From Posidonia oceanica (Eukaryota; Streptophyta; Magnoliopsida; Alismatales; Posidoniaceae), in NCBI GenBank assembly GCA_037176725.1, contig JAZBRS010000054.1:10868001-10932000 (forward strand): a stretch of 64,000 nucleotides of DNA. The letters are read 5' to 3'. This document shows positions 1 through 64,000 of this stretch, in pieces; the stretch's first letter is position 1; each line of letters starts with the position of its first letter. The notes under the pieces were generated by a model. That model worked only from the letters and a program-made list of their open reading frames with translations. It had not been told where the DNA came from and made no database searches. The position numbers and the translations under genes are program-made.

Positions 1-133
1 TGTCCTACAATACGTGATCGTAGTCCATGACCTTCTTAAACCAAAACTCTTTTCATTTTCATACCATTAGAAAAACATTTAAGCTGTAAGATACTCTAGT
101 ATAAGCTCATGGCTATATAACCTCCATCCATCA

Positions 134-252
134 CTTTATTACTAAGTGATATGGGACTATTTACACCAACGGGGTCATCACAACATAGCCCCTACTCAAC
201 ACTTATTACTAAGCGATGTGTGGGACTATACACACCAACAGATTTATCACAA
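134..252. repeat. Two tandem ~68-bp direct repeats
   Basis: Two near copies begin at about 134 and 202. Each runs from cttattactaag through gggacta..acaccaac to tcatcacaa or ttatcacaa. The wording resembles fragments of plant LTRs or intergenic repeats, but no element boundaries are visible. The short ORFs over this stretch are not credible genes. Confidence 0.5.
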
Positions 253-1848
253 TTTTCTAGGTTGTCTAGGCAATATTATAGAAAAGGTAACCACCTTGAT
301 ATCATCTTGGATCGAGCGTTCGTTTTAAAGAAGTATTCTAATGTTTATTACATTATTTTCGTAGAATGTTATATGACGTCGTGATATAAAATTTTATGAT
401 TAACATATTTGACTACTATCATATATTGATTAACCCATATCATGTGTTTGACTTTTTTAACATTATTATAGTGTGCCTTTTTCTAGGTTTTAGTTTCAAT
501 TGTGTTTATTTATACTTATTAATGATCTAAATTCGTTATTTATTGATTTTTAGATGATTTTTTTTTCTTTTTTATATGTACATCAAATTATTAGTATCAT
601 TTTATCAGTTTTATAAGATTTAAAAAGTTGAATATGTATTAATAGATTCTTATTTTCTTTATAACTTGAATTTCATCTTTAGTTTTGTTATGTTAATGTG
701 CCATTAAGCTTTGAAAGATTTAAATTTCATATTTAGTTTTTACCGTTTTCTTAAAGTTATATTACATTTGTAACCTTTTAATCATTATTATTAGCATGTT
801 AAATTAATATTCTTATTTATAAGCATGATAAAAATATAATTGGTTTTTGAGAACTTAACTGAAAAAAAATACACTAAGATATCCATGCATTTTTAACTTC
901 ATAATTGTTAAGTATTATTCTTAGGCACCGCCTAAGCGACCAAAGCGATAATAAGGCGCCCCTACATCGCCTTGACATCTTGACAACCTTGTTTGTTGTG
1001 ATATTAATTAAGCTCTTCTAATATTTTGATAATTCACTTTAACGTAGAAAATTCACGTAACATTTGTTTTGTGACTAACGTGACTTCTCTCATGTAAAAA
1101 ATCCCCACATATTTGTGACAATTGTTGTTGGTCTTACTAGAATTTAATTAAGAATGAAACTGTACTTTTCACCAACATAAATACTCCTTAACAATTAAGT
1201 TGCAATCACACCCTCATGGTAATATATTATTGTTTTGCTCAACGGAGAGACTCATCCCCCATCCCCTAGACTAAGGATGGAGAAAGTTCTTCTGCCTGGA
1301 GGAAGAAGAAAGGGGTAAAGCGAAAAAGCAAAAGATAAGTCTAGAATACGTCGGAGAAAGTCAGGGGTGACGATGGCGTCATGTATTGCAAATTTGCATT
1401 CACATTCAGATTGCATCCGATCCAAGTATCCCGAGTAGGACACCATCATTGAACAAATGGGCTGATGCTTCGGGCCTCGATCCATTTCGTTCTTTTTTTT
1501 TTTTTTGTAGCAGCCCGAGACCAATAGCGGCTCCAAGAGTGAGTTGTTACTTGTTATTCGTATACTCTCTGCGTTAATCGTCTGCAGTCGTTTAGGTTGG
1601 AGAAAACTAGAAATGGTGGTGGTGACAGCGAGAGTTACGAGCACGACAAAAGTATAGATTTTTAGTTTATTTTATCGTCGAAAGGAACATGTATTAATGG
1701 TATCCTTATAAGTCCTCATGCTACGTACCCTGAATTAAAGCTTACTATTTAATGCAATGGAAAGTAATCGTGGACGCACGTGCCTCGATTTGACTTTGAA
1801 TCATTAGGAAGAAACGTTACGAATCTGAGATTTGATGACCTTACTTGC
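253..1848. other. AT-rich intergenic DNA with repeat debris
   Basis: I see no supported gene here. At about 905-985 lies a GC-richer patch with short mirrored words (caccgcctaagcg and aaggcgcccctacatcgcc) that looks like a dispersed plant repeat fragment. A 130-residue open frame on the minus strand at 1252-1644 crosses a T12-type homopolymer and shows no recognisable domain. I leave it uncalled, although the GC content at 1250-1600 is higher than its surroundings and a decayed gene fragment is possible. Confidence 0.5.
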
Positions 1849-2159
1849 AGAGTGTTAGAAATCTAAAAATCTATCTCGAATATGTATTTGAAATCGTGAA
1901 TTTTTATTTAAAAAAATATCTGATTGACTAAATTCGAATTCGAAAAAAAATTCAAAAAAAATCGAATCAAATACGAATATTGATACATCTGATTTAAAAA
2001 TATCTGAATCTGAAAATTTAATATTATTATTTATTTATTTTAAACTAATTAATCTATTTACATGTAAAACTTAAGACATAGTATCTAATAACTAATAAAT
2101 AAAAATCTAAATACTATTTTTGCAAAATCTACATATATATATTTACAGCTATTTCTAAA

Positions 2160-2763
2160 TGCTAAAAGCCTAAAACCCTAACCTAACGGCAGCTGCTTCC
2201 TCTTCTTCCACTCCTCGTTGTCCTCCTCCTCCTAAACCCTCCTCCTTCTCCTCTACTCCTCGTCAGGCAGCTCTTCTTCTTCTTTCTCGTTCGAGGCGGT
2301 GGCTCATCTCTGGCTCCTTCCCCTCCTCCTCCTCCTCGTTGGACGGCAGTCGCTTCCCCTCCTTCTCCTCCACTCCTCGTTAGGCGGCTCTTCTTCCTCT
2401 TTCTCGTTCGAGGCAGCGGCTCATCTCTGGCACCTTCTCCTCTTCCTCCGCGTCGGATCTGATCTCCTCCTCCTCCTCATTGGACGGTAGTCGCTTCTCC
2501 TCCTCCACCTCCACTCCTCGCCGGACGACAACACTGTTGGTAGCTGAGCTTTGTTGCACCTTCGATGCCAAACAAGAAGAAGGATGACATGGTTGCAGTG
2601 GAGAGTTATTGAGGCGTCACGAGGACCAGTGTCACTAAGGAGGATGGCTTCGCCTGGCCCTGGAATTGCTTCATGGTACGCAAGCAGAAAAGAAGGAAAA
2701 AAAACATTTATGTTCTTGTTATATAGTACTTGTTGTTGTCTTTGTTTGCCATTTATTTTGTAA
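2160..2763 (+). pseudogene. Gene-like low-complexity segment inside the MULE-like element
   Basis: This GC-rich, serine/leucine-codon-rich stretch stands out from the AT-rich ends around it. It holds two diverged tandem units (2253-2370 and 2371-2511) that share the words ctcgttcgaggc and ggctcatctctgg, plus a third partial unit. It looks like a 5' UTR or first exon with ttc/tcc/ctc runs. A donor-like site follows at about 2673 (tcatgGTACGC). I do not recognise the protein. A captured host-gene fragment (Pack-MULE) is an inference from position and composition only; a simple-sequence expansion is the alternative. Confidence 0.3.
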
Positions 2764-3047
2764 TGTGTGAAAATTGAAATCTATATATGCTCTTCTTGTT
2801 GAGTTCTTTATGATCGTTTTGGTTGTCTTTGTTATGTGGAGAGTGTGGCGTAGAGTTGATTTTGCTATTGATTATTTGTCTTGGACGGAATTATATCGTA
2901 TTCTGGACATTATTTTGCTGATCATTCAAGCAAAGATATGCAGGGGATAAGACAAGAATCAGGCATTATTTCATGAGATTCAGTTTTTGAAGGAAATTGG
3001 TTATCTACTCTGAATTGCTTGGTTCTCTTAATTGTGAAGATCATCAG

Positions 3048-3117
3048 GATTCACACTAATATTTCTTTTCAGGTCATCCTCAGGATTCCAACTGATATTT
3101 TTTTTCAGGTCATTCTA
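3048..3117. repeat. Two ~35-bp direct repeats
   Basis: The unit aggattcacactaatatttc..ttttcaggtcatcct is followed at once by a diverged copy with aggattccaactgat..tttcaggtcattct. It is a short tandem duplication within the MULE-like element. Confidence 0.5.
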
Positions 3118-3640
3118 GACATTTATTTCTTATAAAAACAGGTTATATACTTGTTGAATACTTGAATTATTATCTTACAGGTACACGTTTATTATTTTGG
3201 ATTTATTATTTACAAGTTTATAATATTTATATTTCGGATATTTCGGATACAGATGTATTCGTATTTAGGTTTTTCGGTCGAATTCGGATATTATTTATAA
3301 TTTGGATATTTCGGAAATGGATTTATTCGTATTTAGGTTTTTCGGTCGAATTCGGATACGGATGTCAAAATAAACATCCGTTTGAATACAGATATAAATC
3401 CGAATGTAGATGAAAATTTTCGAATTCGAATTTGAATATTGACAGATTCGTTTCGTATTCGCTTCGTTTACACCCCTACTTACTCATATACCTGTGGAAC
3501 CTATGACAAAAAAATCACATGAATTTGTAGTGTCAACTTTGGGTTTGTAGGATGGTGTAGTTTAATGGAATTTTATACGATGTTCATCTTGGAATCGACA
3601 TTGGCTCTTTACAAAGTTACGTAAAATTCTTAAAACCTTA

Positions 3641-3736
3641 TTGTTAGAATAGTCCCACGTTAGAAAAAGTGAGGGCCGAACTTGTTAGAGATACCACACA
3701 CTTGTTGGACCTAAAAGAGTCCATAAGTGAGGGAGA
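3641..3736. repeat. Old dispersed repeat, part A (split by two insertions)
   Basis: This is the left part of an older repeat that continues at 14036-14112 (part B) and from 20392 (part C), once CACTA-1 and Copia-1 are ignored. The family is recognisable because 34418-34800 holds uninterrupted relatives. There, ttagacttaaaagaggtcataagtg matches ttggacctaaaagagtccataagtg here. The start tgttagaatagtcccac resembles LTR starts, but the class of the element is not settled. Confidence 0.6.
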
Positions 3737-4175
3737 CACTACAACAAAACTGTTTATTATTGATGGATTTTCCATCAGTAAAGTTAAAAAATCCATCGGT
3801 AAATAAATATTCCGACGAATTTTCCATCGGCATATCTCTGTAGTTAAGGAGGCGTCGCTAACCTTATTTAGCAACAGATTTTTCGAAATTTCCGTCGGTA
3901 AGAATTTTGATTTTTTATAAGAATGTATAATTTAACGACGGAAAATCCGTCTGTATTAAATTATTTACTGACGGAATTTCGATCATTATTTTATTAACGA
4001 CAGAAAATCCTTAAGTAACTTAAATAGATACTGACAGAAATTCCGTCTGTAATTGTGATATCTTCCAATAGATTATTCGACTGTAATTTAAATCTTTACC
4101 GACGGTTTGCCCGTCGGTATATTTTTACCTTATCGACGGATGGTCCGTCGGTTTATATTTATATTACTGATGAAT
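3737..4175. repeat. CACTA-1 left terminal and subterminal repeat array
   Basis: After the 23-bp terminus come many short copies, in both orientations, of a motif close to ccgacggaatttccgtcggta. In CACTA elements such arrays are the binding sites for the transposon-encoded DNA-binding protein. That role is family knowledge, not visible here. The matching array is at the right end. Confidence 0.85.
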
Positions 4176-5014
4176 GTTATTTTTTTATCAATTCTTCTTG
4201 TTTATGAAACTTGTTTAAGTAATTTGCAACTTGCAACAACATAAATAATTAAAATACTATGTTAATCCATACATCAAAAGTATACGAACAAATCAGAATT
4301 AGAATTCATGAAGAAGTTGAAATAATTTCAGATATGCATTAAGTATATAACATCATGTACACAAGTATATCCATCAAAAGTACACAAGTATATTAAGCAT
4401 ATAATATCATATCAAGTATACAAGTATATCCATCAAAAGAATATAAGTACAAAAAATGAAGCCAACATCAATCATATAAATACAAAATATCAATATCATG
4501 GATGAGGTGCAGATGAAGTACTACTCCCAACCTATAAGAAACACAAAAGAAAAACCAACTCATTAATTTATCATAAAAAGAAGTTATAATTTGATGAGAC
4601 AAAAAAATTCACCTTAAATTCCTGACCACGTTGTACTTCATCCTGCAAAAAATTGAATAATAAATTAGAAAAGCAACCACACTCTGTCTTTTCTAAATAC
4701 CATAAGTATTTACAAACACAAACAATCACAAGAGAAGTATCTCCTACTCTAAGCCTTTTTCTCTTTTAACATCAACACTACTCAACTCTCACCATTTACC
4801 TAAATTTGTAGAGAAAGGTAAAAGAAACAAAAGCAGATACAAGCCTTGAGTTAAAAAATACAAAGAAAAGAAATAGATTACACTCGTAGATTCTAAAGGG
4901 TTGATCCAAGCAAAATCCATTTGCAGAATTGAAACTTGAAATACATGACTACGTTACGTATGTTTGATTGGCTGAGATCCTTTCTCATGGATTGGTGAAA
5001 TTTGTGATAAGGAT

Positions 5015-5165
5015 TCAAAAATCTTTCTGACTTTGTAGACAATTACTAATCAAAATCTTTCTCCAAATAAGTGTGATAAGCAAAAATCTTTCTGACTGTA
5101 TGATAAGGATTAAAGAATATTTCTGATTGTGTGTGATAAGCAAAATCTTTCTCATGGACAGTCTC
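5015..5165. repeat. Degenerate tandem repeats in CACTA-1
   Basis: Several diverged copies of a gtgataag(g)..aaaatctttctga unit occur in a row. The short minus-strand open frames here are made of these repeats and are not called as genes. Confidence 0.4.
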
Positions 5166-5607
5166 ATGACTGTGTGGTTTTGGTTTGTGAGAAGTCTGCA
5201 CCATAACATGAAACAACATTCTATTACTAATGTCATGGGCACAGCTGATCCTGTGTCCCAATCTATTTAATTGTTATTTAATTAGGACATATCTTAAATG
5301 CAACTGGAACAAATATATAATAAACATGAATAAACATACAAATATACAAATAAATTGGGCATATCCTGGACTTTTCATGGCTATCCATAGACATACAAAT
5401 ATATAATAAACACGTTTTAGTAAGAACATCCCCTTCTCTCAATAGCATAACTAGTCCAAAACATATAAAAAAGTTTGAAAATGTCTTTTACGTATAAATT
5501 TCCTCAAAATTTTCAATCCAAATGATTCCATCGGTACATCTTTAATTTTATGTGCCCCAAGGATTAAGCCTGCATGATCAGTCCTTGATATCGTTGGCAA
5601 GTGCCTT

Positions 5608-5919
5608 TTGGATGCCAAAATGAAGAAGGAAGATGTGCATAACCAGGGTGACAGATTTTTTCCATGGAATAAGCTCCAAAAATCCATAAATATGAGGGTG
5701 ACAGATTTTTGGCAAACCAAAACTACTATCAAACTTAGTACATACAAGGGTGACGGATTTTTGGCTGAAGACAACAACTTTCTGAAGATCAATCTGTTGA
5801 AAGAAACAAACAAAGATGGCCTCGACAATTCAACTAAGAAACTCCTAGAACCAATGTCAGAAAAAATGAAGCTGTACGCTAATAAACAACCAACTCACAA
5901 ACCACAATTAGGAATTTAG
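5608..5919 (+). CDS. Unidentified 103-residue ORF in CACTA-1
   Basis: An open frame on the strand opposite to the transposon genes, rich in Lys, Asn and Asp. It contains three diverged copies of a gggtgacagattttt word (about 5647, 5695 and 5749), so part of it is repeat-derived. I recognise no domain. The longer minus-strand frame at 5451-5828 covers the same bases. Neither has independent support, and this may be non-coding transposon filler. Confidence 0.12.
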   Translation: MDAKMKKEDVHNQGDRFFPWNKLQKSINMRVTDFWQTKTTIKLSTYKGDGFLAEDNNFLKINLLKETNKDGLDNSTKKLLEPMSEKMKLYANKQPTHKPQLGI

Positions 5920-7499
5920 GAATTTTATTTTTTCCCCTTTATCTACAAAGATGTTTTTTCAACAATTTTTTTAAAAAATTACAAGTGGGTGCCTGCAAGT
6001 GGACTCTATCCGAAAAATTTCAGTGAGTATTAACTTGCAACAATGGCATCATTTATCTTGAAAAATATCAGTGATTATTGGATTGTATAAAACATGGAAT
6101 GGCCACATATATTGTTAAAATGTCAGCTTTTAATTATCACTTGCACCTGGAGTAAAGGATTAAACCAAATAATTTCATTGATAATACTAATCTGTGTACA
6201 GGGCTGCGAATAGCCAACTGATGAAAACACAAGTAACAAAGTATCCCTTTTCTAGAAACTAAGGATGACCTATCAATAGAGACGAGACATGAACAAGCCA
6301 TCGTAACTAGAAGGCTAGAAACCTAAGAAATTTTTGTTCAGGGAAGCATTAATCTGCCAATTATTTAGATATGCAGTTTCACTGGTTGGTCGATTGATAG
6401 GAAGGTTAGAAACCTTCCCCTTTATCTAACAAGGAAGGTATTTCCGTATTTGCAAGAAAAACAACACAGGAAACAACTACACATCCACATTGATAGGCCA
6501 TTGACTGAATATGAAAACAACACAGGAAGTCTTAACATGTACCTGATCATCATTGACAAGAAGATCATCTAGGAGGCCTATGCCAATATGAGCTGCCATC
6601 TTTTGCATAAAATTGGCCATTGACTTGTTCTTCTTCTACACATAATTAATATTAGTTTTCAACATTAATATATAAAGAATGGAACATAAATATATTAACA
6701 GTGAATACCTTTAATGTGGCTATCTCGTCTTGCAACATGGCCACTCTAGGAGTTGAATCATGTCGAAACCTTCTACTATGTTGTGTAGCAGCACCAACAC
6801 TAGCTAGTCGAACTCTATCAGACTTTTGAAGATCCAAAACTTGTGTAATTGCGATATCCTCTATCTCATCCAAGCCACGTGAAGAGCTTTTAGTTTGTGG
6901 AGTCAAGATTGTTTCATTTATTTTGGTCTACATCAAAATATATTTCATTTGAAAAAATAATCATATACTAATACAAATATATTCTATAGTTATGCAATGC
7001 ACACACAATGATCTCATTATTACGATGGTCGGGTTTTGGAACATATGCTTGACTCATCATTTCCAATCTTGTGGGACTATGTCCCTTCTCTTTTCTCTAG
7101 GAACATAATAAAAAGGAAAATTATGAAATCAAGTGTTATAATCTTACAATAAATAAATGAGTATGCTATTCTAATTGGATTAAATATTATACCATTTGTT
7201 GACGAAGTTGAGTGAACGAACTCGATCCAGTGTGATGATTCTTTTTCTTTTTCTTCCAATTCATGCTATTCAAATGGGATATTCTCTACAACAACAAAAC
7301 CAAAATTATATTAGAAGTCAGATAACAATCAGAATTTATGCTTGATAGATAACAATTAGAAGTTAGATAACCAATATTATATTCATGCTTATGTCAGACA
7401 AGTGAGGGACATGAGAATTATGCTTGATAAATGACTTATGCTTATGTCAGATAACATTTATGAAAGAAGATGCGAAAGTCAAACAAGTGAGCAAGTCAA

Positions 7500-7700
7500 A
7501 TAACAATCAGGCCTGCATTTTAGATAATAACTCTTTTTTCAGATAACACTTATGCGAATATGTGTTTCAGATAATATGCGAATGTCAGATAACAATCACT
7601 TATGCATTTCAAATAACTTTTATGTGTTTCAGATATCAATCATTTATGTGTTTCAAATAATATCTCTTTTTTCAGATAACACTTATGCACAAGCCAGAAT
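7500..7700. repeat. Degenerate tandem repeats (cagataacacttatg)
   Basis: Repeated words such as ttcagataac(a)..cttatg and tttcaaataa recur about every 30-60 bp. They lie in an intron of the decayed CACTA-1 gene. No function is apparent. Confidence 0.4.
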
Positions 7701-8375
7701 CACTTATGCTTATCTCAAACAAGTGAGGGGCATGAGAATTTATATCAGGTAAAGAATCTATGTTTATTGGTTAACCTCATGCTCTGGTGTATTCCATTCA
7801 GTAATAACACATTCAAATTGTCCAACATCAGTCCTTAAATCTCGATGTGTCATCCTCTCCTCATGGGTTTCAAAAGGCTTGTAACATTTGTTCTTCAAGT
7901 AAGCCTTCCAATCCCTCCATCTAGAATTGAGGACTTTAAAGCAATAAGCACATGTATTTTCATGTCCATTGAGATCGAATTGAGTCTACAAATAAGAATA
8001 TAAGATAAATTAGGTTAGTCACACTATTAAGAAATTATACAATATAAAAGTACAATACAGAGATTTTACCACAAGAAAATGCCATGTGTCCTCGAATGCT
8101 AAGTGGTCTATATATACCCACTTCTTGTCAACAGGCCATAACTTTCCTTGCTTTGCAAAACAAGCAAGACGCCTATTCAATTGTTTTCCACCTTCTCCTA
8201 TTGGACAACCATATCTATCCCACTCTACCATGTAGCGCTTTCCTTCTAGCGGTCCAACAAAATCACCCCTAGCACGTGTTTTTCCTTTACTATCCTTAGA
8301 GGAGACTTTCCTAATCTCATTTACTATATTAGGAAGTGGCTCAAACTCAGTAGGGCAATCGACAAATTGGGCAGG

Positions 8376-8560
8376 ACTTTGAGTGGGTATGGGGTTGGTG
8401 GTTGCAGGCATTTGAGTGGCTGTGGGGTTGGTGATTTAAGGCCTTCTAGTGGTTGTGGGGTTGGTGGTTTTAGGCCTTCTAGTGGTTGTAGGATTGGTGG
8501 TTTCAGGCCTTTTAGTGGATGTGGGGTTAGTGGATGTAGATGCTTGTAGGCCCTTCAATG
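8376..8560 (-). repeat. 39-bp coding tandem repeats (Thr/Pro/Arg)
   Basis: The plus strand reads gtggttgtggggttggtggt..aggccttcta repeatedly. In the transposon gene's frame (minus strand) it gives TNPTTTRRPKT-like units. About four to five units are present, and one carries the in-frame stop at 8436-8438. A proline/threonine-rich low-complexity head is plausible for this protein, but the copy number is probably unstable. Confidence 0.7.
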
Positions 8561-8796
8561 TAATGAATCTTTTAGGAGCCATAGAAAAGAACCTGTTCAA
8601 ACACGTTCAAACAACAGAAATTACACATGTAAAGAAATAATGGAAACAAATTGATATTGTATAACTGAATAACTAAAACATGCTCAGAACTGAATAAACA
8701 AAAGGTAACATAAACAAGCTCATGTATAACATAAACTGAATATAACTGAATAAACAAAAGGTAACATAAACTGAATAAGCTTGCTCATGTATAACT

Positions 8797-8888
8797 GAAT
8801 ACATGCTTAGAGACTCCCAGGACCTCAGAGTTGAACCAGTTTGAATACATGCTCAGAGACTCCCAGGACCTCAGAGTTGAACCAGTCT
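8797..8888. repeat. Two 46-bp tandem repeats
   Basis: Units 8797-8842 and 8843-8888 are nearly identical and share gagactcccaggacc and tcagagttgaaccag. A third partial unit follows. Just upstream (8650-8790) a related set of gaataaacaaaaggtaac words is also duplicated. Confidence 0.8.
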
Positions 8889-9303
8889 AAATACATGCTT
8901 TTTTCATACCAGTTACAAAGTTGCTCTAGATAATTGCTTTAGTCTTTGCATTTTAACTTATATTAATATGTGAATGTCCAAATTATTATATTCTTCTGCA
9001 GGGTACTATTGTTTGAATGTAAGTGTTGATACTGAACCTTACCGAAAAAATTATATTGTAAGAAGGCACTTTAAATAAAAGGTAACAAATAAGCAAAAAG
9101 GTAAGAAAATTTGTGAAAGCAGTTGATAAAGTTTGATGCATGTGATTTATTATTATGTCCATGAAGTTATGATTCAGCCTACAGAGAGTGGGTGGATGTG
9201 CGGCAATTCCTTATTATTTATTTAAAATTTGCAAGTAGGATGAAAGCAATAAACTAGGAAAGAGATACAAGCAATATACTCATTCTACTTTAATTGTACA
9301 AAT

Positions 9304-12300
9304 TCATTCTACTTCAGATACAAAGGACACTGTTGTACCATCTACATCAGACACAGGATTTCTGTCTCTAGAACTAGCATAACTTGAAGTTTGTGCGCTC
9401 AACATAACACTACTATTTTGAGTTTTGTGTCTAAATCCCAGCTCCCTAGTATGAAATCTACATCTATTTATAGAATATCCATCATATGAAGTCACTTCAC
9501 TACTAAGGCCTCGTGCAAGCCACTTAAGATCTTCTAAGATATCCTCTTTTCCTTGTAAATGCAACTGCCTTACCTACAACAAACATAATTAACTGTCAGA
9601 TTTTGTTAATTTTAATTTGATACAACTACAGTAACTCCCTTATGGTTATTGCACTTACATGTTCCTTAAATCAAAATATAAATTCAATATGATGTTTACT
9701 TTCAAGCGACCAAGGAGATATCCTTGGTTCTTTCTCTTGAATCTCTGCTATGTGCAGGTGTCTATATTGATCCACTATGTCTAAGTTAAAAAGGACATAT
9801 TAGTGTGCTTTCTCTAGTATTACACTATCTTCATGACGTGTCTTTGCCACTCCAATGTGTACATTATCATTAATGCGTTCCTCCCTAGTTAATCTTGTCT
9901 CTACTCCATTCAAGTAATGTGAGCAAAATGTCAAACACTCGTCAGCCAAATACCCTTTTGCAATTGATCCTTCTGGTTGACATCTATTGCGAACATATCA
10001 TTTTAGAGTAAGAAGATATCTGAGAGTTTAGCATTCAAAATTTTAGAAGGAATATTATATATGAAATATAAACAAAATTTAAAAGTAAAAATATTTTAAT
10101 ATAGCAAACCTCTCTATTGGGTACATCCAACGATATTGAACTGGACTAGCAAGTCTTGCCTCTGTTGCTAGATGAATAGGCAAGTGCATCATAATAGTAA
10201 AAAATGATGGTGCGAAAATACACTCCAATTGACACAATATGAGTGCAATGTGGGATTCTAACTGTTCAAATTTAGATACATTTATCACTTTAGAACACAA
10301 CTGCTGAAAGAACCCACATAACTGCACCAAAACTGAACAGACATCTGGATGAACTGACTTTCTCATTGCAACTGGTAAAACTGTTGTATAAGAATATGAC
10401 AATTATGACTCTTGAGTCCAGATATTTTCTTTTCTTTCATTTGAACACAACGGGAAATATTTGACGAGTATCCATCTGGAACCTTCAGACCATGCAAGAC
10501 ATGACATAACGTTTCTTTCTCTTTATTCGATAGTATGTAACATGTAGGTGGTATGTACATTTGGCCTCCATCACATTTCTCTGGATGAAGATCCTTTTGG
10601 ATGCCCATTTCCACCAAATCAAGACGAGCTTGTATGTTATCCTTAGATTTCTTGTCAGTATTCAACAAAGTACACAAGATGTTGTCACATATATTTTTTT
10701 CTATGTGCATAATATCAAGATTATGTCTCACCAATAAAGACTTCTAATAAGGGAGACGAAAGAAAATGCTGATTTTTTCCAAGCATAAGGTAAACTTTCG
10801 TTTTTCTCAATTTCATCACGCTTTCTCTTATGACTACCTCCATCAACAGTAGTTATTGGTTTTCCAAATGTTATATTTTTATATCCCTCAAATTGCTCAA
10901 GTATATCATGACCGGACAACATCTTCGGCTTTGCTCTCCATTCCTGTGTGTTATCAAAAAAATTCTTGTCACGACGATAATGATGCGTTGGCTCTAAAAA
11001 TCGACGATGAAACATAAAGCTTTCTTTTTTCGAATGCTTCAAACGATGACATAATGTATCCTTATTACGACAAGGACATGCCAACTTTCCTTTAGTACTC
11101 CAACCAGACAAATTCGCATATGCAGAAAAGTCATTTATTGTCCATAGAACCGCAGCATGCATCTTAAAATTAGATTTTGTATATGCATCGTAAGTTTTAA
11201 CACCAACTTGCCACAATATCATTAATTCATCAATCAACGGCTCCAAGTAAACATCAATGTCATTGCCTGATGCTATAGGACTAGGAATCAACAAAGACAT
11301 TATAAAATTTGGTTGTTTCATGCACAACTAGATGGAAGATTGTATGGCATAAGAATGACGGGCCATGTACTATGAGAAATGCTCATGGTGCCAAATGGAT
11401 TGAAGCCATCACTTGCTAAACCAAGTTTGACATTGCGTGGATCTGAGGCAAACTCTGGATATGCACTATCTAAAGCTTTCCATGCTTCACTATCAGCAGG
11501 ATGACGTAAGATACCATCTTTTACTCGATCGTCATGAGGCCATGTTATTGAGGATGCCACTTTCGACAACATGAATAACCTTTGCAAGTGCGGTATGAGA
11601 GGAAAATGTCGCAAAACCTTTGCCGGCACCTTCTTAGACTTTTTTGTGTTGGACTGTCCTTCAACAATTATATCCGTCTCCCGCGGTTGCCATCGAGAAG
11701 CAAGACATCTATCACATTTTTCTTTATTTGCATTGTCCTTGTAATATAACATGTAATCTTTCAGACATGCTTCAATCTTCTTGTAATCAAGTCCCAATGC
11801 AGCAATGATCTTCTTAGCCTCATAGAAGGACTTAGGTATGCTTTCCTCGCCTCCTGGGATTGCCTTCCTTAAAGACGTAAGGAGCATACCGAAGGACTTG
11901 TTACTCCATCTAGACAAGCATTTTATGTGATAAAGTTCAACCAGAAACAATAGCCTCGACAGTGAACCAAGTCCTGCGTGCAATGGTTTCTCTGCATCCT
12001 CAATTAATTTGAAAAACTTATCTGCATCTTCACTCATGGGCTCCTCAACAGGTACATCAACATCCCCGTCGTCTATGTCGTTGCCCATGGATCCCATTCC
12101 AAAAGCATCACACAACATCTCATGCATGCCATCATTAACCCTTTCGATACAAGTATTAGTTCTTGATGACGAAACAGAAGGCATCTCACCATGCCTTGTC
12201 CAAATACGATATCTAGGCATAATTCCGTTTATTATTAAATGCTCATACACAAATTCTCCAGTGAGGATGCTTCTATTGCCGCACTTAGTACATGGGCATG

Positions 12301-12430
12301 GTATATATCCAGAGGTGAGTCTTTTATTGTTGACTAATGCAAATTCTAAGAATTTTTCAACCCCAAAAATATATGCTTGGTCAAATCTGTTATCAATGTC
12401 CATCCATGACTTATTCGGAACAGAAGCCAT
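9304..12430 (-). pseudogene. TNP2-type CACTA transposase, frameshifted
   Basis: This is the transposase that would cut and move CACTA elements in the nucleus. Reading begins at 12430 (MASVPNKSWMD) with the transposase-associated domain, containing PCPCTKCGN. The long TNP2 (PF02992) region follows, with LASDGFNPFG, KLACPCRNKDT, NLDIMHIEKNICDN and RWMYPIERF. The C-terminal part includes GYLADECLTFCSHYLNG (about 9950-9900) and a DUF4216-like end at 9564-9304 (DLKWLARGL, SYDGYSINRCRFHT). Single-base frameshifts break it near 11330 (between NLPS and LCMKQPNF), near 10740 (before VRHNLDIMHIEKN) and near 10378 (before LPVAMRK). There is a stop near 9800. These four breaks argue against an active protein. 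The family call is firm. Confidence 0.9.
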
Positions 12431-12485
12431 CTATCAATACAAATTAAGAAACTCAGAAAACTCGGATACTATGATAAACACATAA

Positions 12486-13440
12486 TCAAATACTTGAAAG
12501 AAAGCAAGAATGACGAATTTTTATACAATGAACATAGAGTGACCATTGAAATCTATGTAAACTGTTCGGTAAACATAAATACATAATCATCAAATGACTT
12601 AATTCATTTAAACTTGAATCAATAGCAACATCACACACAAATGGCAAGACATTTCCAGATATCCTACCCAATAAAAGTCAAAAATTATATTGCCTGATGA
12701 TCCAGAATCAGTGGAAGAAGGTGCAATGTGATCCTAAGAAGAAAAAAGAAACACTTAAGCATATGATTTTGATGGAGGTAAAATAAAATGAGAGAAGGCA
12801 TCATGAGCTTCTCACCTTTATGTGTAACAAAATGCAAAAGAAAAGGCTTCCTACAATCAGTGCTGCAAAAAATTTCTCCCAGATGATCATATACAATAGC
12901 AAGGTTGATAATCCCAAGCGTAAACACAGACTGGTATCACTATCAGTAGCTGAAAGCATAGTTAAACACAGATAAAATGTCATTAAGAATAAAATACCAA
13001 GCAACCACTAAGCATATGAATTCCAAGATACCTATCATGCATCACGTAATAAACATGCTTTCAAGTAATGCAAGTATCTTAGAAACCATAATATATGTGT
13101 CATGACTGTTCATATGATACAATACCCAACCCCTAAGTATCCACTATGGAAAAAGTGTTTAAAAGCATTATAGCTCCTCTGATTGTATACAGAATTATAC
13201 ATATCTTTTGATCCATATCCTAAATAACGAAAACAAAGAACAAGCACACTTTGAACCATGGCAATAAAATAGAAATCCAAATGGACTAATTGATAGTTAC
13301 ATCGCATGAGTGCAGGTCTAGAATAGGTGCTAAAGAATGCCAATAAAAGAGCAATAAAATGGAAAGAATAATAAAAGAATAGTCCTAAGATAGTAGAAGG
13401 AAAGAGACTTTAATGACAATACTGAGGTTACCTGGAATGC
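12486..13440 (-). other. Non-coding 5' region of the TNP2 gene
   Basis: AT-rich DNA upstream of the transposase start (the gene reads leftward). It contains short frames without recognisable domains and presumably holds 5' UTR introns and the promoter. I could not pinpoint a TATA box. Confidence 0.4.
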
Positions 13441-13512
13441 CTTCTGTTGTCGAGGAGGAGGAGGACTTGAGGAGGAGAGCGTCATCGAGGATTGTAATGC
13501 CTAGTGATGACT

Positions 13513-13707
13513 GGAGGAGGAGGGCGTCATCGAGGACAGGAGGAGGAGGGCGTCATTGAGGACAGAAGGAGGAGGGCGTCATCGAAGAAAATCTGCACTG
13601 GAGGTGGCAGACGATCACGTCGAGGACCAGAGGACTGGAGGTGGCGGGCGATCACGTCGAGGACCGGAGGACTGGAGGTGGTTGTCGATTTCGTCGGAGG
13701 AGGACTG
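13513..13707. repeat. Two GC-rich tandem arrays (26-bp and 37-bp units)
   Basis: Three 26-bp units of ggaggaggagggcgtcat..(13513-13590) are followed by two and a partial 37-bp units starting gaggtggcgggcgatcacg (13601-13707). This abrupt GC-rich, purine-skewed block lies between the transposase 5' region and the right subterminal array. It may be the promoter or UTR of the leftward genes. The Arg/Gly-rich frames over it are repeat artefacts. Confidence 0.75.
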
Positions 13708-13829
13708 GAGGAGGAGGTCTCGGGAGGAAGAAGAAGAAGAGGAAAAGAGGAATCAGGCGGAAGAAGAAAAAGAGGCTTAGGGCGGAAGAAAGAAAAAACC
13801 AACGAAATTTTTTTAGTCTCGTGGGTTTT

Positions 13830-14035
13830 TACTTATCGACGGAAATACCGTCGGTAATAAATTACATTTTTAGGTACTAACGGAAATTCAATCGGTAATA
13901 GATTAGGTTTTTAACTTACCGACGGAAATTCCGTCGATAATATATTAGTGACGGAATTTCCGTCAGTAAGTGACTAAGTAAATTTAATTACTGACAGAAT
14001 TAAATCTGTTGGTAATAAACAGTTTTGTTGTAGTG
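13830..14035. repeat. CACTA-1 right subterminal array and terminus
   Basis: Copies of gacggaaattccgtcggtaa in both orientations lead into the inverted terminus that ends TTGTTGTAGTG at 14035. It mirrors the left end and completes the element. Confidence 0.9.
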
Positions 14036-14112
14036 AGAGTGTTGGAATAATTCCACATTGGAAAAAATAAAATTAAACTTGTAATTATATATATATAAAC
14101 CCCACTACTTAT
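14036..14112. repeat. Old dispersed repeat, part B
   Basis: This is the segment of the old repeat between CACTA-1 and Copia-1. It begins with the CACTA target duplication AGA and ends with the Copia target duplication CTTAT (14108-14112). Its wording (gttggaataattccacattgg) matches the relative at about 34672. Confidence 0.65.
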
Positions 14113-14637
14113 TGTTGAGTTAAAATCTAATTAAATGTGAGCCAATATAAAATCAATTTAAGTATTGGATGCTATTTTGTGATCAGACTCATTAAAAGTA
14201 ATCTATTTGATTTTGGATTAAGCCTATTGATACCTTAAGTGGTGTGGGTTTAATGTATAGAGACTATTTGAACATATTTCTATTTGTTGATGAGTCGAAT
14301 TTGAAATATATAAAATTACAGAGTTCTATAAATAAGGGGTTATGGTCCCCAAACCCTAGACTTTTGGCCTCTCCTCTCTCTCACCCCATCATGAGAAAGA
14401 CAAAGAAAAGAGGAGTTTGGGTGGTTTGGAAGACCGGATCCCTGTGCACGTGATCAAGAGTGATATCTTCGATTTTCATCATGGATTCAGGTACACTTCT
14501 GATTATGTTTGATCTTTGTTGATTTAACATGTAAGATCCTGTGTAGGAAGAACAAGATAGAGTGTTCCCCTTTTATGTTCTTCCTTCAATCTAGGTTTGA
14601 TATGTTAATCCCAATATTTAATGTATCAAAATCAGCA
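14113..14637 (+). repeat. Copia-1 left LTR
   Basis: It begins TGTTGAGTTAAAATC and ends ATCAGCA, about 525 bp long. It aligns along its whole length with 19870-20391, with scattered substitutions. Confidence 0.93.
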
Positions 14638-14639
14638 AG

Positions 14640-14651
14640 TGGTATCATAGC
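14640..14651 (+). promoter_or_regulatory. Copia-1 primer-binding site
   Basis: tggtatcatagc, two bases after the LTR, differs by one base from the canonical plant tggtatcagagc, which pairs with initiator tRNA-Met to prime minus-strand DNA synthesis. Confidence 0.85.
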
Positions 14652-14754
14652 TCATCATGTTTAGATTATCAAGGAATCACCTATTATGCATGATTAATAT
14701 GAAAATCAAGTTATTTTTCCCCTTCCCGATCAAGAAATTAGGAATTTTTTGGCA

Positions 14755-14935
14755 ACAGTTATCGTAGTGGATGTCCGCTCTGGTCGCCAAAAATCGTCAG
14801 GGAATCAACAGACGTTCACTCCAGACGTCCTCTAGTTTCCTGTGATCATCAGGGAAATAACGGATGTTCGCTGCGGACGTCCACAAGTTCCCTATGGACA
14901 TCAGGATTCTTTGCGGACGTCCGCCTGGGCACAGT
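14755..14935 (+). repeat. Short GC-rich repeats in the Copia-1 leader
   Basis: Several diverged copies of a gcggacgtccgc palindrome family occur here (tggatgtccgct, cagacgttcact, cggatgttcgct, gcggacgtccac, gcggacgtccgcc). They are spaced tens of bases apart with atcaggga words between. Such structured leaders could affect RNA folding or packaging, but that is inference. Confidence 0.6.
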
Positions 14936-15344
14936 TTATGTCAATAATAACAATTTAATTTTGGTGCTTATTCCTTTTGGATGTCTGATATTTCTAAATA
15001 GATTAATTGAAGCAACAAGTTACCAAAGTAGCTTCTGTTGTGTAAATTGATTTATTTGGAATATTAAGATGAATACATGCTTAAACTTCATGCGAATAGT
15101 TACCAACCCAAAGGAAGGTTCTATTTGGCCGAATTTTAAACATGCCTATGGTAATAAATATGTGACGATCGTCAGGTTTTCCATGTGAGTAACTAGTTGA
15201 CCCAAAGAAAGGTTTGTTACTTGACTGGATTAATTGTTAATAATTGATTACTACATTTAGAGTACCACTTGCAAGTCGACATTTCTGCCTAAAGGTTAAA
15301 TGTTGATGTTACACTAGGTTTATTAAGATGGGCCCCACCATAAA

Positions 15345-16160
15345 TTGAATTTATTTAAGGTTTATCTAATGTTAAAGATTAATATGGTTGTCGTTGGACT
15401 AACTATTCTTTTGGTTCTCATTTATTTATTAATTGCTTCAGTTAATGCATCTTCTTTAATAACTACCAACATTAATTCAATTCTCATACTTAATGGCACA
15501 AATTTTAAGTATTGGAAGGAGAACGTAATGATTGTTCTCGGGTGCATGGATCTTGACTTAGCCCTCAGGATGGAACAACCCCCTTCTCTTGAGTCCAACA
15601 GTTCTATTGAGGACAAGAAGGCTTATGAAAAGTGCGAGTGTTTCAATGGGTTAAGTCTGATGATCATGAAGCGCGCCATTCCAGAAACCTTCAGGGGCAC
15701 AATGTCCAAAGAGACGAATGCCAAGGAGTTTCTCAATGACCTGGAGAAATGATTTGCCAAGAATGAAAAGACGGAAACTAGTACGCTTTTGGCAAATTTG
15801 GTTTCTATAAAGTACAAGACCAAGAAAAACATAAGGGAGTATATTTTGGAAGTGTCTTACATTGCTTCAAAACTAAAGGCACTTAAGTTAGAGCTATTGG
15901 AAGACTTATTCGTGCATTTAGTTTTGATCTCTCTTCCTGCACAATTCAGTCAATTCAAGGTAAATTACAACTGTCAGAAGGAGAAATGGATTCTTAATAA
16001 GCTCATTTCGCATTGTGTGCAAGAAGAAGAGAGACTAAAGCAAGATAAGACAGAAAGTGCTCACCTGCTTCTACCTCTAAGGACAAAGGTAAAAGAAAGC
16101 TAAAGCTCAATGAAGCTGTAGATGCTCCACCCAAGAAGCAACAACAGTAGAATGAGTTTC
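15345..16160 (+). pseudogene. Copia-1 gag (capsid), broken
   Basis: One frame reads LNGTNFKYWKENVMIVLG, then KEFLNDLEK, a TGA at 15750-15752, and on through a UBN2-like gag domain (LLANLVSIKYKTKKNI, SLPAQFSQFKVNYN). Further on, around 16160-16205, comes a zinc-knuckle remnant (HFCKKGEHKKDNCIKYH) in a shifted frame. This is the nucleocapsid precursor of a Copia element. The in-frame stop and the frame change near 16105-16170 make it non-functional. Confidence 0.85.
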
Positions 16161-16289
16161 TCTACCACTTTTGCAAGAAGGGTGAGCACAAGAAGGATAA
16201 CTGTATCAAGTATCACGCTTGGCGTGCTAAGAAAGGTACATTTTTTGCTTTAGTTTATTCAGAGGTCAATATAGCTTCTATACCTAGAC

Positions 16290-17800
16290 ACACTTGGTGG
16301 ATAGATTTTGATGTTACTACTCACATAAGTGTGTCTATGCAAGATTGCCTAAGTTGTCGGATACCAAATGATGGCGAAAAATATATCTTTATGGGTGACG
16401 ACAATAATGTTGAAGTAGAAGCTATTGGTCATTTTAGATTGTTCTTAAGAATTGGTTGTTGTTTAGATTTGAAAGAGACTTATGTTGTACCGTTATTTAG
16501 GCGGAATTTAATTTTTGTTTCTGTTTTAAACAAATCTGGATACTCTTGTCCTCAAGGAAATGGGAAATTTAGTCTTTTCAAGGTTCTAATCTTATTGATA
16601 CCGATTCTTTGACTAATAATGGAAATCTATATTTGCTTGATACAATAGCTTCTCATAATAAAATCTTGCATTCTACATCAAGAGGTACAAAGCGAAAATT
16701 AAGTGAGAATTCCGCTTTACTATGGCATAAGCGCTTAGGTCATATCTCTAAATAGCGAATAGAGAGGCTTGTGTCAGATGGGATTCTTCATTCTCTTGAC
16801 TCAGCAGACTTCCAAGTTTGCATTAAGTGTATTAAGAGAAAACAAACCAATATTAGAAAACTAGGTGCCAATAGATGTTCAGACATCTTAGAACTAATAC
16901 ATACGGATATTTGTGGACCATTTCCCACAACATCTTAGAATGATCAACAATACTTTATTACGTTCATAGACAACTATTCATGTTATGACTACTTATATCT
17001 CATTTATGAAAAATTGCAGACCTTGGATGTGTTCAAACAATATAAAGTTGAAGTTGAGAACTAACTCAACAAATGGATTAAAGCCGTTAGATTTTACCAT
17101 GATGGTAAGTACGTACTACGGTAGATATGATGGATCCGGTGAACAACGTCCAGATCCGTTTGTCAAGTTCTTGGAAGAATGTGGTATTGTTCCTCAATAC
17201 ACCATACCTAGTTCTCTAACCATGAATGGTGTTGCTGAGAGGGGCAATAGGACACTTAAGGACATGGTGAGGAGTATGATTTGTCATTCTACCTTACTAG
17301 AATTTCTCTGGAGTGAGGCACTTAAGACTGCAGCTTACATATTAAACAAAGTACCAACTAAAGTGATTGCTAAAATCCCCTATGAATTATGGATTGGGAA
17401 GAAACCCAGTATAAAGCATCTTCATGTGTGGAGTTATCCAACCGAGGCTAGGCCTTATAAGCCTAATGAAAATAAACTGAACTCAAGGACCGTTAGCTGC
17501 AACTTTGTTGGTTATTCTGAGAGGTCTAGGGGCTTTAAGTTTTACAATCTCACTACTAGGTCAATTTTCGAGACGAGTAATGCTCGATTTCTTGAGGAAT
17601 TAGAGTTTAAGGGAGAAGATAAGATTATAGACATTATATTTGAAGAAGAATTTATTCCTCTTCTTACAGTTGCTATTGACGATGATCAGGAATTAATTCC
17701 CGACATTGTTCAAGAGGTAAATCCAGAGCAAGACATTGTTGATCCTTTCCCCGTTCAAAATCAACCACTCATTCAAGAAAAACAAACTCAACTCCCTTAA
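16290..17800 (+). pseudogene. Copia-1 protease and integrase, broken
   Basis: The protease stretch reads WWIDFDVTTHIS, where Copia proteases have D-S-G; the catalytic DSG is lost. The GAG-pre-integrase motif LWHKRLGHIS follows at about 16720, then LIHTDICGPFP. A degraded integrase core ([18 protein letters not shown], 17222 on) continues with its usual tail ([31 protein letters not shown]). Stops occur at about 16755 and 16937, and the middle of the core is scrambled. Family assignment is firm; activity is excluded. Confidence 0.85.
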
Positions 17801-17959
17801 GAGCCAATGCCACTTAGAAGGTCCATTAGAGAGAAGAGAAGTGCGATTTCAGATGATTACATCGTATTTTTTCAGGAACATCAAGTAGATAATGATTTGA
17901 TACACGACAATCCAATCACCGTCCATCAAGCAATCAATAGTTCCGACTCTCAAAAGTAG

Positions 17960-19345
17960 ATAGATGCCATGAATGACGAGTTTAAATCCATGAAGGACAA
18001 TGACGTTTAGGATCATGTCTCATTGCCTGAAGGTACGAAACCCATTGATTGCAAATGGATATTTAAAACCAAGAGGGATTCGCAAGGTAATGTGGAAAGA
18101 TACAAGGCTCGTCTTGTCGTTAAGGGATTTACTCAAAAGGAAGGCATTGACTATAAAGAGAATTTCTCTTCGATTTCATCGAAAGACTCTTTTCAGATTA
18201 TTATGGCATTGGTTATTCACTTTGATCTTGAGCTACACCAAATGGACGTAAGAACAGTATTTCTCAATGGTGACATTGATGAGACAATCTATATAGTGCA
18301 AGCAGAACACTTTGCATTAGGTGACGCAAAGAAAATAGCTTGCAAACTTAAGAAGTCCATTTATGGTTTAAAGCAAGTTTCTCGTCAATGGTATCACAAA
18401 TTTCGACATCAAGTTGTTATCTCATTTGGTTTTGAGATGAATTTGGTAAATGATTGTGTATACCATAAGTTCAGTGGGAGTAAATATATTTTTCTGGTCT
18501 TGTATGTTGATGACATACTCCTTGCTAGTAATGATATGGACTTACTTAAAGAGACCAAGAGATTTCTCTCAAACAAATTTGAGATGAAGACCTTGGAGAA
18601 GCTTCTTTTGTATTAGGAATTCAAATACTTCGGGATCATTCTCGAAATGTTCTTGGGTTATTACAAAAAAATATATAGAAAAATTTCTAAAAAGGTTTGG
18701 CATGAGTGGATGCAAGCCAGAAAATACCCCTGTGGCTAAGAGAGAGAAGTTTAGTCTCAATCAGTGTCCTAAGAATGATTTTGAACATAAGAAAATGCAG
18801 AAGATTCCATATGCTTGGCAGTTGGGAGTCTTATGTATGTTCAAGTTTGTACGCATCCGGCTCTTGTATACATTGTTGGCATGTTAGGCAGATACTTAAG
18901 CAATCCAGGTCTGGATCACTTGAAAGCTGTCAAGCGGGTCATGCAGTATTTGCAAAGAACCAAAAACTCTGCTCTTGTGTATAGGAAATTGGATCAGTTA
19001 GAGATCATTGGGTATTCTGACTCCGATTTCGCTAGATGCTAAGATAGTCATAGATCCACTTCAGGCTATGTATACTCACTAGCAGGTGGAGTTGTATCAT
19101 GGAAAAGTGTCAAGCAGATGCTTATAGCTTCTTCTATTATGGCAGCTGAGTATATAACATACTATGAGACATTCGATCAGGGAATATGGCTAAGGAATTT
19201 TTTCACAGGTCTATGGATTGTAGATAGAATTGAAAGACCATTTAGGCTATGTTGTGATAATAAATCTACAGTGCTATACTCCAACAACAACAGGAGCTCA
19301 TCAAAGTCTAAACATATAGACATTAAGTTCTTTTTTGTGAAATAA
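17960..19345 (+). pseudogene. Copia-1 reverse transcriptase and RNase H, broken
   Basis: The reverse transcriptase reads CKWIFKTKRDSQGNVERYKARLV (split here only by length), then LHQMDVRTVFLNGDI and the catalytic YVDD (about 18505) in LVLYVDDILLASND. Stops or frameshifts follow at about 18614. RNase H pieces are YSDSDFA (19015), MAAEYI (19139) and SSKSKHIDIKFFFV (19300). Residue order is standard for Ty1/Copia. Confidence 0.9.
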
Positions 19346-19869
19346 AGAATCTAGAATGACCAGTTGTCTATAGAACATATTGGGACAAACTCCATGATTG
19401 TGCATCCGCTTACTAAGAGAGTACCACCCAAGATCTTTCATGAGTATATCGTTCATATGGGTGTTGTACCATTTGATGATGTATCGCTTAGTGGAAGTTG
19501 GTATTTGGATACTCTATTATAATAGACATTGTTTTCTGTAGAAATAAAGTTAATAGTTATTTCCATTCTGGATATTTATTTTGATCTCACTAAAGTATAA
19601 AGTTGGACCTGTTGGATATGGGAGTATTTAGATCACTTCGTGTAAATTCCATATGGGCTACACATCCACACTTGATCCATGTCGTTGTATTAGCATTAGT
19701 TACCATTATGGGTTGAATTACGTTTAAAGTTATGAAAAACTTTTTGATCCTATGTTGATGCAGTTGATGGACCGAATTGTGTAAGATGTCTTGGTTTAAA
19801 TAGCCATTTTAAGTTCATAAGGTTTTAATACTTTAATTGTTAATTTTATATGTAACTCAAGTGGGAGAT

Positions 19870-20391
19870 TGTTAGGTTAAAATTCAATCAAATGTGAGTC
19901 AATATAAAACCAATTAAAGTATTGGAGGCTATTTTGTAATTAGGATCATTAAAGTGATCTATTTGGTTTTGGATTGAGTATATTGACATCCTAAGTGGTG
20001 TGAGTTTAATGTGTAGACATCATTTGGACATATTTCTATTTGTTGATAGACTAAATTGGAAATATGTAAAATTATAGAATTCTATAAATAATGGTAATAA
20101 TCTCCAAACCCTAACCTTATGACCTCCCATTTCTCTCACCTTATCTTGAGAAAGACAAAGAAAATAGGAATTTAGTGGTTTGGAAGACCAGATCTCCGCA
20201 AACGTGATTAAGAGTGATATCTCTGGTTTTCATCATTGATTCAGGTATGCTTCCGATTATGTTTGATTCCTGTTGATTTAACATGTAAGATCCTGTATAG
20301 GAAGAACAAGATAGAGTTTTCTCCTTTTGTGTTCTTCATTCAATCTAGATTTAATATGTTAATCTCAATCTTTGATATATCAAAATTAATA
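19870..20391 (+). repeat. Copia-1 right LTR
   Basis: It begins TGTTAGGTTAAAATTC after the purine tract and ends at 20391, immediately followed by CTTAT. It is the partner of 14113-14637. Confidence 0.93.
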
Positions 20392-20460
20392 CTTATGACC
20401 AATTAATTTTAAATTAGATATCCATATTTCAATGCTTATAAGCCACGTATACCTTGCAAG
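20392..20460. repeat. Old dispersed repeat, part C
   Basis: It starts with the Copia-1 target duplication CTTAT and continues ccaattaattttaaattagatatcc. That matches tcaattgattttaagttaaatatc at about 34743, confirming it as the right-hand part of the interrupted repeat. Confidence 0.6.
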
Positions 20461-22519
20461 TGTCTAAGCAAAAGTAGAAGAACACTTTTCATAAATGAAA
20501 TTGTTGACTTGTGCTCACTACGCAATGAATTGTCAAAACAATAATGTGAAGCACAACCTCCATTTTGTTTCATCTCCCTTTCTACTTTTGTAAAGTCAGT
20601 AAAATCTTAGAAAAAGGAACATTAATAGGGGGTCTTTTTTTACTCAAACAACCATGATCTACCATATGCTTTTAATTTTACCATTTTCGAAGTCTTGAAA
20701 CTTGCTAAAACCGGTGACCCTTTCATTAGAGGGTAGGAAATCTATACTGCAGTGAAATTTGACCCTTAAATTTACGTACACATGAAGACATCACCATTAA
20801 TAAAATAAGTAAACCCTGGGTTGATATCCATGACCAAGATCGCCCCTACACCCAAGTGGTGGCTGCCCATTCTTTGACGTCCAACACCTATTATCTCCCC
20901 TCCCTTCCTTTTGTCTACATAGCCTTTCCAGAGTTGCAACCATAGGATCATTTACTCATGTTTTCTCAATTATAATCTTTTAACAAATACTGAATAAAAT
21001 AAATACTAGCCTTTTGGGTTTGTTAGCAACAACAATAAAAAGAAACACTTATAGCGTGGGATTAGATTAAACTTCAAGCCATCAGGAAAAGCTCAGATCT
21101 TGGAGTTTGCCGAAGTTTAGGGCGCACTTAACGATCACAAACCCATCAAACTTGCCTTGTTTCCTCTATGTGCTGCCGCGCGCATACCCCAAAAATATGC
21201 ACGTGCACGCCACTTAGCATAACATAATATGGAAGGTGGACCATCACTTCACAAACTCTAGCAGGACTCAGCAGTCCAGAGGTTGAGGGCCATCATTATG
21301 GACATTAGACCCATCCAAAGGTCTTCTCCCATTCACAAGGAAGGACTTCTGCGATCCCACAGGCAGAAATCACATTCACTCTTCTTCAATTTTCCACCTT
21401 CTTACTTACCACATTTCTCAAAAAAAGAAAAGAAAAAGAAATCCATCTTCTCTCTCTCTCTCTTAGTTTTGTTGGGTCATGAATATTTGTATTTGTATAC
21501 ATGATTGATGGTCTGCATGTAAAGTTTTGTCTTCATGTATGATTTTTTTTTTTTTTAAGATTTTGTGGGCATAGCAGTACAGCATTCTTTCTTTTTCCTT
21601 GTATTTCGAGAAAGAATGTTCATACTTATATAGTTATATATAGTTATATGAGTGTGATACTGATAGAGAGAGACATGTAGGGGAACGTACAAATATGGTA
21701 ATATTTAATGCTAAACTAAACTAGTGTAATGTGTATAGAGGAAGAAAGCTTGCACGGCCTTATATGTGATAGTACTAAATAAATGAAGAGAAAATGGGCC
21801 GGCATTACGTCAAACAGATTGTTACAAAAACCCATGAGACAGGTAGTCCTGTTCAAGGACAAAACAACAGTTCCAATCCCTTAGTCGGCCATTAAATACT
21901 TGTGGCCCCATCAGTTCACCTAACCATGAAGACAATACCCATTTCTTAATCCCATCTGCCTTTGCTTTCTGCACCCTTTTCCCACTTCTTTATCCTCTCT
22001 ATATATCCTAATTTCTTTTTCATGCATACTTTCTGAATATGACCTTTATGCCATACTTCTATGGTGAGGAGAGAGAGGAAGGAAAGGACTTATTGAAGTT
22101 CAAAGCAAATACTCTCTCTCTCTCTCTCAATACAAGTCATCCATACCGACCACCTCCCACTACTGCTGCCACACAAAAGACAGGTACAGCAGCATCTGGA
22201 CAATATCTTCTCAGTCTACCATGACCTCTCTCTCTCTCTCTCTCTCTACCCTTCATTTAATTCCTCACCCCCTCCATGTTTCCTCTCGATTCCGAGCATC
22301 TACCTCTCATATAGCAGTATCCCTCAAGCACAAATAACCACTCAATATTACACATTTATTAGCACCCAGTTCTCCCCCACATCCACATACACCTTATTAT
22401 TTCATCACAACATCCTTCAATCCTTCTCATCTGGTACCTCCTCCTTCTCCTTCTCCTTCTCCTCCTCTTCCTTCTTCCTTTAGTGCTAGTACAAGTTTTT
22501 CATCTCTTGGTTTTGACAA
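20461..22519. other. Low-copy upstream region of the IDL gene
   Basis: No transposon signature and no credible gene. (CT)n microsatellites lie at about 21446, 22114 and 22227-22247, and a ctcctt-repeat tract lies at 22437-22480 just before the IDL start codon. TATA-like words are ctatatatcc (about 22000) and catatag (about 22309); neither can be proved. The small ORFs at 21283 and 22039 overlap these CT tracts and are not called. This region probably contains the IDL promoter and 5' UTR. Confidence 0.5.
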
Positions 22520-22732
22520 ATGGGTAAGGGTTCAATTCTACTTCTGTTCCTTCTCTTCTTTGTCTTCTGCTGCCATGGCTCCAGGAACACACAACTTTTC
22601 CATATCAAACCAACGACAACGAAGAGTTCAGGCTTCGTCTTTGGGTTTTTGCCGAAAGGAACGCCGATTCCACCTTCGGGGCCGTCGAAGCATCACAATG
22701 ATGTGGGTTTGCAAAGCCGGCAAACGCCATGA
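22520..22732 (+). CDS. IDL: IDA-like (IDL) secreted peptide precursor
   Basis: A single-exon 70-residue precursor of the INFLORESCENCE DEFICIENT IN ABSCISSION family. In that family the processed C-terminal peptide is secreted and perceived by HAESA/HSL receptor kinases to drive cell separation (organ abscission, lateral-root emergence). Residues 1-20 (MGKGSILLLFLLFFVFCCHG) form a signal peptide. Residues 21-38 are a variable spacer. The conserved PIP region starts FGFLPKG at 41, with core PIPPSGPSKHHN at 49-60; the canonical IDA core is PIPPSAPSKRHN. The tail DVGLQSRQTP is short. Length is typical. The start is the only ATG giving a signal peptide. It lies alone between transposons with no frame damage. 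It is probably functional; the family is certain, the exact orthologue is not. Confidence 0.93.
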   Translation: MGKGSILLLFLLFFVFCCHGSRNTQLFHIKPTTTKSSGFVFGFLPKGTPIPPSGPSKHHNDVGLQSRQTP

Positions 22733-24300
22733 TCAGCGGAGCAAGAGAGGAAGGAGAGTAATGTACATGCGTGGTGGAGTTTTTTTTTTTTCCGTTTTGG
22801 GGGGTGCATTCTTTCTTTTATATCTGGTCTTTCTTCCTCTTCTCTCCTTATGTAAATGAAATGTCTATTTGGAGGATTGAGGTCATGTGACATGTTTTCT
22901 CCCTTGTTATCACAATTCAGACATGGGCAAATGATCACCTGATCCTAAAGCTTAGCAGTTGAAAGATGAGAGATAGAGCATTACCTTATTATGTGATAAT
23001 TTGCCGTTTTTAGTGTTTCTGTTTAGTAAAAAGTTGGCAGTGTCCAAAACCTGAAAAGAATGTGCAGGGATATGATTCTCTCTCTCTTTTGTTTCTATTT
23101 TTATCTTTTTATGGAATAATTAGGTTATCTCAACCTTGTGCAGAGAAGAGTTGATACTTGTAGTACTAGCTAGGTTAAACCACACATGTTGTTTGGTTAT
23201 AAACAAATATTATGTTATACTTCATGTTCTAGAATCTAGGTGCTATGTATTGGGAAAACATAATTATGTTTCTTCTCCTTATTGTTTGTCTCTTTTGGCT
23301 GTTATGTATGATTGTCTGCATCTGCATGTTATTTCTTTACAGCTTTTAGAAATGAAGGAAGATGGTATATAGGTGTGGTGAATCATGACTGATGATGCTT
23401 TTCTACTTGAGAGGTACTATTCTCATGTGGTGTACTATTTTGTTCAACCCTGGAAGTTGTATCTGAGAATAGTTGTCTGAATACTGTATGGAAATAGGGG
23501 TTTTGATGGACGCATGGGGATGTAGACTAGTCATGGTTGATGGAGGAGATGACTTGGTCTTATTCAATTGCAAGGACAATCTTTCACAGCCATCATCTGA
23601 TCGGATGAGATGGGCAGCGCATGGTCTCTGATGTCCATAGATATGGCATTTCTACCTGTTGCACACTTGTACTGCCTGGTAGAGTCGGTAGCTACCTGAC
23701 CTTCAACTTGAGTGGTTCTTCCGGAGAAAAGAAAAATTGCGTGTTTGAAGTGTTGAATTAATTAATAATCTTACCATATCAAGTGTGAAGAGAATCGTGT
23801 CATACAGTGGCGAAGTTAGTATTTCAAATTAATAAAGGTTATTAATAAATATAAGTATTTTTATAAAAATTTCAAACAAACATAATATATCATCATTACA
23901 ATTCAAACAAATATTTAGATTTAACTCATTGTTATTAGTTTCTTCATTGTTTTTTTTTCCTTTTATCAAGAATTTATCCATAAATGAAGAACAAGTAACA
24001 AAGGCAGCAAATATTAAACATAAATATAAAATTTTAGAAAAAAAAATAACTTGATTAATTATCTCCAAAAATTTCTAAAATAATTAACACACAAGTCAGT
24101 ACTCACCTACAATAGTCAATACTTCAATTCAAATATATCAAAATCGGAGTCCCTTATATACTAGTGTACAACCAGCTTTGGTAGTTGACACCTAGTCTTA
24201 ATATGCATGAAAAAATTAGTTCATATTAGACTGGAAAAAACATAAAAAATGCTGCTTTTAAATTCAAACTGTGATACTGTTGAAAAAGTACAAAAAATAA
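22733..24300. other. Intergenic region downstream of IDL
   Basis: The first ~130 bases are probably IDL 3' UTR (T-rich, with aatgaaatg near 22855). A (tc)n tract sits at 23076-23088. The rest shows no recognisable gene or element. Short ORFs at 23136 and 23829 lack codon or domain support. Confidence 0.4.
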
Positions 24301-24419
24301 GGCATTGCAACTTATCCAGTTGTTCTGATATCCTCCACAATCCAGTTTTGATATCCTCCACAATCCACACTCCACACTTCCACACTTCCACAGTGTCCAC
24401 TACTACTACCCTTGCCTTC

Positions 24420-24760
24420 AATCAGTGTTCCACCTCCTCCTCCTATGACCCCAGCACCGCCACCGCCACCGAATAGAGTTCCACCTCCACCTCCTGCATT
24501 GCCTCCGTCTTCGCCTTTCACCCACCATTCTTGCCACCACCGCCGCCGCCAAGCGGCCACCATGATAACACAATTGTAGTCATCATGTTCATGTCGATCG
24601 GGGGGCTCTTCTTCTTTGCGTTTCTGGCGGCCGTTCTCTGCTGACTATGCAAGAAGAAGACAAAGAAGGTGGTTATGACGGAGACCGTTGTCGTGGACGT
24701 AGAGGAGCATGGCAGTGTACCCTACTTCATACTGGAACTACCGGCGGGCCACGGGAGGAG
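24420..24760 (+). pseudogene. TED6/TED7-like proline-rich membrane protein, broken
   Basis: A proline-rich stretch (PPPPPMTPAPPPPPNRVPPPPP, counted as two PPPPP blocks) leads to PPPPPPSGHHDNTIVV. A single membrane segment follows (IVVIMFMSIGGLFFFAFLAA), then VLC, an in-frame TGA at 24642-24644, CKKKTKKVV, TETVVVDVEEHGSV. Pro-rich outside, His-rich juxtamembrane, one helix, poly-Lys, then an acidic VVDVEEH tail is the layout I associate with TRACHEARY ELEMENT DIFFERENTIATION-RELATED 6/7, which act in xylem secondary-wall formation. The stop replaces a codon in the usual Cys-Cys pair after the helix. A frame change in the Pro-rich part and a missing N-terminal methionine context mark it as a pseudogene. 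The family call is from memory and moderate. Confidence 0.5.
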
Positions 24761-24970
24761 GAGGCTATGCTGCTGGACTACTAGTGAGAGGAGAGGAGGA
24801 TGAGGAGGAACTTCCGACGGGAGGAGGACAACTGGAGGAGGCTATGCGCTTGTACCGGACAACCGACGGGAGGAGGAGGAGGAGGCTGTGCCGACGGGAG
24901 TAGTAGTAGTAGGAGGAGGAGCTGGATGACGGCAATGGGTGATGGCTTCGCAGTAAGAGCGAGAGACGAG
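24761..24970. repeat. gga-rich low-complexity repeats
   Basis: Repeated gacgggaggagga and gaggaggctatgc words follow the TED-like fragment. They give Gly/Arg-rich or Ser-rich frames on both strands that I do not regard as genes. Confidence 0.5.
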
Positions 24971-26120
24971 AATGTTGGGTGAGAGCCTGAGAGAGAGGGA
25001 CAAAAGGAGGCTGCGTTGTGTTTTCGATTAGGACTTTGGTGAATTTTTTTTGGACAAATTTCACAACAGTCCAATACTTAGTATGATTTTTGCAAAAGTT
25101 GTGTAGGGTCTAAGACCCCACCAGCCCCTACCTGGCTTTGCCCTTGGTGTTATATGTATAGATGGGATTTAAGAGAGGCCCCAACATAGCATATTCTTTC
25201 ATGCCCATAGTGCAAATTCAAACACAAATGATGCTTTGCATGTGAAAAGTTGCAGAATTAATCCAGTGAATATGTCTCATAAGTGAGACATTGTTGTGTA
25301 GAACAGAAGTTTCATTAATTGTATAGAATGTTAGAACTGACCAGATCTTGTTAAATATACGTAGTCTATGTCCCACTCCCACACGCAATTGGAAGCACAA
25401 TAACTTTGATTTGTAAAGATACTGGCTTTACTACATGCTTGTTTTTATGAGAAGGAGGTGAATGAGATGATGAAGCTTTAACGGATAGATAAAGACCAGT
25501 AGGAGTAATTCCTTTGTGTTATCCATTTGGGCTTCCATGGTTGTAAGCTGGCTTGCATCATGAAGGTCTCCAGTCAACAAAAGTTGTTTTTTGACCAGTT
25601 CTCTCACCTAATTCTTCATCCCACAAAAAGAACTTCAGTTCTCTCACCTAATTCTCCATTCTGGAGGCATAAGCTGTGTACAGTTAGAAAGAGAAAAGTT
25701 TTCAAAATCATTAATTTCAATCAGTAATTTGGAATAAGACTTCACTCTTCATTAAATAAAAAGATATATACAAAGAGATTCCTAATTTAAATTACAGCCT
25801 ACATGAGCTTCTCTTCCTCTGAGAAGTATTTAGCAGTACTTGTGAAAATGATCTTTCTTCTCATCATCTTATGAAGGACTACCAAAAACCAGGTGAGACA
25901 TAACTACTATTGAAAACAGTCGGTTATATTATCTCTAATACCTAAACTAGATACAACTGAGATTGAAAGCGACTAGAGAATGACATCATGATTATGTCAA
26001 GATCCCAAACCTTCAACTCAATGTGAATAAGTAATTTTATATACGTCATACAAGGCTGCAATGCTAGTATGGTACATAATCTTACCATCATATTGATATT
26101 ATTTGCCAATACTTAATGGT
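24971..26120. other. Intergenic DNA without a supported gene
   Basis: Nothing recognisable except a 37-bp-period direct repeat of cagttctctcacctaattct (25597 and 25634). Confidence 0.4.
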
Positions 26121-26318
26121 CGCTAGAGTACACCAAAATAATGATCCTGATTCAAATTATCTTCTTTTGTGTATTCTTGTCTTGTAGTGTAATAATTTTG
26201 GAATTATCTAGAAGAATTTTAGATCTTTCTTTTGTGTACTATATATATTCATTTTTTGTGGCAATAAAAATCTTCTGATTCTCTTTCTTCTTTATTATCT
26301 TCTTCCTTGATTTTAGTA
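26121..26318 (+). repeat. Copia-2 left LTR
   Basis: A 198-bp repeat beginning CGCTAGAGTACACC and ending ttttagta, directly before the primer-binding site. The first base of the usual TG has changed to C. Confidence 0.92.
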
Positions 26319-26330
26319 TGGTATCAGAGC
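26319..26330 (+). promoter_or_regulatory. Copia-2 primer-binding site
   Basis: tggtatcagagc, complementary to the 3' end of initiator tRNA-Met, the standard plant Copia primer site. Confidence 0.93.
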
Positions 26331-26471
26331 ATTGAGTCGTTTTTTTCTCTCGTAGATCCACATACTCTTTCCTTATTTCTTCCCTTTTTCTTCTTCCTCT
26401 TCTTGTTTTCTCTCTATTTTCTTTCCACCTTCTCCGTTTGTTCTCTTTTTTCTTCTTCTCTTCTTCAAGCA

Positions 26472-27360
26472 TGACGACCACCACCCAAAATTCCGTCACC
26501 GCCACCTCTCCCTTACCCACCATCGTTCCTACCTCCACCAAACCTAACCATATCCTTCAACTCATTCCGATCAAACTAGATCAGAAGGCGTGCCCTTTTC
26601 TTGGCCGTCCTTCGTGGGTACGATCTGATGAGCTATGTCGATGGAACTTTTCCCAAGCCCATCGCTGCATCTCTGACGGAGTTGGATGCCGATACTTCCC
26701 CCAATGTCACATCTACTACCTGGCATAAGCAAGATCAACTCCTATTGGATTGGTTATTGGCATCGATCTCTGAAGTTGTTCTTCGACAAGTTGCTCACTA
26801 TACCACCTCTCGTGACATCTGGCTTGCTCTTGAACAGATCTTTACATCCCGATCCCAAGCTTGGCTTCTTCAGCTTCGTTCTGAACTTCAAACCATGAAA
26901 AAGGTACCAAATCCATGATGGATTACATATCTCATGCCATTTCTCTTACAGATGCTCTATCAGTTGCTGGATCCTCTATTACAAATCAAGAACTTTTTCT
27001 TTTTATTTTGGGGGGACTTGGACCAGAATATGAAAATCTAGTAGTATCCTTAACCACTAAATCTGAATGCTTGACTATTAAGGATGTGCAAGGTTTCTTA
27101 TTTAACTATGAGATTCGAATGTCTCGCTAAGCACATCAACTTGAATTTGTCCCAGCTGCTAATCTTGCCACCAGAGCCACTTCTTAGAGTGGTCATCCTA
27201 CTGGATGCCCTAGCCATTCATACAACTCCGGCAGAGGACAAAGAGGTTATCATGGAGGTTGAACCAACAATCAATCCAATTGGAGCTTCCCCAACTAGTT
27301 GGTGAATTGTCAGATTTGTAATCGTGCTAGCCACTTTACCTTAAATTGCTTCCGATGCCT
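26472..27360 (+). pseudogene. Copia-2 gag, broken
   Basis: It starts MTTTTQNSVTATSPLP at 26472 and shifts frame near 26585. It then reads VLRGYDLMSYVDGTFP, HKQDQLLLDWLLASIS and LRSELQTMKK. It shifts again near 26900 to MDYISHAISLTDALSVAG and LFILGGLGPEYENL, and ends with a zinc-knuckle fragment CQICNRASHFTLNCF at 27305. This is the retrotransposon capsid/nucleocapsid gene (UBN2-type gag) with several lesions. Confidence 0.88.
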
Positions 27361-27944
27361 TGACACTCAGGCATTTGCTCCCACCTACCCACAACCAACG
27401 ACAAACTATGTTGCCATTGATAGCAGCAATGATGATGGATCTTGGTACCTTGATTCCGGAGCCACGCATCATGTTACAAACGACATGAATAATCTGGCTG
27501 TGAGCACACCTTATATTGGTAATGATGCTCTTACTGTGGGCAATGGTGCAAGTCTTCCCATCACTCATCTCAGTTTCTCTACTATTCCTACTGCTAATGG
27601 TAATCTCTATCTTCGTGACATTCTCTTGGTCCCTTCAATTCATAAAAATCTCCTCTTTGTCCAACGATTTTGTCTTGACAATCATGCTATTTTCATGTTT
27701 GATGGTCATAATTTGTGTGTTAAGGACCGTGTCATGAAAAGGCTTCTTCTTCAAGGATGAACTAAGGAGTGCTTCTACAATCTCCGACTACTTGCTACGT
27801 CCTCATCTTCTTCAGTCACTGTCCCATGCTTTCTCTACTGTTCCTAAAGCCTCTTTAGCGGTTCGGGCCTCAGCTGGGCTTTGGCATGCTAGATTGGGCC
27901 ACCCCAATCCCAGGACTACTCAATCCATTCTCAAGAATTATAAT
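27360..27944 (+). pseudogene. Copia-2 protease and pre-integrase region (5' part)
   Basis: The protease motif WYLDSGATHHVTND is intact (catalytic DSG at about 27451). Next come LPITHLS, LLVPSIHKNLLFV and, in a shifted frame, LWHARLGHPNPRTTQSILK (GAG-pre-integrase). The reading is cut at 27944 by the solo LTR. It resumes at 28828 with LPFSSSTPFCNACKLGKTHK if the insertion is ignored. Confidence 0.88.
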
Positions 27945-28827
27945 TGTAACATTTGTGGTATGTATGGACCAACCGCAGATTGGTACCTTGGGTTTCCATC
28001 GCGTTTTTGTTAGTTTAGAATCCAGAATTAATGTAAGACTTGTATCAGGAATTAATATCCGATTGAGTGTAATCTAGATGAATTGGATTGTGATTATTTG
28101 TAATTGTATATATATATTTGGGTAATCATGATGGATTTGTGTTGGTTCTCCTCTTCTCGTGTTTGTGGTTTTTCCCTGGTTCTCTGTGTCGTGTGGTATT
28201 TTGGCGTGTTGTAACCCATGAATGTGTGGGACCCTAGGAAAGGAATGTGGCGCCAAAACAACATAGTAGCAATTCATATTTTTGGTACAGATTTCTGGAC
28301 TTGGGTTGGTGTAAAATAGCCATTCCAAGGGTGTATAATGGATTTTAAAGAATGCACGTGTTTTGAAAGAAAAAAGAAAGGATTTTGAAAGGCATGCTTT
28401 AAAAAAAATTGTATGTTTCTTTATAATAGAATTTTACAGACTTGGTGTCTTTGTAGACTTCAGGTTTTTAGGACTGCCAAGAGAGGCAGCTGTGTGGTTC
28501 TGGGAGCTAACAGCCAGTAGCTTCAGATTTCAGTTTGTTGTTTCTGGTTTTCGGTGGACGTGTGTTGGATGACAATTAGATGTCACTCATACGTGTTTTC
28601 GTTGGTTTCTTTCAGGTGCAGTTCATAGAGTTGCAGTCTAGTCTAGTGCATATAGTTGGAGCCACGTAGCCGTACACCACAGGTTCTGGGTAGAAATAGA
28701 TTTTGTTGAGTTTTAATTCAGTTATTTTCTTTATTTAGTTAATATTCCTGCAAGTTTTGGTAAGTTATTTAGTGGATAAATTGTTATTGGTAGTTTGATA
28801 CTAGTTTATGGCGCTAGGGGCGTTACA
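27945..28827 (-). mobile_element. Solo LTR (Ty3/gypsy type) inside Copia-2
   Basis: This 883-bp insertion begins TGTAACATTTG and ends GGGCGTTACA on the plus strand. Read on the minus strand it opens TGTAACGCCCCTAGCGCC, the way many Ty3/gypsy LTRs begin. The flanks are ataat (27940-27944) and ttaat (28828-28832), a 5-bp duplication with one mismatch. Removing the insert restores the Copia-2 zinc-binding reading frame across the junction. No internal gypsy genes are present, so it is a solo LTR left by recombination between the two LTRs of a full element. Confidence 0.85.
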
Positions 28828-29525
28828 TTAATCTTCCTTTCTCATCCTCTACTCCTTTTTGTAATGCCTGCAAATTAGGAAAAACTCATAAACTTCCTTT
28901 TGTTTCCAATAATACTACTTTCACAAAACCTCTTGAACTTATTTTCAGTGATATTTGGGGTTCCTCACCTGTTTTATCTATGAATGGATACAAATATTAC
29001 ATTCTTTTTATTGATTCTTATTCCAAATATACTTGGATATTTCCTTTAAAAGCTAAATCTGATGCTTTATCCATCTTTATGAAGTTCCATGTTAACAATG
29101 AAAAACAACTAGGTCACAAAATAATTACTTTTCAAAGTGACAATGGTGGTGAATATGTTGCTTTCAGAAATTATTTACAGAAACATGGCATTACCCAACG
29201 TTTCTCATGTCCACATACTCATGAACAAAATGGAACTTCTGAATAAAAACACAGACATATTGTTGATAGTAGCCTCACTCTTCTAGCTCATTCAAATTTG
29301 CCCAAATCCTTTTGGGTCAAGGCCTTTCTCACTTCAACCTTTCTTATCAACAGAATACCTCTAAGGTTATTGGGCCACAAGAACCCACTTGAAACCCCAT
29401 TTGGCGTTACTCCTGACTACTATCTACTTAAGGTTTTTGGGTGCACATGCTTTCCCAATATCATACCATACAACTCAAATAAATTCAACTTTCATTCTCT
29501 TCCTTGTATTTTTCTGGGATAAGGG
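28828..29525 (+). pseudogene. Copia-2 integrase, broken
   Basis: FCNACKLGKTHKLPF completes the zinc-binding part. The integrase core follows: LIFSDIWGSSP (first Asp), FQSDNGGEYVAFRNYL (second Asp) and HEQNGTSE (the conserved Glu) followed by a stop at about 29244. Then come AFLTSTFLINRIP and VFGCTCFPN. All three catalytic residues can be seen, but the frame stops just after the Glu and again near 29520. Confidence 0.9.
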
Positions 29526-29889
29526 GCATTATTGCTATCATCCTTTAACACGAAAATGATTTCTCTCTAAATGCTGCTATTCTTTCTTCAACACCAAAGC
29601 CCAGGCCCATTTTCACTCCACCTTTAATTCCTTCGCCAATCGTTCATCCCTGTTCCTTTTCCTCTTTCCCAGATCGTGCCCTTCCTATCGACAACAACTC
29701 CTTTTCTGTTCTTCCTTCCTCTAAGAACTCTTCCCAACCATCTTCCTCAAATAACACTTCTCCCATCTCTATTCCACCTGCATCACAACCCCATCATCCA
29801 ATGATCATTCAAGGTGCTTTGGGTATCAAGAAACCAAACCCTAAATATGCTCTGAACATTGTGCTCTCTTCATCCACTCCGACTTCAGT

Positions 29890-31300
29890 TTCTTAGGCAG
29901 TAAAGCACCCGGAATGGTGTGCAGTAATGGTGGAGGAATACAATACTTTATTAAGAAATGGCACATGGAGTCTCATCTCACCTCCGATCAATCATAATAT
30001 TGTCGGTTGTAAGTGGATATTTCGCATCAAGGAACGCTTCGATGGAACCACCGAACACTACAAAGCACGGCTAGTAGGACAAGGATTCAGTCGACAACAT
30101 GGTGTCGATTATGACGAAACATTCAGCCCAATTGTGAAGCCAACGACTATCTGCCTCGCTCTCAATCTTGCTTATTCCAACAACTGGGTTATCAAGCAAT
30201 TGGACATCAATAATGTATTTCTTCATGGAAATTTGACAGAAGAGATCTATATGAAGCAACCACCTAGATTTATAGATCCTAATCTTCCAAACCATGTCTG
30301 CAAATTGCACAGTTCTCTTTATGGCTTGAAACAAGCCTTTCGAGCTTGGTTCAATCGATTACGTGCATATCTTCTTCAATTGGAGTTTCATGATTCTCAA
30401 TCAGATGTCTCTTTGTTTATTAGACATACTGCAACAAGCACAACATTGTTTCTTGTTTATGTTGATGATATCATCATCACCGGCTCAAATCCTACTGAAG
30501 TTGCCTTCATTATCAGCAAGCTAAGTCAACTTTTTCCTCTCCGAGATCTTGGTGCTTTGCATTACTTCTTGGGTATCGAGGTGCAATACACATCACAAGA
30601 TATGCATCTATCTCAAACAAAGTATCTAGTAGATCTTCTTCATTGTTTTCACCTTGAAAACATAAAAGTCATGTGCCTCCCCAATGGCTGCCTATTGCAA
30701 GCTTTCAAAATTTGATGGTAAAGAGTTATCTAATCCTTTTGAATTTCGAAGCCTAGTAGGCACTTTGCAGTATCTAACTATTACTCGCCCAGATGTCGCC
30801 TATGCTGTCAATCATGTTTGCCAATTCATTGCAAAACCAACATCTTCCCACTTCACTGCAGCCAAGAGAATTTTACGGTACTTAAAGCACACAGTTTATC
30901 ATGGTCTTCTCCTTTGTAAATCATTATCCACTCAACTTCAAGCATACTCTGGTGCCGATTGGGTAGGGGACAACGATGATCGTCGATCACAGAGTGGTGG
31001 ACAGCGATGATCGTCGATCACAGAGTGGTTTCTGCATATTCATGGGACTAAATCTCATCTCCTGGAGCTCCAAGAAACAACCTACTGTTGCCCATTCAAG
31101 CATAGAATCAGAGTACAGGAATATGACCATCATTACATGTGAAATAGCTTGACTTTCCATGCTTATAAAAGAACTTAAACTTCCACAAAAATATCTACTA
31201 ATATTATGGTGTGATAATCTAGGGGCCACATATCTCACTATCAATCCTCTTTGTCATGCTCGGACAAAGCACATTGCCATAGATTATCATTTTGTTTGAA
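29890..31300 (+). pseudogene. Copia-2 reverse transcriptase and RNase H, broken
   Basis: A 262-residue frame (29927-30715) holds most of the reverse transcriptase: GCKWIFRIKERFDG, KQLDINNVFLHGNL, SLYGLKQAFRAWF and the catalytic LVYVDDIIITGSN. A frame change near 30690 leads to [19 protein letters not shown] and [12 protein letters not shown]. RNase H then reads [20 protein letters not shown], where a 32-bp tandem duplication (30973-31035) corrupts it, then [27 protein letters not shown] and [12 protein letters not shown]. Confidence 0.9.
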
Positions 31301-31453
31301 AAAGGTAGCAGCCAAGTAACTTGATGTTCGATTCATTTGCTCCTCTGATCAACTTACTGATGTCTTAATTGAACTGTTGAGTATATCTCGGTTTACCTTT
31401 ATGAGGAGGGACAAGCTTGTTGTTCATGCTTCACCGCTGCGCTTGAGGAGGGC

Positions 31454-31651
31454 TGCTAGAGTACACCAAAACAACGATCCTAATTGAAATCATCTTGTTT
31501 TGTATATTCTTGTCTTGTAATGTAACAACCTTGAAATCATCCAGAAAGATTCTGGATCATTCTCTTGTGTATTATATACATTTATTTTTGGTGGCAATAG
31601 AAATCATTTGATTCTCTCTATTCTCTATTGTCTTCTTCCTTGGTTTTAACA
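31454..31651 (+). repeat. Copia-2 right LTR
   Basis: A 198-bp LTR beginning TGCTAGAGTACACC and ending ttttaaca, followed by the target duplication ATGGT. It is the same length as the left LTR, with scattered substitutions. Confidence 0.93.
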
Positions 31652-31656
31652 ATGGT

Positions 31657-33692
31657 CTCTAACCCAAAACTTTAGAGATGATGATCGCTACAGCCCGTAG
31701 GATCTGCATGTTTCATATTCGATCAATTCACACTCCAACAAACCACATCAGAACGCTAGAATGACGAGAAAATTAATCAGACGTATTTTGACACAACATT
31801 ACAAAAAAAAAAAAGGATTATCCATACATATGGACCAATGCATTGATCAAAAGTAGAAATGGGCATGTTACGTGAAGGAAAAAGTTTAACTTTGACTCCA
31901 ATGGAAATGTAAATTTAGTCAACGTGGCCATGTGATTTTCCTGTATGGGAGTTAAAACTGATGTCGGTGACAAGCCAGGGAAGGTAGGAGGGCCCATGTA
32001 TGTTATGTTTGTTTCCTTTTGCACCTCCACCAAGATCACTTGTTCCTTTGTGTCTCATCAGTTTTTGTTGGAAAACTAAGTTGGGTGCCCTTTAATTCAA
32101 TTGATGGGGTCCTCTTCATCAACCTCCTCCTGATGGCAGTTGAAGAGGGCTTTCATTTGATTGGCTTGGATGGGATTCGGTGGCCTCCCTTTCCGAGATA
32201 TATAATACACCTCTCAATGCAAAGATGCTGGATATTTCACATCTACAACTGAATTTTTGTTGCGTTATGGATGCAGATATGTGGCTACTCTATTCCTCTT
32301 ATACGTTTTCTGATTGCTTCTTCTGTAGGATATAGAAATCATGTGAATTCTATGAACAAGATGGTTAGTAATTTCCACAAATTAAAATGCATATGAAATT
32401 CACTTGGAATCTAAGTAAATGCGCCATACATACCCCTCTCAGGATATGATTGTAGATTTGTCAGTGTTCTAATGTGATAAGAAGGAATCTGAGTTTTTAC
32501 AATAGAACTTCTTAATTACAACATCACCACCTTAATGTTATCACATGAATTACTAACATGAATCGTTTTCGTTTATTGAGCTTTATCTAAATTCCTTCTT
32601 TCGTTAATTATCCAAGTTTAGGTCTTTCATAATAGAATGTCTTTTTAACCTTCAGAATTATAATGTTTTTTCTTACTTGTATTTGACATTCTTGTACAAT
32701 AAGGTGTACCCGTTCTTGAATATCTTGGAGATTGATGAATATGTAAGAAAACTTGTTGCACAAATCACGCACTACAGAGTACTGACTATTTGCTGCATTC
32801 GTTAGATCAACAATCTAACAGTGCACAACTTGGTTAGCAAGATCACAGAAAGGGAGAGATTACGTCACTTGTGAATACTTAAAGATCATATCCTTCTTAG
32901 GCAACCTTGGCACATCTTGGGCAGTTAGCCTAAATCAAAATCATATAAGAGTGAGATAATATGGGCTTCATGTGATAAATGCTTGGAGATTTGCATGATT
33001 AATAATGTTTCTTAGGATTTTCTTGCCCCCAAAGAGAATCATTTGGTTGATCTATCTCTTTTTGTTTTTCTTTTCTAACTTGATAAGTTTCGTTCGAGTT
33101 GTAGATGGGATTATTTTTCATTTAATTCACCTGCTCCTGGATTCGTAGTCAATGGCTGATATTTTGTGATTCCCTTGTTTATGAAAGCATATATTCTTGC
33201 AATATTCAAAGCTCAATATTACATTTGATATGTAGTGAGAATTGGGTTCAAGCTAAAGCTAGATCCTTCTCAAAGAAATCGTCAAGCTAGGTTCTATGGA
33301 TTACTTTATGCACATCCATGAATAAAGGGTACATGCAGATTTTATTTTTCATTCTCATGAACGGCAAAGTGAAAAGAATCAGCAGCATGAGGTTCAAAAC
33401 TTTCAAGGGAGTGTCAGTTGACATGAGCAGATCCTATGGTAGCTCAAAAAGGGACACAATGTATGCCATTGGCAGAAAAAGATGGGCACTAGGCTTCCGA
33501 ACCATTCTTGCTTCATGTGTCACTTTATTCTTATTTTAAGGTATATTTTGATAAATTAAATAGACTAATATTTATTAAAATCCAAATATTTAGGTGAAAG
33601 TTAATGGACCACATCTATATATAAGATGTGGACTATCATGACCTTCCGTCTACCAAGTGGATAATATAAGTTGAATGGGCCCAAGGATCAAC
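31657..33692. other. Intergenic DNA, no supported gene
   Basis: AT-rich single-copy-looking sequence. The short frames (31818 minus, 32019 plus, 33318 plus) have no recognisable domains. I see no inverted ends or LTRs here. Confidence 0.4.
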
Positions 33693-33695
33693 TTA

Positions 33696-34343
33696 GGGTG
33701 CGTTTGGTTTAACTTTTGGTCAGATTCTAAAATATAGATTTTGACAGAAGTTCAAAATACTTAGAAGCTATTCCAAACAAGGTATTGAAACACAGCTTTT
33801 GATAGAAACTATCATATGGAAATATATGTTAAACACATATTCTAGAGAAGCTCGTGTTGGGTTGCTTCTACCAGAAGTTGTAGATGCTATTTTTATTTTC
33901 CCACATTGTCCTTGTAATTTTCATGTATTTCTTTATTTTACCATTATTATCATTGTAATTAAATATATTATGTCTCATGCTTTTTGTGTTAAATATTTTA
34001 ACATTTTTAATCAATTTTTGGTTTATGCTTTCCATATTTTGTTTGGTGTGCCGATGAAATTTTTACGAGAGACGAGTGCACTTGAAATGAGATGCACTTG
34101 CACACTTGACATGGATATAGAATATATTACATGGCATATTTGATCTCAATGTTTAGGATTTAGGAGAAGATAAATTAGACTATTAACATTAATATTGACG
34201 TTTAAAATCTACATATTCTCATTTTGGCCAAACAAGATTCTATACATTTTAATAGAAGTCAGCTTCTAGAAATGAAACCAAAAGCCAATTTCTAGAAAAA
34301 ATGTAGAATCTAATTTCCTGTAGAAGTGCAACCAAACACACAC
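33696..34343. mobile_element. Tourist-like MITE (PIF/Harbinger type)
   Basis: It begins GGGTGCGTTTGGTT and ends AACCAAACACACAC (12 of 14 inverted positions match). A 3-bp TTA duplication flanks it (33693-33695 and 34344-34346), the target preference of PIF/Harbinger. It is 648 bp, non-coding and AT-rich inside. The ORF at 33799 lies wholly within it and is ignored. An alternative is a hAT-type miniature element, but the 3-bp TTA favours Tourist. Confidence 0.75.
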
Positions 34344-34417
34344 TTACTCTTGCTACCATGATAAAATATGAAACATCCATGATCCAACTCAAAGCCAGTG
34401 TCCAGTTTCAATATGAT

Positions 34418-34800
34418 ATTTAGAGCTAGAAAGAGGTTACAATGGGTTCAATCCATGCACATCCACTCGTATCTAAAATGAGACATGTATTAGACTTAAA
34501 AGAGGTCATAAGTGAAATAGAGTGCAAAAATATTCCCACATTAGTTATTCTAGGGAGTAGATTTGCATTGATACTTAAGTAGACCTTTCTAGTCTTTGTC
34601 AATTGACTTTGAAAGAGATTCAAATGAGTCCAGTGCGCACACAATCACCTATCACCAAAAAGAGAAGAGTATTAGAATAATTTCACATTTATTATTGTAA
34701 GGATTAGATTTATATTGATACCTAATGAGCGACTCTATTCATTGTCAATTGATTTTAAGTTAAATATCTATATTTCATCATAATATCTAGAGCAAGTTGA
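34418..34800. repeat. Intact relatives of the old dispersed repeat
   Basis: Two partial, diverged copies of the repeat that CACTA-1 and Copia-1 entered lie here. ttagacttaaaagaggtcat and cccacattag are in the first. gtattagaataatttcac, then tcaattgattttaagttaaat, are in the second. The units start near 34418 and 34664. They let one reconstruct the uninterrupted order of parts A, B and C. Confidence 0.65.
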
Positions 34801-34985
34801 TTCATTGAGTTCACTCGAACCTATATCGTTCTCATAGTGGGAGAAATTTGGGATTACAATCTGGAGTAGTGACCTATCTAATTTATTATTTTCTACATAT
34901 ACTTCTCTCTCCGTTAAGTATCTGTTATCTTGTTCTTTTCTTCTTAATGACGTAAATTGCTCCAAGTAAATATTTGTACATTCAC

Positions 34986-35473
34986 TTAGAGGTGTAAATT
35001 GAGCGAATACATAGCAAATCTGCCAATATCTGAATCTGAATTTAAAATTTTCCATTCGCATCCAAATTTTTATTTGTATCCAAACGAATGTTAATTTTAA
35101 CACCTGTATACGTATCCATCGGATGCATCCGAATAAATTTGATAGAAAAATCTACATGCAAATAAATCCGTATCAACATCCATTAGACATCCAATATCAG
35201 ATATCTAAAATATTCAAAATATGGTTAAATGTAAACAAAAAATAATAAACCTTTAAGATATTTTCAGGTTATATGTGAAACTTGAATAAAAAATATAAAA
35301 TTAAAACTAACATATATGTAAAGATAATTGATTGCTTATACATTAGATAGATTCAGATTCCAATGTGAATATTTTTACGAATACAGATTTTTTTCGAATC
35401 AGATGTAAAATTCCAAGAATTCGCATGCAAATTCGGAACGAATTTTCAAATTTCAGATATCCACTAACACCCT
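34986..35473. mobile_element. Mutator-type MITE, 488 bp
   Basis: AT-rich inverted ends (left ttagaggtgtaaattgag; right inverse agggtgttagtgg) enclose gaatctgaat/attcgcat words like those at 1849-3478. The 9-bp flanks tacattcac (34977-34985) and tacattcaa (35474-35482) match at 8 of 9, as for Mutator-like insertions. There is no coding capacity. It belongs to the same broad family as the larger element at the start of the window. Confidence 0.65.
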
Positions 35474-35482
35474 TACATTCAA

Positions 35483-36096
35483 TCATACCAATAACATTTA
35501 TGACGAGTTAACTCTAAATCAGCAAAACATCAATTGAAAGTTGGAGAATCCCTATATCATGTGAACTATTCTGGATTGTTGATAATTCAAAGACGTCATT
35601 GGGTTAACCTGAAATCCCAATCTTCTAGGGATTAACACCATAATCCCGTATAAAAATGGCAAGCACATATAGGAAAAACTAGAGCTCCTTTAATCCAGAG
35701 CCAAGATAAGCATGAACTGTTTGCAGATAAGAAAAAAGTAACTACCTAGATTGTTATGAAAGTTCAGAGGAGAAACGTGGCACATGTAGTAGGAGAGTTT
35801 GGAGGAACAAGAAATCAATTTGAAGAACACAAAATCCTCGTAGAACTGCTGATTTATATACCCTTACGTCCTTACCTTTATAAAGAAAAATGATAACAGC
35901 ATTATCCACAGATAACTGAAGATACGTACACCTTTATCAACTCGTCAAGGGCCATATCTGTTATTAAAGTTGACAGTTACAGGTGAACGGAATTATTTGA
36001 ATGACATTCTGAACAAATCATTGCAAGATCAACTCTTATAATATCACTCTTGACTAAGAGATGATGGCAGGGACACCTTTTCTCAGTCTTCGATGA
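35483..36096. other. Intergenic or 3' flank of the leftward gene
   Basis: No gene is visible. It lies 3' of the minus-strand terminal exon at 36097 and may include its 3' UTR. Confidence 0.4.
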
Positions 36097-37057
36097 TCAA
36101 ATTCTCTGTTCAACATATGAGCCAGACAGGCCGGAGGTGCCAATAACATTTATCTGCAATACAAAATCATATGCAAATCAAGACATCATGGCTAGAACAA
36201 CATAATCTAATGATGGAAACATATAATATATAAGAATACTTGATGAGGTTTTTCGGTTTTTCATCTTGCAGATATGTAATTTGGAAATGTTTGTAGATTC
36301 CCATCTATGGTCGATTGCTTATATTTGGAGTCAAGTTGCAGGAAGAAATACTAAAAGAAAGTTTATCAAGCAAGAGAGATTAAATAAAAAATAGTTCATT
36401 CAAGGCAGTTCAAACCCTCTCGATCTTGAGTAGAAACAAAATAGGAACAAACGATTCACAATTTCAAGCTGATCGCAATTTGCATTTAAAAGTGGCTTCT
36501 TAGGCATTTCTCGGCATATAATTGTTATGAATGTAGACCTTCAACACTTAAAATATCCAAGAACAGTTGCAGAAGAAACACCCCAAAAGTTTAAGCATAA
36601 AGCCATTGATGCATGACAAACAGACTTCTGAGTTTGCAAATTACTTAACATCTATGTTCAAACAAATGATGAAATGAACGACGATAATTATGATGAAATA
36701 ATTTATTAATAAAAAAACTAAACCCATATTAAACAAAACGAATAGATCTTTTTTATCAGTAGAACAAATAAATTCTGCAGACAAGTAAAATGTTGATCTA
36801 ACATGTCAGTTAGTTGTCATGAGAAGCTACCTACCTCGCCCCATTCAGAACCAAGGCCACTGATCCTCTGCTTAAAGTGAATTAATCTAGTTCCCAACTC
36901 TGCTTCAACTTTCTTACGCAAATAAGTTTTCAAAAAAAAAAAAAAAAATCTTACGCAAATAAGTTTCCTCAAAGCTAAATGAATTCATATATGCTATGTA
37001 GCGATTATATGCAACTGTGATAGCATTCACCAACTCCTCAGGCAGCTCAGTCACATT
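36097..37057 (-). pseudogene. Last two exons of a conserved plant gene, disrupted
   Basis: Exon n (37057 down to 36835) has an acceptor ..cttttag before it and a donor GAG|gtaggt after it. It reads NVTELPEELVNAITVAYNRY, then IAYMNSFSFEETYLRK, then KVEAELGTRLIHFKQRI and SGLGSEWGE. The last exon (36153 down to 36097, after tattgcag) reads INVIGTSGLSGSYVEQRI and stops at TGA 36097-36099. Splice sites, phase and codon use look genuine. I do not recognise the family with confidence. Exon n contains a 37-bp insertion (36930-36966) that shifts the frame. Just upstream the gene runs into the LINE, so its 5' exons are displaced or lost. Confidence 0.65.
36912..36966 (+). mobile_element. Poly(A)-only retro-insertion with 18-bp target duplication
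   Basis: The 18-bp word tcttacgcaaataagttt occurs at 36912-36929 and again at 36949-36966. Between them are only tc and 17 A residues. This is the expected product of LINE-type target-primed reverse transcription when the element is truncated to its tail. The insertion adds 37 bp to a coding exon, causing a frameshift and a stop (minus strand: AAG ATT TTT.. TGA). Confidence 0.8.
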
Positions 37058-37172
37058 CTAAAAGAAAGACCATATTGGGTCAAGAATATGGTTAGGGAAA
37101 AATCTACAACGTATTCCTTGTTTTACACTTTCTATGTAGTGATTATATGCAACTGTGAAAGCATTCACCAAC
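36994..37172. repeat. ~42-bp exon segment duplicated 138 bp away
   Basis: ctatgtagcgattatatgca..gcattcaccaact inside exon n (36994-37034) recurs with two changes at 37132-37172, in the intron just before the LINE. The origin is unclear: partial duplication, or filler at the LINE 5' junction. Confidence 0.7.
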
Positions 37173-37529
37173 TTTGTCCTACAGTGATAGCAAATGGGTT
37201 CCTTGTTTTATTATTGTCTTCTGGACACTGTAGAAGCGATTCTTTAAATTACTCATCTGATAGTTCTTCTTCTTCATTGCCTTCATCTCCTGTTACTAGC
37301 ACTTCTACTGATAAAGATGATCTAGCTAATAGTATTTTAACATGAAACTCTTATACTGAATTCATTAAATATTGTGTTAAGATTGGTATATTGTTTGATA
37401 CTTATAATGAGGCTAAGAATTTTCTGAACTCTATTCTTTCTCAAGAGTCACTGCCTTCAATTAATCTTGATGGTAATACTGATTGTGTGGAGCACTTAGA
37501 GGCTCTACGTTTATAACTCAGACATTTAA

Positions 37530-38310
37530 ATGATTATTTTGTCCTGGAATGTAAGGAGTCAAGGTAGTAGTTGTAAACGTAAAGAGATAAGGAATATTGT
37601 CCGTAGGTATAAATGTGATGTTTTAATTTTTTATGAAACTAAACTTGATACCCTCTTCCAACCTCTCCTTTGTGCCATTGGTGGGCGAAGGTTAAACTAC
37701 TGGGATTTTTTGCCCTCCCAAAGGGACTTCTAGTGGCATCTTAATTGGTTAGGGTGCAACTCTTTTCACAAAACTAGATATATCTTTAGGGAATTTCTCC
37801 CTTTCCTTGAAATTCAGAAATCATATAGATGATTTTGAGTGGTGGCTCACTAGCGTATATGGATCTTGTTTCTTTACGCTCAAATTAGATTTTCTTGATG
37901 AGCTACGTCACCTTCAGACTACCATGGGTAGCAATTGGGTGATTGGAGGAGATTTTAATGTCACTAGATTTACACATGAACACTCTAATAGATTGTCACT
38001 CACTCCTATCATAACAAATTTCAATAATTTTATTGCTTCTGCCAGTCTCATTGACTTATCCTCCAACAATTGTTTATATACTTGGTCTAATTTCTAGGAA
38101 AATGCTATAATGGTTAAACTTGATAGATTCCTGATATCTTCTAATTGGGAGTCACATTTTCCTAGAACCATTTGCACAGACAAAGTCCGGATAATTTCAA
38201 ATCACATACCGATTTGCCTTGACACTGTTCCACCTGGTTGGGGACCTTTCCCCTTTAAATTCTATAGATCATGGCTACTCTATGAAGGCTTTGATAGCCT
38301 TGTTTAGAAC
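37530..38310 (+). pseudogene. LINE endonuclease domain, broken
   Basis: MIILSWNVRSQGSSCKRKEI opens the exonuclease/endonuclease/phosphatase fold. Next come CDVLIFYETKLD (usual E-T-K), WWLTSVYGS, WVIGGDFNVTRF (metal-binding DFN) and LDRFLIS, with ISNHIPICLD in place of the usual SDH. A frame change between 37735 and 37807 and stops at 38095 and 38305 disable it. In LINEs this domain nicks the target DNA to prime reverse transcription. Confidence 0.9.
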
Positions 38311-38559
38311 TGTGTATCCAGCTTTTCCTCTAATGCTAGCCAAATTGCAAGGTTTTCTCATAAGCTAAAAGCTGTTAAACTAGCAATTAAAACCTGGATT
38401 CCTTCAAGAAGGACTGACCATCGTGCCAAACTACTTGAAATTGAAACATCGATTCATGATTTGAATATTCAGGTTGAGTTAGTTCCTATCACCATAGAGG
38501 CATGGCACAGGAAACAAGAACTTAGAATAGAACATTTCAATATTCTACTTAAACAATAG

Positions 38560-40975
38560 ATTTATTGGAGGCAACATTCTAGAATCCAATGGTTGAAGGA
38601 AGGATATCTCAATACTTCTTTTTTCCATAAAATGGTAAATTGTAGGAGAAGGATAAATACAATTTCATCACTGCCTATCAATGATGTCTGTATTGACTCC
38701 CTGCTAATAATAAGTAAGGCTATTGAGCAGTATTTCTTCTCCCTATTTAATAAGCCCTCTTGTCCTACTCTTTCTTTCAATTGGGATCTTTGATTGACGG
38801 AGAAAATTTCTCACCCTTCATATCTTGAAGGCCAATTTTCAAATGAGGAAATCAAGAGAAGTGTTTTCTCTCTGCTTGATGAAACATCTTCAGGTCCTGA
38901 TGGTTTTTCTCTACGTTTTTACCATCACTTTTGGGATGACATTAAGAGGAACATATGTGATATGTTTGAGTATTTTCACCAATCAAATGATGTCAACACT
39001 CTACAGAGTATCAACCAGACTTTTATCACCCTAATTCCTAAGAAATCAAATGCTGAAAAAGTTCAAGACTATCGCCTTAGTAGTCTTCTTAATAGAAGTT
39101 ATAAGATCATTTTCAAATGCCTAGGGAATTTTCCCTATCCTTAACTCCTTATTGGATGATACCCAATGTGCTTTCCTTCCTAGGCGCAACATTAGTGATT
39201 GTTTTCTGATAGTTCAAGAGACACTCCATTTAATGCATACTTCTCAAGTTCCTGGAATTATGCTCAAATTAGACTTTGAGAAGGCATTTGATAACGTTAA
39301 TTGAGACTTTATCATTAACACACTTAGAGAGCTAGGATGTAGAGATAAATGAATAAATTGGATAGGGATGTGTATTAACACAACAAAATTCTCTATATTA
39401 GTTAATGGTTTCCCTAAAGGCTTCTTTGGAGTCTTAAATGGTCTTAGACAAGGGGACCCACTATCTCCACTTCTGTTTATAGTAGCCACTTACATTCTTA
39501 ATAGAATGCTAGCACTGGGGAAAGAAAATAATTTTATCAAAGGAATTTAATACCCTCATGCAGGACCTGATGTGGTAAATATCCAATATGCTGATGACAC
39601 ACTCTTATTTCTATCCCCTGCTGACTGTGTCATAAATCTCAAAAGAATTCTTTGTTGTTTTCACACCTACTCTGGTCTAAAAATAAATTTCAGTAAGTCC
39701 TCACTCATAGGAATTGGTGTTCCAAATTTCTTAATCAATAGATTCTGTAATATTTTGGGTTGTAATTCTAAGTCCTTTCCAATCACATATTTGGGTCTGC
39801 CTCTTCATTACAAAAAGACATCCTATAGCGATTGGTCACCTGTATTGGATAAACTCATGGCCAAATTAGACACATGGAAGGCCAAATATTTATCAATTGG
39901 AAGTAGACTCACTTCAATCAACTCTGTTCTATCTACTATACCCACCTACTATTTATCAGTCCTTCATCTTCCAATGAAGGTTGAGTTGGAAATTGACCGA
40001 ATTCGTCGTCGTTTTCTTTGGAAATCTACCTCAACTTCCACTAGAGGCTACTATTTGGCCAAATGGCAAAACATTTGTCGAAACAAGGAGCAAGACGGGT
40101 TAAGTATAATCAATATTAGAAATTTTAACACTGCATTGAAATGTAAGTTGCTTTGGCAATTACTTGCAAATAACATGTACCTCAAATGGCTTGAGCTTGT
40201 CAAAAGTAGATATTTATCTCATAATCACATTGGTGCCCTTTTAAATGTGGCCTCCAATAGGGCCTCACTCCTTTTGCAGGAATTAAGGACTTGTTTTCCT
40301 ATTGTTAATATCCTTTCTTCATTCACAATGAACAATGGGAAAAAAACAATTTTTTGAGAAAATAAATGGACAAACAACATTGCTTTGAAGTATGCTTTAC
40401 CTGATTTATACTACATCTCTACAAATAAGAAATGCACTATTGAAAAGATGCTTATGAAATACAGTGCCAACCATTTAGCCATATTTAATAATAATAATAT
40501 TCAATTCTAATCAGATTTCATCCAATTGCACCAATTCATAAACATTATGGAGTCCCTTACTTTATCTAGTGAGGAGGATAACCTGCAATGGACTCTTACT
40601 TCCAAAAATATATTTTCTATTAAAAGTTGCTATAGTTTCTTAAATGATGGTGGACTTAGGTCTCAGTTCAAAACTAATATTTGGAAATGTTCAGCACCAC
40701 TAAAAATTAAAGTTTTTGCTTAGCTTGTTACTCATGATAACATTCTTTCTAGAGCCAATTTACTTAGAAAATGATGGATTGGTTCACCTCATTGTGTCTT
40801 TTGTGGATATGATATGGAAACTACTTCCTATATTTTCTTACATTGTTTGGTGTCTTTGGCAGTTTGGGGCTTTTTTCTGAACAATACTAACTGCTTGAAC
40901 ACCATCCGAATTTGTGATATTTTTTCCATGTTCAGTTTAGTTAAATTTAATTTAAGTTTGAAAGGATGGAACATG
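38560..40975 (+). pseudogene. LINE reverse transcriptase and zf-RVT, broken
   Basis: The reverse transcriptase motifs in order are SSGPDGFSLRFYHHFW, INQTFITLIPKK, LKLDFEKAFDNVN, GLRQGDPLSPLLFIVA and the catalytic IQYADDTLLFLS (39585). Then come ITYLGLPLHYK and the zinc-binding C-terminal region WKCSAPLKIKVFA, PHCVFCGYDMETTSYIFLHC and WGFFLNNTNC. Frameshifts occur near 39145-39360, and several stops are present. The C-terminal reading resumes after CACTA-2 at 46428. Confidence 0.93.
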
Positions 40976-40989
40976 CACTGCTAGAAATT

Positions 40990-41150
40990 TTACATTTTAC
41001 GAGGACAATTAGCGAGGAAATTGCGAGGAGATGTCCTCACAAAACTTTAATGAGAAAATTAGCGAGGACATAGCGAGGATATGTCCTCATTATACTACAA
41101 TGAGGACTTAGTGAGGAAATGTCTTCTCAATTTCCTCGTCAAATATCCTA
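40990..41150. repeat. CACTA-2 left subterminal array
   Basis: About seven copies of (t)agcgagga(c/a)at..and atgtcctca words lie in both orientations directly inside the left end. They are likely transposase-binding sites by analogy with other CACTA elements. Confidence 0.85.
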
Positions 41151-41165
41151 GAAATTTCCACGAAT

Positions 41166-41560
41166 GCGCTCATTTTCCCTCTTTTCCTCTGCTTTCCCAC
41201 TCGTCCCCAGATCCCCACGACCTCCTCCCTGAACTAAAACCCTTCCTCTTTTATTCCTCCTCCTCCTTCTCCTTCTCCCTTGGCCTCGACCTCGACGAGG
41301 ACCCAGTCCCAGACCCCAGAGGCTCCCACCCCATTCCAGCAACGGACGTAGTGGAGCGAGGGAAAGAAAAATAGGTAGTAGTCGAGAAGGAGGATGAGGA
41401 TGTGGATTTTAGCCCTTCTCCCCACCTACCCATGCCTGTGCTCAAGCGGCTCAACAGGGGGCTCCGTGATCAAGGTGCGGCTGCGCCTTCCACGAGTGGA
41501 AGTTTGGGTTTCAACTGCTTCGACGATGACATCGAGGAGTTCTCCTCGCAGGAATGGGGT
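41166..41560 (+). pseudogene. Unidentified captured first-exon fragment in CACTA-2
   Basis: A GC-rich frame, open except for TAG at 41372-41374, reads DPHDLLPELKPFLFYSSSSF, LGLDLDEDPVPDPRG, VVVEKEDEDVDFSPSP, MPVLKRLNRGLRDQG and GFNCFDDDIEEFSSQEW, then a donor-like gGGTTTGTGG. It is acidic and Ser/Pro-rich. It could be the 5' exon of the SGT-type gene that follows or come from another locus. I do not recognise it. Base composition differs sharply from the subterminal array beside it. Confidence 0.45.
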
Positions 41561-42245
41561 TTGTGGGTTTTTTTTTCTTCTTTTATCAATCCTTTTTTTT
41601 TTAAAGAAGAAGAAGAAGGAAATCTAATCTTGTGTCTGCATTGTTCGATTAGCATACTTTCCTGGATAAAAGATGCGTTTTTTTTCGGAATCTGGTGCTG
41701 TTTTTGTTCTTGCTTCGGGGAATATTTAGAAAAAAAAATCAAATCTATGTGGGTTCATACTGTGCAAGAACGGGTGCAATTTCTGTTGGTTAATGATTTT
41801 TGAGATGATTTGGACTTTGCTCTAATACAATGAAATCCTTAAGATTTAAAACTTGGTGCGTTGCACGTTTGATTGCAATTTGATTGATTAAACTCCCTAG
41901 TTAATCTTCTTTACTTTGATTAAACTCTCTTTTCGAGATCCCTAAACGCATTATCTGGTTTATTTTCTTGTGTTTCCCAGTATTTGTTTCCTAGTGTCCT
42001 GATTGTTTTTCTTCCTTGTTGCAGGGAATTGTTGATTTTTCCATGTTCAAATAATAAATATCATCATGGGTTGGCTAAAAAAGATTTTCACAAAAAAAAA
42101 TGCTTTAAAAAAATTTTATGTTACAGATGTTTCTATGGGTGATGTGCTATGGAACAGATGTTTCTTTCAAGTGCTAGAATAATGAAGGTGTTTCTGTTAA
42201 CATGGATACAAATTTATGTTAACCTTCATTGCAACTTCTTATCAG

Positions 42246-44140
42246 GCAATCGGAACATGCAATCAAAATTATACCCTGAAGCTATTGATCTATATACTTG
42301 TGCCATTGCGCTCTCTGATAAGAATGCTATTTACTATTGTAACAGGTGAGGATTGTCTTTTCTAGTTGAGGTAACCACCTTTGTCCACTTTTGGCAGTAT
42401 TGACTTAACTTGCAGGTTAATAAACTCTTGTGCTCTGGCTTTTTGTGGATCTGAGGATGGATGTCATGTCTTAATATCTAGTGTATTATTAGATGATTAA
42501 AGAACTTATTTCCGATTAAGGTTGTGTTTGGTAATGATTATGGTACTCAGCTTCTAGTAGGAATCTTTTTTTAGTCCTACTTATTCCCTAACGAGAAAAA
42601 AAGACAGTGTAACCATAGACGCTATTACAGTTTGCGTCTATCAGAATCATTACCAAACACCTAAGTAAAGAATAAAGAACTTGTTTGCCTTCTCCTAACT
42701 CTAGATGTAATGGGATTTTTTTTTTTTTTTGAGTAAAAGGTGGGATGCCACCAGAACTTTTATTGAGAAAACATCCGTAAGTTTAACAAGCTCAAATAGG
42801 TTAGGAAAAGAAAAAAAGAGGAGGAAGATATCTAGCATGCCACCATCCACGACTTGACAATACTCTAGGATATTTGCATTTTCTTTTTATTACAGATGGC
42901 CAAAAGGATGATGTGCGTGTGCTTTACTATTCTCTTTCCAACTTTGTTTCCAATATATTACCACCTGAAGATTGAATTTTAACTTTGACACCCAAATATG
43001 TCCAAAACTTGAGATTGTACCAGATACTCTTGTTAAACCCTAAATTTGTTTCTCTTGCTTGAAGTCAAATTATATATTTATGCTTGTTTATGGATCTTAT
43101 GCTTTAGCACTTTTCTTAATCTCCTACATAAAATCTGTATTCTCCTTTTGTTTGAGCTCTTTTTATATCTGGTGTTGTTTTGCATGTGGTATCTTGCCCT
43201 GCGAGATTCCTGATGTTGTCGCAATAAACTTTATTAGCAACATTAGGCTTTATGGAAGTTGGTTATATTGAATGCTCTTCATTAATATCTGTTGTGGCTA
43301 ATGAAGAAAAAGAAAAATAAATTATTGGTATTAATATTAACAGGCTATTTTTTTCTTGTTTTCTTTGTTGGAATAAAGTAGCACTTATGAGCGTGTGTGA
43401 TTTCAAGGCTGCTGCTTACACCCAAATCTCTAAATATGATGAAGCAATCATGGATTGCAGGAAGTCCATTGAAATTGACCCAAATTATGCCAAGGCTTAT
43501 AGTCGACATGGACTAGTTTTTTATGCACTAGGGAAATACAAGGAAGCTGTGGTACTTTTCTTAAAAGATAGCATTGTAATGAACTTGATATTCCTTGCCA
43601 TAAATGAATACTCTAAACTGATACTTATATGGTTATACTTTATGTCTAGAATTTGAAACTTCTGAACCTGTCAATGATAGAATTTTCCTCAGGATGATTG
43701 AAGCTATTTGTATTTTTGATTGTTTGCCATCATCGGTTGATGGCATCCTACCAACGTATAACAAAGATCTTTTAATTTATCTCAATTTGATAACCAAAAA
43801 TCTGAAATATATCGTAATATAAGTAAAACAGATTTCATGACTCAAATGTTTAGAACTTTAGTAAATCTTACTTGGATTCACTTTCATGCGTACAGCTTTG
43901 CAGCTGGATCCCAATAATGATTCTGTTCGAGAAAATATTCGGGTATATTCTCCTTATTTTCCTGAAGTTCTGCTTCAGCTAAATGTTTCCCTCATTGAAT
44001 GTGATACATACATTGTTTCTTTTCTTTGCCAGGTGTATATATGAATCTTTTCTTCGTTGCAGTAATATCTATGTTTTGAATCTTAGGTAGCTCAGCAAAA
44101 ATGGAGAGAAGAACAACACCATGCAGAAACTGATCATCAG
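42246..44140 (+). pseudogene. Captured SGT/SGTA-type TPR co-chaperone fragment (4 exons)
   Basis: Exons read in order. 42246-42345: GNRNMQSKLYPEAIDLY, then DKNAIYYCNR, donor gtgagg. 43407-43551: AAAYTQISKYDEAIMDC, SIEIDPNYAKAYSRHGL, then YALGKYKEAV, donor gtactt. 43896-43942: ALQLDPNNDSVRENIR. 44087-44140: VAQQKWREEQHHAETDHQ. These are three TPR motifs and the start of the linker of small glutamine-rich TPR proteins, which bind Hsp70/Hsp90 tails and hand over tail-anchored proteins. The N-terminal dimerisation and C-terminal Gln-rich parts are absent. The acceptor of the second exon appears mutated: the phase requires GGCTGC to follow AG, but the sequence is ttcaa. It is probably non-functional, though it could be transcribed. 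Confidence 0.85.
42520..42661. mobile_element. Tourist-like MITE in the captured intron
   Basis: GGTTGTGTTTGGTAATGATT at the left and AATCATTACCAAACACC at the right are inverted. A TAA duplication flanks them (42517-42519 and 42662-42664). It is 142 bp and non-coding. It sits in the first captured intron of the SGT-type gene. Confidence 0.85.
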
Positions 44141-44508
44141 GTAGCTTCAATTTCCAGGCATTTAGCGTAAAGTAATTGCAAGGTTGCATTTTAATAAATT
44201 ATTGTGAACCCAGTGCGGTTCTGAATGTCCTGCAATTATATAATAGATTAACTACCGAGCGAGTTACTGTCTTGGAAGTATTTTGACATCTACCATTTAA
44301 ATTTATTCCTAACTTTTCAGAGTGCTTGACCATGCAGTTTTATAGTCATACATTTAAAGGACCATGCAGATTTATAATAAGCATATGACATCTTCAAGCA
44401 ATGATTTTGATATATGGATGCCATGTTTACCTAAAAGTGATAACAAATTATCACGTAAAGAAAATGAAAGTTTGGAGATGTTTATTACTCAATGATGAAC
44501 TAACAAGT

Positions 44509-44862
44509 CTATTCATATATCAAATATTTTGAGCTGTTAATGTGGTGTGCTGAGGATGAAATCAGTGCTTCTGCTATTTCCTGCCATCTGGGCACCTCTC
44601 TTCCTACCTTCTCAGTCTTCTTCCTTGTTTGAAGAATGTATGTTTGTCTCTTGTCTACGCTCTTTTTTCTTCTTCTTCTTTTTTGGTGATCTTTCCTAGC
44701 CAGAGTTCTGAATGCTGTAATGCTGTTGTTCTTGATGTGTTGATCTGAGCAAACTTGGTCTTTTCTTTGAATTTGTACTTTGGTTATGGAGGACTTGTAG
44801 ATTTGGCTATTTGTGTTCATAATTTTCTCAGATGTGTAGGAAAAAAACAGAGTTTTTTTCAT
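44509..44862 (-). CDS. Unidentified basic ORF between the captured genes
   Basis: A 117-residue minus-strand frame. Its middle is strongly basic (KDHQKRRRRKKSVDKRQ) and its end reads VGREVPRWQEIAEALISSSA. It lies in what should be intron or filler between the TPR and LRR exons, antisense to both. It may be a third captured fragment or chance. No domain is recognised and no splice evidence was found. Confidence 0.2.
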   Translation of the reverse strand: MKKTLFFSYTSEKIMNTNSQIYKSSITKVQIQRKDQVCSDQHIKNNSITAFRTLARKDHQKRRRRKKSVDKRQTYILQTRKKTEKVGREVPRWQEIAEALISSSAHHINSSKYLIYE

Positions 44863-44903
44863 GCTCTTTCAATTTACTGAGATGGTTTGTGTGACATAAT
44901 TTC

Positions 44904-45900
44904 CCCCGGAGATTGGAGACCTGACAAGCATTTCAAAAATGTATGTGCATAATTTCTTAGCCGATAAAAGTGTTTCCCTTCCCCCTTTTTCCCTTTTTTT
45001 TTGTAATACTTGGCACACTCACTCTATTCATCTTTCGTCCAGTAATTTTCACTCCAATGGACTGACTGGTTGACTGCCACCTGAACTTGAAAATTTGAAG
45101 AGCCTCGTGGAGCTCAGGTTAGATAGGAATAGTCTTGGAGGATCCATCCCAGGAAGTGGTAGCTCAAGTTCAAATAACATTAACATGTATGTCGAAATGT
45201 TTTTGGTGTTTTTTTTTCCCCTATTATCTACCCAATTGGCTGCATTCTATGTATTAAGTGTCTTAGTTTATCAACATCTTGATTCTTGAATTCCAATTCT
45301 CCAGATTTTCATCTGAAAATAGATAACACACATTAAAGAAAGAGACCATTTGAGACACCAAAGCTGATAAGTTTTTTTTTTAAATACAAGAATAGAAGTA
45401 AAAACACAGTTTCTTTTTCTTACCATTGAATAAATACATATAATTTGATATACACTAGTACTTAAGATGGTACAAATTGTTAACAATTTTCTGTTGCATT
45501 CTCATGTTGTAGTTTCAATATTTATATTTGCTGCAATAGATATTTATTATGTTATTGAATGTCTCAGAAACTTCACTTTTTTGGCATTTGTGTTGGGTTG
45601 TTGATTACTTAGTTTTCTTTCTAATCTATTACAGCACAATTGGTTTTCCCTACCTTGCTATGAAAAAATGGTTTATTATTTTAGGATTGGAGAAAGAGCC
45701 CCAGATGCAGATATGCATATAGCACAGTGGGAAGTATTCTAGTAGATGTGAACATATTATAAGAACATTACTACAATTGCTTTTCTTGTTGTCCCAGATC
45801 AAGTTCACACAAAAACATTGGCTTATGCTCACTGGAGAAATTAGACATTGAAGATTTGTCATATAACTTTTTCACTGGGAAGATTCCTACTTGTCTTGGC
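44904..45900 (+). pseudogene. Captured LRR receptor-like kinase fragment (3 exons)
   Basis: Pieces in order are PPEIGDLTSISKM (about 44905-44941), then NFHSNGLTG, a TGA at 45071-45073, LPPELENLKSLVELRLDRNS and LGGSIPGSGSSSSNN (45043-45190), then GLCSLEKLDIEDLSYNFFTG and KIPTCLG (45798-45900). This matches the LRR part of Arabidopsis At1g63430/At5g41180-type receptor-like kinases. In those, PELGNLKSLVELRLDRN and SYNFFVGSIPKCL are conserved. Only ectodomain repeats are present; the signal peptide, transmembrane segment and kinase are absent. The in-frame stop makes a functional product unlikely. It has the same orientation as the TPR fragment. Confidence 0.8.
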
Positions 45901-46079
45901 TAAGTAAAAGCACATGGTTACTACAGAATAATATGCATTTGTTGTCAATATTATTTCAAACTTTATGTTGTATTTGCTTATGTATCCAAGTTATTCATGC
46001 TATATTTTGGAGCAGTTATGATTAATACCTATATTTTTATTTATTTTTTTAATTTTTATTTTTTTAATTTTTTTTTATA

Positions 46080-46427
46080 GTTTGTGAGGACTTAGCGAGG
46101 AAATGTCCTCGCTAAGTCCTTGCAATTTTTGTTTTTTTAATTTTTTTTAATTTGTTTGCGAGGACATAGCGTGTACTTTGCGAGGAGATTGCGAGTAATA
46201 GCGAGGACATTGCGAGTTATTTATTTCCTCGCAAAGTCCTCGCAAAGTTTTAGCGAGGACTTAGCTAGGAAATTTGCTTGCAAATGACTTTTAAAGACGT
46301 AGAATATTGCGAGGACTTTTTGTCCTCACAATGTCCTCGCGAAGGCAATTAGCGAGGAAATTGCGAGGACTTAGAGAGGACTTCACGAGGACATCTGTCC
46401 TCGCGATTTCCAATTTTTCTAGTAGTG
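46080..46427. repeat. CACTA-2 right subterminal array and terminus
   Basis: Many copies of gcgaggacttagcgagg and tgtcctcgc in both orientations, several adjacent pairs forming hairpins, lead to CTAGTAGTG at 46427. Confidence 0.9.
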
Positions 46428-47975
46428 ATGCTTGTTCTTGCTATCCTATGATACTTGTGGCTGAATAGAAATTCCATGATCTTTAGAAATCAAGGTAGAA
46501 GTCTCTCTTCAATTTTATTTCAAATTCTGCAACTCATGACTTGTTGGACAGATAATCTTCTTACAAGTCAGGGATCGGAGGCTATTTCTCAAGCCATTCA
46601 ACAAATGCAACAAGATTGAGATCAAGCCCAGGCAGCTCAGGCCATTGCTACTTCTATTGGTCTTTCTATGGGCCCTACTATTTCTACTGAAGACCTCAAT
46701 TCTGCTTTTGAGCCTGCTTATGATCCTGTTGCTCATTCAACAAATGGTTCAGGCGATTAATGGCAAATCTCAGATAGCTGGCACTTCAATATGGTTTTGG
46801 CCATTTCCTTTTTGGCTTGAACACCTCATTGTGTCTTCTGTGGACATGATATGAAAACTACTTCCTATATTTTCTTACATTGTTTGGTGTCTTTAGCAGT
46901 TTGGGGCTTTTTTCTGAACAATACTAACTGCTTGAACACCATCCGAATTTGTGATATTTTTTCTATGTTCAGTTTAGTTAAATTTAATTTAAGTTTGAAA
47001 GGATGGAACATGTTTGTTCTTGCTATCCTATGATACGTGTGGCTGAATAGAAACTCCATGATCTTCAGAAATCAGGGTAGAAGTCTCTTCAATTTTATTT
47101 CAAATTCTGCAACTCATGACTTGTTGGACAGATAATCTTCTTACAAGTCAGGGATCGGAGGCTATTTCTCAAGCCATTCAACAAATGCAACAAGATTAAG
47201 ATCAAGCCCTGGCAGCTCAGGCCATTGCTACTTCTATTGGTCTTTCTATGGGCCCTACTATTTCTACTGAAGACCTCAATTCTGCTTTTGAGCCTGCTTA
47301 TGATCCTGTTGCTCATTCAACAAATGGTTCAGGCGATTAATGGCAAATCTCAGATAGCTGGCACTTCAATATGGTTTTGGCCATTTCCTTTTTGGCTTGA
47401 ACACCTCATTGTGTCTTCTGTGGACATGATATGAAAACTACTTCCTATATTTTCTTACATTGTTTGGTGTCTTTAGCAGTTTGGGGCTTTTTTCTGAACA
47501 ATACTAACTGCTTGAACACCATCCGAATTTGTGATATTTTTTCTATGTTCAGTTTAGTTAAATTTAATTTAAGTTTGAAAGGATGGAACATGTTTGTTCT
47601 TGCTATCCTATGATACGTGTGGCTGAATAGAAACTCCATGATCTTCAGAAATCAGGGTAGAAGTCTCTTCAATTTTATTTCAAATTCTGCAACTCATGAC
47701 TTGTTGGACAGATAATCTTCTTACAAGTCAGGGATCGGAGGCTATTTCTCAAGCCATTCAACAAATGCAACAAGATTAAGATCAAGCCCTGGCAGCTCAG
47801 GCCATTGCTACTTCTATTGGTCTTTCTATGGGCCCTACTATTTCTACTGAAGACCTCAATTCTGCTTTTGAGCCTGCCTATGATCCTGTTGCTCATTCAA
47901 CAAATGGTTCAGGCGATTAATGGCAAATCTCAGATAGCTAGCACTTCAATATGGTTTTGGCCATTTCCTTTTTGG
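46428..47975 (+). repeat. 580-bp tandem triplication of the LINE 3' end
   Basis: Unit 1 is 40787-40975 plus 46431-46815 (split by CACTA-2). Unit 2 is 46816-47395 and unit 3 is 47396-47975. Units 2 and 3 are almost identical, each starting cttgaacacctcattgtg and ending ccatttcctttttgg. They encode the end of zf-RVT (VFCGHDMKTTS-like, WGFFLNNTNC) and the ORF2 C-terminus (QGSEAISQAIQQMQQD, GLSMGPTISTEDLNSAFEPA). The short ORFs here on either strand recur three times for this reason. Units 2 and 3 keep the uninterrupted CACTA-2 target (gaacatgtttgttc). Confidence 0.95.
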
Positions 47976-48200
47976 CCAGATTTTGATATTTAGGTCATGT
48001 AACTTTGAGTATAGACTTTAGATACTCTTTTTAGCATTCTATAATGTAATTTTTTGTGTCTCCGCCCTTTAATCTTTTGGGATGGATAGTTTGAGGATAT
48101 GTAACTTAAACATTGTTATTTTACTTGCTTGGTGTGGTACTCGTAGCCAAGTAATATCTTAATACAAATATATTACTGTTTGCAAAAAAACAAAAAAAAA

Positions 48201-49080
48201 GGTAGAGGGAGAGAAGAGTACGTGTGGCAAGCTATCAGCAGCAAGTATGTTTATCTTTCAACATCTTCCTCTAACATCAAACTTCCCCTGGATCGTGCAG
48301 GAAATATATAAAGCATATTTATAGGAACAACATATCCCAATTGGATGGTCTTCAAGAATATATTTCAGAAAATGTACGAGCAGATAAAATACCACTGTTC
48401 GATCGATCAACACACTCACCCATGGCGGAGAATAGCCTCTCAAACCTCTCCGCAAAGGCCGCAGACGACCGGATCATGGTACGGTGGCTTAGCGGAGACC
48501 TCCAGTCGGAGAGATGCCACGAATCGATGGCAAGAGCGGATCTGGGAGTGCTCAGGTTGTGGGGAGGAGGTGTTGGGTATGTGAAGTATGATTATGTTGA
48601 ACCTTGGGCCCGTGAGCCTGAGAAATTTTTTATTAATACTACATATGTAATTTCCTGTACTATGATGCCCTGGTTCTTCTCTATGTAAAGAGGGCAGTCT
48701 TCTGTAACATGTAATGTTTTGTTCAAAGAGAGTGAAGAAACCCTAATGCGGCCGTGGATGTAGGCAACTTGTCGAACCACGTAAATATCTGTTTTCCTCT
48801 TTTGTGTATTTGTTCATTTTCTCCTTTGTTTTCTCCTCTAGATCCTATAGGGAAATTTTTTTTTACCAACAAGAGGAGGAGGAGGAGGAGGAGGAAGAGA
48901 GGGATTTTGCGGCAGCAACGGCAGCGCAGGAGACGCGAGAAGTGAAAAGTGCAGCTGCTCTTATTGATAGCACCATTTGCTTCGCTCCTCCTTCTCGCCT
49001 TGCCTTGTCTCCGGGAGGAAGATGAAGAGAAATGTAAAGGGAGAGATGGTAGACCTCGCAGTTCTTCGCGCGACATAGAT
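48201..49080 (+). other. Possible host-gene fragment 3' of the LINE
   Basis: A GC-richer frame from ATG at 48422 reads MAENSLSNLSAKAADDRI, MVRWLSGDLQSERCHES and WGGGVGYVKYDYVEPW, to a stop at 48688. A (gga)n-rich stretch (48874-48900) and a second GC-rich piece to 49025 follow. I recognise no family. It could be a first exon or a fragment carried by a transposon. Confidence 0.3.
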
Positions 49081-51350
49081 TATATGATAAGATAATACGA
49101 TCAAATTGATAATTATTTTTAATTATTTTAAAATATTTATATAATTCATAATTAATAAACATAACTTTATTTGACACTAAGAACAGTATTTTTTTTAGTA
49201 CATCATAGTATTTTGACCTCATTACATGTCCTAATTATTTTCATGGCACATCATAGTATTTTTTGTATCTCTTACGAAGAGGATAATCTCTGCTATAACA
49301 GGATCATTGCACATTAGGCTCACCTACTAACACACTTACATTCTAATATACTTAAGGTCGTCAATGATAATTGCTTATCAATTATTGTATCCATTACCCC
49401 CTTTATTTAAAGGAGTATAAGTAAAAAAAATTACTCAATTATTTAATAGGTAAGATATAGATTAAAAAAATCTACATTTTTTCTTGGATAGGGTTTGGAT
49501 ATTTCTTTACCTTATTCACTTTACTCGCATTATCCATAAAAATTAATAATATTTTCATAAATATATGTTACACCACACAGATAATGATGGTGAACAATGA
49601 GATGAATTACTTGATGACTACGAAATTATGAATTATTTATACTAAGTTAATATTTAATAATTAAAATTTTAATAGACTTTCAATGGTTCTTGTTAGATAT
49701 ATGAACTTTATGATTTGTATTTTCTTTGTTTAAAATTTTTATTATTATATCCGTTTATTATCCATTTATCTACTACTATCTGTTTATTTTAATGGATATG
49801 AAATAAATACTTAATAAGTAATAAATAAATAAAAATAAAGATGTTCATTAGTAAACAATAATATTGGTAGAGTCTTACCCCTACTATCCATTGACAGCCT
49901 AGAAGCATTGATACATCAATCTCCACCAGACTGCGTCCTACTTGGAAATCAGTCTGTCTCACTGTCAACTCAACATGACAATTGTCAAATGACATAATTT
50001 AATTGATAGATGCATTTGACATGTTTTTTTTAGCATTCGTATCCCACATAAGGAACAAGTAATAGGACACACGGTAAGTTTATTGGGCCAGTTTTTTTTT
50101 TTAAGGTGCGAAATGATATGAAAATATTATTACTTTATTAACTTTTTAAAAGAGAGAAAAAAAAACTCCTGTTTGTGGTTTTGTGATTTTTTTGTTAATA
50201 AAAAAAACTCTAAATGCTGACAATCGCCCCTGTAACCCATGATTCAGCTCTGGACTGGACTGCATGGTATACTTGCAAATAATGTCAGGCTTGGGCTTTG
50301 AAACAGTCTGAACAAAAAAATAAAGGGATCCAGGCAGAAAAACGGGCGATTAGTTTAAATCCTTACCAATATCTGTTGACAAAGTAACATACTTCATAAA
50401 CATCAATCTAGACATCAAATTTAACACCAATACATCCCAACGGTGGGATGATACAAGATGAAGGAAAAATAAATTGTAGATCCTACATGGAATTCCTGTA
50501 TCATCCACGCTTTGTTCCTTTGTGTCTGAAATGGTATCTATATACCATTTTCCGTTGACAAAAATAACAAGACAGTCAAAAGACCGGTGGAACAACAGCA
50601 GCGTAGCTGTATAGGATTTATTTAGCTTGGATTCTGTAAAACCCCGGTTTGAGTTCAACAAGATGTATTCAAGTTAATTTAAGTTGGTGAATGTTAATGT
50701 TTCTTGTAATTTTTTACAAGGTTTAACTTATTTGCATGCTTGTGAGTTTCTTATACAGAATTTCAATTCTCTGAATTGGAACAATGATGCCTACTTCAAG
50801 GTACAGAATTGTTCGTGCGAGTGTTTGTTGTTTATACAGAAATGTAGAAATGTCGCTCTCATTTTTCCATACAGAATTATAATACATCACAAATATGTAC
50901 AATGTATTTATGGAATAACCCATGCTTCTTCCTATCAATGCTTTTTTAGAAGTCAACCCTAATCTCTTTTAGCAATATAAGGGAACCAACTCAACTGACC
51001 TCAACAAAGTATAGAAGAACATCGTGGATTCATAGCCGCCACGAAAATGTTCTGCTTACCCTAAATTATATGAATTCGTTTGACAATCCATGGATTACTT
51101 GAAGAAGTGGTAGACGAATAATATAAGACACATGAAAAGTTATTTGACACATGAACGAAAAAATTATTTAAAAAACAAAAAAAAGAGGGAGGAAAAAGTT
51201 GGATGAAGTGGGTTTTTTTTGTATTGTCTCATATAGACACCATTTGACAATAATTTATCCAAAAAAATATATTATAATACTTATAATATTGAATTCAAAA
51301 TATATTATAATAATTATATTTAACTATAATAAAATTGACAATATAATTCC
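49081..51350. other. AT-rich intergenic DNA
   Basis: No recognised gene or element ends. The minus-strand frame at 50350-50661 (103 residues) contains no known domain and is not called. Confidence 0.4.
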
Positions 51351-51469
51351 ACTCAAAAGTGGAAATTCGTAAGATAATGTCACTTAATTTCCCTTTGCAA
51401 CCAAATACCACTTTACTTTTTTTATTTCCATTTTACCCTTACATAAGTACCCCCTCACAACTCCTCACC

Positions 51470-51660
51470 TCGTCTCTCTCTCTCTCTCTCTCAATCATCA
51501 TCCTTTCACGCACTAGAGCCCTCTCACGTCGACCACCTTGACAACAAACCTTTAGATAGGAAGAGGAAGACGATCCAACTTACGCCCTCGTCTCCGTCTC
51601 ACGTCCTCTCTCTCACAGCCGCCAACCACTCTACACACTCAGAGCTTCCCAAGTGTGTGC
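51470..51660 (+). other. CT-microsatellite and CDS-like C-rich patch
   Basis: (tctc)n at 51473-51493 is followed by a C-rich run to cttcccaag at 51652. It resembles a plant 5' UTR or first exon ending in a donor-like AAG|tgtgtg. No protein is recognised. It may be the 5' leader of the MULE transposase gene downstream. Confidence 0.25.
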
Positions 51661-51859
51661 TTTATCTTATTTCTCTTTATGAATTTCTTGGCTTTTGTGA
51701 TTTCCACCATTAGAGATGGACTTGGAGGTAGAAGTTGGTGTCTTTGATAGAAGATGTGGTAACTAATCTTGTTCGTGGGTGTGAAATATTCATTTTCATT
51801 TCCATCTTATCTTTAGTATTTTTTGCGATACATATTAGAGAATCTTTGTTTCTAGATAA

Positions 51860-52590
51860 ATCTCTAATAAATGTCAATGACAGCTCCAATAAATGTGAAT
51901 GACAGTTGAGACATTATTTCATTTGTAATGAGATGTAATTATTAAGCTGGGTGACATGATTTAATGTTGAATGAGACGTGATTTTAATATAATAAGATAT
52001 AATTTCTTATGTAATGAGAGACATGATTCAAGTATAATGAGACATAATTTGTGAGCTGGGAGATATGTTTTCAGAAGGATTAAGAAATGATTCTTCAACT
52101 GTACAGATAGCATATTTTAATATGTATGAGAAATAATTCTTGAGATGTAAGACATGATTTGTGAGTTGAGAAATATGTTTTCGAAGTTAACGAGTCATGA
52201 TTCTTCAATTGTAAAGATATCATATTAAAATATGATATCTTGAAATGAGACATGATTCTATTACACTCTGTGAGACATGATTCTTTTTGAAATGAAACTT
52301 GATTGAGTTCAAATCTAAGAGAAGTAATGCGACATTATTTTTAAAATTTAAGATAAGTAATTCTTGATATGTGATACATGTTTTAAGAAATAATGAGACA
52401 TAATTTGTGAGACATGTTTTCAAAAGGAGACATGTTTTCAAAAAGACATAGGAGACATGTTTTAAGAAGTAATGAGACATGTGAAACGTGATTCAGGTGT
52501 AATGAGACATTATTTACCAACTATAAAAATATCATGTTTTAACATGTATTGAGACTTCATTCTTCAACTGTATAACATGTTTTATATCTT
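51860..52590. repeat. Degenerate array of gagacatgattctt words
   Basis: Dozens of diverged units built on (a)tgagacatgatt..and tgttttcaaaagg recur in irregular register for about 700 bp before the MULE transposase. The array begins with a short duplicated word (aataaatgt(c/g)aatgacag, 51866 and 51888). It may be a terminal or subterminal region of the MULE. Confidence 0.55.
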
Positions 52591-52646
52591 ATTATATCTT
52601 AATGTATATAACGTGATATGATATCTTTTATTGTAGGATTATCAAT

Positions 52647-54350
52647 ATGGATACTTCTAAAATACCTTTGATATGTCACTATGATGGATACTTTGAGTAA
52701 AGCAAAGGAGATATATTTTCTTACTGCAGTGATCGTAAATCATTTTTGTTTGCAGATCGGAATCTAAAACATGATGAGCTCAAACGTATAGTGTATGAGG
52801 AGATTCTTCAAACATTTATTGAAGAATATCCAATTGAATTACACTACAAAGTAAGATTGCCTAGCAAAGACTTTTACGTTGATGTATGGAATAATAGTGA
52901 TATGAATCGAATGCTTAGTCTCTTTCCGGACATGTGTGTAACATTAGAGCTCTTTGTCACTAAAGTAGAAGAAGAAAAACCTTCTTTAATTTATGTCTTG
53001 TCTAGTAGGTATGGTTATATTTACTTTGAATTTACATATCATTCTTATTTAATTTATGTCATTGAAAACTAACTTTCTTTCAATGTCTTTAATATAGAAC
53101 TGGGTTAACTCAAGGAGAATATGAAATCGTTTCAGAAATACAACCAATAATAGATTGTAAAGGTAAAGCTGTGGATGATGAAAATCAAATATCAAATGAT
53201 GAGGAGGATAAAGGTATGAATGATAATGAGACTGAGACGTACACTAGATTGGATCTTGTTATTAATAAGTACAGAGGAGATGATTGTGAGAGAATGTTTG
53301 AAGAGGATAAGAACATATACGACACTTCTGATGATGATTGTGACACTATAATTTTTGAAGAAATCATTATTGATGATAATGATTTCGAATTAACTGTTAG
53401 TCAACTATTTTCTAGTGTAGTTGAATTCAAGAGAGCTCTCAAGGCATATGCTATAAAAAGACATTTTGTTTACAAATCGAAAAAGTATACTCCTCAAAAG
53501 TTCCAAGCCACTTGTATAGTTTCTGATTGCCATCAGTTTATTAGTAAACGTGTTTCTGTCGGAATCGGATTTCGTATGAAGAAGTTTATCTCACAACATA
53601 CTTGTAATGTTGTTATTGATGAACGTGGTCACAAATAATGCACAAGTAAATTCATTTGTGATCAAATCTTTGATCATGTTATGGCAAATGAATCTTTTAC
53701 TCCGAAGATGATTCAAGTAGAGATGTTGAAAGTTTGAGGAGTTGAGGTGTCCTACGATAATGCCTACTGTGCAAAATAAAAGGCTTTAGCAAGAATTATT
53801 GGTAATTGAGATGAATCTTTTGCTCAACTCCAATCGTAAATGAGAGAATTAAAGAGGAATGATCGTAATAATGTTACTATATTAAGGTAGACTAATGATC
53901 ATTTTCATCGCTTCTTTTGGACATTTGGTGCATCATTGAGAAGCTTCAAGCAACATTTGAGGCCAATAATTATTGTGAATGGTACTCATATTATAAGAAA
54001 ATATCTTAATTATCTTATTAGTGCAACAGCTATAGATGGCGGCAATCATATATTTCCATTAACTTTTTCCATTATGGAAATTGAAAATAAATATTCATGG
54101 ACTTGGTTCTTTGAGCAGTTGTCAGAGTATTTATATGATTATATGAACCAGTTGACATTCATATCAGATCAACAAAAGAGATTAATTTATGGTGTTGAGA
54201 CAGTTTTCTAAAATGCTTTTCATGACTATTGTATGTATCACTTGTCGAACAACCTTCTCGCGACCATTAATGATACGGGTGCTAAGTCAATATTTTTTAT
54301 TGCAGTTAAAGCTTATACAACTTTTGATTTTGAAAGAATAATAACGAGTT
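52647..54350 (+). pseudogene. MULE (MuDR-type) transposase, broken
   Basis: It starts MDTSKIPLICHYDGYFE, then a TAA near 52698. The N-terminal domain typical of plant MULE transposases follows (DELKRIVYEEI, VRLPSKDFYVDVWN). After an intron-like gap (about 53008-53098) comes an acidic stretch. Then come the MuDR DNA-binding region (QLFSSVVEFKRALKAYAI, CNVVIDERGHK) and the catalytic domain (IIVNGTHIIRKYLN, SATAIDGGNHIFPLTFSI, YSWTWFFEQLS, FISDQQKRL, NAFHDYCMYHLSNNL). The first catalytic Asp (usually DGTH) is Asn here. Stops lie at about 53637, 53736, 53808, 53838, 53888 and 54209. Clearly dead. The C-terminal SWIM zinc finger was not found. Confidence 0.85.
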
Positions 54351-54415
54351 GAAGACACATAATCTTATTGCATTTCAGAAGGTTGAGAACTTTGGAGCAA
54401 AGGAACATTAGGCAA

Positions 54416-54492
54416 ATGTATTTTTCCCCGGTCGATGATATAATTTGCATACAATGTATTTTTTCCCCGGTTGATGATATAATTTGCATACT
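54416..54492. repeat. Two 38-bp tandem repeats
   Basis: atgtatttttccccgg(t)..gatgatataatttgcatac occurs at 54416-54453 and again at 54454-54492, with one base difference and one added T. Confidence 0.9.
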
Positions 54493-55462
54493 TCAAATTC
54501 ATTGGAAAGTCTAAACAACACATTAGTAGATATTAAAGATTTGCCTCTGCAGTGATCTCTAAAGCATCAACGAATGACTCACAATCGGCGTCCACTGGGC
54601 TCTGATTTTTCATTTTTCAGCTAAGACCAAAACTAACTACCTCTACAAAATTTCCAGAAGCAAATAATTCTTAAATAACTGATACTACAGTGGATTTCCC
54701 AAGCGAGAATAACTTAGTCAACCTCTCTAAAGCTGAGAAAGGTTCATCTAGGATTACTAACATGTGTTGGTAAGTGTGCAGGTACTAGCAAAGCTAGTTT
54801 GTAATCTGAACTAGAAGTCCAACACAACATATGTTAGCAATTTGACAAATCCAGGCCCTATTGCAAAAGAGGAAAGTTTTGGCCCTAAATTAGAGCAAAA
54901 TCAAATAATGAGTTTACACCTTTGGAGCTCTTATGGTCTATGCAGACATGTCACTTCGACTAAAAGGTAAATACTAGTTTTGCAAAGGAAGAGTTCACTC
55001 CCTCACCCGGTTCTTTATTTATAGAACTCATTTACTTGCCAAATTGACTTGTGGGATGACAGTCATTTCCTGAGAGTACTAGTCATACTCAAGGATAAAA
55101 AACACTTGACTACAACGAATTGTATCCATTCATTTAGCATATTTTTATATGATCTGGGATCAACCGTACTCCGTCGGCTTAACCTATCATATGGACCATT
55201 GATTGCATCGAATGTTGACTTTGTATTAGTATAGTTTGCTTAAATCATGCACCCACTCATTATTTCTCATATCATTGGAAGGAAGGGCGTAGACGGAATA
55301 ATGTTCTTCAAGAGTGTTAGAAACCCTTAGAATATGTGACCTCCTAAACTTAGTTCAACTTCCACCTATTTTTTTTATGATTCTAATCAAAGTAAACTCT
55401 CAATTAGGATGCCATGTTTTTATCTTTCGATCGGAAATAGGGTAATTTCCCCACAATCACCA
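54493..55462. other. Unassigned intergenic DNA
   Basis: Moderate GC, with no recognised gene or element end. The ORF at 55049-55234 has no domain. Confidence 0.3.
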
Positions 55463-55795
55463 CTATTCCATTTTAGTTTCTGCCTCGTTGAAGTTCTCTC
55501 CACATGATTGACATGGTCTCGACACTGGTTGCGACACAGAACTCTGAAACCGGCTTGACCCTTCCATGTCTGAGTCTTCAATATGACGGTACTTTAATTG
55601 AACCATTCGGCCGTCCCGAAACCGAATCTGGTCACTCCTTCCGCCACTTGGCTGTGTGATAAATTCTCGAATCCAAGTAGGTTCTACCTTTTGATTGTGT
55701 GATAATCTCCCGAAACCAAAAGGTATTTTCTCATTTCTTCCACCCCTAGTGACTAACTGTTTGAGAGTGAGCTCCTCATTTCTGGAAATGCTCAA
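55463..55795 (-). CDS. Unidentified 110-residue ORF
   Basis: The minus-strand frame reads LTLKQLVTRGGRNEKIPFGF, EPTWIREFITQPSGGRSDQI, RFRDGRMVQLKYRHIEDSDM and PCQSCGENFNEAE. Amino-acid usage looks protein-like (balanced, Ser/Arg-rich, a Cys-x-x-Cys pair) and the GC content exceeds its surroundings. I cannot assign a family. A fragment of a retroelement polyprotein is possible. Upstream and downstream show no matching exons. Confidence 0.35.
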   Translation of the reverse strand: MSISRNEELTLKQLVTRGGRNEKIPFGFGRLSHNQKVEPTWIREFITQPSGGRSDQIRFRDGRMVQLKYRHIEDSDMEGSSRFQSSVSQPVSRPCQSCGENFNEAETKME

Positions 55796-58037
55796 TAGGA
55801 TATCATTCTTACCTTAGAGCTAATCTTGTTCCAAGATCAACTTCAAGGAATGGCATCTGTATATATTCCATATTTGCATTTCTAAGAGTTAATTAAGGAT
55901 AGGAAACTTTGAGGCGTCCTAAATTACATAACTAAGGATATTTAACACATATTCCAGATTTTTCATAATTTCTTTAAAAACATTACTTAATGTGAGTGTG
56001 CTAGTTATGGCAGAACTAACACTCTCATTCAACCCAAATTAGTGGTAGATTTGAGTATTTTAACTTAAAAAAATGTTTTTATCATTTTATGGAATTTTTG
56101 AGATTATTTCGGACTTTTAACACATATCTTTGGATTAATGTAAAAGACAGGAGTGAAACTACAAAAAACTCCCTCGTTGCATGTAGAACAAGAGACAAAT
56201 CTGGTTGCCAACCTCACTAGCAACGTGGATCGTCGCCGCCTGCAAAAGTGACGAGCATTCTAGAGATCTCTCACGTCATATTTTGTCATCCTGGTCTTTA
56301 ATATATTATATCGGATTTTTATAAAAAAATTTAATATTATTCCCATAACCATTAATATTTCTATGATTTTCCTAGCAATTGAATACTTGATATTCTAAGA
56401 TATATTATATAGGCTTTTAAAAATAGCAACTAATTCAGGAAAATTCTAGAAAGTGGATGACATTAATTTTAAAATAATATATTTTTATTTTGGTCAAAAA
56501 ACGAGATTTTAAATTAGTTATCAAATTTTTAAATGTTATAACTATATTTAATTCAAAGTAATATTTAAAAATAAAGATAAATCCAAAATATCTAAGTAGT
56601 TACTAATTTAGACTAAGTCCAAAATATCCATAAAACTGATTAACTTATCCCACGAAATTATAGAAAATATTTATTGTAAATATAAGTTACTTAATGAGTA
56701 AGCTTGTGTTTAAATTTAAAATTCCCTATAAATATTTTTTCGTTACGGAAAAAATTTAAAAATAAAGACTAGGTCTTAGACGATTTCTAGGTTCGTAACA
56801 AATTAGTTTGGGATTTAAATTTTAAATAATTTGAATTTTAATGCTCGACATCTATTGTAGCGGCGACTAAGTTAAATAGATTATTTTATTGCCCGTTAAT
56901 TGATTTTCCGCGCCTAGAAAAATAAAATATCTGTGGTTGTTGCCGCTACATGCGGTGACGACTTAAAATATTTGATTTTAAATTTTAAAAATTTAAATTT
57001 AGATTTAAAATTTAAATCTAAATAATATCTACTCATTTTACAACGAAATGATGTCGGAAATATTATATAAATAGACCCCTAGACCTCGAGTTAAGGATGA
57101 TGCTTTTTTTGATAAGAGAAAATGTGGGAAAAGAGAAATCTAGGCTTTGAGAATAAGACCTCTAAGTGCTAGTGTTGAGATTCTAAGAGATCCATAGCCT
57201 CATTCCATCAAATCTTTGAGTGAAAACCTAGATCTAGTAAGATTATGACCACTCTGAGTGAGACACGCCTTCAGAGCTTTGTCCGTGCCTCCGCTTTCTC
57301 ATCCTACACCACATCGCATCAAGGGTGAAGGGAGTATTTGTTCCAATCTCTCTCTTTTTTTAACATCATAACATTTCCTTAGATAGGACATTGCATTTGC
57401 ATGCGGGAAATCACCCCCAAGTTAGTATTATTTGCATTTATTTATGTTGTTTATCCTTTTCTGAGATTATTTACTACACCCATGAACTAATATAGATCTA
57501 TTTGTCTGTTTTGAAGGAATGAATACGCTACGTAATATGAGGACGCCGCTGGACGACATCCTACTATCAATCTAGTGAATTGAGGACCACATCCACATCT
57601 GTATCTCCCCAAAGGCATCTTGTCAGTCGGCACCTCAAATCAACAAGTGACGATCATAAGTATCGTCGATGAACGTGGAAACACTGACGTCACCATCAAC
57701 ACATCCCAAATCCACATTCTACAATAGCATTCTACTTTTATTGTTGTGAAGCGTGCTTTGGTTATTACCGGCATGGAGAGAGTTGTCATCAGTAAATTGC
57801 ATTTCATCTATGCCATATTGAATGGGATTTCTAGGCGGTTTAGTGTGCCCTATTTTGTGGGCAAATTTTTCTACCTGCATGGTTGTATTGCCAGGATCAT
57901 ATCTTGAGCTCTACTTGTCGGATTTTAATGAAACAAGATCATTGGATAGATAATTTGATAAACTTATACCATATAAAATTTTAGAATTTTTAGAGCCTAA
58001 TGGCTATGTTGTTTACTAGTTTCTTTTCAGTAGATTG
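55796..58037. other. AT-rich DNA with an LTR-like promoter segment
   Basis: Mostly unassigned AT-rich sequence. At 57062-57073 a good TATA box (attatataaata) is followed by a leader-like stretch to about 57380 (gagaataagacctct, then cacgccttcagagc). This is the kind of arrangement seen in Ty3/gypsy LTRs. No second copy of the putative LTR is evident in the window, so the call is weak. 57540-57960 contains short GC-richer, stop-filled frames without recognised motifs. Confidence 0.3.
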
Positions 58038-58530
58038 CACTACAAGAAAACTGGACTTTAGCTACGGCTAAATTCCATGGCTAATATTAAAAAAGCCGTG
58101 GTTAAATCAATTTAGCCAAAACTTTTAACCATAGCGGAGCCCGTGGTTAAAAGCTCGGTATCTAAATTTTAGCCACCGCTTAGGTTAGTTGTGGCTAATT
58201 TAGCCACGGTCTTTATCCGTGGCAACAAAGGTATTCTTGTCGCATCAAGATCCGTGGCCATGTCGTAGCTAATTTAGCCATGGTATTTTTCCGTGACTAT
58301 TTTGTGGCTAATTTAGGTACTGTATTTTCCATGGCTAATTTATGCACGGTATTTTTCCGTGGTTAATGTAGACACAGTATTTTTTTGTGGCCATTCTGTG
58401 ACTATTTAATCTATTTCTTTTTTATAAATTTCGTGGTTAATACCGTGGCCAAGGCCGTGGCGAAAATTAGCCACCATTATTACATGTAATGATGTTGTGG
58501 CTAAACCCATGGCTGAAGTTTTAGTATAAT
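58038..58530. mobile_element. CACTA-3 left end (partial)
   Basis: CACTACAAGAAAACTGG at 58038 is a standard CACTA terminus. For about 490 bp it is followed by copies of tagccgtggctaaatttagccacgg in both orientations, a subterminal array. No matching CTTGTAGTG end with a TTG duplication was found up to 64000. No transposase motifs were recognised either. It is either truncated or extends beyond the window. Confidence 0.8.
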
Positions 58531-60780
58531 TTCAGCATGTAATATAATTCATTTTCTTTTCATCACCTGTATTATAATATATAAAACAAACTAAATTATT
58601 TTCAAAATGAAGATCATATACTAATTTAATAACAAACTTCAAATTCACCAAAAGTAAAATATATTAATTTCATAATCTAGTACATCATGTTCTCATATTA
58701 ATGTATCAGTTACATGACTATTTTCAAAAGAAAATATAACTCAAATTTAAAATGTCTCAAGATTAATTGAATGAAATATCTAATTCAAACATTATCATCT
58801 GCATAGCTTGTAGAATTTGACTCCACATCATGATCATCATTAGCGTTAACACTTGTAGAAGCTTACAAAAAACAAGACTAATCATATAACAATATTAGAA
58901 TATAAACAACATAGGATATTTCATTAAAGTACATAATTCCACTGTTTCAATTTTAAAAAAAGAATTAAGTTTGGGGACACACAAAACAACGACGTTCATT
59001 AACATTATTAAACTATCATAAGAAATATGAAATGTATTGTATTCTTGAAATTTTGAGAATTAATTGGATTTCATAGAATCTTTAAAAATTCCAAAATATC
59101 ACTTTTAACTTGATTGATCAAGTTCCACTGTAAGAACTTATCAATGTCTAATTTGTATACAATTTGGAAGCATGCATCCATGTTATGCAACCATGACATT
59201 TATATGACTTAGTGGCTTGCATTTCGCAGGATGCAGAATGATCCCAAGCTTTTACTCAACGATGATGTACCATTCAGATCTCGCAGAGGCTTAAGGATAT
59301 TTGTTGATACAAGAATGTTGAACAATGCTACTCTCATGCCTCCACCGGCTAATTAAAGGGTGGCGCATATTGAATGCATCTCCCAAGAGAAGGGCTCCGG
59401 AGATGGCGTCCTACTTAACATTGCTGAATAGTTAAGTGCATCACTTTGGATCTATATGTTGGAATTGGGTGATTTTTTATTAATTGGATAGATCATTCCG
59501 TAGGCTTCAACCATGTATAATTTCATACATTTTGTTGCTCTTCTGGGGTGTTTTTTGTCAAAATTTCTATTGCAGATTCTATAAGTCCCGTAGATTTCAG
59601 AAATTTGAGCCTTGTGTTGCTTTGTCATTTCTAAGGAGGAAATGACTTGTTATGCATGGTTTGTTTGTGTTTGCTTGTTGTTGTTAAGTGGAATTTTCAA
59701 GATTTATTCTCATGCAAGGTTGTGGTTGGCTTTGCAAGCCAAGAGTGGTCAAAACTTCAACGAGGCATTGAGAAGGTTAGTGGTCGTTGCGTTCGATTGG
59801 ACATTTCGTTCAATTAGGTGTGTACTCAAACTAGTCTGTTGTGTTCATAGACTTAGTTTCATTTAGTTTAAATTAAATTGTTATACAAGTGTTGATTTTA
59901 TACGAAGCCTCATATTTTGGTGTTTCAAATGGTATTTTTATATGCAATGATATATGAAAAAGAAAAAGAGATTTCGGTTGATGTGTGTTACATTGTTTAC
60001 AATAATTATGAGAGTTGATACTTTGCATACAAATTTATATATAGAAATTGATGTTGGTTTTGGTACATTTTACCTTGTAGACGATTTTATGCGGTTTGAG
60101 TTTTTTCGAAGAAATTCCATAAAAGGTTTTGAATGGAAATGTATAAATTTTGAAAATGATATTTTTCTATGTCGAATATGTTTTGAACCATGATGCTGAG
60201 GAGTTGTGAGTTGGGACTTGGGGTCAAGAGAGAGACTCTAGGTGCTCGTGCACAGATCTGAAGCTGTGTGGTTCTGGAGTTTGTGTTGGCAGGACCAGGA
60301 GTGGTGGTAGCTACTCTAGGTGGTTCAGGCACGAATCTCGATGGTGTAGAGACTATGCATCCTGTGGTTTGGGACCAGAGCGTGATATGCATGTGCCTCA
60401 CTTCTGGTGACGTCTAATAGTGGACAATGGAGAGAGTCCTTCAAAGATGAGGGGTTCGAGACGGATGAACACCTCATAAGGTGGTTTGTTCGTGGCAGTG
60501 CAGTGTTCTTTGGGCGATTACTTGTGGCTAGTGTCGTTTACTTGGCGTCAGACAATACGACAGGTTTTCGATGAATATATTGGATTTTCCGTGTGGTTTT
60601 GTTTTCGAAAGGAAAGAAAATTATATGTATATGAAAAGTAAAAATGGATTTTTTGTGAGAAAACTTTGCAACACGTTTTCTTTCTATTAGTTTTGGCATA
60701 TTTGTTTTTAAGATTTTAGTGTAGTTAGACACATACTAGGTAATCTTTTTAGTGGTTGCTCATTTTTCTTGTTGATTTTT
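58531..60780. other. AT-rich DNA right of CACTA-3, unassigned
   Basis: The first ~600 bp could be the interior of CACTA-3. 59210-59430 has a GC-richer frame with DPKLLLNDDVPFRSRRG before a stop; I cannot identify it. The short ORFs at 59612, 59954 and 60087 lack domains. Confidence 0.3.
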
Positions 60781-60789
60781 TTTAAGATG

Positions 60790-61535
60790 GAGAGGTGGGC
60801 TCGAGAACTATCTATGACTGGCCCTCAGAATGGTCCCTCTGGTTATCGTGGGCGGAATGGAGCTACAACACTTCCAAACACTCCGCCACAGGGTTCACTC
60901 CCTTCGAAGTGGTCTACGTACGGACGCCCCCCACTGACACTACTCTCCTGTATACGTACCAGGAACCACCGAGGTAGCTGAAGTCGATAAGGTGTTGAGG
61001 GGTCATGAGGAGGTCATTCAACTGCTCAAGCACAACCTACTGTGGGCTCAAGAGCGCATGAAGTTGGGGACCTCGTCAACCTCAAGCTACTGCCGTATCG
61101 GCAAACCACTTTTGCTCGTTTATCCGTCCATAAACTTAGCCTGTGATACTACGGGCCTTACAAGGTTATCCGAAAGGTAGGACCAGTAGCTTACAAGCTA
61201 GAGCTACGTACCTAATGGGGCCTGGAACCAACCAGTATTTCATGTCTCCCAACTCAAGAAGAGGATTGGAAACTCGTCGGTGCAACCATCCCCACTCCCG
61301 GACAGCTTGATAGAGGAGCCGGAGCCGGAGCCGGAGCCTCGACAACCCATGACAGTGGTCGATCGAAGAATGGTCAAGAAGAAAAACAAGGCTATCAATG
61401 AACTTCTAATCTAATGGAAGGCTGCTCCCCCTGAAGGCACCACCTAGGTTCCATATCAAGACTTCGTTGCTGCATTTCCCAAATTCAACCTTGAGGACAA
61501 GGTCGTGCTTCAAGAGGTGGGCATTGATACGTGAC
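60790..61535 (+). pseudogene. Ty3/gypsy chromovirus integrase C-terminus and chromodomain, broken
   Basis: WLSWAEWSYNTSKHSATGFT and PFEVVYVRTPP are the end of the gypsy integrase core. In other frames come EVDKVLRGHEEVIQLLKHNL, VNLKLLPYRQTTFARLSVHK and YYGPYKVIRKVGPVAYKLEL. The chromodomain start follows (VVDRRMVKKKNKAINELLI, a stop, then WKAAPPEGT) and ends FPKFNLEDKVVLQEVGID. Chromodomains direct chromovirus integration to marked chromatin. Several frameshifts and stops exist, and reverse transcriptase and the integrase core proper are missing. Confidence 0.88.
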
Positions 61536-62290
61536 CAATGATTTTCCACCCCTCTAGAAGCCGCGACGAGATCATATCCGCAGGAGCTGGAGTTAGCCAG
61601 CCTGGAAAGCTAAGTTGCAGGGGAGAAAAATGGTCTATTGGGATCAGGAACTCCTGCATAGGAGGAGGCACCTGAAAACGACCACGTACTAGTTGCTACA
61701 GGGAATCCCACCAACAACTACAATTAATCAAATTGTTATTTTGTCCATTCTAGATGTAAGTTGGGCCGTAGGATCATTTAGTAATGTCTATCTAAGGCTG
61801 TAATCAAAGGATCCACTAGGGAAATCCAACGGCTATAGTTAACGATCCATTAGCTGGACCTTTATTTAATTCAATGAATGGTGAAAAGCAGGGTAGGCTG
61901 ATTTCACCCTCCCGGTCTCTCTTTCTCTCTGGTGCAACTCATCTCCTTCCCCATCTTCTCCGACCCTCCCCTATCATTCTCTATAACACTCCAGGAGTTC
62001 GGCACCACTCAAAGAGTGTCGTCCCCCCCCCCCCCCCCCCCCCCACCCTCAAAACCATAGCTCGACGAAGAGGAGGCCGATGCCAAGGAAGACCACTGGT
62101 GATCCGGGAACTTGCCTCCCGGGAACCCACTCCAAACCACCCATCCTCAGAGGCATGTATCAGATGTTGAACCTTGCTTCCTTCAAATTTTTCTTTGGTT
62201 TTGTTTTAACTTGGTCAATGTCAACATTTTCATGTATCTTTTTTTTCTTGGATATTCTTCCTTGTATCAATAGAAATAAAACCTAAAAAA
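61536..62290 (+). repeat. Probable chromovirus 3' region and LTR remnant
   Basis: Downstream of the chromodomain is the expected place for the purine tract and 3' LTR. A C22 run (62023-62044) and a leader-like stretch (cggtctctctttctctctgg) lie here. aaataaaacctaaaaaaa at about 62273 is polyadenylation-like. Without a 5' LTR the limits cannot be set. Confidence 0.4.
62023..62044. repeat. C22 homopolymer
   Basis: A run of 22 cytosines. It is mutation-prone, able to form secondary structure, and a place where assembly length may be wrong. Confidence 0.95.
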
Positions 62291-63346
62291 AAACTTTTAC
62301 AAAACCAACGCCATCAACTTAGAGAGTTTAATCCTGTTAACATAGAAACAGTCAAAAGTTAACCTAGCATTTCCCTAAGTCAAAGGAGGTCATATGATTG
62401 TTGGAAATATTGCAAATAAAACATGCATAGAAGCAATAATAGTATATATGATTAATATATCGACAAAGCACATAAACAAGATCCAGAATAATTCATGTGA
62501 ACAATGTCAAGGTATACCTTAACGTTTGCAAAAAAAACAATGCTAAGATACAAAATAGAGTAGAAGACAGTCTCTTATCTAATCAATTCATCCCTGATAC
62601 GATTTGCCTTAAGAAAATAGTGCCCCATACACTATTACGATGGGTTGCCGCTCTTTTCCCCAAAGTCCGAGCCTAGCCTACCTGATGCGTGTGCGTAGTC
62701 ATTCATACTATATACAAGCTCTTGTGAACAATTATTCTATAATTTCATAATAATAGGCTACATGAGACTTCACAAACTAAGTAGTATGAGACTAAAGGAA
62801 TAGTAGTGTCCTATAATTTCAAGTACATGGGATTTCCTCTAAATGTACACTTCCTCTTAAGTCTTGAAATTTTTGATTTATCAAGGTATTTAATATTAAT
62901 ATCAACTATTATCAATGGTATTATATGAACATAATTAATTAGGTCTTCATAAGCGTAATTAACTAGACTCAACTTAATGACTTAATTAAAATTATTTCCA
63001 ACAATGATCACATCCCAATGGTATCATTTGACCTTTGGTGCATTTACATGCATGGGACGTGGAGTGTTTCATCAAATGCTTACATTTGCTAGGTAAGTAC
63101 CACAACGTCTTGGAACACGCACCTCTGAAAACAACTCCATGCAATCCACGAGGATTAGATTTCTGAACTATTATTATTAAAAGAGTAATTTTTTTAACGG
63201 TATCTTCAACTATATCTGTTTTTTTTTACTTCAGTACCCTCAACTATAAACCAGTCACTCTGGTATCTTTAGTTATTATCGTTAGTTAATTTAATCATTC
63301 TACTAGGAAACGTTTGGTGAAAAAAAAAAGACAAAAATGTCCCCTA
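62291..63346. other. AT-rich intergenic DNA
   Basis: No gene or element recognised. Confidence 0.4.
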
Positions 63347-63348
63347 AA

Positions 63349-63752
63349 ATCACCACGGCTATCATCACCGAGAGGAGCCGAGAAGGTGAGTGAAAATAGA
63401 ATTGCCGCGGGGATCATCCCCCATTTCAGCTTTTACTTCAGCTTTTACATCACCGGGATCATTGTGGTAGAATTTAATGATTACCGTGGGGATCAATCCC
63501 CTTGAACAGAGAAAAGAGAGAGAGAGAAAAAAATCACAACGATCCCCCATTTCTTCTTCTACTTCTAGATGGTGGAGATCATTGTGTCATCAGCGATTCG
63601 AAGTTTGGCACCAATATTAATTCAACATGGAGGTGGGCTGTTGCTAAGCGTGTGCCAAGATCTGCAGTCCATGAAAGACGAGCTAGATAGCATGCGATCC
63701 TTCTTGAAGGGGATACCACGGCTATCATCACCAAGAGGAGCCGAGAAGGGGC
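63349..63752. repeat. ~38-bp direct repeats flanking the NLR-like piece
   Basis: accacggctatcatcacc(g/a)agaggagccgagaagg occurs at about 63350-63387 and again at about 63715-63751. The second copy joins the downstream coding frame. The first is followed by stop codons. Confidence 0.85.
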
Positions 63753-63766
63753 GAGCTCGAGTGTAG
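63569..63766 (+). pseudogene. NLR N-terminal coiled-coil (Rx_N) fragment
   Basis: MVEIIVSSAIRSLAPILIQH, then LLLSVCQDLQSMKDELDSMR and SFLKG, matches the start of CC-type NLR immune receptors (M-x-E-x-x-V-S..L..L..E..L..V..L..EL..M..FLK). After SFLKG the frame runs into the direct repeat and stops at 63764. No P-loop or other NLR part is seen before the window ends, so only about 48 residues of the family are present. The donor may be a truncated NLR or a fusion. Confidence 0.55.
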
Positions 63767-64000
63767 CAAGACTCGTGGCAACACTCAAGAACATGTCCAT
63801 GTCTGCGTCGGCTGGTAGGAAGGAGAGAATCCTCTTCGGGCTCTGGAACGCTAGTGAAGAACTCGTCAACGTCAAGGGGCTACTCTCCTTCTCGCTCCAA
63901 CGGATCGAATCGATGGCGGTGGAAGTACTCAAGATCCAGGCCGACATGGCAGAGGAGGACGTGCCATTCAATGTGTTCTTCCTCGTGGGCAGGGACAACC
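63703..64000 (+). CDS. GC-rich open frame at the window edge, possibly PMI1-like
   Basis: In the frame +1 to the NLR piece, the reading is open to the window end: TTAIITKRSREGASSSVARL, VATLKNMSMSASAGRKERI, WNASEELVNVKGLLSFSLQR and IESMAVEVLKIQADMAEEDV. The MAVEVLKIQADMAEEDVPF stretch resembles the EGLKIQ..M.DE..P segment of plant PLASTID MOVEMENT IMPAIRED1-type proteins. That is a weak resemblance from memory. It is partial because the gene continues past 64000. No ATG upstream in frame is obvious, so it may be an internal exon. Confidence 0.35.

Follow-up and report, generated by a model that had tools for sequence, protein, structure and literature searches.

In Ipomoea nil, the Tpn1 family of CACTA elements comprises 339 copies with a mean length of 7,081 bp, and chimeric transcripts have been reported from it (PMC5105172). 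The soybean element Tgm-Express1, a CACTA transposon of 5.7 kb, carries pieces of five unrelated genes, comprising both exons and introns, which are spliced as exons (PMC1947982). In Arabidopsis, rice and maize, a Pack-TYPE element contains sequence from several loci, with the most in maize Pack-CACTA (PMC8903248). Fusion of neighbouring insertions has been proposed as a model of capture (PMC8903248, PMC13317346), and neighbouring Pack-TYPE insertions have been seen in conserved orientation (PMC8903248).

The element compared here with these systems (Table 1) is called the window copy, the window being the whole 64,000-nt stretch of DNA that was analysed. It starts with CACTGCTAG and ends with CTAGTAGTG, each flanked by the triplet ATG, and its inverted termini are of the CACTA type (CACTGCTAGAAA and the reverse complement CACTACTAGAAA), with CACTG/CAGTG-type ends. 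Both sides carry subterminal repeats, some of them direct and some inverted. The target of the insertion is a tandem array of approximately 580-bp units, two of which, further right, have the site empty (47010 and 47590); both empty units match both flanks of the window copy, and the neighbouring repeats join at 47010-47012 with one ATG. These empty sites exclude that the two ends are paired by chance: the window copy is an insertion with the 3-bp target site duplication (TSD) of CACTA elements. No transposase was matched by Pfam at E <= 0.01 in the six frames of 41100-46070, and no transposase family was found in the interior modules of those family copies that were scanned with Pfam. Host gene fragments thus lie between CACTA ends in place of any transposase match, and a parent of one of them occurs elsewhere in the same genome (L043, see below). 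On its sequence, the window copy fits the tested Pack-CACTA features and can be classified as a member of a Tpn1/Tgm-Express1-like Pack-CACTA family. A preliminary description of a Pack-CACTA element with clean termini, an ATG duplication, subterminal arrays and no visible transposase is borne out by these results.

Table 1. Features of the window copy and its target site, in positions of the window.
Feature	Position	Strand	Remarks
Complete non-autonomous Pack-CACTA element, 5452 bp	40976..46427	+	Ends, TSD, empty sites, related copies elsewhere
TSD ATG, left copy	40973..40975		Empty units at 47010 and 47590 have one ATG
TSD ATG, right copy	46428..46430		Same empty-unit comparison
Left terminus with array of subterminal repeats (GCGAGGA motifs)	40976..41154	+	
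CT-rich, 5'-UTR-like segment	41155..41261	+	Same in L028, followed there by a different gene piece
First-exon piece captured from gene B, which codes for an uncharacterised protein conserved in angiosperms	41262..41558	+	Internal stop; small deletion beside donor
Start of gene B intron 1	41559..41920	+	Donor GT at 41559; alignment to L043
Composite intron	41921..42245	+	27 bp joining piece, then SGT-side sequence from ~41948; acceptor AG at 42244
SGT TPR exon 1 (GNRNMQSKLYPEAIDLYTCAIALSDKNAIYYCNR)	42246..42345	+	
SGT TPR exon 2	43408..43551	+	Acceptor altered in window copy
SGT exon 3 (ALQLDPNNDSVRENIR)	43896..43942	+	
SGT exon 4 (VAQQKWREEQHHAETDHQ)	44087..44140	+	
Deletion junction	44894..44901	+	~537 bp with LRR N-terminal exons gone from window copy
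3' part of LRR exon (PEIGDLTSISKM)	44901..44940	+	5' end truncated
LRR exon	45043..45186	+	LRR_1 match; one in-frame TGA (W codon in L010)
LRR exon (SSSHKNIGLCSLEKLDIEDLSYNFFTGKIPTCLG)	45798..45900	+	
Right subterminal repeat array and terminus	46080..46427	+	

Some further repeats were noted in the window. Unit copies of the tandem target (46428-47963 together with 40785-40975) are 94-99% alike and by eye resemble LINE sequence. A short stretch inside an SGT intron (42521-42664, ends GTGTTTGGTAATGATT/AATCATTACCAAACAC) has a MITE-like look, and 42496-42718, the region around it, is absent from L015. Tandem arrays with CCGTCGGTA-type units at 4096-4161 and 13824-13948 might mark the ends of a further CACTA element.

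Read on the plus strand, the window copy consists of a subterminal array, the CT-rich piece, the gene B exon with the start of its intron, a composite intron, SGT pieces, LRR pieces and the right array. All captured pieces share this strand, in agreement with the preliminary description; its count of two unrelated genes has to be raised to at least three, since gene B (41262-41920) had been missed. The parent of gene B is a gene without element ends on contig C70 of the genome (L043; exon start MANFAAPSFSFSLGLDLDEDP), to which the captured piece is 94% identical (637/676) through the exon into the intron. As the identity extends into the intron, gene B was captured at the DNA level, which substantiates, for this gene, the earlier view that pieces had been captured as DNA, with their introns retained. 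A downstream open frame of 504 codons in L043 matches 94 proteins, of which the named ones are from plants and nearly all are uncharacterised; the best-scoring homologues are from Tasmannia, Tetracentron and Davidia, and in the Tasmannia protein P0004 the motif order, including EEFSSQED, is by eye that of the L043 exon. A protein search with the short exon gave three short ENA proteins only. Proteins P0001-P0003 come from ENA contigs of <1 kb that contain copies of the gene B exon, 78-92% identical, and these could be transcripts of related elements. Sense fragments of gene B are present in 26 copies of the family, 92-97% identical to the L043 parent; the mean K2P distance is 0.042 between these copies and the parent, 0.059 among the copies and 0.015 between their consensus and the parent.

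The four SGT-type TPR exons previously described were recovered, whereas the three LRR exons are present only in part, the first being cut by a deletion and one containing a stop. In Pfam, the four SGT exon peptides joined match TPR_1 at E=1.1e-16 (5.9e-09 in the unjoined frame), and the six-frame scan of 41100-46070 found TPR families on plus frames and no family on minus frames. A PDB search with the TPR peptide gave 147 matching sequences, and among the best 60 of these SGTA (2vyi) matches in one stretch at 1.1e-25, outscored by five chains, three of them engineered and the others RPAP3 and STIP1. Since SGTA is not the best natural match in PDB, the gene is called SGT in part because of its motifs; SGT and At1g63430 are the labels that we assume for the captured genes. 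The joined LRR peptide, with the stop left out of the query, matches LRR_1 at E=9.5e-05 in Pfam and LRR receptor kinases at 1.7e-24, and LRR was not recovered in the unjoined six-frame Pfam scan of 41100-46070. The approximately 537 bp of LRR sequence deleted here are kept in five sister copies (L009, L010, L011, L013 and L015; sequence read in L015). At the positions chosen, 12/12 splice sites read GT or AG. The exon-2 acceptor, outside these twelve, is CAAGG in the window copy and L009, CAGGG in L010, L011, L013, L015 and L018, and TAGGA in L025 (eight copies read).

Parent loci in the same genome had been called for, and that of gene B was found, while for SGT none was established among L035 to L039. 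Loci L035 and L036 match around the exons only, with 71-81% DNA identity, and were rejected, as was L039, with 162 bp in common at 95%. L037 on contig C34 matches 43376-44042 at 93%, intron included, has a stop and is without exon 1; either a relic of the donor or a further copy is conceivable. On the same contig, five SGT exon-2 matches (at 36575, 565987, 1082708, 1443073 and 1761499) have open frames of 121-186 codons, and the one of these that was read, L037, has its stop in exon 3. The SGT-like loci L035 and L036, approximately 0.44 Mb apart on contig C23, are 87-99% alike in blocks, share similarity with the element in exons only and are perhaps an older duplicate pair.

When the 2.96-Gb genome (80 contigs) was searched with 41160-43000, at least 45 matches were obtained, with 40 of 421 candidates scored. 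Thirty copies were read, including the window copy; the 29 others, all from these matches, came as sets of 20, six and three, the last set having been fetched together with L043, the gene B parent, which is itself one of the matches. Both ends were located in 17 copies, window copy included, and identical 3-bp TSDs flank 14 of them, with mismatches in L026, L027 and L032; for one set of loci the TSD outcomes cover those seen there. Captured modules recur at many loci with different TSDs and have therefore moved after capture. Across the 30 copies the ends are common and the interiors change block by block as mosaics of gene pieces, which in the relatives include RPS3, VPS18, kinase, thiolase, gamma-CAL, MOB1, PIG-M, CSN1 and TIM10. 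Four interior types can be named, and further ones exist: the window type with B, SGT and LRR (L009, L010, L011, L013, L015); a VPS18/kinase/CSN1 type (L016, L017, L020-L022, L024); an RPS3-exon type, with the exon in L032, L033 and L040 and the backbone also in L029-L031 and L034; and a gamma-CAL/SGT/thiolase type (L026, L027). L009 additionally contains MOB1, and L042 contains PIG-M. Pieces of L015 (SKL1-like) and of L028 and L025 (UXS-like) are presumably what these names imply, and we likewise take the RPN7 match to be CSN1, the thiolase to be KAT, the kinase to be Raf-like and the coiled-coil exons to be VPS18. A plus-strand match to Nup54_57_C (0.0072) in L017 was dropped and presumed to be VPS18. 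The finding is confirmed; it is of an ordinary kind and richer than first described, and the initial interpretation holds in part, lacking the third gene and the multi-copy mosaic family.

The joins between blocks are sharp. Copies L025 and L028 enter the sequence of the window copy at 41948, L026 and L027 enter it at 41951, L029-L034 depart from it at 42023, and L028 departs near 41271, in a CT-rich run. The break at 42023, at a splice acceptor, was considered as a sign of RNA-level recombination and rejected, the sequence of L029-L034 beyond it not being exon-like. In L010, two successive right ends at oriented positions 6650 and 6929, each followed by AAAGTT, represent a duplicated terminus, and a second right end is also present in L009. 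An internal end-like motif common to L029, L032 and L033 was not counted as an end.

Among the copies, transitions were found at 209/1947 CG, 234/2618 CHG, 148/12195 CHH and 119/26264 A/T sites, so that CG and CHG transitions are approximately 20 times as frequent as those at A/T. With the gene B parent as reference the counts are 134/1387, 118/1155, 146/4929 and 108/8835, respectively, an approximately eightfold CG/CHG excess in which the A/T class may include misaligned homopolymers. Such an excess is left when methylated CG and CHG sites are deaminated, and its presence suggests that the copies were probably methylated. Changes in the exons were tested against this spectrum of the family itself. 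Distinct synonymous, nonsynonymous and stop changes number 27/50/2 in B (expected 25.5/50.4/3.1), 11/19/0 in TPR exon 1 (expected 8.4/20.3/1.3) and 5/15/1 in TPR exon 2 (expected 5.5/14.4/1.0). Substitutions in the family fit neutrality, in a test of low power whose spectrum alignments include the tested exons. Before correction, B has a dN/dS of 0.55 (23 copies) and TPR exon 1 one of 0.49 (21 copies, no stops or frameshifts), values that would suggest constraint, though TPR exon 2 has 0.79 (nine copies) and an LRR exon 1.98 (six copies).

Matches in Pfam or PDB, or a parent locus, identify 12 donor genes (B, SGT, LRR, RPS3, kinase, VPS18, thiolase, MOB1, gamma-CAL, PIG-M, CSN1/RPN7 and TIM10), and all of these read on the plus strand of the element, defined by its left terminus; two further pieces, presumably SKL1-like and UXS-like, do so as well. 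Under a coin-toss model the two-sided chance of 12/12 is approximately 0.0005 in this small sample, and because the copies are related this value serves for orientation rather than as a test. The minus-frame scans covered the window copy, L033, L017, the L026 3' module, L018 (4090-6100), L015 (5890-7320), L009 (550-2410) and L042. Modules of L018 and L015 matched no Pfam family on either strand, and those of L041 and the L026 5' side matched none on plus frames. The sole minus-strand match is TMEM9, which has E=0.0088 and, at 16.4 bits, stays below its cut-off (28.6). Three plus matches are also under their cut-offs: the VPS18 RING (17.5 bits against 27, E=0.0033), which has outside support, and, without outside support, RPN7 (27.9 against 29.6, E=2.3e-06) and RPS3 (29.6 against 34.1, E=1e-06; 34.1 of 34.1 in another scan).

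A functional chimeric gene, made when the family ancestor joined the first exon of gene B to the SGT TPRs and then maintained by selection, would agree with conceptual splicing that is often phase-compatible, with long open frames in L018 (all 198 codons tested), L009 (232/244), L013 (211/244) and L011 (209/244), and with the low raw dN/dS of TPR exon 1. It is nevertheless very improbable: stops interrupt B in 7/23 copies and a frameshift in one, the conceptual fusion of the window copy is broken by a stop after 97/240 codons, synonymous changes are not in excess over the neutral spectrum, and decay is of the methylation type. Purifying selection on the fusion was rejected, the low raw dN/dS of two exons vanishing against the observed mutation spectrum; at the window copy, no open spliced frame under purifying selection was found. 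Silencing of the parent genes by small RNAs made from the element is improbable; the sense fragments in 26 copies closely resemble the gene B parent, but the inverted pairs of at least 40 bases in and around the window copy are confined to the terminal arrays, outside the gene pieces. Insertion around resident genes, which the preliminary description had named as a contrary case, is excluded by the empty sites and by related copies elsewhere with their own TSDs. The outcomes it had proposed, a chimeric transcript or small RNAs against the parents, are not supported for the window copy, whose sequence has a stop in the fusion, a changed exon-2 acceptor and a stop in LRR, and substitutions in the family as a whole fit neutrality.

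The arrangement on one strand might itself come from the capture mechanism, with sense joining because capture goes with transcription, or from transcript selection, with only spliceable sense introns surviving in elements that often land in genes. Taken jointly, these two routes, compatible with the explanation preferred below, are a tentative possibility. Beside the 12/12 count, the end phase of exon B suits TPR exon 1 in 7/10 copies scored, and the pieces of Tgm-Express1 are processed as exons, their strand not being stated in the part of that report used here (PMC1947982). Against this, the sample is small, the copies are related to the window copy, captures were sampled on shared backbones, and the one minus match stands beside three plus matches that are also below cut-off. 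Doubtful as well is the general proposal that CACTA capture here is polar: unlinked gene pieces would be gained and kept almost only in sense, with gene 5' parts (of gene B, gamma-CAL and presumably a UXS-like gene) beside the left end and other exons downstream, assembling spliceable pseudo-genes, either because capture is guided by transcription or because copies that can be spliced are spared from removal. Capture bias is a topic of titles and passages cited for Pack-MULEs; for CACTA capture, the searches made yielded no report of strand bias, which does not prove absence. Gene shuffling by transposons is already known, and the uniform strand is notable and worth a census; in a many-copy family with at least 12 identifiable donors and one located parent, the order, source and strand of capture become countable.

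Very probably, the window copy belongs to an amplified, mosaic Pack-CACTA family that is mobilised in trans, grows by pieces of host DNA and decays neutrally. A transposase from an element elsewhere would act on the ends and subterminal repeats that the copies have in common, and copies would insert with 3-bp TSDs, as seen at many loci. Host gene pieces with introns would be captured between the ends at the DNA level, as gene B was, and joined serially, the joins read falling inside introns or CT-rich runs. The mosaics suggest that related copies exchange, lose or gain modules in blocks. Copies would then probably be methylated and, as their mutation pattern indicates, decay as neutral DNA. 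Most likely the window copy is a passenger that has been silenced and encodes no working protein; if it were expressed, the product would be a spliced chimeric RNA without an established function, and a functional chimeric protein is unlikely.

This evidence fits a trans-mobilised passenger that grows by host DNA added between its ends, and the number of copies and donors, combined with a single strand, seems to be its uncommon part. Helitrons are rolling-circle elements without TIRs or TSDs, unlike the CACTA family here. Those of maize resemble it in the stepwise gain of several gene fragments, subsets of which are common to related copies (PMC3288121). Pack-CACTA elements share with it several donor loci per element, although most CACTA ones in that survey are of low copy number and the Posidonia family has many copies (PMC8903248). 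Tgm-Express1 is likewise a CACTA element with exon and intron pieces of several unrelated genes; it is one insertion, in intron 2 of F3H, with RNA evidence, whereas the present family has many copies with varied modules and is known from DNA alone (PMC1947982). Tpn1 elements, too, are non-autonomous members of the CACTA superfamily: their TSDs are of 3 bp, their ends and subterminal repeats are conserved, and host genic sequence has replaced their interiors; they differ in host, in the genes captured and in having a known putative autonomous partner, and the parts of that report used here do not discuss capture orientation (PMC5105172). From these sources, the Tpn1 family and Tgm-Express1 are the closest known systems.
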